Assembly: GCA_964036045.1 (NCBI GenBank)
Contig: OZ038382.1
Span: 110,072,578-110,136,577 of the forward strand
Direction of reading: 5' to 3'
From: Eutreptiella sp. 'Long Island Sound 2002'
Taxonomy: Eukaryota; Euglenozoa; Euglenophyceae; Eutreptiales; Eutreptiaceae
DNA: 64,000 nucleotides
In this document: piece by piece, positions 1 through 64,000 of the stretch
Position numbering within the stretch: the first letter of the stretch is position 1
Layout of the letters: every line of letters starts with the position of its first letter
Made by a program: the position numbers and the translations under genes
The notes under the pieces: generated by a model
The model's input: only the letters and a program-made list of their open reading frames with translations
Told to the model about the DNA's origin: nothing
Database searches by the model: none

Positions 1-1935
1 TTCTTCTTCTTTGCTTCGTCCTCTTTCTCCTTGGCCTGTTCCGCCTGACGTTGGACTCTGTGTGCCGCCCGTGCCAGCAGCTGCTGGTCGGCAGTCTTCT
101 GGTCAAGGACCTTTCCAGCCGTTGGGGGGGCTTAGGAGTGTGGGAGGCGAAGATGGCTGGTGGTAGGTGGCTGGTGGCTGCTGGCTCCTCGGTACGCTTC
201 TTCTTGGGCCTTGGGACTGTCACGGATTCCGTCTCCGGCACGGCAAAGGCGTCGGCCCAGTCCACCTCCAGCTCCTCCAGCTGCCGCTTAGCCCGGGCCA
301 GCTCCGGGGAGGGGCCTTGCTCCTTCCGTCCGTCAAGCCAGTCGGCCGCATGCTTGGACTGCCCGGCAATGTCCGCGGGCACGCTGATCATCAACGGCCC
401 TCTGCGGGATCCCAGGCACAGAAGCTGCTCGAAGCTGCCCACCTACGTGACAATGGGACAGAAGGTAGGGCCGTAGCGCGCGCAAACAATCAAATTGCGC
501 GTGCTACAACAAATGAAGCGCGCGCAACAATGTCGAAAGCGCACGCAATGGCAAACATGGCGCGTACATGTGCCTGTGCCAGTTGTTGTTGTTGTTGCTG
601 CTGTTGCTGGGCCATCTGCACCCAGTGCTGCTGCTGGAGCAGCTGCAGTGTTGCCTGCTGCACGGCTGCCTGCTGTTGGAGCTGCTGCTGCTGCACTTGC
701 TGCTGCTGCGGCTGCTCCTCGTCCTTGACCGCCGTGGTTTTTGCCTTTGGCGCCGGTTGCAAGTGCCTTTGCGGCACTGGCTCCTTTCTTGGCTGACCCC
801 CGCAGCAAACTGGCACCCGCACTTCTCACCGAGGCGCACTCGTTCTTGAAGGCCATTGCCCCCGCGTCGGTTGCGTTGATGAAGCTCGGTGGGTCTTTGT
901 TGAAGTAGAACTGGTGGACGGTCTTTGCGGTGGCACCTGGAGGCGTGTGGGTCCGAACATGACCCCAGCCATAACTTTCCCAGCACGAGAACAGCAGCTC
1001 GTACTCCTCCACCTTGCAGTTTCCACAGGCAGCATGTCCTTCTTGGGTTGGCATGGAGGGGTTCAACAGGTTCGCCAGACTGCACCAGGTGCCAGTAATG
1101 CTCTCGTCATGCCAGCAGGGTTTCACGGCTCCGTCTGGGATCTTGGCAATGGCCGTGGCCAATTGGCGCCAGAACTTGTAGAAGGCCATCTCGAAGAGGT
1201 AGGCCGGTGTCACGTCCTTCAGCCATGCCCAGTTGGGCCCTTGGGCGCAGATGGTGCTGTTTTGGTTGGGCCAGATTCGGTTCTTGAAGTCGCTGCTGAA
1301 GGCGAAGCCTTTACGTGGCCCAAGTGGGGGAGACTGAAACTGTGCTTGCACTTGGGGTTGCTGCTGTTTCGGTTGGAACTGCTGCTGCTGCTGTTCTGGG
1401 CTGCCAACTTGCTGGGCCGCAGCCTGCACTTGCTGCTGCTGCATTTGCTGCTGCTGCTGCACTGGCAGTGGGCCGAAGAGCACTTGCTGCACTTGGCCCA
1501 CTGGAAGACTTCCGCGCACTGGGGAGCCCAAAGTGGGCGACCCACCGGGGAACAGCATGGGAGACAGCTGCTGTGAGGCACCTCGTAACGGGGAGTGCGG
1601 CGCGGGCCACAGAGGCTGAGTTGGGGAGAACTGGGTCAGCTGCTGGGACAGCGTCTGCGAAAAACAGGACAAAGCACGCGCAACGAGGACGTGCGTAGTG
1701 CGCACAACGAGACAGCTAGCACGCACAATAAGAGCGTAGCACGCGCAACGGAAACAGTAGTGCGCACGGCAAGTACCTGTGGCTGCATGCTCCACGGCGT
1801 CGTCGACGGCTGCTGCAGTCCCGGTTGTATAGCTGCATGTGGCGGTGGTTGCGGTGTCGCACCTGCTCCTGTGGCCCCTGCAGCAGTTGTTGGCGGTGCT
1901 GCAGGAGGCGGATACCCCCAGCCCACGGGCTGCAT
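1..1935 (-). CDS. Spliced gene for a Gln-rich protein, 3' end outside the window
   Basis: I do not recognise the family. From the first possible Met (complement of 1933-1935) the protein opens with a Pro/Ala-rich stretch, then a Gln-rich stretch (complement of about 1330-1500), then a region of balanced composition (about 850-1320) with several Trp and Cys residues and phrases such as GPNWAWLKDVTPAYLFEMAF, then a poly-Gln run (about 580-720). After the last visible intron it resumes with a Lys/Glu-rich tail that leaves the window. Exons are 1935-1777, 1654-830, 792-568 and 442-1. The introns at 1655-1776 and 443-567 join phase 0 to phase 0 and keep the frame. A 37-nt GT-AG segment at 793-829 repairs a frame change, though an indel is an alternative. 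Near 124-130 (7 G on the plus strand) the better coding frame shifts by one, which suggests a homopolymer error or a disabling indel. It may be a second gene of the same mobile element as the transposase-like gene upstream, because its introns share the same motif. Confidence 0.55.
443..567 (-). other. Intron (125 nt) made of spaced GCGCGC-type motifs
   Basis: Donor GTACGC at 567-562 and acceptor ACGTAG ending at 443 on the minus strand. Removing it joins a Gln-rich exon to a Val-Gly-Ser-Phe-Glu exon in frame (phase 0). Inside are four copies of a motif close to TTGCGCGCGCTA, one of them in reverse orientation, about 20-25 nt apart. Confidence 0.7.
793..829 (-). other. Candidate 37-nt mini-intron (or frame-shifting indel)
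   Basis: On the minus strand this segment starts GTGAGAAG and ends GGTCAG. Its removal switches the reading frame to the one encoding the following poly-Gln run with no stop. It lacks the GCGCGC motifs of the other introns and is shorter than most spliceable introns, so a simple indel is an equally good reading. Confidence 0.35.
1655..1776 (-). other. Intron (122 nt) made of spaced GCGCGC-type motifs
   Basis: Donor GTACTTGCC at 1776 and acceptor TTTTTCGCAG ending at 1655 on the minus strand. The exons join Met-Gln-Pro-Gln to Thr-Leu-Ser-Gln in phase 0. Five motif copies (such as TTGCGCGTGCTA and TTGTGCGCACTA) occupy most of the intron at 20-25 nt spacing. Confidence 0.75.
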
Positions 1936-2079
1936 TGGCAAGAGGGTTACATTAAAGTACCCCTGTTCCAGCAGTAATACAAAAAGGAAAATGCAGTAAC
2001 AAAAAAACGAAAGCACCAAAATAAACGGACGAAAAGGAACAAATCAATGCATTCCAAATCGGAGGCACATTTGAAGTGC

Positions 2080-2222
2080 GTAGTCATAGCACGCTACTTT
2101 CAATTATTTATCGCTATTCTAAGGGTTCCAGTGCTTGAAAACAGCATAGCGCGCGCGATAGTGGTCATTGCGCGCACTAGATAACATGTAGCGCGCGCTA
2201 AAAAACAAATAGCGCGCGCTAC
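2080..2222 (-). repeat. GCGCGC motif cluster downstream of the transposase-like gene
   Basis: Five motif copies, including two TAGCGCGCGCTA palindromes, lie between the end of the transposase-like reading frame and the Gln-rich gene. A donor-like GTAGCG starts at 2222, but no acceptor here restores a common frame. The first motif also supplies a TAG stop to the upstream ORF, so this is either an intron or the 3' end and spacer. Confidence 0.5.
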
Positions 2223-4078
2223 CACAGTTCCTCATCCGCAAAATATGCTCGAACCTCGTCAGCCAATTTTTGTGCATTGCACAGGTTGCTTCTGGAGTTC
2301 CCATTCCACCTTGGTACTTCAAAGTACAGGAACAGACGCTCATTAACCTGCCTGAGCATCTTAATGCGGCGCGACACCAGGGTTCCTCCCCCCCCACCTC
2401 TATCACAAAAGGAGGACCAAATGTCCTTCAGCACCCTGTTGCTCCCTTCCAAAAGATCCCTCGAAAACATTCCTAGGCCATAGGGCCTTATGGCCTGAAT
2501 AGTGACTGATGCATTGTGCAACATTCAGTTAATATAAGGTGATCTTATTGCTGGACAAACCCACCTCTGGAAAGCCTGGGCAACCTCTGGAGCCTGCAAT
2601 GCACCCTTCTCAAACATTGTGCCATACATGTCCCCCAGTAGTATGTACATGGCAACCACTGCTGTGTGCATTCTCATGTCACCCCCAAGGAGGGGGGCCA
2701 GGTCCTCCCAAACCTTTAGAAGGCACCAAGTCTCTTCCCCATCTGGCTCTGCCGTCCGCTGTAGTGCTATGTGACAACCAGACCTGTGAAGAATAGCCTG
2801 AACAGAGACCCTAGTACTGGGACGCACAGACTTGGCCAATCTGCGTACCAAGGCAGTGACCTGCCTCTCTACAAAAATCAGAAGGTGCAGAACACATGGT
2901 ATAAGGTGACGCCGCCTCAGAGGCACCTTCAACAACCTGCTCTGGACAACACCAAATATATCCATGGGCCTGCACTTGGCCCCAGGTGCAATAAGCCCTA
3001 GCAACTGCTCATCTCGCTCGCTGGTTCTATCAACATCCTGTTGCAACCACGTTGCACTGGACTTGCACCACGTCATGTAAGTGAACAGACTACCTGCCTT
3101 CCAATGTGTAGTGACACCCCACAACCGACGCAGCCAAGGAGAATCCCCACCGCAGAAAATCCTACAGCGTCTGGATGCACCCCGGATGGGAACCACACCA
3201 TTGTCAAGGGCACTCTGCAGAAAAGCAAGATTGTTAGCCCAGACCTGGGACAACACAGAGGTGGACTTCTCAACAAAAAGGGCGACGTTAACAGTCCAGT
3301 GGTAGGACAACGTCCTTGCCAAGTGACCATGGTTGGCAAAGGAAATGGACATCTGGCACCATGATTCCCCCCTACAAGGCCACCCAACCCCCCTCACAAT
3401 GATCCACAGCTCTCCTTGGAACTCCCTGGGGTATTGGAGGTTAGAAACAATGGAATCAAAGGAAAATATATAGTCAAAAAAGTGCTGCAGGGGGCACTGC
3501 GAAAAAACTGTGACCCCATCTCTGTGCACGGCAACCTGTAAATGCTGCCTAATTGCAAGCTGGTTCCATTCTGTGGCGAAACTAGCATAGGAGGGGAGAG
3601 AAAAAAGGTGTGTGGGGACCTTACTTCTCGTCCAAGTAATCAAATCTTTGTACCTGAGGAAAATAGCGCGCGCAACATGGGGACGTAGCACGCGCAGAAG
3701 TCAACGAAGCGCGTGCTATGAGCGGAAGTGCGCGCAATGTCACATGCAAAGCGCGCGCAATAATACCTTCTTCTTGGAATCTTCAGGGGCAGGACCAAGT
3801 CCACCACCGACAGGGGTGTGACGGCGTCGGCAGCCTCGGTCCTGCGACGCTTCTTCTCTGCTTCAGACACGGGGACCCTTTTTTCCAACTTGGCCCACAA
3901 AGACCGTTGGACGGCAGACCCTGAGCAAAAGAACTCAACTAGGTCCGCCAAACGGTCCTCGTTCTTCCACAGGGACCACCCATAGTGGGGGCCCAAAATG
4001 TTTGCAATCTTCCCTGACATTGACAGCGTCACATGCGTCACAAGCATCTGAAACTTTGGAAAAATAGGCGTTTTTGCC
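2219..4078 (-). pseudogene. Transposase-like protein, novel family, one in-frame stop
   Basis: Exons at 4078-3767 and 3653-2219 are joined in frame by the intron 3654-3766 (Arg-Arg | Tyr-Lys-Asp). The protein starts with a Trp- and charged-rich region plus a basic KKRRRTE stretch. A large domain follows with CGGDSPWLRRLWG (complement of about 3130-3170) and a Trp/Cys-rich MTWCKSS segment. Towards the C-terminus comes YGLGMFSRDLLEGS (about 2455-2500), where the Glu sits in a setting like the last acidic residue of several DDE transposases. A TGA at 2525-2527 interrupts the frame, which continues uninterrupted at 2524. Assignment as a DDE transposase is inference from these Asp and Glu contexts; I cannot name a superfamily. 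The stop codon argues for a recently inactivated copy, or a base error. It has the same intron style and strand as the Gln-rich gene next to it. Confidence 0.45.
3654..3766 (-). other. Intron (113 nt) made of spaced GCGCGC-type motifs
   Basis: Donor GTATTATT at 3766 and acceptor TTTTCCTCAG ending at 3654 on the minus strand. Splicing joins ...AAGATTCCAAGAAGAAG to GTACAAAGATTTG (phase 2) with the frame intact on both sides. Five motif copies (TTGCGCGCGCTT, TTGCGCGCACTT, TAGCACGCGCTT, CTGCGCGTGCTA, TTGCGCGCGCTA) fill it. This is the best-supported of the motif-array introns. Confidence 0.8.
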
Positions 4079-4185
4079 CTGCTTATTAGGACATGGGGTT
4101 ACAAACCCAAGACCCCGAGCCATAGCGCGCGCTATGCTGCGCGCTATAGTTTTGTAGTGCGCACTGAGCCATCGCGCGGCAATAC
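4079..4185 (-). other. Probable intron (107 nt) with GCGCGC-type motifs
   Basis: Donor GTATTGCC at 4185, branch-like CTAAT and acceptor AATAAGCAG ending at 4079 on the minus strand. Motifs CAGTGCGCACTA and CATAGCGCGCGCTA plus weaker copies occupy its 5' half. The upstream exon (about 4186-4280) can be read in a frame that joins the transposase-like exon correctly, with Ala-Lys-Thr-Pro at the junction, but the exon's own start is uncertain. Confidence 0.5.
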
Positions 4186-4204
4186 CCTGTAGCACGCACG
4201 CAGG

Positions 4205-4515
4205 GATGAACCCTCTCGCAAAGCGCGACCGTGACCAGTATCGAACAGAAATCAGCAAGAAATTGCAGCTAGGCAGTGAACTCTCTCGCAAAAACCTCTC
4301 CCTCCATGGGGTAAATCGTGTCGAAACAAACCAACGAAGGCATTTCTGAGTCGCTTGGGTCAAGCCATACGCGTACATATGTTTGGATGTTGCCAACTCA
4401 TCGGTGACATCAGTCACTAAGCTTGACCGGGACCCGCACAATTCTGAACACGTCACTTGGCAACAGCTAGCTTATTGGCAAATCATCCTATTCGCCGCAG
4501 GTCACTGTGACAGCT
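4205..4515. repeat. Direct repeat, copy 1 (partner at 6490-6795)
   Basis: About 300 bp matches 6490-6795 in the same orientation at roughly 75-80% identity by eye, including a shared block around GTACGCGTACATATGTTT. On the minus strand both copies can be read as a short Val/Leu-rich exon (such as FCSILVTVALCERVH here). A duplicated exon of the transposase-like gene is therefore possible. Confidence 0.6.
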
Positions 4516-4580
4516 CGTTGGGGCGCTACATGGTCCCAAATCCTGTGAATTATAGTTTTACGGGTAGCTACGAAACCAGA

Positions 4581-4950
4581 CTACGTAGTAGCGACTGATC
4601 CTGTCGGTTGCTCGATGTAGAAGCCATCACGCCCCCAATCGAGCCGAATATAACCATCATGCATCAAGCAGTCACATGCATCACACTGGGCCCATTTCTC
4701 AGCCTTGCCGGTGTTTTGTTTGTTGCTTTCTTCTTCTTTATCTGATTCTTCAACCTCACTAGCAGAAAACGGCATTCCCTCTGAACTGCTTGGCTGCTCC
4801 ATGCTCAAACCCACACTACTCTCCGTTTCATCGAGTAGAGCAGCTGCAAAAGGATCTTTTTTGGCCAGCCGCAGACTCGTGGAATCTGTCCACTTGAAGG
4901 ACAAAAAACAACCGTCCCTCATCAACACCAAGGTGGCTGTTGTCCATTGA
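4581..4950 (-). CDS. Candidate acidic exon with a CDACDC cysteine cluster
   Basis: An open minus-strand segment encodes a Ser/Glu-rich acidic stretch (SASEVEESDKEEESNKQ), then KWAQCDACDCLMHDGYIRLD and a stop at the lower end. Closely spaced Cys and His next to aromatic residues look like part of a zinc-binding motif, but a full PHD or RING pattern is not present. It lies upstream of the transposase-like exons on the same strand and may be its N-terminal exon. No splice junction proves the link. Confidence 0.3.
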
Positions 4951-5140
4951 GACCGTTGAGAAAAACAAGAAAACCATAGTGAAAAGCACGGAGTACAAGC
5001 ACCGCCGAAGGCACAAAAAGAGAAAACCAGAAGAAATGACTCATTGGGGTGACAAAAAGCCCTAGTCAGATCATGCGTAATGCCCCGTGCGCCGAAGGTA
5101 TACCTTCCCTCCCTTATTGTAGCACACTCCATTTGTGTTA

Positions 5141-6340
5141 GCCCACGCAAATTGCACCCTGTTTTGTACCCCAACAGCGGCATTTCTGTGCAAACAAATG
5201 ACGCGCAATTTCGCCGTGTTTCTACCTGAAAACCGAGGATTCGAAAACAGATGAATCTCCCAAAGCCTTTTTGCCGCTATCGGCAGAATGCAAGTAGTCG
5301 GGGGTATTAAAAAAACTATATTTTTAGCGTGTTGAGTGCGCGAGGCCTCGCGCACTCAATTATGTAGAATCTGTATTTCTGAATGGTTCTAAACAAAGAG
5401 TATTCCATGCCAAATGAGGCTCTGGTGTCTCAAATGGTGCCCCATGTTGTACCGTTCGGGTCACGTCAGCAGCAAGAGTGGTCAATCAATGGATTTCTTG
5501 TTCACGCCATGCAGTATGTAAGGTGCAATGGATTTCAATAGCCGGTTGCCCTCAGTCCTCGGTAAGCACGCGTTCTTCGGCTGATTTACCAACAAATGAG
5601 GTGCCCAGCCTCCTATCTTCCGGGCTGTATAAGAGTGTCTCAGAAGCGCTACACACACCGTATGAAATAAGCTGCCCTACAAACCGAGTGTCTAAACGCC
5701 GCTCGTGATCTCACTGTTTTCACAGGATTCCAAAAGGGGGGAATGTCAAAAAGCCTTTTTGCGGCTATGGGCAGAATGCAAGTAGTACGGGGTATAAAAA
5801 AAAACTATACTTTTATCATGTTGAGTGCGCCAGGCCTTGCGCACTGAGTGTTCCGTTGTGCAAGTCTTTAACCCGTATCGAATCTGGCACTTTTGCTTTT
5901 GCTCAAATCTTGCTTCATGCCACTTGCGATGTCAAAAGCTCATCTCACATAGGCCCGAAAGTCTCGCTTCAAGTGGCTGAGTGCGCGACCCCCCGAGCAC
6001 TCAGCCTCCTATAATGACTACTTTTTCATGTGGACATGTATAGGTTGTGTGAACAGCACCGATTTCTAATAGTTTTCCACAAGATCCAAACTTTGGTATT
6101 CTTCCAATTGGCCAACAAAATGTTTTCTTCGGCAAAAATGACCGGTAAGCCCTCTGATTTGGACTAAAGAATCATTCTGTGCCCCCCCTGAAAACAGCAA
6201 AAAAATAGGCAAACTTGATATAAAATGAGTTTTTTTTTGAGGGTGTAGAAAGCAATACCTTCAAAATCGCAGATAAAACTATTTTTTTTAATGACACATC
6301 TTTGGTGCTTCGGTTAAAAAAGGGGTGCACGTTGCTGGGC
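5141..6340. mobile_element. Non-autonomous TIR element with TA target duplication, copy 1
   Basis: The ends are inverted: GCCCACGCAAATTGCACCC on the left and, reverse-complemented, GCCCAGCAACGTGCACCCC on the right, each bounded by TA (5139-5140 and 6341-6342). A homologous copy with better preserved ends lies at 28757-29840. There is no coding potential. A block of about 90 bp (GCAGAATGCAAGTAGT...) occurs twice inside. TA duplication is the hallmark of Tc1/mariner-type insertion, but without a transposase the family stays open. It sits between the two copies of the 300-bp direct repeat. Confidence 0.65.
5332..5359. repeat. Perfect 28-bp palindrome inside the TIR element
   Basis: TTGAGTGCGCGAGG is followed directly by its exact reverse complement. 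A second, interrupted palindrome with a related core (GGCTGAGTGC at 5975-5984 with GCACTCAGCC at 5997-6006) lies 640 bp away. The second element copy keeps decayed versions of both, at 28948-28974 and about 29477-29510. Confidence 0.8.
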
Positions 6341-6489
6341 TAAGTTAGTGGGAGCATGCAGATTTCAGCTATGTCTACATGAGCGCCTCATAGTTTGGGC
6401 TAGCTGTGTCCATTTCGTGAAAAATTGGTGTATATGAGTAGGGTTTATCGTCCTCTACAAGATTACCCACTTGTTTTTTGCGAGGTGAG

Positions 6490-6795
6490 CCAATGAACTC
6501 TCTCCAGAAGTGCAACTGTGACCGGTACCAAACAGAAATCATCAAAGAACTGCAGCTAGGCAGTAAAATCCACTCCCTCGAAGGGGTAAATGGTGTCAAA
6601 CCAAACCAACGAAGGCATTGCTGAGTATCCTCGGTCAAGCGGTACGCGTACATATGTTTAGAGTTTGCCAACTCATCGCCGACATCACTCACTAAGCTTG
6701 ACTGTGACCCGCGCAATTCTGGACACATTATTAGGCAACAGGTGGCTGACCAGCAAATCAGCTAATGCACTTCTCGACAATACTGTGCAGTAGGT
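6490..6795. repeat. Direct repeat, copy 2 (partner at 4205-4515)
   Basis: It matches the upstream copy in the same orientation, with scattered substitutions and small gaps. The two copies flank the TIR element and about 1 kb of other sequence. Confidence 0.6.
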
Positions 6796-6799
6796 CATC

Positions 6800-8340
6800 G
6801 CAAAGCAGTGCGGTGACAGGAAAAGTTCTAACACTTTTTTCAGGCATTTCGGGCACAGGTGTCATTGTGGCACTGCATTTCACAATTCATAGTAAAGGTA
6901 CACTGTGATGATTCAAAGCTGCAATTGCCATCAGGAAGGGGGAACAAGCAGTGACTTTCACTGTCAACTATGAAGCACAAGGTGAACCAGCTGGAACGTA
7001 TCAGGGGATGCTTACGCAATGGTGCGTAGATCATGATGGCACAACTCGTGTACAATTACTTTCACTGCTGCAATGGAAACCCCTGCAGAACACTTAAAGG
7101 TCCAAGAGGGCGGACGGTGCATACACTGCCTGGCATCTAGTGCAATGTTCTGCGTGCAGTGCATGAAGCTTGTGGTCGCCCTTCTTCTTGCCTGTTGTGG
7201 GTCTGGCGTCCATGTACCACACATAAAAAAGGGGCCAGCATGACATCATTCATGGTTGGATTGCACCGGTGCAAAATTAATTGCAGCCTTTATTGTGCAT
7301 TCCTTGGAGGAAAGGACCGGTCCAAGTAAACGAGCAACAAGAGACACGATGTTGCAGCACACAATGTCATTCTTAGGACCTGCCGCTCATTTTGCGCCTT
7401 CTGTTCAACAACAATTTGAGGAATTTGAAAACACCCAGAGCAATGTGAAGCCAATATCTGGTTTGATGGTAAGATATCAAAGGGAATGCTCTAGTGACAA
7501 CCAAAGACAAAGACTGATTTTAACCAAATTGCCTCCAGCACACTTTGACTGTGGACAGTGAAACCCCGGTGCAGTTTCATGGTGTTTTGCGCTGTTTTTC
7601 CCCCTAGTTGTGGCTCCTCCTTGTACTCTGCAGGGTCTTGTAAAATGCATGACCACAGTGATCCGCATGAGCCCTCGGACCAAGCGACCTCCTTCACAAC
7701 GGAATCTAGTGAAGTGCTTTCAAAGCAGTCGGGTGTGAGGGGCATTAATGGTAAAAAACAGGATTGCAACTCTGAAGCGTCAAAGGCACATCACATACAG
7801 ATAAACAGATAGCAACCAATGGTTTAAATGTGGACAGTGAAACTGGATCACAATAAGGTGTCAACTAGTAGAATGGTAGAAGGGCAAAACTTGTGCAGAG
7901 GTTGAAATAAGACATGTGGTGCGAACAGAAGGTTGCTGCAAGTGCTTTCACTATTGATTGTGAAAATCCTTGTGGTCCAGTGTTGCGCATGCCTCTCACC
8001 TAAAAAGCAGGTGGACAACCAAGTGAATGCAAGCACGTTGGGGAGACACCACAGCAATACGATCCTCACACCTAGGACCCCACTTTCGCCCTGATGAACC
8101 ACAACCACAGGTAAGCCACAAGGACACAACTCTTTTTAGGTATTCAAGTCCTGGTTGGGTACTTTTCCTACCACCAGGGCTAGATATTTGGTGTCTCACT
8201 ACATGGCCAACTATACACTACAAAACATGTCTAAAACCTACCGGTTCGGTAGTGCTAGTAGTGTATCCCCCCTGCAACGGGGTATTTACAATGCCTACTG
8301 GGTGCCCATGTACTGGTGTGGTTCTCATTGCAGACTTCCT
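6800..8340. other. No supportable gene; array of degenerate palindromes
   Basis: Short open frames exist (for example plus 7256-7561) but have no recognisable domain or splice support. The region is marked by six imperfect palindromes of the form CTTTCACTGT..ACAGTGAAA near 6888, 6954, 7057, 7541, 7821 and 7946. Confidence 0.5.
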
Positions 8341-8344
8341 AGAG

Positions 8345-9010
8345 TAGGAAAAAGTCACTGCGATGTCTTTCTTGGGGTACTTGATCCAGGCCAAGCCCCC
8401 CCAATCCTTGGGAAGTAAGAAGGATTAACACTTAGTCATTTTCATCACTCTTTTTGAGGCTCAAAGTACACTTTTCAAAGTAACTAGTGTTATAACCCTA
8501 GCCCGCCATGAAGTTCACCCTTACCATTCAAGTGCGCGGAGCTATCTTCCTGCGTGGAGGTTACACTGAAAACAAAATGGGCACTTCATGCCTTGGGCCT
8601 TGTAGGTCAAGCCTAGTGGTCTCCCACCTCAGGACCCCTATACTCAATTGTTTCAACTACTTATTGTGGGCCTACGTTTCAAGTGATTCTGAATTAAGTT
8701 GCTTGGCCATGCTGCCCAAGCCATATCCTGTGTCTGGCCCAATCTATTTGCCCCTGATTCCTAACCAACTCCATTGCATGTCAAAGTGTGGACATGAAGT
8801 GCTCAGGACTATCCTTGGCTCCAGACTGATGCCAATTTTCACATATAAAATCAGTTGTTTTGTTCTTTCTTGACTCAAGCTTTGGATTTATACCTACATT
8901 GTCTATTGTGCAGCCTCTCTTTGCTACTTATGCTTTCAAGTGCAACGATTATCACCTGACGTTGATTTCGATCGGGTATCTGGGCTGCTTTGTACCTGTT
9001 CTTTGTCATC
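8345..9010 (+). repeat. Gypsy LTR-like repeat (plus orientation)
   Basis: Reads as the reverse complement of the repeats at 17690-18415, 25830-26515 and 41590-42300, sharing blocks around AAGTCACTGCGATGTCTTTC, TCAAAGTACACTT and AACCCTAGCCCGCCATGAAG. It precedes a plus-strand gag start at 9167, as the 41590-42300 copy precedes gag on the minus strand, so it is taken as a 5' LTR plus leader. LTR termini cannot be fixed exactly. Confidence 0.6.
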
Positions 9011-9166
9011 TTGCACTTTGGGAAAATCCATCAAGGCTTTCAATAAACAATAACCCAGCAAGCAGGAAGATCAACACAGGCAAGGCAAACCAGAAACCCT
9101 CTGACGTAGCAGAGGACAATCCCACCAGCAGAGCTAAAGCAACTCAAGTAGAACAACAACTTCTCA

Positions 9167-11735
9167 ATGTCTGTCTCACTGAGTGCAAGAACCGTGCCAG
9201 TCATGTCCCAACCAACAGCGGAACCTGTGGCAGGACCCTCCAGGAGGGGGGGGAGGAGATGTGGTCTTCTGATAGGGTGCATTCGCGGCACATCCCGATG
9301 GTGCCCGCCGGCCCTCATTGGTTTGGCCGCAACCGGAAGGGGGGTGGCGTCCCGACCCGTCCGGCTGAGCATCATGGCGGCGGCTCTCCTCTTCGTCCCT
9401 TCCCACGGTTCCCTGGCCCCCACAACCCTGCACGCGCGGCCGCCCTACACGCTGCTGGCTCCCCTGAATGGCACGGAATTGGGGGCGAGGTAGAGCGCGG
9501 GCCCCACTTCCGGCACGGTCCGCCACCCCCTCATGGGTAGGGGGACGCAGTCACACAGGTTCGGGCCCTTGGCCCACCAGGTACTACTGACTGGGCGTCC
9601 TTTGGCCGGCATGTCTCGGGGGCTTGGTCCGTGGCCCGACCCCCCCCCCCTTACTGCACAGCGCTCCGACGGGAGACCTCTGCGCGTGGACCTGCACTGT
9701 CGAAGCCCCCTGGCCTCTCTCTGGGGGCGCACCTGGGGAAAAGCGTGGCGGGGGGCTCAGCAAGAGGGCCGTAGGGCTAGTCCCAGTAGTTGGTATGACA
9801 CCCACGGTTGGTAACCGGCAATGCATAGGGTGGCCAGCAGCATATGGGCCCCTCTCGTTTCGTACAACCCCATGTAGTGGGATGGCAGCCCGCAGGTGAT
9901 GAGACAGCTCAACCGCCGCGGCCAAAGGCCAGCCGGCCCATCGATGATGATCACCTCAGCCCCGCGGACCTCTTGGGGCGAGCGCCCCACGCCCCTGGGC
10001 ACTATCCCCGAGTGTGCTAAATGGGCTAAGTACAAGAGAAGTCATCCGTGGAGCACCTCGCCCTGGTGGAGAGCACAGAGCAAGAGGAACGGAGGAGAAT
10101 AGTATAGAAGGACCCCGCCCAGGCGTCCAGGCCCCTGGCTTCACGCAGGCGAACCTCAAACGCCTTAAAGGCAAGGACCCCGTGGCGGCTGCTTTTGCTT
10201 CCGTGGTGTCATACCCTCCCCAAATTTAGGCCGCTACTATTTGTGCATTCGAAAAGATGGGCAATGCTAAAGTCAAAGCCTGGAGGAAAGCAGGAAGAAA
10301 AGGAAAAGGAAATGAGACGGCAATGGGCCCTATGTTCAGAACAACGTGGGTACATGATACGTTCGACATACCTTATGGCGAATGTGCTACGTCTGCGTCG
10401 TCCCATATGGAAGCCCAACCGGGTGTCCAGGGAACCCAGACCCTGGAAGGAGCCTGAGTGCATGGAGCGAGAGCCCTCTCCAAGGAGCGTGTCTGCAGAA
10501 CCCACATGCGTGCACGGAGGTTTGCCCCCAGGCATGGCAGCTCCTTAGCTGGGGCTCGATGAGACCATGGAGCTGCTCTCCCGGGTCTTGGGGGCAAGAG
10601 AAGAAGATCCGGACCTGAGTGCGCTGTTTGCGGCACTCAAAGCAAAACTTGGGCTTGCCGACCTGAAGTAGCCCTCCCCTACCGGGTCCCCTGGTGTACA
10701 ACTGTTGACCATGGATGTGAAGAGCTCCCGAGGCATCTGCAGCTCCCCCATGGACACCTGTCCTAGCCCTTTCCACCCCTCTGTGAGGGCTGTGCCTGTG
10801 TGTAGTGTAGGCGACACCTCGGAGGCTGAGATGAAGAGCTATGGCCTGGCTGCACTGGCGCTATTGGCCACTACACACCCCTCACCCTCTTCAGGTGGAA
10901 CATGTGGCTGAAGTGTACCAGGTAGGGGAAGGAAGGCCATCGCCACAGCAAACCCAAAAATATGCCCGAGTCGGCTGAGGAATTGTCTGAATTTTTACTC
11001 CTCATTGTTTAGCAGCCAGCTGAAGTCAGGACGAAGTGCATGCTCATAAAGAAGGCGTTCGAAAAGAAATTTCTCCAGCGGCAGGTGAAAACTGCTGTCA
11101 TGAGGAGCTCCAACTAGAGCGACTTCCTGAAGGGATTGGAACAGATGTATCCAGTCTACGAGACTGACTTGAGTTGCCGTACTGAAATCGAAGAGTTGCC
11201 AACTCTCCCCGAATTTCCAACCGCTGCACGCATCTCTGCACTTGTGGCACAGCTGGAAGAGCTAAAAGAGTGTATGAACCCCGGCTCCTCTGGTCCTACT
11301 GAGCCTCACCTTTGGCTAGTAGGGAGGATTCATCCTAAAACCTGGGAGAACTGTCGGGAGAAGTCCGAGAGGAAAGCTCGGGCGCACTGCTATGATGATC
11401 TCATCGATCTACTGATCGAGCCTGTTGGCCACGGAAAGGAAGAATGACTCTCCCATGGACAAACACCTGCCCAAGCATCTGCGGAGGGAGATCCCTGCTC
11501 AGAAGACTCCAGGAGGGAGGTCGCCTGAACCCCACTCTAACCCTGGGAAGGGCCGAGGTGGATAGTTGGAACACATCAAGGAGACCCCTCCCTCCAACGG
11601 TAAAGGAGTCCCTAATCTTTTCTACTGCGGTCCTACGGACGACAAAGGTGAACCTTACCAGGCGGCCAACTGTTATGGGCGGACTGCTTGCATGCTCCAA
11701 CTGCAGCGCAAACAGAAAATTAAAATGGTCAACGT
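9167..11735 (+). pseudogene. Gypsy gag remnant, interrupted by a GC-rich insertion
   Basis: The start MSVSLSARTVPVMSQ matches the gag start of the minus-strand element at 25690 (MSVTLSARAVPITS). After a GC-rich interruption of about 850 bp the gag resumes near 10100 (TQANLKRLKGKDPVAAAFAS). It continues in broken frames to 11136-11447, which contains YETDLSCRTEIEELPTLPEF and TEPHLWLVGRI, both conserved in the other two gag copies. Frameshifts and stops are numerous, so it is inactive. It leads up to the LINE insertion at 11737. Confidence 0.65.
9245..10090. mobile_element. GC-rich insertion inside gypsy gag
   Basis: A sharply GC-richer block splits gag sequence that is contiguous in the homologous element at 25.4-25.7 kb. 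A minus-strand open stretch (10035-9757) has balanced composition and could be part of a GC-rich LINE. AGGACCC occurs near both edges and might be a short target duplication. Its identity is unknown. Confidence 0.45.
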
Positions 11736-12331
11736 AGGGTAGGTAGGTATCTTCAGGAGCTCGAGATGCCTCCTATGACGGTGCAGGAGGAAGGTCTTAC
11801 CAAGGGGACATCCTGTCCCTCCCACTGTCCTAGGTCAGGTGCCTCTTAAGCCGCTCCCGCAGGAGCTTGGGAAGGCAGTGTCGCGGCCACCCAGTCCAGG
11901 TGTCCCAGGTGGGAGGGTGTCCCCACATGTGTCCATGCGTAGAGCCACATGCCCCCTCCTTTGGGCGGCAGCTCTGGGGGCTGCCCAGCCGTGTGGAGAA
12001 TCTCTCACCACAAGGCATATTGCTCCCGCTTGTCTACGGTACGACCGCCTCACCCTTGTGGCTTGAGTTGCCGGGCCGCTCCGCTTGGCAGGCGACCCCC
12101 TCCTGGACTGTGTACCGGCTTGCCTGTCACCGGTTGCTTCCATTACTCCTGGTGACGTTCGCCATGGTCCCCGATGTAGCCTGGCCGCGCTCGGACCAGT
12201 GGCCTTGGAGTACTGTTCCTGCCACTGCCCCGGTGGGTCGGCTGGGTCGCCCAAGCTTGTCCGACCCATGGGCTGTTGGTTCTTTCCCGTCCCTCGGCCG
12301 CCCTACGTGTGTGCGGTGTCCTGGGCCCCTT

Positions 12332-12760
12332 GGCTCCTGTTCACCGGTGTGCCCGCTCGGTGCGTTGCGTTGCATCTGCAGTGTCCAGGGCCACTTGGCT
12401 CCTGTTCACCGGTGCGCCCGCTCGGTGCTTTGCTTTGCTTGTGCGGTGTCCTGGGCCACTTGGCTCCTGTTCACCGGTGTGCCCGCGTAGTTTGTCGCAT
12501 TGCGTGTGCGGTGTCCTGGGCAACTTGGCTCCTGTTCTCCGGTGCGCCTGCTCGGTGTGTTGTGTTGTGTGTGGGGTGTCCTGGGCCACTTGGCTCCTGT
12601 TCACCGGTGTGTCCGCTCGCTGTGCTGCTTTGTGTGCGCGCTGTCCTGGGCCATTTGGCTCCTGTTCACCGTGTCCCTGGCCGTGGTGTCCCGTCTCTTT
12701 GTTGTCCTCGGTGCTTGTGCGTGTGTGGTATCCTGGCCCAGGTGGCGCCTGTTCACCGGC
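12332..12760. repeat. 65-bp tandem repeats in the LINE 3' region
   Basis: GGCTCCTGTTCACCGG recurs at 12332, 12397, 12462, 12527, 12592 and 12657, exactly 65 bp apart, with a further diverged unit at 12744. The short LINE copy has three units with the same 65-bp period. The period is not a multiple of three and the long open frames here are by-products of composition. Confidence 0.9.
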
Positions 12761-13403
12761 GTGCTTGCTGTTTGCGGTGTGCGTGTGCCGTTGGTGGTCG
12801 TGTCTCTCTTCCTCCCCCCCTGATTTTTTTTTTGCCTTCTCGCTTTTTTTTTTAAAAAAAGTTTTTACTTTTTTCAAAATTTACTAAGAAGGGGGCACGC
12901 GTACACTGCAGGCACAGGCATGGGCAACTGGTGCAGTGGCGTGATAGTGTCATGTTCTCTGGCGTGTGTCTTCGGTGCTTTGGTGGCAGCCGCGCCCCAG
13001 AGGTGTGGCTCGCGCGTCCTGATGTACACGGGTGTGGGTCAGGGCGGGTTTGGTTAGGTGCCTCTTTGCTTTAGGTGCCGGCTGGTTAGGTGGCCGTGGG
13101 GGCTGTGGGTGTGGGCTGTGCCTACGTTTCTCTCTGGGCGGGCCTGGTGAGGAGTCAAGGGTTAGCGGTTTTGGGGTGTGCCTCGGGTTGGATTCCTGTT
13201 GGGGCGTTGGCTGAATTAGGCGGTTGTGACGGTTGCGGGCTTGGGCTCCGTGTCTTTAGGCGGAGCGGTGCCCGTTGGCGTGTGCATTGGCGTCCTTCCG
13301 CTTCTGGTTCATTTGGTGTCTTCCAGGCGGCGCCTGGTGTGGCGCCCCGCGGCGATGGCTGGCTGGGCAACGGGGTCAGGTGGCGGCGCCGCTGACTGGG
13401 GGG

Positions 13404-16400
13404 TCAGGCGCGTCGTGCTGTGTGGCGCTGGGCTCCTGGGGTGCTGTGGGTGCCGCCGGCGTCGGTGCGCCGAAGTTTGTGGGGTGACCAAGGGGTGTGT
13501 GTGTGCCGGGTCGGGCTTTGGGTGATGTCCCACAGGAGGATGCCGTCTCGCTGCGTCTCCTGGAGGTTCTCCTGCAGGCGCCTGAGGACATACGGGTGGT
13601 CCTGGGGCTCGGGGAGGTTGCGGGGGTGGACTCCCAGGGGCTGGAAGGCATCGGCCAGCATGGCTTCCCATGCGGCCTGCGGCATCCAGCCCATTGCCAG
13701 CCGGAGGCGGCTGTTCTCCACCGACCCCTTGCATGGCCGGTGGACCAGGCCCTCGATGGAGGGCTCTGCCCGGACCAACTTTCGCAGCTCCCAGAGCTGC
13801 GTGTGGGTCCAGCACCGCCACAGCTGTCCCTGGGCGGGGCCGCGGTCTTGGGCGGAGGAGTGGGCGCGGATGGGTGTGATGGGGTTGTTGGGACTGGTGG
13901 CGGTGGCGGGCCTGGGGGATTCCTCGTAGTCCTGTTCCGTGGGGGTGCGCGGGGAGTGGGGGCGCGGGCGGATGCGGACTCATGGGTATGCGCGCACGGT
14001 CTCTGCCTCGGGGTTGGGTTGGGACTCGCGGTGGCGGCGCTAGCGGGGCATGTGCTGTATGTCGGCTGACATCGGGGGTTGGTAGGGGGGCGGGGACGCT
14101 GCTGGTGGACCGTGGCGTTGATCTCGTCCGGTCGGGGTGGTCCGTGGTCCTGGGGCGCGGGCTTTGAGAGGTGGCGAAAAGAGGTGCCTCGTGCTTCAGC
14201 CGCGGCGCGCTCCGCCATGAAGGTGGTGGCGGCGGCGTCGTTGACTGTCGGGGGGCGACGTGCTGGGTGCTGCTGCCTCCGGGCCTGGAACGGCTCGGGC
14301 TGAATGTCATAGAGGACGTCCTCGAGGGGTCGGGCTTGCGCTGCCGTCGTGGCTCCGGGCTTGGGCTTGCGTTTGGGCTTGGCTGCGGGTTGCGGTCGTG
14401 GTGCGCCGACGGGTTTGGTTGGCTGTTTGGCGGGAGTCTTGGGATTAGGCTGGGTTCCGGGTGCGGGCCTTGTCGGGGCGTGGGCCTTGGCGGCGGCAGG
14501 GTTTCTTGCGGTGGGGACGGGTTTGGGAGCCCGTTTGGGAGGTTTCCCCCGCGGCTCGGGGGGTGGAGTGCTGGATGAGGACGTGGAGGTGGTGGTGGAT
14601 GAGGTGGTTGTGGTGGTGGAGGTTGTGGAGTCGGAGGCGGAGGAGAGGGCTGTGGGAGACGGCGGAGGGCCCTGCGCTTCGGGGGCAGGCGTAGGATGCT
14701 CGGTCCTGCCAGTAGCGAGAACGAGGGTGCGGGTCCGGGCATCGGGCGTGTGCACGCGCTCTCTGTGGTGACCTGTGCGTGCTGATGCTGGTGTGGTGGC
14801 GTCGTCTCGTCTGTGCGGGCACGTGGGTTACCCGGGGGCTGTCCATATCTGTTCCAGGACGTGCGGGTGCGTTTGCTGGAGGTAGATGATGGTGCGGAAG
14901 AAGCATCGCTGGATGCCGGGCATGTCCTCCTCCGTGAGGTGGGGGTAGTTTTGGGTGGGGGTGTGGGGGCCCGGCGGCAGCAGCGCCATGAGGCGGGCTG
15001 CCACCATGTACGGGCAGAGCTGTAGGGTGGTCGGGCGTGGGGGGTTGGGTCCCCTGCGGTTCGGGGGGGCCTCCCTCTGCTGGGGGCGCAGCAAGACCTT
15101 CCACAGCCACCGGTCCGTGGGGATCCCCCAGGTCCGCTGGGTCCACTTGGCAAGGCAATACATTGCCCTACAAAGGCCCTGGTTGCCGCTGCGGATGGAG
15201 AGCAGCGTTTCCAGGGACTTGCGCTCCCACGTGCCCCAGATGTGGGCGTCGTCTGGCTGGTCCTCCCTGGCGTAGGTGTCGAGGCCTTGGTTGTGTGGAG
15301 TCGGTGCCATGCACCACCCAGTGGCCTGTCCGTGCGTGGTAGTGGGTGGTGGAGAGGGTGTAGTGCAGATTGTACATGAGGGTCATGTACGTGGAGGAGG
15401 CTGGCTGCCGGTCGTCGGGGATGGGGATGTCCCCCGGGATGTGGTGCCTGAAGTTGCTCAGGCTGGTCATCCGGGCTACCCATGTTTCCCGCTCCCACTC
15501 TTTGGTGTTGCTGGGGGTGGCGCTGGGTGGGGGGTGGGCCATGTTGGGCTCGCGGTAGCGGGTGCGGCCCTGGGTGTCCTCCCGCTTTGGCACGGGGTGT
15601 CCGACTAGGTGTCGCCCCCAGTCGATGGGGGGCAGCAAGATTCGGTCCCCTGTGGGGGGCGGGCTCTCGCCGTCTGGGGTGGCGAGTGGGGGGCGGTCGT
15701 GTGTGGCAACGTGGAGGAAGGGGTCGAAGAGGAAGTCTCGGACGCCTTCCCCAGGGGTTGCCACCTGGACCAGGGTGGTCGCCCGGATGCGCTGGGTGGT
15801 GCCGGAGGTGTGGAGGCGCAGCGCCTCCTGGTCCCCGAGTTCCCGGAGGTGCTATCGTACCGCTGCGGGGCTGTGCAGGGCGTAGGGTTCGGCCAGTGCG
15901 GCGGCTGGTGGTGCGGGGTGTGATCGGGGGGGTTCTGTGGGTTGGAGGGGGCGGTCGTCGGTGTCGCGTGTGGGGTCTGGTCATGGGTTTTCTTGTGGCG
16001 GCCGCGGGAGGGAGGACCCGCGGTGTGTGTCGGCGGGGGCATCGACATCAATCGGCTGGTAAGGGCCGCCGTGTGTTGCGTCTGTGGCCTGGTCTTGGGG
16101 AGGGGGCAGGGGGGGGGTGACTTGGGGGTGGCACTGTTGGTGGTGGGGAGAGCGGGGGTGGGTGCTGTGCTGGCTCGGGGTCTGGGCGTCCCTGTGGGTC
16201 GTGTGGGGGTTGCGTGTGTGCGCCGTGCGGTCCTTGCGGTCCCTGGCTGGTTGCGGTGCCGAGGTTTGGGTGGGAAGTGGCCGCATTGGCGTTCGGGTGG
16301 GGCTGTGGTCCGTATGTAATGGGTGGCTGCCGGTTGATGGTGCTCGCTGGTATGGGGTGTGGGTGGAAGGGCTGGTGGTGGTGGTGGGGCGCTCCTACTA

Positions 16401-17489
16401 GGCCCTGGTGTTGCTGGTGTGCGTGCGCGGCTCCCCGCCGGTCCATGGGGGTGTACTGTGGCCCGAGTGTCGTGAGCCTGTGTAGTCGGGGCGGCGGGTG
16501 GTGCTGGACCGCGTGGTGGCCGTGTTGAGGGTGTGCTGGTCGTGTGTGGTACCCCGGAGTTGGTGGGTGTGGTTGCAGGGGCTGGTGGTGGTGGTATACG
16601 TGATGGTGTGGTACGGTGATGTTCGTCATGTGGGGTGGGTGGTTCGTGGGGCCCGGTTGTGCTGGGGCGTGCTGGGGATATAGCTGGTGGGGGTCGCTGT
16701 AGTATTGGGGCATCAGGGGGTAGGGGTTCCGAGGGACGGGGGCGTGGTGGTGGTGTTAGTGGTACCATGTCCCCTGGCGCTGTGTGTATGGTGGTCCTGG
16801 CATGCTGTCGACGTGTGCGGGCGGTGGTGGCTGACTGGGCTGCAGGGTGTGGGTGCTGCGGTACGGTGGTGGTGGTGGGCGCTGGTGGGGGCGGTGCTGT
16901 TGGTGTGCCCCGGGGGTCTGGGCGTGGGGTGGTGCGGTGTGGCTGGACCCGGGCCCTGGTCGGGGTGTCGCGCCCTGCTGGCGTGCGCGCTGGCGGGCTC
17001 TCTGACCTGTCTTGGTCTTCTTGGCCTGGTGGGTGTCGGGGGCGGGTGAGCCCCCCTGTCCCTGTGGGGGCGACGGGGAGCGAGCGTGCCAGGGTACGCC
17101 CCTCAGAGGCGCGCCTCGAGGCCTCTGATGTAGGCGGGCTGGTCCGTGAGGCCCATCCGCGTGGCGGTGGCCTCGTCGGGGGCGGCCAGGTGGGCGTCCC
17201 GAAAGCAGGTCCAGCCCTCTGGGGGCCTCAGCTGCGCGGGGTGGGGGTGGTGTCCCGGGTAGAGGAGTGCGCTGAGCGGGTAAGGTGCTTCTTTCCGTCG
17301 GCCGAAGGCGGTGTTGAACTGGTGGCAAGTGATTCGGAGGTAGGCTGCTATCTCCTCTGGTGCCGTGTCCGCCCACGCTTCTGGCGTCAGGGCTGCTGCT
17401 TGGGGGGCCGGGAGCTGTGGGTCTGGGAGGTGTACGTCACTGTGGTGGAGGTATAGGGCGAGGAGGACGTGGCGGACCGCCACGTTCAA
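13404..17489 (-). pseudogene. Broken coding frames of the GC-rich LINE (ORF1-like)
   Basis: Several minus-strand segments have protein-like composition but lie in different frames: 17489-17103 (starts MNVAVRHVLLALYLHHSD), 15764-15305 (VATPGEGVRDFLFDPF), 15310-14828 (IWGTWERKSLETLLSIRSGN, a His/Thr-rich end) and 13778-13404. A very Pro-rich linker covers about 15.9-16.9 kb. Stops and shifts between segments indicate decay. I recognise no domain. The order (N-terminal part at the right, tail at the left) fits the element's orientation. A single 891-aa frame across 13309-15984 is Pro/Arg/Thr-rich and most likely spurious. Confidence 0.4.
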
Positions 17490-17503
17490 GCCGCCCAGTG
17501 GAA

Positions 17504-17690
17504 CACATCAAGGTAACCCCCCCCTCCAAGGGTAAAGGAGCCCCGAATCTTCTCTACTGCCGTCCTACGGACGACAAAGGTGAACCTTACCAGGCGGCCG
17601 ACTGTGATGGGCGAACTGCTTGCATGCTCCAACTGCAGCGCAAGCAGAAAACTAAAGATGGTCAAGAGGCGAAGCACCAGGACCATTTCA
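17504..17690 (+). pseudogene. Gypsy gag zinc-knuckle-proximal fragment
   Basis: It encodes PSKGKGAPNLLYCRPTDDKG and ACMLQLQRKQKTKDGQEAKH, matching the region just before the zinc knuckle of the other gag copies. Most of it duplicates 11567-11732 with about 9% difference, as expected if the LINE insertion duplicated its target, or if two gag copies lay side by side. It joins directly to an oppositely oriented LTR-like repeat at about 17690. Confidence 0.6.
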
Positions 17691-18415
17691 GAAAGATGTC
17701 CTTGATTAGTGCCCTAATGACTTTGATGAAATCCTGCAGGTTTTGATGTTGAAAACCCAAACCAAAGCAGCAAGTAGAGCAAGAACAGGATATGGCTTGA
17801 ATCAATGAATAGTTTTGAAATCTAGTGTACCACAGAAGGGCTGCAGATGGACAAAGCAGGCTTAAACACAAAGATTCAATCACAAATGGATAAAACAAAT
17901 GATTTTAAGTGAAAAGTGGCCTGACTCTAGGCTCCAAGTTAGTATCATGCACTTCATGTGCACTCCTTTGGGTGAAATGGTGTTGGTTAGGAATATTGGG
18001 CAAAGGAGTTAGGCCAGCCACAGAATATGACTTGGCCAAGCAACTGAATTCAGAAACAGTTAAAAGCTAGGACCACAATAAGTGGTAGAAACAGTTGAGT
18101 ATAGAGGTCTTGGGGTGGGGGACCACTAGGCTTAACCTTCAAGGCCTTAAGCATGAAATGCCTATTTCATTTCGGCATAACCTCCATGAAGGAAGATACC
18201 TCCTCTCAAATGAGTAGTAGGGGTGAACTTCATGGGGGGCTAGGGTTATAACCTGAGTTACTTTGAGAAAGTGTACTTTAAGCTTCAAAAGAGAGATAAA
18301 AATACTTAAGTAAGTCTTAGCATCAACAAAAGGGTTTTAAGGGGGGCTTGGCCTGAATCAAGCCCTCCAAGAAAGACATGGAAGTGACTTGTTCTTACTC
18401 CCCTCTGGAGCACTA
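17690..18415 (-). repeat. Gypsy LTR-like repeat
   Basis: Closely similar to 41590-42300 over the full length: the edge blocks AAAGATGTCCTTGATTAGTG and AAGAAAGACATGG..GTGACTT are shared. It carries no gag on its expected side, so it is a solo or rearranged LTR. Confidence 0.7.
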
Positions 18416-19060
18416 GTTGATCAAGCTGGTAGGACCAAGGAAAAAGGCTCCAATATCCCACAATTACCCCAGAAAATGCATCAAACTGACCAAAAACATT
18501 CCCATCAGTTCATAGAAGCCTATCACACTGTAGGTACCCTTGAAAAACAGTGTAATGTACCGTGAATGATGTCCTTTCGATAGGGCATTCCTCAAAAGAC
18601 GCCAGCGTGCGACGAAAACGTTTGGTAAAATTTTGGGGGTAGTGGGGTTTGAACCCAGGACTCCCTCCCTAGAGCACACATGCTTGCCCACTAGGGTACA
18701 GTCGAACGCTCTAATGCGGACGGCTATCGCTGTATAAACAGCGTTTTAGTAAACGTCCTGACCACGGGCCAGGGCGGAGCAATACTCTCAATGGAGGACA
18801 CAAATGTCCAGGAGCTGAAAAAAATAGAACATGGAACCAACAGGGAGTGAATCCTGTGGTTTAGGGAAAGGAGTAGCGATTTAAGAAGTCAAATCGCTAA
18901 GAATGGACGAATCCACGTGGGAAATTGTCATTTCTAGACTAAAACCTAAAGTCGCAGACAAGCGCAACAGAAGCGGACTACAGAAAAAGAGTTGCACAAG
19001 CGTAAACGGCTCTAGAAGAAGAAGGTATTAGCCGTAGTTTCTAAAGTTCTAAAGGAACAT
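18416..19060. other. Spacer without a gene, holding a tRNA-like stretch
   Basis: No coding region seen. The only feature is the tRNA-like segment at 18636-18712, reported separately. Confidence 0.5.
18636..18712 (-). other. tRNA-like sequence, possible SINE head or tRNA pseudogene
   Basis: On the minus strand GGGTTCAAACCCC (complement of about 18645-18657) fits an RNA polymerase III B box and a T-arm in which four of five pairs form. TACCCTAGTGGGC, about 30 nt upstream, fits an A box. The 3' side ends CACTACCCCCA, but no matching 5' acceptor strand is present. It is therefore not a functional tRNA; a SINE head or decayed tRNA is likelier. Confidence 0.45.
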
Positions 19061-19069
19061 TTTGCACAG

Positions 19070-19700
19070 TTGCATCAAAAGTTTTATAAACTTTGGGAAA
19101 AAGTGTTGCAAAGAAACCCACACCACAGAGCAGGTGGACAAGCCATCTCTCAGGTATGTCAGTGTCATTTGACACGCATGCATTGCTTTCGTGTTGGTTG
19201 CTTCACCAAAAGGTTAGGGTTGTTATCGGTGTGTTCGTTGGGGTTTCGGGTGCTCACCTCCCTTGCTCTGCACAGGTCAAAATAGAGATGAAAGGTATGC
19301 GAAGCGAATGGAGCACAGAGCGCACACGTCGGGTTAGAGTATGCGCTGTTCTCGCGATGCATGTGCTCTATTCAGGCATTCACACGTTGTGCCGCTTTCC
19401 CTGTGCCCTAATCCACCCTTGTCTTCTCTTCACAGGTTACAAAAGAAAGTGCTTGCTCGTGTTCGTGTTGCCGTAGCGCTAAAATAGGGTTGTTCAAAAC
19501 GCTTAGGCTTGTTTTGCGCTGTGCGGTGCGCCATTCTCTCTCCTCATTCTGCAGGAAACAAGGTGGGAAGAGCGTGCATGACACACAATGCATTAATCGC
19601 TGAGGGTTGTTTTTACTTCGCCGTAGGATTGTTTAAGCGCTTAAGGGTAGTTTTGCGCTCGTGTCACCTTCGGCATTCACATGATGCGTGGTGAGTAAGG
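19070..19700 (+). other. Series of acceptor-like sites and short repeat units
   Basis: Three pyrimidine-rich tracts end in CAG followed by a short purine-rich piece: CTCTGCACAG|GTCAAAATAGAGATGAAAG at 19275, TTCTCTTCACAG|GTTACAAAAGAAAG at 19435 and CTCATTCTGCAG|GAAACAAGG at 19556. The units are about 120-160 bp and share GGGTTGTT-type segments. This is either a tandem repeat or a set of very small exons; no protein is recognisable. Confidence 0.3.
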
Positions 19701-19867
19701 TAGGTAAGCCCAGGAGGAGCTCACCTGTTGGTTCAGTCACGCTTTGGTACTGCTGTGGATAAGATTAGGAGTAATGGAAACCCTGTGCATACCTGTGCAT
19801 GCATATGGCACATCAAAGGGTAGGCCACGCGTGTTGCGCACGGTAAAACTCTTTTGTATGTTACCCA

Positions 19868-19908
19868 GGGACTCCACCCTACGTTCTTAAGAGAACGGGT
19901 GGAGTTCC
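19868..19908. repeat. Hairpin with 12-bp arms
   Basis: GGGACTCCACCC (19868-19879) pairs with GGGTGGAGTTCC (19897-19908) with one mismatch, and an inner stem CGTTCT/AGAACG extends it. No U tract or gene context assigns a role. Confidence 0.6.
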
Positions 19909-19928
19909 TTAAGCTTGCTTGCTTGCAA

Positions 19929-20014
19929 CCTGGTAAGTGGACAGTGTATTATAGGGCAGCCTGAGAAGTGTATAATACGTGGAGGCTGTCTTGGTTCCTC
20001 CGCCACTTGCCAGG
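19929..20014. repeat. 86-nt imperfect hairpin
   Basis: CCTGGTAAGTGG (19929-19940) pairs with CCACTTGCCAGG (20003-20014) through one wobble, and GTATTATA pairs with TATAATAC nearer the loop, with a bulge on the 3' arm. The size and shape are within the range of a small-RNA precursor or a folded element end. Confidence 0.5.
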
Positions 20015-20019
20015 TCCAT

Positions 20020-21220
20020 CAGCCTTTGTTTGACAGGTGGGCAGGTAAGGGTGATTGGTACAACTGCAGTTGCCTTTGGCGACTATGAATTTTTCTGCCC
20101 AAGCTAAAACGGGCGCTGATCACACAATCAACCAACTGCAACTCAGCCGTGAGTGGGGAGTGCAGTCCGACCCCTTCGACTTATACGCTGTGCACGCAAA
20201 CTGAGCACTCCTTCCCTCCAAGCCCTGACAAGGAAACGCGTAGTGGTGTCCCGGTTAGGCCAAGGTTGCTTAGTAGCGCTGTGTTCTCTTGTTCTTTCAC
20301 AGGAGGGTCAGTAGGTCCCGAGACCTCTGTGAGATGGACTCCCAGTAGTGCGTGTAGGTGTTTAGGGTCAGCAGGCCAGGCAGGCGATGAGTGCAAGTGA
20401 TGAGTGCTCACCCTGCCTTCGAAGGCCGGTGCTGGCGTTAGTGGGTGTAGTGTAGTGGTGTCTCCTGTCCCGCGTGCTTTTCCACGTGGGCAGGGGAGTG
20501 CGTTAGCTTTTGGCCCTTAGAAAACTTGGCGCTTTGTATGCCGTTAGCACACATGGCCACCCCTCCCCTCTAGTAGGCAGGGCTTCTGCCGTCTTCCCCC
20601 AAGGATAGGCGTCAGCACAGAGATTGGGCGCCATAGGAGTGGTAATAGTACCTGATTAGGTCCTTCGGTCCGACGTCAGCGAAGCACGGTCTCTGGGAGC
20701 CACGACGGGGAGAGAAGTGAGACACACACAGACATACGTAGCACACTTGGGGGTATGGTAGACTTTGTAAGGAAGGGTAGAACGCCATGGGTCTGGACCA
20801 GTCAGGGATCCTAACTGTGGGCACTCTTGTCCCCAAGGAGGGAAGACACACTTTGCTTCATAACACCTTGCTTGTCATTCCCCCCTGGAGTAGTAAGCCA
20901 CCGTTCTTCGTTCGCTCCCCAAGGTCATTACATCAGGGCAGTTCCCATGCAACACATGGTCAACAAGGCATACACTCACTGGGTGGCCGCAAACCTGATA
21001 AGCGGCCACCTGGCTCACGTTGGGAACCATAGGCATGGGACTGCAGGGCACAGCCAGGGTAAGTGCAGTGCTCTGAAAGCAGCTGTCTGAGCAAAACCAA
21101 TGGCCTTTGGCCAGGGTGTGGTCGTCATGGGGGGCTAACGGTCCTGTCCTGCGATGCAATGCGGAGCAACTGTGACAACTGCTCGAACACACATACGCAG
21201 GCATATCTGCACAAGAGTGC
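20020..21220. other. Spacer; expected 3' LTR of the gypsy element not found
   Basis: The minus-strand gypsy pol ends at 21221, so a 3' LTR should lie here. I see no match to the LTR-like repeats elsewhere in the window, so the element is truncated or recombined. No gene is supported. Confidence 0.4.
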
Positions 21221-22400
21221 TCACCGCCCCTGGAAGGTTAGAAGACAGTCAGTAGACTGACACAGTGAAGATACGGTTTTCTTTTTACGCTGGCACATAG
21301 GCTGAGCACGGGTTAGTAGCTGTCCCTCGTTGTTCTCAACGAGGTAGGAGCAGAAGATGGGATTGATACTCCCATCTGGTTGTATAAAGGCGGAAACGGG
21401 TTCCCAGGTCGCCTCAGATAGCCCATAGCCATCCCACAGGGTAAGGAATTTCCAGCACTGTTTATACTCCTGGCGAGCAATACCTGCAACCACGTAGTAG
21501 CCATCGACTGCCATTTCATCGGCAGTCATTTCTTCGAGTTCGTCTGCCTCCTCTGGGCTGGCAGCGTTCTCTAGGTCGATACGCTCGACCTCACTGTCGC
21601 TCAGGCGCCACTCATCCCAGGACAAATCATCAGGGGAGTGATAGTGCCTCAACTGTTTAGGCGCACAAAGCAGTTCACCACCTAGACTTGGACTGCATCT
21701 GACATGGATCCTAGATCCATCTATCCTGATGGTACAATAGGGCCGGAAACAAGGGCCCTGTAGACAGTTACGGGGCCAGGAGGGTAGGCGTGAATGGTGC
21801 ACCAAAACAAGGTCACCAACCTTGAAACTGGCAGGACGCCGTAGGCAATTCCATTGGCTCAGTTCACGGTCACGGATATGTCTCAGGTTAGTCCCAGCCT
21901 TGTTAGCCACAGACTGCTTGTGTTGCAGCCAATCCCCACAGGACTCTTGTAGTCCTCAGGAGAGTGGGTTTCGAAGAACCAAGCAGGTCGTCCTCCATGG
22001 AATACCTCGTGGCGGGTGAAACCCGTAGAAGAGCTCCTCTGAGAGTTCATGGTCAGCACTGCCCAGCGCACTAGGCGTACCCAGTCTTTGGTACGTTCCT
22101 GTTTCATCAGAATTCTCAGGTTCTGTTCCACCACACGGTTTGGTCTCTCACAATAAGAGTTAGAGGTGTGGGTATAGGGCACACCTGTGGTTACCTCAAC
22201 GTTGAGGGCATTCAGCAATCGATTGTGCCATCCACTGTCACTGCGGATGCGTACATCCTCATCAGAGTGCACCTGCTTAGGTGCCCCATAGGGTTCGAAC
22301 CATTGTTTGACCAACATTTTAACAGTTTCCTGAGAGTCCTGAGGGATGTAGGTTGGACCATTCGGGAGCTCAGTTCTTCCCACCATCATACGGTCCAACA
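21221..22400 (-). pseudogene. Gypsy integrase C-terminal half and chromodomain
   Basis: Contains the second catalytic Asp (PKQVHSDEDVRIRSD) and the Glu region (SYCERPNRVVEQNLRI) of an rve integrase, a GPY-like segment (FKVGDLVLVHHSRLP) and a C-terminal chromodomain (complement of about 21300-21420: WKFLTLWDGYGLSEATWEP). The first catalytic Asp region is missing because the protein passes straight from a pre-RT region (LPNGPTYIPQDSQET, near 22340) into VKMLVKQWFEPYG. A frame change lies near 21910. Chromodomain integrases belong to the chromovirus branch of Ty3/gypsy, where the domain directs integration to chromatin. Not functional as it stands. Confidence 0.8.
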
Positions 22401-23110
22401 GTCGTCTCCAATAGGCCTCCCAGTCGGGGGTACACAGGATCACTCTCGCTGCTCCAAGGGCAATTTTGGTAAGCACGTTAGCGAGTTCAGATAATGGGGG
22501 ATTAGCATAGCACAACTTCATCGATCTCCAAAAGAAGCGTTGGGGCGTTATTGAGATACCGCGAGCAATAGAGCTGCATCATGTGCTGCTCTTTACTCGC
22601 GAACAATTCCACCTCTTCATTCAGGTCTACCTGCAGGGCGGCCAGTCCATTTTCCAAGACGGGCCGCACCGACTCATAGTTTTCAGGTCGACAAGATAGG
22701 TTCACTTAGCGTACACCGGATTCTTTTCATCCTGACAGCTCCAGAGGGGCAGAGAAAAGGCCACTGCCAAAGGTGCAGTGAAGGGCATAGGGATGTTGCA
22801 AAGACAACAGCTTTACCTGGGGGTCCCGTCGCAGAAAATCTGTGCCGATGACAATGTCAAAGGCGGGGGTGTCGAGCTCTTTGCAGTGCTGAGTCCCCTG
22901 CCCATCGCCCAGACAAACGGTAACATCGAACCCCCCCCAGTGAATGGATGGTCGGACCAGCTCCAACCCTTATTGTCACCGTTTTGGGTTTCCGGATCCT
23001 GGCTTGTTGCAGCAGTCTGCGGGCCACGATTGAAAGCGTAGCACCCGTGTCTAAGACAGCCTTGTAAACCTGATCACCAAATTTTCACGGTGATCCAGAA
23101 CACAAATCCT
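22400..23110 (-). pseudogene. Gypsy protease and pre-RT segment
   Basis: AVLDTGATLSIVARRLL (complement of about 23010-23060) carries the Asp-Thr-Gly active site of a retroviral-type aspartic protease, and AFDIVIGTDFLRRDPQVKLL follows as in the related elements. The frame breaks near 22727 and 22705. It is homologous to 38616-39300 and 43762-44073. Confidence 0.7.
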
Positions 23111-23757
23111 CATCCTCGGGGCCGCCCGCCTATCCCTCTTCAGGGAACTTTACTTCAACCTCAGGGGTCTGCAGGCACTTAGAGTGTCAGTTGAGGCGGT
23201 GCTTCCTGGCGTTCTCGCTGCTCTTGTTGGCGCCACCAGCGCTGGGGGTGGAGGGGGCAGACCGCTTTTCCCCCGACAGGTCACCCTTTGGTGTGGGGCT
23301 GGGTGCTCCTCTTCCACCAGTGGGGGGGGCTGAGGACCTTCGTCCTCCACCAGGGTTACCCTTACCCTTAAAATCTCCAGCGACCCAACCCAGGTGGGGG
23401 TGCCTGCAGGACAGGGCCTTTGGCCTGGCTCCGGGCCCCTCGGCCCCAGAATCCAGAGATTGATGAGGATGTGTGATGAGACCCTCCCCCACGTATCATC
23501 CGCCGGAAGGAGAGGAATGTGAGACTTTGGTCGAACATGGGTTACCTCTCTGGGCAGAACCTGCAGTAGGGTACTGCTCGCGGCGACTGCGCCCTTCCCC
23601 CATGTGGGGGACCCGCTTTGTGGGGCACGTGAAGTAGAGCCCTGGGTCGGTGAGCAAAAGCTCCTTGGTAAGACCCCTGTGGGGGGCAACCGCAGTCCCG
23701 AGTTGACCTACCTACCTACCTCAACCAGGGCTACCCTTACCCTTAAACCTTGCAAGG

Positions 23758-25700
23758 TTAAGGCCCCCCTCTTTCAGGTCTGCCACCCTTACCGGCGTTC
23801 TTACGCCGTTCCTCTTCCGCTTTCTGTAGTTTTTCGGATTCGCGGCGTTTTATGAGGTATTCATCTTCATAATGCCTCCTTTTGCCGCAATATCCGCACG
23901 TTATCGTGCAGCGGAAGAAGTCTTGGTGCTTTACCTCCTGATCATGTTTGGTTTTCTGTGTGCGCTTCAGTTGGAGCATGCACGCACTTCGCCCATCACA
24001 GTCAGGCAGGTGGCAGGGTCCACCCTATCGTCCGTAGGACGACAGTAGAAAAGATCAGGGGCCCCTTTTCCTTTGGAGGGGGGGGAATCTCAGTCATGTG
24101 CTTCAGCTGCCCACCACGGCCCTTCCCAGAGTTAGAATGAGGTTAAGGCAACCTCCCTCCAGGAGCTATCTTAGCAGGCGTCTCCCTTCGCAGATGTTTG
24201 CGCAGACACTTGTCCATGTGGGAGTCATTCTCCCTCTCCATGGCCAATTCGATCAACAGATTGACCAGGTGATCGCAGAAGTGCGTCCGAGGTTTTCTCT
24301 CGGACGTCTCTCTGCAGTTCTCCCATGTCCTGGTAGGAATCCTCCGCACAAGCCACAGATGTGGCTCAGTAGGCCCATTGGAAGAGGGGTTCATACGTTC
24401 CATGAGCTCTTCCAACTGCGCCTCGAACTCGGAGATGCGGGCAGCTGTGGGGAATTCGGAAAGAGGAGGCAACTCCTCAATCTCCGTTCGGACACTCAGG
24501 TCCGTTTCGTAGATGGGATCCATTTGCTGCAGTCTTTTCAAGATATCGCCCCAGTTGGAGCTTCTCCTGATAGCGGTCTTAGCTGGCCGCTGTACGAATT
24601 TGCTTTTGCGTGAGTTTTTGATGACCGTGCATTTGGGCCAGACATCAGCTTGTTGCTGACCCGTGAGGAGCAAAAACAACGGAAATCTCCTCAGCTGACT
24701 CAGGCAGGTTTTTGCGATCGAACTCCGGGGAGTCCAATGTGAAGGTTCGCCGTAGCGATGGCCTTCTTTCCCCTACCTGGGACACTTGGGACACCTGCTC
24801 CACCTGAAGGGGGTGAGGGGTACACTCTGGCCAGTGGGGCTAGTGCTGCCAGGACATAGCCTTTCATCTCAGCCTCTGTTGTGTCAGCCAGACTGCAGAC
24901 AGGCGCAGTCCTCACATGAGGACGGAAAGGGCTAGGACGAGTGTCCATTGCGAAGATGTTGATGCCTCTGCAGCTCTTCACATCCCTGGTTAACAGTTCA
25001 ACACCAGGGGACATGGTAGGGCGGGGGCTTCCTCAAATCGTCGAGCCCCCATTTCGTCTTGAGTGCTGCTGACAACGCACTCAGATCTGGGTCTTCATCG
25101 CCTGCACCTAGGACCCGGGAAAGCAAGTCCATGGACTCATCGAGACGTAGCTTAGGGGCTGCCATGCGTTGGGGCAAACCTTGCTCCACACACGTAGGTT
25201 TGGGTTGCACTGCCCTAGGACTGGGGCCAGGCTTCAGGCATTCATATTCCTTCGGTTCTTCTGGAACATCTTCTTGCCCCGAGTAGCTCAGAACATTGTT
25301 CCCAAAGGCGCATCCTTCCCCTTTCCTTTCGTTGCTGTTCTTCTCGAGGCCTTGACCTAGGCATTGGCCACTTCGATCCCTGGGGTAGGAGTAGTTTCGG
25401 CTGGGGGCATTGAGAACACGATGGAAGCTAAGGCGGCTGCCACAGGGTCCTGGCCTTCGAGGCGCCTGAGGTTTGCCCGCGTTAAGACGGGCGCTTCAGC
25501 GCTTACGCTCCGGCGGACTCCTTCTGCGTATATCTCTGTAATTTCTTCCTCCTCTTGTTACTGCAAGTTCCCTAGAAGACCAGTATCAACGGGTACACCA
25601 CTTGTAGATGAAGGTCGGGCTCCCACATCATCAGTCTTTGACCTGGTGCTTGTGATCGGCACTGCTCTGGCGCTGAGCGTGACAGACATCTTCACAGTTC
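23758..25700 (-). pseudogene. Gypsy gag with zinc knuckle
   Basis: Starts near 25690 (MSVTLSARAVPITS), continues through 25210-24998 and 24679-24143 (YETDLSVRTEIEELPPLSEF, TEPHLWLVRRIPTRTWENC), and ends in a zinc knuckle CGYCGKRRHYEDEY at about 23860-23900, in which the last Cys of the CCHC pattern is Tyr. Frames are broken by several indels. The gap 23110-23758 is a Pro/Gly-rich linker with no recognisable domain. Confidence 0.7.
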
Positions 25701-25829
25701 AGGAAACAAGTTTTTGTTGCTGTTCTTTGTGTTCTCCCTTAGTCTTACAGGGCCTGCCTCTGCTACCAGAAAAGGTTTCTGGTTTGCTCACACTTGTGCT
25801 TGTTCCTTGTATTTGTTTTAGAAAGCCCT

Positions 25830-26515
25830 TGCTGATTTTCCCTAAGTCAAAATGAAATCTACACAAAGATAAAGTACAGCAAGTCCAGGCACCAGATCAA
25901 TCATGTCACGATAAGTCCTTCCACAATCAAAACATGTGTAACAGGGGAGGCTGCAGATAGACAAATGTAGTTCTAGATACAATGCTCCAAGGGTTTATAA
26001 ACAAAATAGATGATTTTATGTGAAAGCTGGCATGACTCATGTCCCCTAGATAGTACCAAAAACTTCATGTGCAATCTTTTTGATACAATGAGGTTGGTTA
26101 GGAATCTGGGGCAAAGGAGCTGGGCCGGACACAGGATATGGCTTGACCAGCATGGCCAAGCAACTGAATTCAGAATCAGTTAAAACGCAGAACCACAATA
26201 AGTGATAGAAACAATTGAGTGTAGGAGTCTTGATGTGGGGGACCTCTAGACTTACCCTACAAGGCCCTAGGCAAGGAGTGTCTACTTTCTTTCAGTATTA
26301 CCTCCATGAAGGAATATACCTCCGCTCAGTTGAGTTGCAGGGGTGAACTTCATGGGGGCTAGGGTTATAACCCTGGCTACTTTGAGAACGTGTACTTCAA
26401 GCTTGAAAAGAGTGATAAAAATAATTAAGTGTTGGTCTCAATATCCCCTTAAGGTCTAGGGGAGGCTTGGCCTGGATCAAGTAGCCCAAGAAGGACATGG
26501 CAGTGACGTTTTCTT
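25830..26515 (-). repeat. Gypsy LTR-like repeat, 5' side of the 21.2-25.7 kb element
   Basis: Shares with 41590-42300 the blocks GCCAAGCAACTGAATTCAGA, AACCTCCATGAAGGAA, GGGTGAACTTCATGGGGG and the edge GACATGGCAGTGAC, at lower identity than the other two copies. Position and orientation fit the 5' LTR of the downstream gag. The GC-rich LINE starts immediately after, at about 26517. Confidence 0.7.
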
Positions 26516-26519
26516 ACTG

Positions 26520-28756
26520 GTGTTCCAGCACCTCCATGCAGCGTACGACTCCCTGGCGCGTGTGGTAGGGCGCCAGCACCCCGCCCTGGTGGGAAGGGAC
26601 CCGCCAGAGAAGGACCAGCCCAAAGGTGGGAAACAACTCCAGATGGGTATCCTTTCGTATGAAACCTTGGCGGCGAGAGCGCTGATGGTGTACAAGGCAA
26701 ACGCGGCAGAGCACAGCATCCGCTCAGAGGCGGCAGTCTGGCTGGCGGACGTGCTACAGCAAGTGTCACCGGCGTTCCGCCCTACCACGCAAGACCTGCT
26801 GCAAGAGGAGCAGAAACGGCAAGCGACCGCCCTTGAAGAGGACATCCGCCACCTACGCCTGCTCCTTGCAGTCGACGGCAAACCCGTCATCAAGCACTTT
26901 TGGCGCCGCAACGCCCACGGCATTGTCCAACGGAGGAAGGCCTTTCGGGGCACCATCAAGGTGGAGGCCCCACGCCCATTGCGCCTACGGAACGGGAGGG
27001 ATCCAAACACCCAGACCCTCCTGACGGAGGAGCAGGACGTGATGGCTGCGGTCCGCGCCATCTTGCAAGAGCTGTACGGCAAGCGCCAAGAGGATCTCCC
27101 GAGCTTCCAGGCTGTCCTCTGTCACCACATGCCCCAAGTCCCGGAGGGGCAATGGGCCCAGGTTTAGCAATACTGCATCCAGGACCTGCAGTCCGCGCAG
27201 GACAAGGCTAACGCCAAGGCCCCGGGCCCGAACCATGTGGAGGCCCGCTTGACCAAGGCCCTCCCATCGGCAATCCAGTGGCTGGTAGTCCACTTCTATC
27301 GGGCCATCCTGCCCGGCGCCCCACCGCCGACCCATTGGCGACATACCCACATCTGGCTCAGCTCGGAGGTCCCAGACTCCGCTGTGCTGAACGACTACCG
27401 GCCCATAGCCCTGGGCCAGCTGGACATGAAGCTGCTCACAGGTTCCCTCGCGCAGCGGATCGCGGAGGTGCTCACAGGATAGAGGGTGGTCAGTGACTGG
27501 CAACAGGGGGCCCTCCCCGCCTCCAACACCAGGCCCCCCCCTATTCATGGCGCAGCGGCAACTCCACCGGGGGTAGCCCATCCACATCTTCTCTTTCGAC
27601 GCCTGCAAGGCCTTTGACACCGCCCCACAGGGGGTGCTCAATCTCATCCCCCTTCACCTCTCCGTGCCGCCAGCCATCATCAACCTCCTGCTATCCCTCC
27701 ACGTGGCGGCCAGGCTGCGCATAGGCACTGTGCACAGGCACACGCAGCAGGTCCACATGCAGCGGGGTGTCAGGCAGGGTAACCCTGAGGGCCCCCTGCC
27801 GTATGCCCTCCTCCTGGAGCCGCTGCTCAGGGCCCAGGGGCACCGCCTACGCCCCCCAGAAGAGGCCAAGACAGCCCTCATCGAGGCCTACATTGACGAC
27901 CTGCTCATGGTGGTCCACACCCTGCAGGACTTTGCGAGGGCCTCGAGGCAGTGGCTGCAACCCTGGGGATGATGGGCATGGAGTTCAGGCCCCGCAATCG
28001 CGCCATGGCCACCACAAAAGACATCCCAGGCTTGCATCTGCGCCTCTGCCCTCCCCTGGCAAACCCCTGGCACTGGGTACCGGCAGCGGACTCCGTCCCC
28101 TACCTGGGACTCCAGCTACAGCCAGACAGGGAGTTCTCCCTGCAACACAAGCCTGGGCTGTGCCTGGCAGCAGTGTACCACTGGTGCCTCAAAACCCTCG
28201 CGCCGCCCAAAGTGGTACAGGACGTGATCCTGGCATACCTGGGGGGGGGGGTGATACAGTACGTAGCCACCTTGATCGCCGAGGACTCAGACACCGCGCG
28301 GCACCTGGACCACGTCACCACCCAGGTCATGAATGACAGGGCGCGGTACGCCTTCGACGCCACGCGTAACAACTTACACAATGACCGGGCTCTGGGGCTG
28401 ACCAGGGTACCAACGCGTTGCCAACAGGCGGGAATGGCCCCCTTGGGCACCCTGGTCCACCACCGCGCGGCCTCGGTGCACGCAGAGGCCACCAGGATGA
28501 TCTGGGAGGTCGCCAGCGGCCACCCCATCTGCCCGAGGTGCACTACCTCGTCCCAGAATTCGCATCCCTGGCGGGGGGTAACTGGGTCCACCGTATACCC
28601 CGGGCCCTGGCTGCCCTGGGAGTGGGGCTCTAAAACCCCATTTAGTGCCCCACGGCAGCCCATGTCCATTCACAGTCCCCGCCGGGGAACGTTGTTATGC
28701 TGCGCACAGCCCGGTTCAGGCGCAGGGACACATGCTGCCTCACAGTGCTGTACTTA
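26520..28756 (+). pseudogene. LINE reverse transcriptase remnant
   Basis: The first 215 aa (26520-27167) are Arg/Ala-rich and resemble the linker between endonuclease and RT in non-LTR elements (LRNGRDPNTQTLLTEEQDVM). RT motifs follow: LNDYRPIALGQLDMKLL near 27390, IFSFDACKAFDTAP near 27590, RGVRQGNPEGPLPYALLLEP near 27763 and the active-site box AYIDDLLMVV (YIDD at 27889-27900). TAG stops near 27166, 27480 and 27574 and later frameshifts make it inactive. A thumb-like continuation runs to about 28570. The family cannot be fixed without a tree; the box sequences are LINE-type, not gypsy-type. Confidence 0.8.
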
Positions 28757-29840
28757 GCCCGGGCAAACTACACCCTGTTTTTCACCTCAATGGCGGCATT
28801 TGTGTGCAAAAAAAAGACGCGCGGTTTCCGCGTGTTTCCACCTGAAAACTGAGAATGAAAAAACGGAGGAATCTCAAATATATTTTTTTAGGCTATGAGC
28901 GGAATGCAAGTAGTCAGAGGTATGAGACAAACGTTTTTTTTGGCATGTTGAGTGCGCGAGGCCTCAGGCACTCAATTATGCAGAATGTGTATTTCCCAAT
29001 GGTCCTGAATAAACAGTATTGCATGCCAAAAAAGGCTCTGATGTATTCATGGGTGCCTCATGGTGTACCGTTCGGGTCATGTCAGCAGCAAGAGTGGTCA
29101 ATCAACTGACCTTTTGTACACGCCATGCACTATGTAAGGTGTAAGAGATCTAAAAAGGCGGGTTGGCCTCAGTCCTTGCCAAACACCCGATTTTCAGTTA
29201 GTTTACCTACAAATGAGGTGCCCAGCCTCCCATCTTTTGGGGCTGTACAACAGTTTGTCAGAAGCGCTAGGTCACTGGACGTATGAAGCAAGTGCTCTAG
29301 AGGATGATAGTCTAATCGCTGCTCTTGAGCCAACTGTTTTCACAGGATTCCAAAAGGGAGGAATCTCAAAAAAGGTTTTGGAGGCTATCGGCAGAATGCA
29401 AGTAGTCAGGGGTATTCAAAAACCCATGCTTCTCGCATGTTGAGTCTTCCGCTGTGCAAGTCTTTAACCCAGCTGGCTGAGTGCGCGGGGCCTTGAGCAC
29501 TCAGCCACCCATAATAAGTATTTTTTCATGTGGACATGTGCAGGATGTGTGAACAGCGCCCATCTTTAATATTTTTCCAGACGATCCAAAATTTGGTATT
29601 CTTCAAATTAGCCAACAATATTTTTTTTCGGGGAAAATGACCGGTGAACCCTCTGATTTTGGACAAAAGAATGGTTATTTGACCCCCCTAAAAACAGCAA
29701 AAAATGGGCGAAACTGATGAAAAATGCATTGTTTGGGAGGGTTTGAAAAACAGTATTTTCAAGATGGTAAAAAAACTGTTTTTTTAGGCGACAAAATTTA
29801 GGTGCTTAGGTGAAAAAAAGGGGTTGCAGTTTGCGTGGGC
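28757..29840. mobile_element. Non-autonomous TIR element with TA target duplication, copy 2
   Basis: The ends GCCCGGGCAAACTACACCC (left) and, reverse-complemented, GCCCACGCAAACTGCAACCCC (right) are inverted repeats flanked by TA (28755-28756, 29841-29842). It is homologous along its length to 5141-6340 with many substitutions, and it interrupts the LINE. No coding capacity. Confidence 0.75.
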
Positions 29841-32362
29841 TAAGCTGTACGCGAAGCTCTGGCACGGGCGGCACGGGCCGCACCACCCGTCTTGAGCAAC
29901 GAAAACCTGTGGCTGGCGGCGGTGTCGGGAGTGTCTCCACCAATGCGCCCAGGAGCACCTCAACTACTGCTGCCGTGAGCAAGGGTCCACGGACCACTCC
30001 AGATCGAGCGAGGTCCTGGTCAACCTGTTCCACACCCCTGGCACAGGAGACCCCCGCCTGTGGGTTGTCCACCCACAGGTCACACATACAGGCCCGCGCG
30101 TGACCCCGGACGGTCTACACCTCCATGTGGGCGGCTATCGCCATAAGAACAACCTGAACCCCCTCGCGAGGGGGTGGCATTCCACCCGCCGGTGGCCCTC
30201 ATGTACATCATCCCCGACGTCCTCGTCGATCGCGCGCACCAGGCGCCCAATGCGGACCTGCCGTGGCCGGAGCCCCTGTGCCCGCGGCCCCGTGTGCCCA
30301 CAACAGTGTGCCTTGTGACAACAGACGAGCAGTGTGCCCAGGCAGCAGAACAGACACCGCTCTGGAACGTGTGGGTGGTGCCACAGGTGGGCCTGGACCA
30401 GTCCTGGCCTCAGGGACTGCCCAGCGGCGCTACCCTCCTGGTGGCCACGGCAGGATGGGGGCACCTGGTGGTGCACCACTGCGGAGTGTCCAGCGTGGCT
30501 CCAAGAGCACATAACGGTGCCTTGGTCCTGGGGGAGCACAGTTGCCGGAGCGGAGGTCTGGTTCCAGGACCACCCGGTGGTACGCTCAGACCGCACGCTT
30601 GCCCTGGGCGTGCATCAGCTGACCCCGGCCCCCCCAACGTCCGGTGGCACTCCGGAGCCCTCAACGGGGGGTGGCGCAGCCGCACACGGTACCACTGGAT
30701 CCCCGAAGCCTCGCGTCGGGGGGCAGGCCGTGCAGGCACGCCACGGTCGTCGCCCTCGCAGCTGACCTCGCTCGCACGTGGGCAGTGGCCATCCTGGGCA
30801 CAGTGCACCACCGGGAGGGGGTGGCCGCCTCCCTCCCCCTGCAGTACGGCACCCACAGACTGTCTGTCCAGACAGTGGACGCCGAGGTCTTCCTCCACCT
30901 CCTGCGGCATATAGACCACGAGTGGCTACTGGGGTCCCTGCCAGGCCGGCCAAGGCAGTCAACGAGCTGCCCGTGAAACGGCTCAAGGACGGCCTGAGCG
31001 TGCGCGGGCAGCATACTGCACACCCCTTCTGGTTCGCCCGCGAAACCTCCCACCACAGCACTTCACTACTGCACAAGGCAGACTGGGCGGCGTCCCAAGA
31101 CACTCTGCTGCAGAATGTACGTCCGGGGCCCAGCCACCGCAAGCTCACTGTCTCCGGCGATGTGGGCCACCTCGAACTGTGGCGGCCCACCATGCGCACG
31201 CTTGGCGCCGTGTCCCAGAGGGCGCAGCACAGCCATGCGCCGACACAGGGAGGGCATATGCCCCTGGGCACAGCCCACGCCTCGGCCTACATCCATGCCT
31301 GGTACGTCACCGCGGCACCCAATAACCAGCTTGCCCTGCGGAGCCGGGGACGGCCACACACCGGAGCAACGTAGGGTCCGCATCCGGAAGCAACAGCTCT
31401 CCGGCGTCTTCGTGCTCCCCCCACCCTGCCTCTTTTGAGGAGGCACGGAGGAGACCCCTTACACATGCATGTGGGCTGCACCCACTCGCGGCTACTCTGG
31501 CCACACCACCGCCAAGCGGTGCAAGAAGGGGCCCGGCACCTCGGGCCCGGGGACAAGGCGCTATGGGTCGCCTAGTGGCTCTCTGCTGGGGCGGAGTGGA
31601 CAGAGGGTTTCTGCTCTGGACTGGTGCCCCACGCGGCGAGGGCGCAACTCCGCACGATCGCCTGCTACAACCCGCAAGGCGCAAACTCTGTGGAAGAGTT
31701 CCTCCTACATATGCTCCGGCTGGAGGATTTTCAATTGGAGCTCCGCAACAGCAGGCTGAAAAAACTTCTCTGCACGCCTCACAGTGTGGCGGCCCACGTA
31801 CACCGGTGGCTCACCGCGGCAGAGGGCGACTTGTTGCTCCTTCCCCCGCGCCGAGGCAAGGACTTCGTGGCCTCCCTCCGCCTGGTAAATGGCACACTGG
31901 GTTGCCCCAACCCTACCTGACCTGCCCGGGGGTTTCTCAGGACAGCTCCGCAGCGCAATCTTTCCACCGTGGATCATTGCAAGCAATACCATGACTGTGT
32001 GGAAAGCGCGTATTGTGGGTGCGGACCGAGCCCGGGAGTGGAGCTGGTGGTGCGCAACCACGCGCTCTCCGGACGCCCCAGCAAATCAATACGCTGCCAT
32101 CCCGCAAGATGGGTGGGGATCACACACCCGGCCGCGGCCCACAACGATCCGGGGGGCAGGCCCGGAGCGCCAGTGGGACACCGAAGCCGCGGCCCGGCTA
32201 TGTACGGCCCTGCAGCCCCATACACGATGGCGGGGCGACTTATCCTCGCTTCCACAGAAGCTCCCCCCCCCCGGCTCGTACTGCACGAAGCTAACGTACT
32301 ACAGGGCACAGACATACGTGGGCAGGAACGTGACGCGGCCACCAACCGGTGGCCCTCCCCCA
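29841..32362 (+). pseudogene. LINE C-terminal region, middle block
   Basis: Protein-like segments in shifting frames: about 29990-30180 (VTPDGLHLHVGGYRHKNNL), 30174-30500 (TTDEQCAQAAEQTPLWNVWV) and 30644-30976 (ALAADLARTWAVAILGTVHH, which might be a decayed RNase H-like fold). The region to 32362 is GC-rich and broken. I cannot assign a domain with confidence. Confidence 0.35.
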
Positions 32363-32709
32363 CACCTAGGATTTCATGGGGTTCAATTATCCGAAAACTC
32401 ATTGAGGCACACGTTTAGTGTCTCAACGTGTGTCTCAACTTAACCACAACTTGAGTTTTGACAATTTGTGGGGCACCTTGACTATAAGTATTGAAAACAA
32501 AATGGTGTGATGTGCAGTAACCCTGCCATAGACTGTCAAAATCGATTTCGAGCCCAAATTCCAATGTTTTGCAGTGAATCTTGCCCAAACATTGAGACAC
32601 AAGTTGAGTGTCTCAAGGTTTCTCTCAACTTAACCTCAGAAAAAGATGCGTTTCAAAAATGTATCCTCAAAGCAAATGCACGCGGGCACCACTCTGCTCA
32701 CTGTTCACT

Positions 32710-33374
32710 TCACTGTTCAATACCCAGGTGCTCCATTATAGCGTCCAGCTTGCGCTCAACTCGCCTGAGCGCATCCAAAGTTGGACCGCGGTCACTTGGG
32801 TTCAAAGAGTCCCTGAAAGTGTTTGTGTGGCATACAAGCTTCATATTCTCTTCACAGTCAAAGGAGAACAGGTATATGTGCCCTCTGGCATTCGGGATGC
32901 ACTGGAATTTATCAAACGGCCGCATGGTTTGGAAGAGGTAGTGGCCCTCAGGAACCTTTGTACCCTTGGTACCAGTGGCATAAGAGTGAAAGGTCAGTGG
33001 GTTTTTCGGGCCTACTGCAATCATTGCAACCAGGTGGGAGGTGTCTGCCTCAATCTGAAACTCAAGGCGAGTACCCCCCTCTTCAATGCGATAGATGTAC
33101 TTTCTGTTCGTTGGGAGTTGCGAGTGTACTTTTTTCACGGCCGCCAGCGCCTCCATTGCCTCACTGATTTTTTTGCCATCTGTTTTTGTCAATGCAGCAA
33201 CACCAGTGCACAGTTCTGACCAGGAGTGACTTTTTTGTTTCCAAATTACCCCGTAGAGGGAAGAGACTAGTTCTTCTGCCCGTTCTCGTGTTACAGTGAA
33301 CTGCACTCGCTTCTTCTGCGTTGAGTCTTCATCCTCTGATGACACCTCCCCATCACTGTTTGCAAACGTTGGAC
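32710..33374 (-). CDS. Last exon of the TIR-element gene, unknown protein
   Basis: The acceptor TACTGTACTCCTGCAG ends at 33375, and the exon then encodes about 220 aa to a stop at 32710. Visible features are an acidic and basic N-terminal stretch (SSEDEDSTQKKRVQF), an alpha-helical region with Trp (SSLYGVIWKQKSHSWSELC), a beta-rich centre (RLEFQIEADTSHLVAMIAVG, HIYLFSFDCEENMKLVCHTN) and a short amphipathic C-terminus (LDALRRVERKLDAIMEHLG) that could pair as a coiled coil. I recognise no family; it does not look like a DDE transposase. It may be a second element protein or captured host sequence. Confidence 0.55.
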
Positions 33375-33466
33375 CTGCAGGAGTACAGTAATAATCACAG
33401 TGGAGATTGAGACGCAAATTAAGAGGCACAAATTGCATGTCAACTTTCAACACACTTTCAACTCAC
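33375..33466 (-). other. Intron B of the TIR-element gene
   Basis: On the minus strand it runs from a GTGAGTTG donor at 33466 (or GTTGAAAG four bases further in) to CTCCTGCAG at 33375, about 90 nt. It is homologous to the segment at about 33570-33660, which likewise ends just before a plausible exon. Confidence 0.55.
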
Positions 33467-33569
33467 TTTCGGTACGCTCGCTGGTCTTGTCGAACGCTGT
33501 TGCCCCTCCCTTTGATACACTGTCCATTCACTGTTCCCTGTTAACTGCGCACTGTTCGCGGATCGCTGT
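33467..33569 (-). other. Candidate small exon between two homologous introns
   Basis: About 103 nt, open in the frame giving RSANSAQLTGNSEWTVYQRE. With the alternative donor for intron B the frame can pass into the last exon, but the exact boundaries are not settled by sequence alone. Confidence 0.35.
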
Positions 33570-33660
33570 CTGTCACAGTAATAATCAATGTCGGCATTGA
33601 GACGCAAATTGAGAGGCACAACGTGCGCGTCAATTGTGAACACACTGTCAACACACTTTC
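33570..33660 (-). other. Intron A of the TIR-element gene, homologous to intron B
   Basis: Ends TTATTACTGTGACAG at 33570 on the minus strand. It shares with intron B the blocks GAGGCACAA, ATTGAGACGCAAATT and ACAGTAATAATCA (plus-strand reading), roughly 80% identical over 80 bp. Confidence 0.5.
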
Positions 33661-33870
33661 AACACAGTGTCAGCTTGTACTGGAGCTTCAGCTTCGGCTT
33701 CCGCTTCGCTGTCATCGCTGTTGCTGTTGCTGTCGTTGTCACTCGGCGCTCGCTTGCTTCCTTCCTTGCGGGGTGGCCCTTGCTTGCGGCTCGCTTGCTT
33801 CCTTGCTTGCGGCTCGCTTGTTGATGAATGTGATGCGCTTGACTTGTATGGAGACTTACCTACATCCAAT
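33661..33870 (-). CDS. Upstream exon of the TIR-element gene, basic and acidic low-complexity
   Basis: Encodes EPQARKQASRKQGPPRKEGS followed by an Asn/Asp/Ser and Glu-Ala run (SDDSEAEAEAEAP). Such a charged N-terminus fits a nuclear protein. GTAAGT at about 33859 on the minus strand and GTGTG near 33660 are possible splice sites. The start codon is not certain. Confidence 0.4.
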
Positions 33871-34456
33871 ATATTTGTGACTGCCGCCGTTCACAACAGA
33901 GCGCATGTCCGTTCACTCACACACCTTCCGCCATGACCCGGCCTAGACTCTGACTCTGTTCACGCTCGCAATCGTCCAGCACACTGTCATTGTCACCGTC
34001 AGGTCGCTGAGATGAGTGGGACGCAGCGAAAATGACGGTACGGAAAATGCCAGTTGCGAAGGAAAAATTATTCCAAACATACTTTTCTTTTTGACATGTT
34101 TCAAAAGGCGTAAAAAGACTCCATTGGAGTCTCAATCCTCATTTCTCCAGGTGCCCGCGGCGAAATCTCGCGACGTTACCAGTGCCGGCGGTTGGTTGAT
34201 GTCCCGAATTAACGTGAAATGAAACACAAACCATGCTGATTGGGCCAAGATGACACGCGAAAAAATTGGAATTTCAGTTTTGAATTGATTTTGACAGTCT
34301 AAGGCAGCGTTACTGCGCATCAACCCAGTTTCTTATAGTCAAGGTGCTCCTCAAGTTGTCAGACTGAGGTTGTGGTTAAGTTAAGACACACATTGAGACC
34401 CTCAACTTGTGTCTCAATGAGTTAGGGGATAATTGGACCTCATAAAACCCTAGGTG

Positions 34457-35641
34457 AAGGGGTGGACAACCATCTAACAGTGGCGAACTGCCAAAAGGGG
34501 GGGGTCCTGCACGACCATACCTTATGCTGCCTGGGCGCCCTCCCAGGGCCCCTCCTCCTCATGCTCTCCTCCCACCTTGCCACAACGCTACGCCAAGAGC
34601 TGGACAACCACGCGGAAGTGAGAGTGGGCTGGCAGGCAGTTGCGGACGGCGCCCTGCTGGCCCTTTTCCTCTGGGGTGGTTGCGGTGGGCACCCGTGGGA
34701 CGCCCTCATACCCCACCTTGACGGGCCCCGCACCAATGTGACAGCCACCCCGGAGCACCCTGCCCAGAGTGGGACAACGTCATCACGGCCTTCCACGGCC
34801 ATGGAGTGCACCCGACCGACACGTGGCGGACAGTCCGGGAGAAGGCGCTCATCAGAGACTACCGGTGCAGTGTCCGTGCCCGCCTGCTGGATCTTCGAGA
34901 CTCCCTTCGCCGGCGCTGGGTTGACCTCTGGCTCCGTCGGCTCGGCTGCTGGTCCCCGCCCTTTCACCTCCCGCACGCCCGCCGTCTCTGCGGGACATGC
35001 AACACAGTGTCCTCCACCGTGCCCGCAGGTACCAACAGGTGCACACGGTGCTACGTGATGGCTGCATGCCCCTCGCCAGAGCCGCCCCCGGGCCCGCGGC
35101 AACACACAGAGAAGGAGGCACTGCGGCGGCGTTTCGAAGACGCGGACCCCCTCACAGGACCGGGCGGGCCACGCTGGTGCTCATGAACTAGCCACTGCAT
35201 GACGCCGCGCATTGCAGGATCCATATCACAATGCCCCGCCGTTGGGGCACCGGGCCAACACATGCACGGGACTGCCGCCGGGTGCAAAAGGCGGCCAGGG
35301 GGAACTGGTGGTGAGTGTGGTGGCAGAGGCGCACGCGGCGCATCCCACTGCCCCGCAAGACCTGGCGGGCAGCGCGAGGACGTTCCTCCACAAACCTTCC
35401 CTCCCGGCCGTCCTGGCCTTGAACAGGGCAGGTACCCTGATGATACTCGCGGCGATGCATCGGATCCTGAACGTGGTGCGCCCGGGGCTCGTGGACCCCG
35501 AGGCTGCCCTCTACGGGCTCTGGATGGACTGGCGCACATCCAACAAGGCGGACAGAGCCCTGTTGATGGGAATTGCGCTGCGGCTGAGGGGGGAGGCGTC
35601 AGCCACTGTTCTGCGCAGCAGCGCCCCGTCTGCTCAGCTGT
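34457..35641 (+). pseudogene. LINE 3' block
   Basis: A GC-rich plus-strand segment with protein-like pieces in changing frames: about 34462-34700 (LRQELDNHAEVRVGWQAVAD), 34800-35000 (TWRTVREKALIRDYRCSVRA, with LCGTCNT and CTRCYV cysteine pairs) and 35212-35643 (ALYGLWMDWRTSNKADRALL). The two Cys pairs could be what is left of a C-terminal zinc-binding motif, common at LINE ends. It stops at the junction with the gypsy integrase. Confidence 0.35.
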
Positions 35642-37600
35642 GATTTTCTTTTTGCAAAGAAACACACGGGTGAAACGAGACAGGCCACAGGTGACCACTA
35701 GGCAACTATCATAGCCGCCGAAGCGAGGTAGGCCGTGGATGAAATGCACATAGAGAAGAGAGTTAGAACAATAGGGTATTGGTAAGCCGGAAATCAGTCC
35801 CCTATCCCTACTGTTGCTTTGCTTGCTGGCATGACAGCCACAAGCATCCACAATGGTCTGCATACGAGACCTCAGTTCAGTCAGGGTTAGAGTAGAGTAG
35901 AAACACTCACGGAAGAAGTCGACTAAGCGATTAGCGCCAGTGTTACCTGAGCTGAGATGGGCCCATTGTAGGCACCCATCATTTCGGGCCTCAGGTACGA
36001 CAATACAGTCCTCGTAGAAGAGGTACTGGTTGTTTTTATACCACTGGTGCCAGTCAATGAAACGGGGTTCGGGACCAGTGCTGAGGGTCTGGAGGATTTC
36101 TTTATACTCTGACTGATAGTCAGTTCGGCTCCAACCCTCGAGGATTCCAGCAGTGCGCATGGAAAGGTCAGGCTGGACATCCATACGCTGAGAAGCTTCT
36201 TTGGCGAGTGCCTCGGAGCTCTCACCAATAAGCGTATCGAAGTTATTGCGCGATATATAGTCAGACAGTCCATTTATTATACCTGGGATATGATGGACTG
36301 TCAGCCTGAACTGGCTCAGGTAAGTCCACCACCGCTTTAGTTTCTCTTTCTCCGGTGGTGGGCCCTTCTGAAAAGACTTCACCAGCTCCTGGTCACAGAG
36401 CCAGACAATAGGATTAGATCCCAATAGTCCGGACTGTGATGAGAGCAGCAACATACAGGCCAGGAGTTCCTGGTCGTGAGTGCTGTAACTGGAACGCGCT
36501 TGGTTCCATTTCCAGTTCCAGTGTCCCAGTGGCACAAGTCGCCACTCACTGGTAGGATAGTCATGCTTCAAGGACCCATCACGGTTCAGTCCGCTAGCAC
36601 GATAATGAAAGTCGGTTAGTTCAGCTGGGTTAAGCTCCTGCCATTGATAGATTATTCCACCCCCCATTACATCACTGGCATCAGTGATCAGGACTGTCTC
36701 GCCCTTAGGGCAGGGTACTCCCAGGCAGTTGGAGGAGGCAATTTTCTTCTCCAACTCCTGGACACACTCCTCCTCTCTGGCGGCCCACCTCCAGGGAGTT
36801 GTTTCCTTGATTAGGTCAGTGAGAGGGGCAGAGGAGTAGGTAAAATTGTGGATGTGGTGCCTATAGAAGTTACAGGCGCCCACAAAACTCCTCACCTCGT
36901 GTAGACCCTTCTTAGGGTCATCGCGAATCTGCCAGTCCTGTAGGAGCTTAGACGCGGCTGGTTTGCACCAGCCATACCCCATATCGAGACCCAAATACTC
37001 CATCTCCTCTTTCATGAACTCGCATTTTTCGAGTTTGATTCGGAGATGGTTTTCCTGACAAACAATGAAAAATTCACGGAGGAGAAGGACATGGTCCTCT
37101 TGGGTATTGGTACCCAAACTCACGTCATCGATGTGGGCCTCCATGTCTGCACCTCGGGAAATTAGTTCCTGTACCAGAGGTCTGCGCCTCAGTATGTACA
37201 AAATTTTGTTCATTAGTTCTTGGAAGAGGGCTGGGGCATTAGCCAGCCCGAAAGGCATGACCTTCCACTTAAACAGACGACACTTAGGGGTTATAAAAGC
37301 CAGCACTTACTGAGCTGTGGCGGTTAGGTCTACCTGCCAGAAACCACTGCGTTTGTCCGTTCTGGTCTTGTACGGGCACTTGGCAATACGCTCCAGGGTA
37401 TTTTCCATGTCAGGAATACTCCCTGAGTCGTTTTGCATTTTCTTGCTGACCTCACCATAGTCAACAACCAATCGTAGGGCAGTCGACCCTGGTTTAGCAA
37501 CCAGGAAACAGGGACTGCAGTGATGGGGGTAGTCCCCCTTCCTATATTCCCACGACGCCAGCATCAATACCCTCCTGGATCTGGCGCTCGATTTCGTCAA
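35642..37600 (-). pseudogene. Gypsy RT, RNase H and integrase N-terminal half
   Basis: RT: GSTALRLVVDYGEVSKK near 37470, VMPFGLANAPALFQELMNKI near 37230 and active-site box AHIDDVSLGT near 37130. RNase H: ETVLITDASDVMGGGIIYQW near 36650 and HDQELLACMLLL near 36460. Integrase: zinc-binding-like region around WAHLSSGNTGANR and CGCHASKQ (about 35830-35960), then the core start LPIPYCSNSLLYVHFIHGLP, where the usual first catalytic Asp (DFIHG) is His. Coding ends at about 35642, where the GC-rich LINE begins. A stop near 37307 separates two RT pieces. The family is that of the other gypsy remnants here. Confidence 0.85.
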
Positions 37601-38468
37601 CCTTTTCCTCAGGAGCAGGGTAGGGACAACCCCTCACTCGCGTCTTGTCAAATTCAGTTTTCAGTTTCAGGTCCATCTGGACCAGTTTCCTACAGGAAAG
37701 GGGAGGCGGCAGGGCGCCGAACACCCCCTCATAGGTTGAGAACAGTTTCTTCAGTCGGGGGTCAGGGTTAAGACTCTCGATTTTCTGCAGGAAATCCTCC
37801 TCAGCATGGAGGTTTCTCTTTCCATGCTCTTTCGTTTTCTGCCGACCAGCAGTTTCGGCAGGTACTGACCCATCATCCCACTCAGCGGGACATTGCTGCC
37901 CATAATGCAGAGAATACACTAGGGGTATCTCAGGGTCAGGCAGCGTGTAGGAGTCATCGTCCTCCTCAGACCAGATGGAGGATTCCCAGGTCTGTCTGAG
38001 GTATTGTAGCCGCTCTTGGCGCTCAATACCTTCGGCCTTCTGGTACAACAACCGTCAGAGTTCCTGAGTGTGATGCTCAGACAGTGGCATGTTATTAGAG
38101 GCAGGCCGTGCTAGAGCATCAGGACTCTGGACCACGGGTTCACCTGAGTGCATATGCTGCATGTGCAGCACCGGTTTCCCAACAGGGGAAGTTGATTCGG
38201 AGGTTGACTCTAGATCTACCTCCTCCAGTAACAGCTGGGCCAGGAAGGCACTGTGTTTTAGTTCAACACAGCTTGGATCAACAGGGGGGATAGTGCTGGC
38301 GATCTCAGGCAGTTGGTCGTCAGCATCCCCCTTTACAGGTGCAGGTTCGAAATAGCCATCGGGGGATTCACACCCTGTAAGTGTCGCAGATAGGTGCTCA
38401 GGAGATCGGTTTTTGAGATCAGAAAGGGTCAGGCCAAGATTTTTGGCCATGACCTCTTTCAGTAGCAC
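37542..38468 (-). pseudogene. Gypsy linker between protease and RT
   Basis: An acidic linker in two frame-adjacent pieces: 38468-38055 and 38051-37542, the latter with SSIWSEEDDDSYTLPDPEIP, the pre-RT GVFGALPPPLSCRKLVQMDL and VDEIERQIQEGIDAG. Homologous pieces are at 42672-43367 in the rearranged gypsy copy. No enzymatic motif. Confidence 0.7.
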
Positions 38469-38615
38469 CTGATTCAGATCACACAGGGGTACAGGATTGA
38501 GGGATCCATCGACAATGAATAAGAAACTGGCCCACTCAGGGGCCTACATAGCTGTGTCTGAGTCGTAAGGCACGTAAATGGGACCGCCGGGGAGTTACAC
38601 TCTTCCCAAGGTCAT

Positions 38616-39300
38616 TCAGTCTAGCATATGGCGCCAATAAGCGTGTTCACCTGACCAACTCCAGTCAGCGGTGCACATGACAACCCTTCCTCCATCATAA
38701 GCGAATTTGGTTAGAACCTTCGCGAGCAGGGAGAAGGGAGAGTTAGCATACGCTTTCCAGAAGAAATGGAAACCGTTGTTCAAATGTTTTGAGCAATACA
38801 ACTGCGTGATGTGCTGTTGTTGGCTCGCAAAAAAGTCCACCTGGATCTCTTCCAGGGTTACCTGAAGGGCCACCAGTCCATTTTCAAGATCGTGACGGGC
38901 CAATCGGTACTTTTCAGTACGATAGTTAGTCTTGGCTGCGTAGCGCAGCCCAGAGTCTGTTCCTCCTGACAGCTCCAAAGGTACGGAGAAGAGCCCACTG
39001 CCAAAGTCGCAGTGCAGAAAATAGGGGCGCTGGGGAGACAGCATTTTTACTTGGGGATTTCTTTGCAGGAAGTCGGTACCAATGACAATGTCAAAGGCGT
39101 CAGTGTCCAACACTCTGCAGTGTTGGGTCACAGTTTCGTTGCCAAGACAAATAGTCACATCGATTCCCCCGAAGGAATGGATGGTACGCCCGTCCCCTAC
39201 TCTTATCGCCACTGTCTTAGTTTTCTTGACAGTCTTTAGCCGGCGCCAAGCCACTATAGAAAGTGTTGCGCCGGTGTCAAGCACTGCTCGAGAAACTTGC
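38616..39300 (-). pseudogene. Gypsy aspartic protease
   Basis: The Asp-Thr-Gly active site appears in SRAVLDTGATLSIVAWRRL at the upper edge, followed by GGIDVTICLGNETVTQHCRV and DAFDIVIGTDFLQRNPQVKM. It continues in frame into a conserved segment of unknown role (ANSPFSLLAKVLTKFAYDGG) before a stop at 38616. This is the best-preserved protease copy in the window. Confidence 0.8.
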
Positions 39301-39320
39301 TCCCCGATTTTAACGAGGAT

Positions 39321-40037
39321 CTAGAAAACCAAGTTCTCCTCTTCGGAGCCGCCCCCGTACTCCTCAGCAGGGAATTTGACATCCCACCCTGCAGCCATGA
39401 GGGACTTGGCCATCCAGGCCAGTCTCCTCGTCCTCCAGTTCTTCTTCTCAGGGGAGCCGTTATCCCCCTTCGGGCGCTTCTTGGGGTCACCTTCCGCAGG
39501 AGAGGGACAAGTAACGGGCGCTGATGAGCGCCTCTGGGGGTTAGGGGTTCCACCTTTACCACCCCCCTTGCCACCTCCTTTACCACCTTTATCCCCATTC
39601 TGGGGAGTTCTGGTGGATGTTTGGATCTTCTGGCGTTCAGCCTCCTGCCGCTTGTATTTGTCACCCTCTCGTTTTTTCATGTGACATTCGTCCTCATAGT
39701 GACGACGTTTGCCACAGTACCCACAGTTGATGGTACACCTAAAGTGGTCCTGATGGGTCACAGTCCTCCCATCTTTGGTGTGCTGCTGTCATTTCATCTG
39801 CAGCATACAACCACTGCAGTGGTCACAGTCAGGGGCATGACAGGGTCCCCCCTTGTCATTGACAGGTTTACAGTGAAACGGAGGGGGTGTACCTGCTTCA
39901 GATTTAACCTCATTCATGGCACGGAGGTTACCCCTTCCTTTACCACCACCCTTCGCCACGTCCAGGGGTAGGGGTACCACCTCGACCCAAGTGTTTTTTG
40001 AGGAAATTCTCCATGTGGGAGTCATTCTCCCTCTCAA
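39321..40037 (-). pseudogene. Gypsy nucleocapsid region with zinc knuckle
   Basis: HFRCTINCGYCGKRRHYEDE then CHMKK supplies a CX2CX4HX4C zinc knuckle (CGYCGKRRHYEDEC) near 39700, followed by a Gly/Lys-rich tail with GGGKGG repeats. Upstream, 40037-39789 holds a second Cys/His cluster (APDCDHCSGCMLQ). A stop separates the two pieces. Confidence 0.75.
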
Positions 40038-41493
40038 GGGCTAGCTCGATCAGCAGGTCGTCGTACGAGTGGATCCCACTCTTCCTCTCAGAGGTAGTGC
40101 GGCAATCATCCCAGGTACGCGAAGGGATCTTACTCATGAGCCACAGGTGGGGCTCAGTGGCTCCATAGAAATGCGCGTTCATCCGTGAAAACAGATACTC
40201 TAGGTTGCACACGTATTCGGAGACTCGCGCAGCGGAAGGAAACTCAGGGAGCAATGGTAGATCCTCTCTCTGTGTGCGCACACTGAGATCAGTCTCAAAG
40301 ACCAGTAAGGTTTTCTCCAGTTCTTGGAGCACCTGGGCCCATGTTGAACAGGTTTTCACAATCTGCTTCACCTGTTTTTGCCAAAATTTCTTTCTGCATG
40401 AGCGTTTCAGCAGTGAACATTCAGTGGCCACATCCACATGGGAAATGCCAGTTAGCAAAAGAACCTCAGCAAATTCTTCTGCCCATTCGGGCAGATTTTT
40501 CGGGTCGAACTCCGGCAGTTCCAGCTTGATGTTCGCCTGAGCAATAGGTCTGCCACTCTTCCCATCCCCTGGGGTTAGACCTGAAGGGGGGGGAAGTCTG
40601 CCGGCGAGGGGTGCCAGGGCTGATATCCCTCTCTTCTCAGTCTCTGTCACAGGCACGTCCTGTAGTTCAGCAATAGGGACTGTCCTAGCGCGAGGATGAA
40701 AAGGGCTGGGGCAAGTGACCTGCGGTAGCAACCTGGACACCCTTGATCTTTTGAGATCATCAGCCAACGTGCTCAGTCCGGGTGAGGGTGAGGCCAGTGC
40801 TGGCTGGGGTAAGGGTTCAGTGATACCCAATTTAGCTTTGACAGCCTCAGAAAGGGCTGTCACATCAGGGTCTTCGGACCCACACAGTAATTTGGCCAGT
40901 AATTCGGCCGTACGGTCCAGGACCCCATGAGTTGGCTCTGGTAGATGGGGAGCTTTCACATATGCGGGGCACACTTCAGGGCTCCTGCTAGTGATTGGCA
41001 GCTCCCGACCCCATACTGGCCCTCTAGGTCGCCTGGGTAGAGACACTGTGTCGACCAGGTCCGTAGATGGGCCAGAGTAGGGGTAGGAACCCATGTCCGT
41101 GTACTATGGGGATTCCAAGGCGTCTAGTGGTCCCTCTCCATCTTCGCCTGTGACGGACTTGTAGTACTCCTCGTGGAGAATATATTCGTTGATTCTCCTT
41201 GTGAATTCGCCTTCTTCCTCAGGTCCTCCAGCTGGGGTAGCCATTGAAGAAGAAGCAGGGCATACCGATCTGGAGATGGACGCAGCAACTCTTCGGCGGT
41301 GATGCTGGAGGCCGTCACCACGGGCCGCTAAGGCCTCAGTGGTTAATCTGGGCGCTTCTTGTTCCGCCGTTCTGTGTACTGGATCTTCTTGAGACCCAGA
41401 TGCGGCTCTGAGCTTGGGCTCACTCATTGAGGTGGGCCCACTGTTGCCAACTTGTACTTGTTCACTCCGAATTGGCCAGGTCCTGGCAGACAT
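39940..41493 (-). pseudogene. Gypsy gag, one in-frame stop
   Basis: Starts MSARTWPIRSEQVQV at 41493; one TAG near 41102 interrupts an otherwise continuous frame that resumes at 41094. The capsid-like part contains AQANIKLELPEFDPKNLPEW, HVDVATECSLLKRSCRKKFW and TEPHLWLMSKIPSRTWDDC, shared with the 10-11 kb and 24-25 kb copies. It overlaps the nucleocapsid region in the next frame, consistent with a frameshift or a point of decay. Confidence 0.75.
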
Positions 41494-41589
41494 CTGTACT
41501 GATGGTGTGGATATTCTTTTTCTGGTTTCGGCTTGTGTACTTCTCAGAGTCGGTTCGAAAGCTTCTCAAGGGCTGCCTCTGGTAGTGGA

Positions 41590-42300
41590 AAGATGTCCTT
41601 GATTAGTGCCCTAATGATGTTGATGAAATCCTGCAGGTTTTGACTTTGAAAAAGCAAACCGAAGCAGCAAGTAGAGCAAGAACAGGATATTGAGGGAATC
41701 AGTGAATAGTTTTGAGATGCACTGTAACACAGAAGGGCTGCAGATAAACAAAGCAGGCTTAAATACAAAATTTCAATCACAAATGGAAAAAACAAATGAT
41801 TTTAAGTGAAAGGTGGCCTGACTTTAGCCTCCAAGTTAGTATCATGCACTTCATGTGCACTTTGTTGGGTGAAATTGTGTTGGTTAGAAATTTGGGGCAA
41901 AGGAGTTAGGCCAGACACAGAATATGACTTGGCCAAGCAACTGAATTCAGAAACAGTTAAAACGTAGGACCACAATAAGTGGTAGAAACAGTTGAGTATA
42001 GGGGTCTTGGGGTGGGGGACCACTAGGCTTAACCTCCAAGGCGTTAGGCATGAAAAGGCTATTTCATTTCGGTATAACCTCCATGAACGAAGATACCTCC
42101 GCTCAGTTGAGTGGTAGGGGTGAACTTCATGGGGGGTTGGGTTTATAACCCTAGTTACTTTGAGAAAGTGTACTTTAAGCTTTTAAAAGGAGGTAAAAAT
42201 ACTAAAGTAAGTCTTAGCATAAACAAAAGCGTTTTAAGGGGGGCTTGGCCTGGATCAAGCCCTCCAAGAAAGACATGGCAGTGACTTTTTCTTAGTATTA
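41590..42300 (-). repeat. Gypsy LTR-like repeat, 5' side of the 35.6-41.5 kb element
   Basis: It is the best full-length match to 17690-18415 and precedes gag by about 100 bp on the minus strand. It ends against a zinc-knuckle fragment of another gypsy copy on the opposite strand. Confidence 0.75.
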
Positions 42301-42366
42301 CCCGTGCACGATAACGTGCGGATACGGCGGGAAGCATCGGCATTATGAGGATGAATGCCACATGGC
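42301..42366 (+). pseudogene. Gypsy zinc-knuckle fragment, plus strand
   Basis: Encodes PCTITCGYGGKHRHYEDECH, a zinc knuckle whose second Cys is Gly. In the intact order a Lys/Glu linker should follow; here that linker is found 2.1 kb away in inverted orientation, ending near 44495. Confidence 0.7.
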
Positions 42367-44495
42367 GGGGATAGTCCCCGTGTTTCAATTCCTTGACAAC
42401 GATTCTGGATCTGGCGCTCAACCTCGTAGTTTTGGCCTTGTGGGGCAGGGAACTGACGCTGTCTTAGCAATGATCCTTCCAACTCTGGTTTGAGGTTGAG
42501 GTCCATCTCAACCACTTTTTTACAACACAGGGGTGGGGGCAACGCTCAAAAAACCTCCTGGTATTTCTGGATGAGCTTACGGAGACGAACGTCAAGGTTC
42601 ATGCTCTCCAGTTTTTCAGTAAAATCCTCCTCAGCATAGAGCCCTGTTGCTCTTCCGTCTTTCCTGTTTCTTCATGCGCCCCATAGTTTCAGGGAGCAGT
42701 TCGTCCTTCCAGTCCTGGCAACTCTGCTGAACATTGTGAAGGGAGTATACCAGGGGTATCTCAGGATCGGGGAGAGTAATTTCTTCATCATCCTCCTCGG
42801 ACGATATAGACGTTTCCAGGTCCTCTTGAGGTGGTCCAGGCGGGTCAGTTGCTCGATACCCTCACCCTTAGCCCATAGAACCTGTTGAAGGTCCTGCATA
42901 TCTTACCAAGACATGGGCAAGTTGTTAGGTGAGGCTTTAGCGCCAGGTACCAACTCGGCAGAACAATCTGTAGTCCGCATTGAAAACACGGCGTGGTCAT
43001 GAGACCCGCCAGGGGTGGACTCACATAAACACACCTCTTCAGTTAGCAGCTGCACTAGGATGGCGCTGTGCTTCAGTGGCAACATGTCCAGGTCTACTAG
43101 CAGTATTGAGCTGGGAATCTTACTGAGGTGGTCGTCAGCGTTTGCCACGGGAGTAGGGACTGCTGTGGTCTCCTGCTCATCGAAGCACTCACCATTCCTG
43201 GTGGTGTCCGAAGAGTAATCAGATTTTTTCTTAACATCCAGGATTGTAAGGCCTCTGTCTTCGGCCATCCACTCTTTGAGCACATCCTGGTCAGGGTCAC
43301 TCAGCAATGCCGGTTTCAGAGAGCCATCAACGATGGACGAGAAGCTGCCCCACTCAGGGGCAGGCATGGTCTCCTGACAGTCTTCAGGAACTTAGATGGG
43401 GCTGTTGAGGAGTTTAGTTCTTCCGGAAGTCATATGGTCCAACAAGCGTCTCCAATAGGCTTGTTCTCCTGTGGTACCTCAGTATGGGGTGCACAGCACA
43501 AGTCTCGCTCCTTCAGGGGCGGTTGTGGTCAACACCTTAGCGAGTTGAGAGAATGGGGGGTTACCACAGCGCAACCCCATCGATTTCCAGTACAAACAAT
43601 TGGCGTTTTTGAAATATCGCGAACAATAGAGCTGCATCATATGCTGCTTCTTACTCGCGAACAATTCTGCCTGAACTTCATTCAGGTCTACCTGCAGGGC
43701 GACCATCGCATTTTTCATGACGGGGCGCGTCAACTGAAGTTTTCGATTCAATAAGACCCATTCACATAGCGTAAACCGGATTCTTTTTGTCCTGACAGCT
43801 GCGAGGTGGCAGAGAAAAGGCCACTGCCGAGGTCGCAGTGTGGGTTAGGGGACATTGCAGGGACAACAGTTTCACCTGGGCGTTACGGCGCAGGAAATCT
43901 GTGCCAATGACAATGTCAAAGGGGTTGGTGTCAAGCACTTTGCAGTGCTGAGTCACCTCTACATCGCCCAGACATACGGTCACATCGATACCCCGCAGGG
44001 AATGGATGGTTCTACCATCCCCTACCATTCTGGCCACGGTTTTGGTTTTTCGGACCTTGGCTTGTCTTAGCACTCTGCGGGCCAGGATTCAAACCTTGCC
44101 GCCCGTGTCCCAGACCGCCTTGTAATAACCTATGTGAACGGTGATTCCTTGCAGGCGCCCAATCTCTCTTCAGGGAACTTCACTTCCACCCCAGGAGCCT
44201 GCAGGCACTTACAGTGCCAGTTGAGCTTGTGCTTCTTGGCGCTCTGACCCTTCTCGGCGCCGCCAGCGCTGGGGGTCTAGGGTACAGTCCGCTTGTAACC
44301 TGGCTGCCTACCCTTGGGTGTGGCGTTTGGGTGCTCGTCTTCCACCAGTTGGCGGGGCTGAGGATGTTTGTCCTCCACCAGGGTTAGCCTTACCGGGCGA
44401 CCCACAAGGATTGCGGCCTTCCCCCCGAGGTTTACCTTTAACGGCGATCTGCCGCCGCTCTTCTTCTGCTTTCTTAAGTTTCTCCAATTCGCGGC
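42367..44495 (-). pseudogene. Inverted gypsy segment: gag linker, protease, pre-RT
   Basis: Minus-strand order: the gag linker (IQRRELEKLKKAEEERRQIA) starting at about 44495, protease piece 44073-43762 (GIDVTVCLGDVEVTQHC, FDIVIGTDFLRRNAQVKLL), the conserved segment at 43751-43479, acidic linker 43367-42903 and pre-RT 42542-42367, ending VVKELKHGDYPRH. Both ends match the reading frames of the plus-strand fragments on either side (zinc knuckle and RT), so it is a simple inversion within one element. Multiple stops and shifts are present. Confidence 0.75.
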
Positions 44496-45905
44496 GTTGT
44501 ATGTGTAGCCCTTGTCTTATTGTGACTGTACCTGGCTCCACTGCTTTGCGCTTGGTCGTTGACTATGCTGAGCTCAACAAAAAGACCCAGAACCATTCGA
44601 GGAGTATCCAGAACATGGACAACACCCCGGAGAGGATGGCCATTTGCCAATTCAAGAACAACATGAACAACCGCAGTGGCTTTAGGCAGGTAGACCTAAC
44701 CCAGGCATCCCAGGAACTGCTCGCGTTGGTAACCCCTAAGGGCGGTGTCTTCCGCTGAAACGTCATGCCAGTCGGTGTCGCGAATGCCCCCGCACTCCTT
44801 CAGAAGATGAAGACAAATTCCTATATATCCTCAGACGCAGACGCCTTGTACAGGAACTGGTTTCTCGTGGGGCTGAAATGGACGCACACACCGACGACGT
44901 GAGTCTGGGTACTATTTCTCAGGAGGATCATATCCTTCTCCTTCAAGAGTTTTGCACTGTCTGTCACGAAAACAATCCCCGCATCAAACTCCAGAAATAT
45001 GAGTTCATGCGTGCGGGGATGTAATACCCATTTTTTCCACTTTGGGCATTGCTGGGGGAAACCAGCCGCATCGAAGATGCAGCGCGTGCAAGACATACAG
45101 ATACATGACGTCCCCAAAAAGTGTCTACACAAAGTTTGGAGCTTTATTGGCGCCTGCAATTTCTACCAGCGCCATATTGACAATTTCACTTATTCATCAG
45201 CCCCCTTGACTGATCTTATAAAGAAGACCAACCCTTGGCGGTGGACCACCAAGGAAGAGGCCTTATGCAAGTAGTCGAAGGAGATCTCCTCTACCAACTG
45301 TCTTGGAGTACCCCGCCCTAAGGGGGAGACAATCCTCGTCATGGACGCCTGTTATGTAAGGGGGGGGGGTACCCTATACCAGTGGCAGGAGCTCATCCTC
45401 GCTGAGTGCCAATATCGTACTTGGGGTGTGGACCGCGATGGCACAGTGGAGCATGACTACCCAGCCAACGAACGCCGGCTGGTGCCCCTTGGGCACTGGT
45501 ACTGCAAGTGGAATGAAGCACGATCCAACTACAGTATCTAGGACGAGTAAACCCTAGCTGAGATGCGGGTGCTCTAGTCCCGCCTACTTGGTACGAACAC
45601 TATTGTGTGGCTCTGTGAGCAAGAGCCTGTGAAAACATTTCAGAAGGGTCCTCCTCCTGAAAAAGGCGAAACTAACACGATGGTGGACCTACCGAAGTCA
45701 TTTGAGGTTAACTGTCCACCATATACAGCGTATAAGAAATGAACTAGCTGACTATGTATCGCGTAATACCTTTGATGCCCTGTTAGATGAGAGCAGGGAG
45801 GCGTTGGCCTAAGAGGCGTTTGCGTGTATGGATGTTGAGCAGGACATGTCAATGCGCCTGCGTCAATGCGCACCTGCAGTGTGTACTTGAGGGGATGGGG
45901 TAAAT
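44496..45905 (+). pseudogene. Gypsy RT and RNase H remnant, plus strand
   Basis: Resumes at CSPCLIVTVPGSTALRLVV. It continues with NVMPVGVANAPALLQKMK near 44760, FIGACNFYQRHIDNFTYSSA near 45145, a degraded RNase H start (TILVMDACYVRGGGTLYQWQ, about 45330) and HDYPANERRLVPLGHWY near 45450. The YIDD box is lost to decay near 44890. Last match at about 45905 (MRT..LRGWG). Confidence 0.75.
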
Positions 45906-46790
45906 GAGGTAAACCTGATTTGGGATGATTCACATCCATCGTTTACCTCCACCACTTTTCTGTTTCAATAATGGAGGTATTTGGGAGTTCAAATGGGCAG
46001 TTCTGATTTTATTTCAATAGATGGGTGATTTCTCCTTGCCGGTAGACCTACCCATTCCCCAACCAATTACTAACTCCCTAACAAGTCACTCGCGAATCTG
46101 ATTTTATGATTGTCAGACCAGATTTGCGATGTTTTGGCACTTTGCTGCTCCTCCATATATGTTTTGCACTGGAATTGTATATATTCTTCTTTGTTGCATA
46201 GGTCTTTGTGTACCATTTCAACATGGGCCCATTTGCGAATTTATTTCTTTGAATTGCGTGCCTGCAGACCTCAAACTGGTGAGCAGAGGGTGCCGATCGT
46301 GCCCCTCAATCTAAAGTGGCTGGTGGTTCCGTTTCGCCGTGTCCTGCTGTGCGCACATGACCGCTCTCTGTAACTTTTCAACATTTCAGGACAGGACAGC
46401 AACACCTGAGCGGCCAAAACATACAGAATTCTGGACGGTGTGTTTCTCCTTCGTCTTTTTTCTCCTATCATTACGTTTCGCTTGCCGTGGTGGTCTCTGC
46501 TTGCTTCTAGGCCGCCACCCAAGCCTCGTCCAACTCCGAGGCCTCAGGGGCACCCTTCGCAACTACGCAGGTAGTTACACTTCCTTTCCTTCATCCTCTA
46601 GGCCCCGTAGGCCTGTTTTGAGGGCATTATAAGGCTCTCCTTGAGCCTTCCCCTGAGCCTCCATTTCGTCATCTACGAACGCATCAGGCTGGGTAAACTC
46701 TTTGCCGACGGTTGCCAACAGAGGTACCCCACCCCTACCAACCCTTCCATGCTTTGGAAACCAAGTTTGGCCCTTTTTTGGCCTCCAATC
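45906..46790. other. Spacer without a supportable gene
   Basis: No conserved domain, repeat or splice-supported frame seen. The 5' part of the downstream non-LTR element may begin within it, from about 46640. Confidence 0.4.
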
Positions 46791-46794
46791 ACAA

Positions 46795-47520
46795 GTATCT
46801 GTCGGATCCCCAAACTCTTGAACTCCGCCGCATCAAGCCTTACTAAAGCGTGCTTTTGCTTTTGCGAGCCTGCTGGGCACTCATACACTTGCCTCCCCTG
46901 AGCTCCAGGCCTTGCTTTCGTTACCAGAGTTGTCATCAGCACATAATCCTCCTGGATCCACAAATCTGTGGATCTGCCAGATGGACGTCAGGAATGCGAC
47001 GTTTTGCGCTTTCTGAGCTCAACGGGCATCACCCAGGTGTTCAGGGCCAAAGGACAGCCGTCGGTTGTACCCGGTTTGGCCCGAAAACTCTCCATCCTGA
47101 CAGATCCCCAAAATCCTGAGATCTGCTACATCTGTGTCCCAAAAGGGACCCTTTTCGTTTTTTACTCTCTCAGGACGCTTGTAACGTGTCCTAGGCCAAC
47201 TGGTAGCTTTAGTGTGCTCCACGTTTGGCAAGAAAACCCAAAATCCTGACAAATCGGTGAAATCCTGAGATCCGCCGCATCAAAGCCCCAGAATCGACCT
47301 TTTTGGTTTTTGACTCCGAGAGGACGCATTTATCGTGTCCTAAGGCAACTTGTAGCTTTAGTGCCCTCGAGTGTGGCGCCAAAAACTGAGGGCTAAGCAA
47401 ATCCCGTAGACCCCTCCCATCAAGCTCCCAAAGGAGACTTGCAGGGTCTTGACTTGCTGGGCGCTTACAAGGCGTCCAGGAACCCCAGTGGTCTTTAGTT
47501 TGTACTATTTCAGGCCTGAT
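46795..47520 (+). repeat. Degenerate tandem monomers in the LINE 5' region
   Basis: About five units of 135-170 bp start near 46805, 46960, 47105, 47250 and 47400. They share a core like AAATCCTGAGATCYGCCGCA, then TTTTTGGTTTTTGACTC, ACGTGTCCTAGGCAACT and GTAGCTTTAGTG. Tandem promoter-bearing monomers are known in some LINE 5' UTRs (mouse L1); a similar role here is inference. Confidence 0.6.
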
Positions 47521-47689
47521 CGTTATAAAACCTGACGGGTCTTTTTTTTCTCAGATCCTTCAGATCTAGCCTGAAAAACAGGCTCTCTTCAGTAAGACCT
47601 TGACTTCAGTTTTTCTCTTTCTGTTACCTGAGCTAAGTTGCCTTGTGGCTTCTGAAGGCTCTCATATCTTCATACAAAGTCCGAAAGAA

Positions 47690-50444
47690 AATGGATACGC
47701 AGAGCCAAAAGACTCCAACACCTCGGAGATCCCCACTCCCTCCAGAACACTCGCACGCCTTTCCAGCGGACATAAGGGAAGGGGATCTTGGGGTGAATCC
47801 ATCGCTTATACCACTCTGTTTAGAGACACAAGAAGAAGAGCTGGGTTTCAGATCACGACTCACCTGTCGGCAATTTTTTCCCTCTCCCCCACGCCAACTC
47901 TTGTTCTCATGGAATCCATGGACTCGGGACAGCACCCAACGGGTATTAGAACAAGCGCGGAGTTGCCCTCTAATAGGGTGAAAAGGGGTCAGGAGGTTAT
48001 GGATCCTCCAACTCAAGGGGAGTCAAGTTTTCCAGGCGAATCTCAAGAAATCTCCTTTATTAAGGAGTTTGTACATTCTTCTCAACGTGCTAAAGAGCCA
48101 CTTACCGCGGAGAGAGTCTTAGAGACATCTACTCGGGAGCAAGAAGAAAGGGTGGAGCCTGGTCTCTTTCTGAGTGTCTATTGTTTTTCGATTTCAGCAC
48201 TACCATGCCCGAAAAAAGCTGATTCAAATAGAAAATCGTCCAGAATCAGCCATTCACGGGCGTAATATCCGTCCACATCAATATCTCAATCATTCCAAAT
48301 ATCCGTTCGTCAATTGGGGATCCCTATACCTTACCGACATCCCCGCTATCACATTCATCGTCGGATATACTGTCTTTCTTGACCTCTTTGCACCAATCCA
48401 TCAATCAACCCTTCTTGATGACTTTTGCGGCCGCCAACTTAATATTTGTCAACTGACCTCGTCAAACATCTATCTGTTATCAACCAACGTCGATAAATTG
48501 TTCAGCCTATTGAGTTCATCGAACACTATGTCCAACTGCACACCGATCATCAACACGAGAGCACCTTTGTCTACTCCATCCATACTCACCAAGCACCTCA
48601 AGAGTATACCAAACAACATGGTAAAAAAGGACTTCGTCTACCATAGACATGATAAGGAGAACAACAAGACCACCAACAGAAAGAAACTATCTCTTCCTAC
48701 CGAGGCTAGATCACGCCTATACGAGTTGGCGAAGCTGGAAATGCGAATGGACGAAGACGACTTGCACCGATCACACGACGGTTTGGCCATCCCCGAGGGA
48801 CACAAGGCCCTCCTCATAACGAGGGCTCATGACCCATTGAAACATCTCAAACATTATCTCAAAAACCACACTACGTGGTATATCTTCCCGCAAAACGACA
48901 AACGCAATCAACCGGACCATGTCTACTCCTCCAAAGTGTGTAGCCATTCCTTGAAGGCCGCGTACAACCAACTAAGAAGGGACAATCAAGACTTCCACAT
49001 GAGTGGGTGGTGGACTATGGAGTCTTGGGAGAGGCATACAATGGCACGCAATCATTTACCTTTTGCCGCCGGGCCCCTCATAGATTGGAAATGGGACGTT
49101 GATAAGGTCGTTGTACACCATGGTGTTGCACCTATGATGTCCTCTTTGCATGCTTTTCAACTCCGTAAAGGCAATATCCCGGAGCGTGCCTACGTGAGCA
49201 TCCACATTAACACGCATCACAAGGCCAATGACCCGATTGAGTTTTTCGATTATTGGAGGGATGGTTTCGCTGTTCAATGGGCACTCAACCAATTGAGTAT
49301 TCCCAAGAATATTAGAGACTTGGAGACAGCCATTCGGTTCGACGTTCGGCGTGATGTCCTCCAGCATTCTTATGAAGAGCGCTTCACTATCCACACACAA
49401 GCAGGAAAACTTACCGCCAAACAACCCGATGAAAGATTGATGACCAATGTAAGGGGCTTCCAAAAATTCTTGAACCGGCCCCTCCAAGAAGATATACCCC
49501 TTAACTCCCAAGCAGCCGCCTTCCCAGTCAGAGGCGGTTCCATCATGAAATCCCCTCAGGAAGGACATTTGCGTTTCGAATGGACCCTCCTGACCACATG
49601 TGCCAAACTTCTTTTCAAGATGGTGATGGATCATGAGTGGACATCAAACGGATCTCTGTTCGCCATTAAGGTATCCCACCTCGAGCAAAGCAACATTCTT
49701 CAACTCCAAGCGTCTAGGGAACAACTAAAGGATCGGCCCGAAATGGATGCACCCGAAACATGGTGCACCATAATGCGTTCTGGGTACGGAAAATCGCCTT
49801 ACACCATAGTTGAAGTTTGCTCTTTGCGATCTACAAATAGCCTTTTGGCCAAATTGGATGTTTTGCACGTGCCATGCGACAACGGGCGCAATCCTTTACA
49901 ATCCTTCGCGTGGAATTTATTCCACAACGACGGCATTGTCCTTTTTTACGGGAGTGAAGCACAATTGGTCAGGTTTTGGGCGAGCAGCACGACCACGGAA
50001 ACCAAACATCAAGACAACACCAAGCCCATTGCTCCGCACACGTGGTCCGAGCCGCCGACTCAATGCTCTTTCGAAGTAGGAACGCCGGGTAATGAACGTG
50101 AGCTCCACGCCAAGGTAGTAGCGGCCCTGTTTGGCCCGTTCAAAAATTGGCGAAGGACGGTGGATCCGGCCTACAACGGCCATGTGCACCCTGCCGAATA
50201 CCAATCTGAAGATTCAGCGGCGCTTGCACACCAATATTCCATGTCCGGCTCAACCATTGTATGTGCTAACCCCATTCAAATCAATCAAACCGCCCTCATG
50301 CAAGATGTTGAACCCCAAGCCCCCTTGCATCAACGCCATGTGATGGCTGGTATGGCTATGGGCTCAAAGGTCTTTGTTGCAGAGATCATAGAAGCTGATG
50401 AACGGCTGCACCAAGCACCGCTCACCACGGATCATGATCCATGA
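47690..50444 (+). CDS. LINE ORF1 protein, unknown fold, start uncertain
   Basis: The long clean frame runs from 48174 (after a TGA at 48171-48173) to a TGA at 50442-50444. Upstream, two overlapping frames at 47600-48265 and 47690-47981 look partly coding. Composition becomes convincingly protein-like from about MVKKDFVYHRHDKENN (48620). After a basic Asn/Lys-rich stretch the main body (about 550 aa) is rich in Trp, His and Arg, with WTMESWERHTMARNHLPFAA, AYVSIHINTHHKANDPIEFF and FAWNLFHNDGIVLFYGSEAQ. No CCHC knuckle, RRM or coiled coil of the usual ORF1 types is visible. The C-terminal stop is followed in the same frame by the AlkB region, so the two may have been one polyprotein. Confidence 0.6.
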
Positions 50445-51056
50445 GTTGAGCGATGCCAAAGCACCCCATACAACTTCGGAACCGGGGGAGGTTCCAGGTC
50501 TGATCCTGCACCTGATGCCATGGAAATTGAGCAAGAAAAGGCCATTCTCTCCCACCTCCGTGAAGATAACATTAATTGGGACTGCACCACGAGGAGGAAA
50601 CTGATACATTTTGGTTTTCAGTTCGACATGAAGGGTGGAAACATCCAGCCTGCCACCCCTATCCCTGAATACTTAGCGGAGGCACATTACCTCGCGGCAC
50701 AGCTCCTTTTGAGGAATGGACTGGAACACCAACTCAACCAGTGCACAGTAGCGATCTACGAACCAGGACTAGGTGTGGTTGAGCACTCAGAAAATCCTCT
50801 CCTGGGCAACACAGTAGTTACTGTAGGCTTTCAAGGCGTCGTGCTCATTTCAGGCCACCTGATGGTACTGATTTTACGACAGTCACCCTCTACCATCGAA
50901 GGCGTGACTTCATTGCCCTCACCAGAGATTGCCTAAAAAAGTGGAAACATGGCATTCCGGCTCATATGGAGGAAGAAGTAGATGGAGAAAAATTTGCACG
51001 GACCCAACGCACTTCCCTGATATTCCGGAACGCACCACCCCCGCCCACTCACAATG
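50445..51056 (+). pseudogene. AlkB-like 2-oxoglutarate/Fe(II) dioxygenase domain
   Basis: After the ORF1 TGA the same frame stays open through MEIEQEKAILSHLREDNINW (from 50520). AlkB/ALKBH-like signatures follow: RRKLIHFGFQFDMKGGN, PIPEYLAEAHYLAAQLLL, NQCTVAIYEPGLGVVEHSEN and GNTVVTVGF. A shift of frame near 50845 leads to TTVTLYHRRRDFIALTRDCL, KKWKHGIPAHM and ARTQRTSLIFRNAPPP, ending TAG at 51054-51056. The iron-binding positions would be His 50784-50786, the residue two later (Glu 50790-50792 in place of the usual Asp) and His 50948-50950; two Arg at 50999-51001 and 51008-51010 fit the 2-oxoglutarate-binding RxxR-type end. AlkB proteins remove alkyl or methyl lesions from nucleic acids; here the substrate could be the element's RNA (inference). 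The frameshift and HxE suggest this copy is inactive. Confidence 0.7.
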
Positions 51057-51479
51057 AATAGCGGTAATGAGACTCTTGACTACAAGCTGGTCACTGGCTG
51101 CTCACGGACGGCCCGGCTCTGGCCACTGAGGCTTACCCCCAACATCTCTTACTTTCTTTTCTCCAGTGTATTTTTTCATGGCCAAGACGACGTGAAGGGA
51201 GTCCCAGCGATGGGTTACCAGAATGTCAGTTGCACCGATGCAGGTTCTCCCATCCAGTCCGATCATGAGCATGAGCATGCATTTTATAAACCGAGGGTTA
51301 TGTCCCTGCTCGCGTCATGGGGGACATTGGTAGTTAAAGTTGGCACCTTCGCCACACCTTTTAACTTCGACGCCCCAGATCATCACTCCAACTCATCCGC
51401 ACACCCCAACAGTTGGACCTCAGATCCCTTGTATTTTGCGTGCCTGCAACAGAGTACTGTTCATTACAAGGAAAACAAG

Positions 51480-52180
51480 ACCCCGTTGCAACACACCAGT
51501 GCAGTATGTCACCCCAGCCCCACCCCACTCGAACATACACGCCCAAAAACACATTGTCTTTTGTTGCACACACTATTCATTCAGACTTCTGCCTGCGGTG
51601 ATCATGAAACTGTCTCGACTATGCCCTATAGCTCCGGCAGGACTCGTATCCGCACCACGCTCACTTATTATCGGTGCCACGCTCGGTCCTTTCGGCCGCT
51701 CTCTACGCCCAATGGCGCTCCGATGTGGAAGATCCAACGGCACCTCCTCCTCCACCGTCAGAGTGAGAATATACCTGCTTCACTGCCCAGCGGTGAAGTA
51801 TGTTCCCCCCTCCGAACCCCGCGTCCTACTTCGGTCAGCCCCAACCCCCAGCGCTCTCCGCCCGTCCACGGCCTTGATTCCAATATTTCCTTCATGCACT
51901 CCCTATCACAGGTTGTGCACGTTCATCCAAATTGTCATACAGAACACTTCATCATCAGGAAGGCTAAAACGCGCATGGGTGTAGGCCGATCTTCGCTGGC
52001 TTTCCTCAGCGAAGTATGTCGCCCTTCACACGCACCATCGGCGTACGTGTTCGCCAGACAAGTCAGTCACAACCCCTCCCATTCAACTGCAGTGTGCCTT
52101 ACCAGCTTGGTTGCTGCCTTACATATGAACATCCATCGAGGTTCGCTGCGATATCACAGCGACGTATGTTACCCCCTATT
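51480..52180 (+). repeat. Repeated hairpin plus GTATGT unit between AlkB and endonuclease
   Basis: A short inverted repeat followed by (A/C)GTATGTY and a C-rich stretch occurs at 51778-51804 (CTTCAC..GTGAAGTATGTTCCC), 51991-52020 (CTTCGCTG..CAGCGAAGTATGTC) and 52141-52172 (TTCGCTG..CAGCGACGTATGTT), with a weaker one at 51484-51512. Arms differ in sequence but pairing is kept, which points to selection on RNA structure. The long open frame here (51054-52358) has no protein-like features and is probably incidental. Confidence 0.5.
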
Positions 52181-52404
52181 CCCCGATTTTCTGCCTGTGA
52201 GGGCCAGGAGCTATGAAATTTCCCCCCCAAAGTCCCGCAGCCCCTCCACGCTTCCCCTCAGGGCTCGCCCCAGGTCTGGCACAGCTCACTCCTGGCTCCT
52301 CCCCTCTATCATGAGACCCCTTACCTCACCCACACCAACCCTGATATGGTATAAATGAATCTCTCGTTGCGAGAAGTCCTTAAAAAAAAGGGCTTAGCAA
52401 TGAC

Positions 52405-53794
52405 ATGATCCAGCGTGCTGTTGGCTCACGAGGCCAAGACCCTTCCCCGCGTGTACCCCCTGCCTGGCACCCCCCCATGGAAAACCCCGCCCCTCGACCC
52501 CCTATGCAGCAGTCCGAACAACCTGAATACCCCGCGGCCAGCCCCCCCCTCATTCCAAACCCCCCACCTGTGCCTTTCGCTGAGCGCCCCAAACCTTCTC
52601 CCGACCCTCCGGCACCTCCCCTACCCAAATTTCGCTCCTATAACATCAACAAGCAAGCTCCAGAGCAATTCATCCTTGCCGACTTGGACGCTGGATACGA
52701 CATCCCGTGTTATCAAGGGATCAACAGGAAACCAGACCTTCCCATGATGTGGGCAAACCAGAAACCACCTCCGAAAAATATTCTCTTCCATTGCAATGGC
52801 AGGGGCCGAAGGAACTGCTCTCTTAGTGGCTCCTAGACTGGCCCCATACACCTTCACTGTCTCTTCACCTTGCCCGGATGCGCTTAGTCTAGCTGAGTTG
52901 CATCTACCGGGGCAGCCAATCATTCTTTTGGCGAGCGTCTACGCCCAGCCCCCTCGACTCCAAGGGCTCGAAAGAACCCTGGACACACTATTCAAAAAAT
53001 ACCCCTTTTATGTCCTGATAGGTGACTTTAACGCCCAATTGAGTTTGCTAGACTCCAACGGAGTCACCCGCAACTCATGGAGCTGGCTAACCGCTTTGGT
53101 ACACGACCGCCACTTGGCAGTTGATACATACCGTGTCAAGCACCCGTGTACCTCTGCATTTACCTGGTACGAATCAGCACTTTTCCCCTGCGATACTCGG
53201 ATCAACCTCTTTTTGATCTCCCCCCCCCTGGCCTCCAGAGCATCTTTTGAATTAAAAGAGGCAGACATCTGCCAACAGGAAAGTTCCTCTGATCACCACC
53301 CCATCATTGATAGCTTCAAGTTGCCTTCCACCCCTGAATGTCTCCCGCCCCCCCAAACCATTTACCCTCTTCAGACGCTTCACTCAAGCCGAAGAGTCCC
53401 TCTTTTGTTGCAAATTAACGTTCCTCGAAGAGTGGGCTTGCAACTACCCTCTTCAGGTTCCTCCTCTCCTTTTTGTCGACCACGTTACGGCGCTCTGCAA
53501 GCAGATTTCGCAGGCCTACCACAGTGTCAGGCGCCCAGCTTGCAAACATAAAAACACAGCTCTCCAAACAAAGTTTAAATCCCTTCTTCACAACCTGCCG
53601 CAGGGAGGGGAACAGCGCAAGGCGGCTCTGCACAAACTACAGGCTATGGCCGACTCATGGAAAGCTAAGATTTTCAAAAAGCGCAAACGCAAACTTCATT
53701 ACTCCATGATTGGCTGCCACAAAATCAAAAGGGCCGTGCAAGAGTCTCTTCACCCTCGGACCAGGGAACCCTTGCAAGTCTGGGGTAAGGACCA
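52405..53794 (+). pseudogene. LINE APE-type endonuclease, decayed
   Basis: After a Pro-rich leader (52405-52620) the domain begins KFRSYNINKQAPEQFILADL, then AGYDIPCYQGINRKPD, where the catalytic Glu of the usual QE motif is Gly. A frameshift near 52800 leads to GQPIILLASVYAQPPRL, YVLIGDFNAQLSLLDSNGVT (GDFN motif intact), CTSAFTWYESALFPCDTRIN (the usual RID is RIN) and QQESSSDHHPIID (SDH intact). The linker to about 53794 (KAKIFKKRKRKLHYSMIG) is typical of the stretch before RT. RT itself is absent because the 335-bp repeat begins here. The loss of two catalytic acids means it is inactive. Confidence 0.8.
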
Positions 53795-54129
53795 ACTGTC
53801 ATATGCTTGTGCTTGGGTGCATATAGAAAACCCATTTTCCTTGTCTTGCACTTAAAAATTAAATTGTTTCCAATGTTCTCCATTACAATTCATCTCGTTG
53901 GCAAGTACGGGACACAGGCAACAGCAAGAAGACGGAGTCGTGAATGAACATTGAGCTGGACCAACTGGCTGGTCCAGTAATACTGGTTCACATGCCTAAA
54001 TAACAAGAAAAGTGATATAACAATAAATTCTCGTTAAAAGGGCAATGAAACCTATATTTTAGCAACTTTCTGACTAGTCTATCTTATCACAGGCCCTGTC
54101 AACATTACGTAAATTGCTGTCGCCGACAG
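53795..54129. repeat. 335-bp dispersed repeat, copy 1
   Basis: Nearly identical to 60871-61205 in the same orientation. Starts ACTGTCATATGCTTGTGCTT and ends GCTGTCGCCGACAG, so CTGTC and GACAG form a 5-bp inverted terminus. It truncates the endonuclease ORF. No coding capacity. Confidence 0.85.
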
Positions 54130-54710
54130 CAGGCCGCGACAGTCGCGACAGGCCATCTGAAGCTTCGAAATGCCTCCAAAATAGCTTCTAATACATTAGA
54201 ACCTTCTAAAATAGCATAAAACATGATGAAATCACAATATAAGCATATGGGATGTGATTATTCATGTATGGCTACTAATGTATCCTAGATCTCTGCTCTC
54301 TGTAGTGTACCTAAGAGCAGTAGAGTCTAGCAGTAAGCTATAGGCTTGGAATATAAGCCAAACATGAGCAAATATGGTAGTGTTCTAGGATCTTGAAGCT
54401 TGGAGAGGTCTAGTATAGATCCTTCAGAAAGCTTCTGAGAGGCCCCAATGCCCTGACTTATTACACCCCCTTCCTAAGCTTCATGTACATTCGCTAAGAA
54501 TGTTCATGACAAGCTGATGATCTAAGATAAGGAGGGGTATGGGCATAAGGCACGCTCATATTGAATGTTCTGAGTGTCTAATGTAGTGTCTTATTACCCC
54601 CATTCTAGAGGTAAAGATGTATCTCCACCTAAGAGGGTAAAGTTCCTAAGTCTCGGGTATGGTAGGGCTCAAAATGAAACATGAGAAACACTAAGCAAAA
54701 AGCTAGCATA
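54130..54710. other. Non-coding spacer
   Basis: Starts with nested short palindromes of CGCGACAG type (54130-54160). No gene or domain is seen. It appears contiguous with the spacer right of the LINE insertion. Confidence 0.4.
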
Positions 54711-55318
54711 CAAAGTATGAACAGGTAGGTAGGTATCTTCGGGAGCTCGGGATGCCTCCTTTGACATTGCAGGAAGAAGGTCTTACCAAGGGGACGTCCT
54801 GTCCCTCCCACTGCCCTATGTCAGGTGCCTCTTGAGCCGCTCCCGCATGTGCTTGGGAAGGCATTGTCGCGGCCACCCGGTCCATGTGTCCCAGGTGGGA
54901 GGGTGTCCCCACATGTGTCCATGGGTAGGGCCACATGCCCCCTCCTTTGGGCGGCAGCTCTGGGGGGCTGCCCAGCCGTGTGGAGTATCTCTCACCACGA
55001 GGGGTATTGCTCCCGCTTGTCTACGGTACGACCGCCTCACCCTTGTGGCTTGAGTTGCGGGGCCACTCTGCTTGGCAGGTGACCCCCTCCTGGACTGTGT
55101 ACCGGCTCGCCTGTCACCGGTTGCTTCCATGGCTCCGGGTGACGTTTGCCATGGTCCTCGATGCAGCCTGGCCGGGCTCAGACCAGTGGCTTTGGAGTAC
55201 CGCTCCTGCCACTGGCCCGGTGGGTCGGCTGGGTCGCCCCAGTGCGTCCGACCCATGGGGTATTGGTTCTTTCCTGTCCCTCGGCTGCCCTACGTGTGTG
55301 TAGCGTCCTGGGCCGTTG

Positions 55319-55515
55319 GGCTCCTGTTCACCGGTGTGCCCGCGCGGTTTGCTGTGGTGCGTCTGCGGTGTCCTGGGCCAGCTGGCTCCTGTTCACCGGT
55401 GTGCCCGCTCGGTGTGTTGTGTTGCATGTGCGGTGTCCTGGGCCCCTGGGCTCCTGTTTACCGGTGTGCGTGCTGTGTGCGGTGCGCGTGTGCCATGGGT
55501 GGATGTGTCCCTCTT
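55319..55515. repeat. 65-bp tandem repeats, three units
   Basis: GGCTCCTGTT recurs at 55319, 55384 and 55449 (65-bp steps), the same unit as in the long LINE copy, which has about seven. Confidence 0.9.
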
Positions 55516-55529
55516 CCTCCCCCCCTAAT

Positions 55530-55533
<4 letters not shown>

Positions 55534-55565
<32 letters not shown>
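55534..55565. repeat. Poly-T run (32 nt)
   Basis: Uninterrupted T run inside the LINE copy. The long copy has shorter T runs at the matching place (about 12826-12856), so it has expanded here. Its length is prone to assembly error. Confidence 0.9.
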
Positions 55566-55566
<1 letters not shown>

Positions 55567-56083
55567 AAAAAAGAAAAAGAAAAAACAAAAAAGAGGAAAA
55601 CAGAGGCGCGCGTACACTGCAGGCACAGGCATGGGCAGCTGGTGCGGCGGTGCTATAGCGTTGTGTCCTCTGGTGTGTGTCGCCGGTGCTGTGGCGGCGG
55701 TCGCGCCCCAGGGGTGCGGCTCGCGTGTCCTGATGTACATGGGTATGGGTCAGGGTGGGTTTGGTTAGGTGTCTCTTTGCTTCTGGTGCTGGCTGGTTAG
55801 GCGGCTGTGTGGGCTGTGGCTGTGGGCTGTGTCTACGCATTTCCCTCAGCGGGCCTGGTTTGGAGTCAAGGGTTGACGGTTTCGGGTTGTGGCTCGGGTT
55901 TGATTTGTGTTGGGGCTTCGGCCCGGTTAGGCTTGGGTCAGGGTGGGTTTGGTGAGGTGTTTCTTTGCTTCTGGTGCTGGCTGGTTAGGCGGCTGTGTGG
56001 GCTGTGGGTGTGGGCTGTGGTTGCGTTGTTCCCTCGGCGGGTTTGGTTAGGAGTCAAGGGTTAGCGGTTTCAAAGTATGAACA

Positions 56084-58850
56084 ATGATAACCTAAATCTT
56101 CAGGCAAACAATGAGGGTCAGGGCAATACACCTGGATGTAGATGTATAAATTACAATGAGCTATACAGAAAATGAATCACAATCGAGAATGAAATGCAAC
56201 ATGTGGGGTTAAACTGGAAATTCAAGCTCTGCCCAAGCTGTCTATTGACAGGCTTGTCTTCGTCATCCAAAGAGAGGATATACCACCTTACTCAACGGAT
56301 GCGTTACATGTGGCTACCTAATGCAATGGATGCATTGGTGCTTATTTGATGCAATGGGTTTCGTGGCCTGCATTACATGGACAGAGAAAGCGAGGCAGCA
56401 TCAGTAATGACTAACTGTTGATTAGTTTAGCGGGTAGGGATAACTCATAGTGTGTGGGGGGGGTGGCAGTCACGATGAGTAGACATCATCTGACCCGGAT
56501 CTGCTCTTTCTTATCCTGGCCATGGGGATTGATCCGTCTGGGGGTATGAGGATTCATATTAATACTTCAACCAAAAAAAAGTTGAAAGATATAGCCTGTC
56601 ATTACCAACCTTTTGCTCATACTTTCTAGCTATCTCTAAAAACAAAGCTGAAACGTCAGTTACCTAACAAGCTTAGCAATCATGTACAAAAGAATCAATA
56701 TCCCCTCACGGAAAAATGCTCTGGGCCGCAGAGCATATGAACCATGTTCCTCAATAGGACATAGCCAACAGGAATTTAATGAGATATGAAGCTAGCGGAA
56801 ATACTGATTTGTGTAGACATGTCCCAAATGACTTAAATTACCAACGCAAATAATTTGCACGAAGAAGTGAAAATGTAGAAGTGTGTTCATCATGTAAATT
56901 CAGAGAGGGAAGATGTATGGGTTGTGGCAAGTGCTAAAGATGACAAAACCAATGAATTGTATGTGTGCATGTAGGGGTTGGGTTCACGGGTAGGGGTGGG
57001 TTGGTCCCCTGGGGCTGGTTGGAAACGAAGTAGGTAAGTGATAAGTGAAAAAAATTTGAAAGGTCGGATCCTTCATTGAACGCCGTTCAGCTCTAGTGCA
57101 AGCCAACGGATATCCTACAGAACTGGAGGGTCGCCACTGCCTCATATGCGAAATGTATCATTGTCAGGTTGTCTTAGACAAGTAGAAGTAGTAAATCTCC
57201 GAAAAATGCTATCGTAGTTAAAGTGTGTTCTGTACCTTACCGGAAGATCAATTGCGGCGAGCCCCTTGCCCAGCAGATGGTTGTACAAAGCCATCCGTGC
57301 GGGGGCCTGTCTTCCTACATGAAGAGTGAATTCCGCTCAACTGAATTGCAGGATTCAGGCTATCCTCTTGGAGCTTAACTCCGTCATCTATCTCTACCGC
57401 AAGAGAAGGGGTCTATCCCACTGCAGGGAAAGTACTTATTTACCCGCGCGAGGGTAGAAGCCCATTACTGTAGGCTTTCGATACCTTTCGATAATCCTTT
57501 TCAATGAGCCTGCTGGTCTCAGTGGCTACCGGCGTAGGGCTCTTCACTAACACATCACGGAATGCATTAGCCAAGTCACAGGCTAAGTGACCAAGCTTAA
57601 ACCTGTTGAATTGTGTTACACAACAAAGACGCGGCGGGCTGAGACCAATGTTGGCTCCTGTAAGCGAACACTGACTGTCTACACGAAGGAAATGACTTAG
57701 AAATTGGCTCGTAGGCGAAAATGTGATGGATGTGATACTACAGCAAACCTCAGAGTGTGATATCCAAAGAGAACAAATGGAAAAATCAAATGACTCATGG
57801 TATGTGTTTCGGTGTGGGTTGTATGTGTGGTGTGATGAGGGAGGGAATGTGTGAAAAATCCAAGTAAGTCTGTCATGCTGATGGTCTGGTCGGGGGGATA
57901 GAGAATGTAATGTTGTAGACTACAGACACTCAATTGAGCACTCTCAAACCCGGTAATTGAGGCTGTACCAGGCGATCTAGCGAAAGTTAACGAAGCGGAA
58001 CGTAGCCGTAGTGGTTCGGTAGCAAATTTGAGGATAAACTAGGTCTTCAGACCAAATGACCTAGGTCAATGATCGCGAAGGTTGGAAAAGAGATTCATTC
58101 CTCACAACTGGCAGTTAATCAACAAAAGTTGAGTGGATACGAATTGATTGTTCGTCGCTGCGATCCAAAACTCGGGGTCTATTGAGCAAAAGGTGCTCAT
58201 AGAACTACGTAGGGCAGCTCAATTACGGACCATATTGCATGTCGAGCGGTATGGGCAAGCCCTTGCAATAAGGAAGTAGTTGCAATAAGTAGGAAATGTA
58301 TAATTTGCAAAGTGAAATGCAATGAATGAGTGACCTTTCTGAACGAAATGAATGAAATGCAATCCGAATGGAGAGTAGAATACGTCACTAGTCAAACGCT
58401 TGCCTTGACGGCCATGCAGTGAAGGATGAGATGCATGGTAGAGTGAAATGAGGACAAATCACTTCCTAGCTCAAATGCAATGGTGCTCAAATGAAATAGC
58501 TTGACAAATTCAGGCTTCCGGAAAGGGTCTCAGCACACGCATGAGTGGCGGACCGTGACCAGAAGTCATGCAGTCTATGCAGAGTCTCGGCAACCCATGA
58601 CAGGGCACGGACCGTGCTCAGAACTACATTGAACTGTGTCAGGTAGTTGAGTAAAGAGATGAAAATCAGTGAAATGGCATGGCACACTAACATTCCGGCC
58701 TGCACCTACTGGAATGGTTACCTCTATTACAGTACCAGCGCCTTGCGGCCCTTCTCCTCACCACCCTGCCCTACAGGGGCAGGACCAGAGACATTAAGTT
58801 ACTTACGCAACCGTTAGCATTAGGGTAATACCATACAATCAATGCACCTC
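56084..58850. other. Non-coding spacer, no gene recognised
   Basis: No open frame with protein-like composition in either strand. Parts around 57100-57700 have mixed composition but I see no rRNA, tRNA or protein match. It may be the interior or LTR of an old retroelement. Confidence 0.4.
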
Positions 58851-58852
58851 CT

Positions 58853-58911
58853 ACACTAGCTAGTTAGCTAGCTAGTTAGCTAGAGTAAGTAAGTAAGTAA
58901 GTTTTGCAAGC
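58853..58911. repeat. Simple repeats (CTAGTTAG)n and (AAGT)n
   Basis: ACTAGCTAGTTAGCTAGC-type units followed by four to five AAGT units. Confidence 0.9.
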
Positions 58912-59069
58912 TTCTTCCGCGACCAGTTAACACCACCAACCTCTCTCAACAAAGAATGGTCACAAGGACCCCAAGAGCGGTGAATGCCAATGGTTTAGCC
59001 AATGGTTTAGCAAAGGTTGATGTCACAAAACCTGTTTTTCCTTGAAAATGCCCAACTTCTGCACCTTTT

Positions 59070-59640
59070 CTCTGTACCATGTTGCTGAGATGTTGGAAAA
59101 AACAATATCTGAACTGTGTAGGGCATGTCCTGAGGTTTTCGAAACATATTTGATGTTGCCCCAACTCATCATAGGCTCAGAGAAAAAGAAAATGGGGGGA
59201 GACAATTGAATCTCACATGACACAGATGCTGAAAAACCATCAAAAAATGATAAGGAAACCTAACTGTTTCAGTGTCATCCCATTTTCAAAAACATCCAAT
59301 GATCCGATATCTGCAAACTAGACACCATTACCTTTCCAAAACAGCTTTGATGACTGTCCAACTCACCATAAGCTCTGAGAAGGGCCTTTTTCTTGTAGAC
59401 TCATGAACACAAAAATTGAAAACATGCTTTCATGCACTAAGTTAGCCACCATGGGAGAATTCCATTCTTGACCACAGAAATTCAAGATGAATATGTTTTC
59501 TGAACTCCATGCTCCAGTGTTCACAAGACACGTTGATGCAGGTTCGAACTCACCATGGTCTCAGAGGAATGACTGAATTTCCAAAACCATTTTGCATGAT
59601 TTTTGACCAACCGGTTTGTGTAGTAACTTGTCGCATTTTT
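59070..59640. repeat. Degenerate tandem repeat, about 193-bp period, three units
   Basis: CCAACTCATCATAGGCTCAG, TCCAACTCACCATAAGCTCT and CGAACTCACCATGGTCTCAG recur near 59159, 59357 and 59546, each preceded by a related block of about 90 bp. Confidence 0.6.
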
Positions 59641-59789
59641 ACCATAGCCATTCTTACTTTCTGAAAATAAACATGACTCAGGATTCGGAAGCACGTACAT
59701 CAGTGTTGTTTAAAAAAATAATGTCGAACCTCAAACCTTTTTTCTCAGTGGATATGAAAGTAGCACAAAAGGCACTTTTGAGGTCTTTT

Positions 59790-60165
59790 TGGGGTGTGGT
59801 TTATGGGTGACTTTTAGGGGGATGTGAAAAAATGACACAAAAAAAATTGCAAAGAGGTGAAGTGAAGTATAGAAGCGTACGACTGTCTACTTCTGAAGAA
59901 TACTTGATTGGGATTTTTCCAGCGCAGTGGCGCGAAGATATGCGTAAAACACCAAATGTCATTTTGGGGTGTTTTAGAGGGTTGGGCAAAAGGTGATTCA
60001 TGGGGCATCTTAAAGAAATCACAGAAAAAAGCACTTGAGAAGGTGACAAGGTGAGAGTCGCATTTGAAAGCTAGCGCTCTCTTCTTTACAACAACGCTTT
60101 AGTTGGCGCGATTCGACGCACTGGCGCGTAGTTATGCGTAAAAAAAGGTAGGCCATATTCGACAT
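59790..60165. repeat. Two tandem units of about 180-200 bp
   Basis: TTTTTGGGGTGT and, 160 bp on, GCGCAGTGGCGCGAAGATAT / GCACTGGCGCGTAGTTATGC followed by GCGTAAAA occur in both units (about 59788-59963 and 59964-60163). Confidence 0.6.
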
Positions 60166-60379
60166 TTTTGGCCCTTTGATAGAACAAAGAGATGGAAGAA
60201 ATCATGAAGAAATCAAAGTATTTGGGCTCCAAGGAGGGTGCACAGTGACTGGGTTGGGGACTGATAGTCACGGACCGTCGCTGTTGCCCCTTCTCTTGAC
60301 ATAGGGTCAACCAGAGGGACCGTAAGCAAGGAGAAGTAAAGCCTTGAGAAGCGAAACAACAAGCATGCAAAATGTAGCA

Positions 60380-60860
60380 AACAAAAGCCACACAATCAGT
60401 GGCTCTAGGCCTCAAAGAGCCTCAAGAGAGCCTGCAGAAGCTCGCTGGCAGCGCTCTCGCAACACGTCGTCGGCGTAGAAGTCGTCGTCGTCGTCGCTGA
60501 AGCTCTGGCAAAGCGCTTTGTGTAGTCCAAGTTCACCACAATTTTAAAACTTCTTGTTAAGTTAAAATCCTTCAAAATCTTCACCAATCTTAATGAAAAA
60601 AAACCCACTGGACGCCTTTTCGAACTCTTCTGAAGCCTCTGGCGTCGTCGTATTTGCGTAAAGGTTGCTCCACGCTACGCTCCTCCAGTCTTCCAATTTA
60701 TTTGAAGGTTTTTTGACCATAGGAGGAAGCATGCCTTCAAGACTTCAAAGTTTCTTGAACCTGTTGATAAATTCAAGCAAGGAACTCACTTTACTTGAAC
60801 AGCGTACGCTGGCCCAGCTGCTGCTCGTCGTCCTCGTCGTCGTCGACCTGCTGGAACTTC
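60380..60860 (-). other. Possible acidic exons, weak
   Basis: Two minus-strand stretches read QSFSDDDDDFYADDVLRERC (about 60440-60520) and QQVDDDEDDEQQLGQRTLFK (about 60800-60855). They could be exons of one acidic protein, or chance readings of GTC-repeat DNA. No splice pair is convincing. Confidence 0.2.
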
Positions 60861-60870
60861 AGATTACTGG

Positions 60871-61205
60871 ACTGTCATATGCTTGTGCTTGGATGCATAT
60901 AGAAAACACATTTTCCTTGTCTTGCACTTAAAAATCAAATTGTTTCCAATGTTCTCCATTACAATTGATCTTGTTGGCAAGTACAGGACACAGGCAACAG
61001 CAAGAAGACAGAGACGTGAACGAACATTGAGCTGGACCAACTGGCTGGTCCAGTAATACGGGTTCACATGCCTAAATAACAAGAAAAGTGATTTAACAAT
61101 AAATTCTCATTAAAAAGGCAATGAAACCTATATTTTGGCAACTTTCTGAGTAGTCTATCCTATCACTGGCCCTGTCAACATTACGTAAATTGCTGTCGCC
61201 GACAG
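60871..61205. repeat. 335-bp dispersed repeat, copy 2
   Basis: Same ends as copy 1 (ACTGTCATATG... and ...GCTGTCGCCGACAG), with about 15 differences by eye. It is followed closely by the unrecognised multi-exon gene. Confidence 0.85.
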
Positions 61206-61378
61206 GAATGGCTATGCAGGACTACGGCTTAGGACTACAGGTCTGCCCACATTGCGCACGCGCATCCACATCAAATTTTAACAGAATTGAAAACCTTTTT
61301 GTTTTATCACAGTACATTTCTGACAGGGGGGACAGATGCATCGCGTGCCAGGTTAAGGGATGTGCATTTCCCAAAACT

Positions 61379-64000
61379 ATGTCTGCCAAAGCCACTGCCA
61401 CTGCTGCTTGGGACTGGAAGGACCCCGAGGACGCAGACCAGGCTCCAGGTCCCCACCCAATCAGTGCACCCATCCAAGTACCCCCATCGCCGCCCCACGA
61501 CCCTCATGTGCTGCCCCCCAAAGGATTCAAGAAGCCATGGAAGGGAAAAATTGGGAAGGGAGGCTAGGAAATCGAGTTGCCGGACGAGGCGTACGAGACG
61601 GATGCATGGACTGCCACGGAATATTGGTGGTCCCACTTGGATGGTTTGTGGTTGCAAACATTTCGATTTGGTTGTGCGTTTCACGTCATTTTCATGCAAA
61701 ATGCGTGCCTTCCCCATCCTACCTCCATCCTACCTATTCTTTGTGTTGCAGAAGAGGATGAGGTCGCCTTTGATGGGGCCCAACCGTGGCATGTCAATTG
61801 GTATGACAGCCTTGGCGACCGACAACGTCACCAACTTCACGCGCAACGACCCCAACCAGATGACCCACACGCGCAATGGCAAGAGGAGATTGAGATTGAG
61901 CACTTGACTGACATTGCTCGTACTCCAAGTCCAAGTGCAAGTCCAACTCCGCCGGGCACGCCCAAAGCACTCCCCGGTACCACGAACCGAGGCGGAACGT
62001 GGTATGCACCGCTACGCACCATTGCACCATGGCACGTGTTACATGGTTCCGTTCCTTCACCAGCAACCCTTGTTTACAGCAACAATGGAGCAAAGGAAGA
62101 AGGACTGGGAGGGGAGACGCTGTTTGCCGGAGCCACGCGCCGAGGGTGCACCCAAGACGCCAAGCGAGCGAGGTATCCCCGTGGTGGCGTCACTTGTTTG
62201 CTTGTCCTTTTTGTGTTCATTGTGCATTTTTTCTTGTTTGCCCCTTTTTTCTCCTGCACATTGTACATTTGTTGGTTTGTTTGTTTAGGGAGAAAGGGTG
62301 CGGAGGAGCTCATTCGGAGGATGAAGAAGCGAAAGGAAGCCAAGGACCGTGAGAGGGAGCGAAACGTAAGGAGTCAGGTATGTGCCTTTCCCATCCCCTT
62401 TGCCGTGCCGTGACAATGGCCCATTACGAGCCCATATGTGCATAGAAGCGTGTTTGTGTTTTGTTTCGGTTAGGTGACACAAGCTTGGAATGGGGTTTGG
62501 GAGCGCGCCTCTCGTCTTTGAGGCGTTAGCAATGGCCCATTACGGGCCCATATGTGCATAGAAGCGTGTTTGGGTTTTGTTTGGGTTAGGTGACACGAGC
62601 TTGGAGTGGGGTTTGGGAGCGCGCCTCTCGTCTTTGAGGCGTTAGCAATGGCCCATTACGGGCCCATATGTGTATAGAAGCGTGTTTGGGTGTTGTTTGG
62701 GTTAGGTGACACAAGCTTGGAGTGGGGTTTGGGAGCGCGACTCTTGTCGTTGGCACACTTTACTGCATGTATCCTTTTTGCAGCATTGGTCAGCACCATG
62801 CAGAAGGACGAGGTGCTGGCCATCGCCCAACCCAAGGACCGCGAGTTCGTGCGGTTCAGTGTGGGGGAGACCTTCGACGCCAACGTTAAGGTCTTGCAGG
62901 CCGTGGTTCCCCGGCCCCAAAGCACAGGCCCGCGCGACACGTACATCGTGCGCCGGGTCTGCCAGGGACCCCCCTTCGCGAGGTGGCGCCGCGGCGTTCG
63001 GGAGGGTGGCGCATTGCCCCCCACATGGGATCCCCCGGCGGTGGTTGTGGGTGACGAGGAGGGCAATATCTTCATGGGGGAATGGTATTGCCCTCAAGTT
63101 ACCATTAATTCTTTTTGGGACGCGGGAAAGAACACCAAAAAGCGGGAGGAACATTCCGCAATGTTCTGGGGGTGGGGAGGGGGACCAACCCGAAACATTT
63201 CTTTTCGGGATTTCTGACTTCGCGACCATCAAGGTCGCGGAGGACAGAGAGGAGCGGGGTTTGCCCGCATGGGCAAACCAGGTGGTGGATTCGGAGGTGC
63301 CCTGCGACCTCCACCTGCCCCTTGCGCACCCATTGGGCCGGGCGGTGCGCAAAATGTTTTGGGACAAGGGGGACTTGCGGGACGTGAGGGTGCCGGCGCA
63401 CCAACACGCGGAGGAGGTGTACCAAAGGGGGGAACATCTCCGCCTCTGTGAGTGGTCGCCCGACGACGTCGCCGACTACGAGGAGCGCCTACGGTATTTC
63501 CAGGGGGACCATATTTTTGTGGGGGGGGAGGGGGTGGAGGGGGCCGAAGAGGAGGAGGGGGAGGAGGCCGAAGAGGAGGACGTGGAGGAGGCCGAAGAGG
63601 AGGAGGTGGAGGAGACCGAAGAGGAGGAGGGGGGGAGGAGAAAGAAGAGGAGCGGCAGGCCCCGGTGGACATTGAACCGGAGTTGAGTATTGAGGTGGAC
63701 GCCGACGCACCCCCCCAGCCCCCCGCCCCCCGGCCCAAACCAAGCCCCAAACCTCCCGCCAAGGGTGCCATACGCCGGAAGCCTCAGCCGGCGTACAAGT
63801 ATGGGGGGAAGAAGGAGTTGGTGGAGAGTGCGAGCCATGGCACGCTCCGAGAGGTCCCGGATGTGTATTACATCCCGGGGAGGTGGGTGGACCGGCGCCA
63901 CCCCCCGACCCTCCGTGGCCCTCCGGGTGTGGGGCACCTGTATGCCCTGTTTTTTGAGGCCCACCCGGACGGCACGATGCGCACGCGCGTGTGTGAGACG
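61379..64000 (+). CDS. Multi-exon gene of unknown function, 3' end outside the window
   Basis: Exons inferred from frame-consistent GT-AG pairs: 61379-61643, 61752-62172 (with a possible further intron inside), 62289-62376, 62804-63097 and 63234 onward. The proposed start is MSAKATATAAWDWKDPED. Features: a Pro-rich stretch, a Ser/Pro run (TPSPSASPTPPGTPK), a Lys/Arg/Glu helix (ELIRRMKKRKEAKDRERERN), a region of balanced composition (KDEVLAIAQPKDREFVRFSV; WANQVVDSEVPCDLHLPLAH; LRLCEWSPDDVADYEERLRY), a long Glu run and a tail with REVPDVYYIPGRWVDRRHPP. A TAG at 61565-61567 lies inside an otherwise continuous exon, and the frame shifts by one at a 7-G run (63629-63635). I recognise no domain. 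It could be a host gene with errors, or a decayed one. Confidence 0.5.
61644..61751 (+). other. Intron (108 nt)
   Basis: Donor GTTTGTGG, acceptor CTTTGTGTTGCAG. The frame is kept across the junction (Asp | Glu-Glu-Asp-Glu). Confidence 0.6.
62173..62288 (+). other. Intron (116 nt)
   Basis: Donor GTATCC after GCGAG, T-rich tract and acceptor TTTGTTTAG. The phase fits on both sides, giving Ser-Glu-Arg-Gly-Arg-Lys. Confidence 0.65.
62377..62803 (+). other. Intron (427 nt) expanded by a 116-bp tandem repeat
   Basis: Donor GTATGT after AGTCAG; acceptor CACCATGCAG gives phase 0 into Lys-Asp-Glu-Val. An alternative AG at 62781-62783 would be out of frame. Three tandem units make up most of it. Confidence 0.6.
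62408..62760. repeat. 116-bp tandem repeat, three units
   Basis: GGCCCATTAC starts at 62418, 62534 and 62650, exactly 116 bp apart; units are over 90% identical by eye, so the expansion is young. Confidence 0.9.
63098..63233 (+). other. Probable intron (136 nt)
   Basis: Donor GTTACC after TGCCCTCAA, acceptor GACCATCAAG at 63233. Both flanking exons are in phase 0 and change frame exactly as required. The acceptor lacks a strong pyrimidine tract. Confidence 0.45.

Follow-up and report, generated by a model that had tools for sequence, protein, structure and literature searches.

We report a non-LTR retrotransposon, an APE-type LINE, that carries an AlkB-like 2OG-Fe(II) oxygenase domain, and we lean slightly towards a model in which its ORF1 protein ends in this oxygenase and demethylates the element's own RNA in cis. 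The window, a 64-kb stretch of genomic DNA, harbors one damaged copy of the LINE, comprising ORF1, the AlkB-like domain, a middle ORF and an APE-type ORF2, and the domain is confirmed at positions 50520–51061, between ORF1 and the APE ORF. Gene order, fusion of AlkB to ORF1, conservation, selection and co-inheritance are read directly from comparisons of genomic copies, whereas the action on element RNA is what we infer from them. The parts of the window copy are arranged as follows.

47074..47377, + strand: two direct repeats of ~155 bp located 5' of ORF1 (75% identical, E 2.7e-25), possibly 5' UTR monomers, the UTR role being a presumed one
48174..50444, + strand: ORF1, 756 aa from stop to stop (500 shuffles gave no frame above 261 codons)
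50442..50444, + strand: TGA between ORF1 and AlkB, with a stop at equal distance (21 aa) from the domain in L045
50520..50837, + strand: AlkB piece A with the H-x-E metal motif (PDB match to ALKBH8, E 3.6e-5); by alignment, H at 50784–50786 and E at 50790–50792
50838..50851, + strand: frameshift within the AlkB domain, where the siblings L044 and L045 are single-frame
50852..51061, + strand: AlkB piece B and stop codon, from a PDB search joined with piece A and from alignments, which place the distal H at 50948–50950 and the R..R pair at 51008–51010 and 51026–51028
51054..52358, + strand: middle ORF, starting with an ATG that overlaps the stop codon of AlkB (ATGAATAG); 431 open codons compared with at most 331 in 500 shuffles
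52384..52836, + strand: ORF2 start with a proline-rich stretch and the first part of the APE domain
52748..53551, + strand: APE-type endonuclease of ORF2 in a second frame (PF14529, E 2.4e-7)
53373..53795, + strand: post-APE stretch in a third frame, found in relatives, and end of the element, where the repeat 53795–54129 starts

Differences between the window copy and its siblings L044 and L045 are rather evenly distributed across codon positions, as in a broken copy. The DNA of the ORF2 start (52384–52836) is kept in L008/L017 (83% if read in another frame), and the element ends at about 53795, at the start of a 335-bp repeat. The first-pass annotation had located four AlkB peptides in the ORF1 frame after the TGA; all four are present, but they occupy two frames instead of a shared one. 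The ORF1 frame following the TGA at 50442–50444 holds NQCTVAIYEPGLGVVEHSEN and GNTVVTVGF, whereas KKWKHGIPAHM and RTQRTSLIFR lie behind the frameshift in the other frame. A programmed frameshift inside AlkB was rejected, as L044 and L045 stay in one frame at that site; for the same reason the frameshift is not common to the nearest kin of the window copy.

The proposal of an AlkB-like domain between a long ORF1 and an APE ORF was borne out by PDB searches. Piece A alone matched ALKBH8 (E 3.6e-5) and, weakly, ALKBH6 (0.43), and piece B alone retrieved two entries (E 1.6 and 1.8), both named DNA N6-methyladenine demethylase, a result that by itself is at chance level. Upon joining both pieces with X, eight sequences were retrieved under E 1, with ALKBH8 ranking first (E 3e-11), followed at E 0.09–0.52 by ALKBH6, four entries bearing the name DNA N6-methyladenine demethylase and two bearing the name P8A3.02c; we take the latter six to be AlkB-family proteins. 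Pfam gave no match for pieces A and B searched apart. A match to profile PF13532, by which the annotation had suggested checking the domain, remained below cut-off for the joined window copy (E 0.11, 13.1 bits versus 31.2), but was found above cut-off in the related copies L016 (4.4e-9), L074 (1.1e-10) and L021 (2.8e-7), assigning these to the AlkB family; the L022 copy gave no PF13532 match. A tblastn search of plasmids with the joined domain returned 57 records (best E 2e-8), and among the 20 listed, 17 are annotated as AlkB, two as ‘none’ and one record is without annotation. Aligned to six plasmid proteins, the joined domain retains the metal H, the distal H and both R, with the metal Asp replaced by Glu. 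Searches of viral contigs with ORF1, AlkB piece A and APE, of phages with piece A and the joined domain, and of NCBIfam and PHROGs led nowhere (PHROGs: one unnamed family, E 0.15), and none of 57 pattern matches for AlkB in genome contigs was confirmed.

To place the copy in its genomic context, the host genome (2.28 Gb, chromosome-size contigs) was searched with the window APE protein and with AlkB piece A, which match at least 144 and at least 150 places, respectively, the window's own included in both. At 90 of the 144 listed APE places, again including the window, AlkB is positioned no more than 4.5 kb 5' of APE in the same strand orientation, at distances of 1244–4091 bp (median 2486). 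Widening the range to 7 kb upstream on the same strand yields AlkB at 95 of 144 places, while within 7 kb it was found downstream on the same strand at none of the 144 and on the opposite strand at two. The other 54 of 144 places lack a listed AlkB within 4.5 kb, the lists being lower bounds and some copies being cut. We read 28 upstream regions (10 plus 18), our choice falling largely on APE places that are strong or intact: AlkB is present in 23, with only the end of the domain in L018, and was not found in five (L020, L032, L038, L041 and L042). Frames of at least 900 aa contain 34 of the 150 listed AlkB places. A PF13532 scan of the host genome produced 151 matches from 1107 candidates, every listed row being over cut-off and many sitting in frames of 900–1546 aa; four of these or like places were read (L074, L075, L077 and L078). 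PF13532 domains are very numerous in this genome, and those with the highest scores may belong to host ALKBH genes. Collectively, the order ORF1-AlkB-APE-RT suggested by the window copy recurs, with AlkB 5' of APE at 90 of 144 places, ORF1 and AlkB in one frame in L016, L021 and L022, and RT after APE in L016/L073.

ORF1 and AlkB share a single open frame of 966 aa in L021, 972 aa in L022 and 783 aa in L016. ORF1 is homologous in other copies (tblastn pieces 27–50% identical; 22% to L074). Window ORF1 alone had no Pfam or PDB relative, a five-member ORF1 alignment revealed no convincing relative and no recognized RNA-binding domain, and AlphaFold prediction of ORF1 without alignment reached a pLDDT of 29. 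In 50 rows consisting of the domain start and 60 aa of preceding sequence (certain loci being represented twice, and the window copy entered as L043), the 60 aa ahead of the domain are open in 38 and contain a stop in 12. The stretch left open before the domain of L044/L017 is not ORF1, as upstream of 50487 it cannot be aligned to the window. At the site of the TGA, the frame is read through in L046, L047, L052, L053 and L056, which form the window's wider subfamily, and in L064, L016 and L022; in L047, whose junction is open, a stop occurs 39 aa ahead of the domain. L045, 90% identical to the window in DNA, carries a stop 21 aa before the domain as the window does, and damage private to the window copy was therefore rejected as an explanation of the TGA. 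The ORF1/AlkB split may be common to the window's nearest kin and, because of the same-place stop in L045, split proteins or readthrough are possible in the window's own subfamily. Fusion extends to a distant family, L074/L075, with an ORF1-AlkB frame of 1142 aa and HxD in L074 and, within about 0.75 kb after it, an APE-RT-like stretch in L076 that is itself broken by frame changes. It extends as well to L077/L078, where the ORF1-AlkB part shares 24% identity with L074. The idea of an ORF1 polyprotein including AlkB thus holds for L016, L021 and L022, but is less certain for the window's own subfamily owing to the stop in L045, the closest sibling alignable at this site.

Codon comparisons indicate that the AlkB domain is under purifying selection. 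Omega amounts to 0.079 over 11 intact domains (lnL −3693.5 versus −4000.5 at omega 1, kappa fixed at 2), a set from which L029 was omitted because its protein is identical to L016. In the six pairs whose dS lies above 0 and below 1.6, omega ranges from 0.05 to 0.60, the 0.60 pair differing at very few sites. Distances of AlkB match those of the preceding 330 aa in a Mantel test over 15 loci (r 0.956; reached in 0 of 5000 permutations), and AlkB is co-inherited with ORF1.

Long ORFs occupy the place of the middle ORF in L016, L021, L022 and L023 and overlap their neighbors, with a length of 552–906 aa in L016, L021 and L022. As omega is 0.42–1.06 in four pairs and differences are spread over codon positions, we do not claim that the middle ORF encodes a conserved protein. 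A repeated ...SEVC... motif was noticed in the middle ORFs (window 51054–52358; L021, L022 and L016), and the ORF seems to be missing in the L074 family. The APE domain matches PF14529 at 2.4e-7 in the window and at 7.2e-8 in L016, and the best PDB match of the window APE is the LINE-1 endonuclease (E 0.008). L016 combines RVT_1 (3.1e-17) and APE in one 764-aa stretch, and its ORF2 continues in L073 with RT (7.9e-15); APE in the window and L016, together with RT in the same ORF as APE in L016 and L073, thus correspond to an APE-type LINE. The window itself yielded no RT belonging to this element: Pfam is blank at 53256–53852, and the part past 53795 was inspected by ORF lists only. In L073, a stretch resembling RNase H is visible by eye, with none reported by Pfam, and RT is separated from the RNase H-like end by a chromo/Tudor-like stretch at about residues 316–348, which matches PF23327 below cut-off (E 0.0047).

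Concerning the iron site, HxE replaces HxD in all 13 aligned domains of the window family, yielding an HxE...H triad in place of HxD...H; these domains retain the distal H (13), the first R (13) and the last R (12). A larger alignment of 60 rows consists of pieces of copies, with some loci twice and the window included. Counting rows with a letter, it displays H in 51 of 53, E in 45 of 53 (D in 4) and the distal H in 50 of 51, and the arginines of R-x5-R near the C-terminal end, the 2OG-binding motif, in 47 of 51 and 48 of 52. Decay of the window copy as the origin of HxE was rejected, the motif being common to 13/13 aligned domains. HxD is retained in distant families of the host genome (L074, L075; L077, L078, with a canonical-looking site in L077/L078), and we therefore label the domain of the window family ‘AlkB-like, HxE variant’. 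Since HxE stands in place of HxD throughout these 13 domains, activity in the window family is not certain. The substitution, found in 13/13 domains and 45/53 rows, would fit a domain that has lost catalysis and now acts as an RNA-binding or assembly module; yet the distal H and both R are conserved under an omega of 0.08, and JmjC oxygenases bind iron with HxE, so that we regard such a loss as unlikely.

For the slightly favored reading, an ORF1-borne oxygenase acting on element RNA, we envisage the following course. By analogy with the ORF1 proteins of other LINEs, the one encoded here most likely coats the RNA of its own element and would thereby bring the AlkB domain into contact with that RNA in cis. 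The domain would then strip off methyl groups by oxidation before reverse transcription. The groups removed would be either marks on the Watson-Crick face (m1A, m3C), at which the reverse transcriptase of the element would otherwise stall, or m6A, through which the host might silence the element. This reading gains from ALKBH8 being the closest solved enzyme for three copies (window, L016 and L074; E 8.6e-12 to 2.7e-9), from the fusion of AlkB to an ORF1 relative also in the distant L074 and L077/L078, with HxD, and from the removal of m6A from RNA in vitro by the AlkB of an orchid Ty3/gypsy element (PMC9289625). Removal of m6A need not help a LINE, because in human L1 the eraser ALKBH5 suppresses retrotransposition, which METTL3 helps (PMC7873242); the element from orchid and ONSEN point the opposite way on RNA methylation (PMC9289625). 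Against the favored reading we count HxE in the window family, an ORF1 without recognized RNA-binding domain and the stop within 60 aa in 12 of 50 rows.

Alternatively, AlkB might act on DNA, repairing or demethylating the target site or new cDNA at integration. AlkB enzymes also act on DNA, and the name DNA N6-methyladenine demethylase appears among the weak PDB matches, but AlkB is fused to ORF1 and not to the endonuclease/RT protein, and ALKBH8 is the best solved relative by a wide margin; we judge action on DNA improbable. ALKBH8 is a tRNA enzyme, which counts against demethylation of element RNA, and, as the top PDB match of three separate copies, it raises the prospect of a domain modifying host tRNA as ALKBH8 does and favoring translation of the element. 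ALKBH8 combines RRM, AlkB and methyltransferase, however, and neither RRM nor methyltransferase gave a Pfam match at E up to 1 in the scanned ORF1 proteins; likeness to its AlkB domain alone leaves the substrate unfixed, and we hold the tRNA reading a shade less probable still. ALKBH8 (PDB 3thp/3tht) differs further from the window family by the HxE of the latter. Accidental integration of a host AlkB gene or pseudogene into an old LINE, as the window copy alone with its stop and frameshift suggested, is refuted by AlkB upstream of 90/144 APE places and disagrees with fusion, selection and co-inheritance, leaving it a negligible prospect.

Returning to an ORF1-borne demethylase of element RNA, comparison with known systems separates what is familiar from what is new. 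L1-like APE-type LINEs likewise have ORF1 followed by an APE-RT ORF and share the LINE-1 endonuclease as best PDB match of APE; here, in contrast, an ORF1 without recognized domain ends in AlkB, and a middle ORF lies between. AlkB in retroelements may have been touched on in 2OG oxygenase work of Aravind's group. AlkB of plant RNA viruses sits in the replicase, a difference from the present element. Such viruses (Alphaflexi-, Betaflexi- and Closteroviridae; PMC9289625) are similar to it as mobile RNA-replicating elements carrying AlkB. The Phalaenopsis Ty3/gypsy retrotransposon likewise encodes an AlkB 2OG oxygenase, which demethylates m6A RNA in vitro; it is an LTR element with a recent AlkB that forms an ORF of its own and is reported to resemble most closely known RNA demethylases of human and Arabidopsis (paALKBH5-like) (PMC9289625). 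The present element, by comparison, is non-LTR, has AlkB fused to ORF1 in the copies read, has ALKBH8 as best solved match and occurs in deep lineages. The literature searched, mostly as listings of papers and with Repbase outside its scope, gave no report of AlkB inside a LINE. On this basis, capture of AlkB by an RNA-based mobile element is known, and another element class, the LINE, together with fusion to ORF1, is new.

We consider it an evenly balanced proposition that the copies represent an old and diverse LINE superfamily with an RNA demethylase in its ORF1 nucleoprotein, several deep lineages of which one switched from HxD to HxE. If true, an epitranscriptomic weapon would be built into the RNA coat of a LINE. 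AlkB would lengthen the brief catalog of known LINE ORF1 parts by one domain, and the HxE form raises the question of whether AlkB chemistry tolerates such a metal site. With a strongly selected ORF1-AlkB LINE at hand, whether RNA methylation restrains or helps retrotransposons becomes directly testable.

Further features were observed elsewhere in the window, in which tRNA and Rfam scans over the whole length found nothing. A 335-bp repeat, 95% identical, is present in the same orientation at 53795–54129 and 60871–61205, 7 kb apart, with the ends CTGTC...GACAG; the pair may represent LTRs or a short element present twice, and no matching target-site duplication was seen by eye. Parts of LTR-type retroelements with protease, RT and RNase H matches are located at 35051–39317 on the − strand, with related copies nearby. 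Finally, 65-bp tandem repeat units at 12309–12671 and 55305–55469 are common to two transposon-like stretches.
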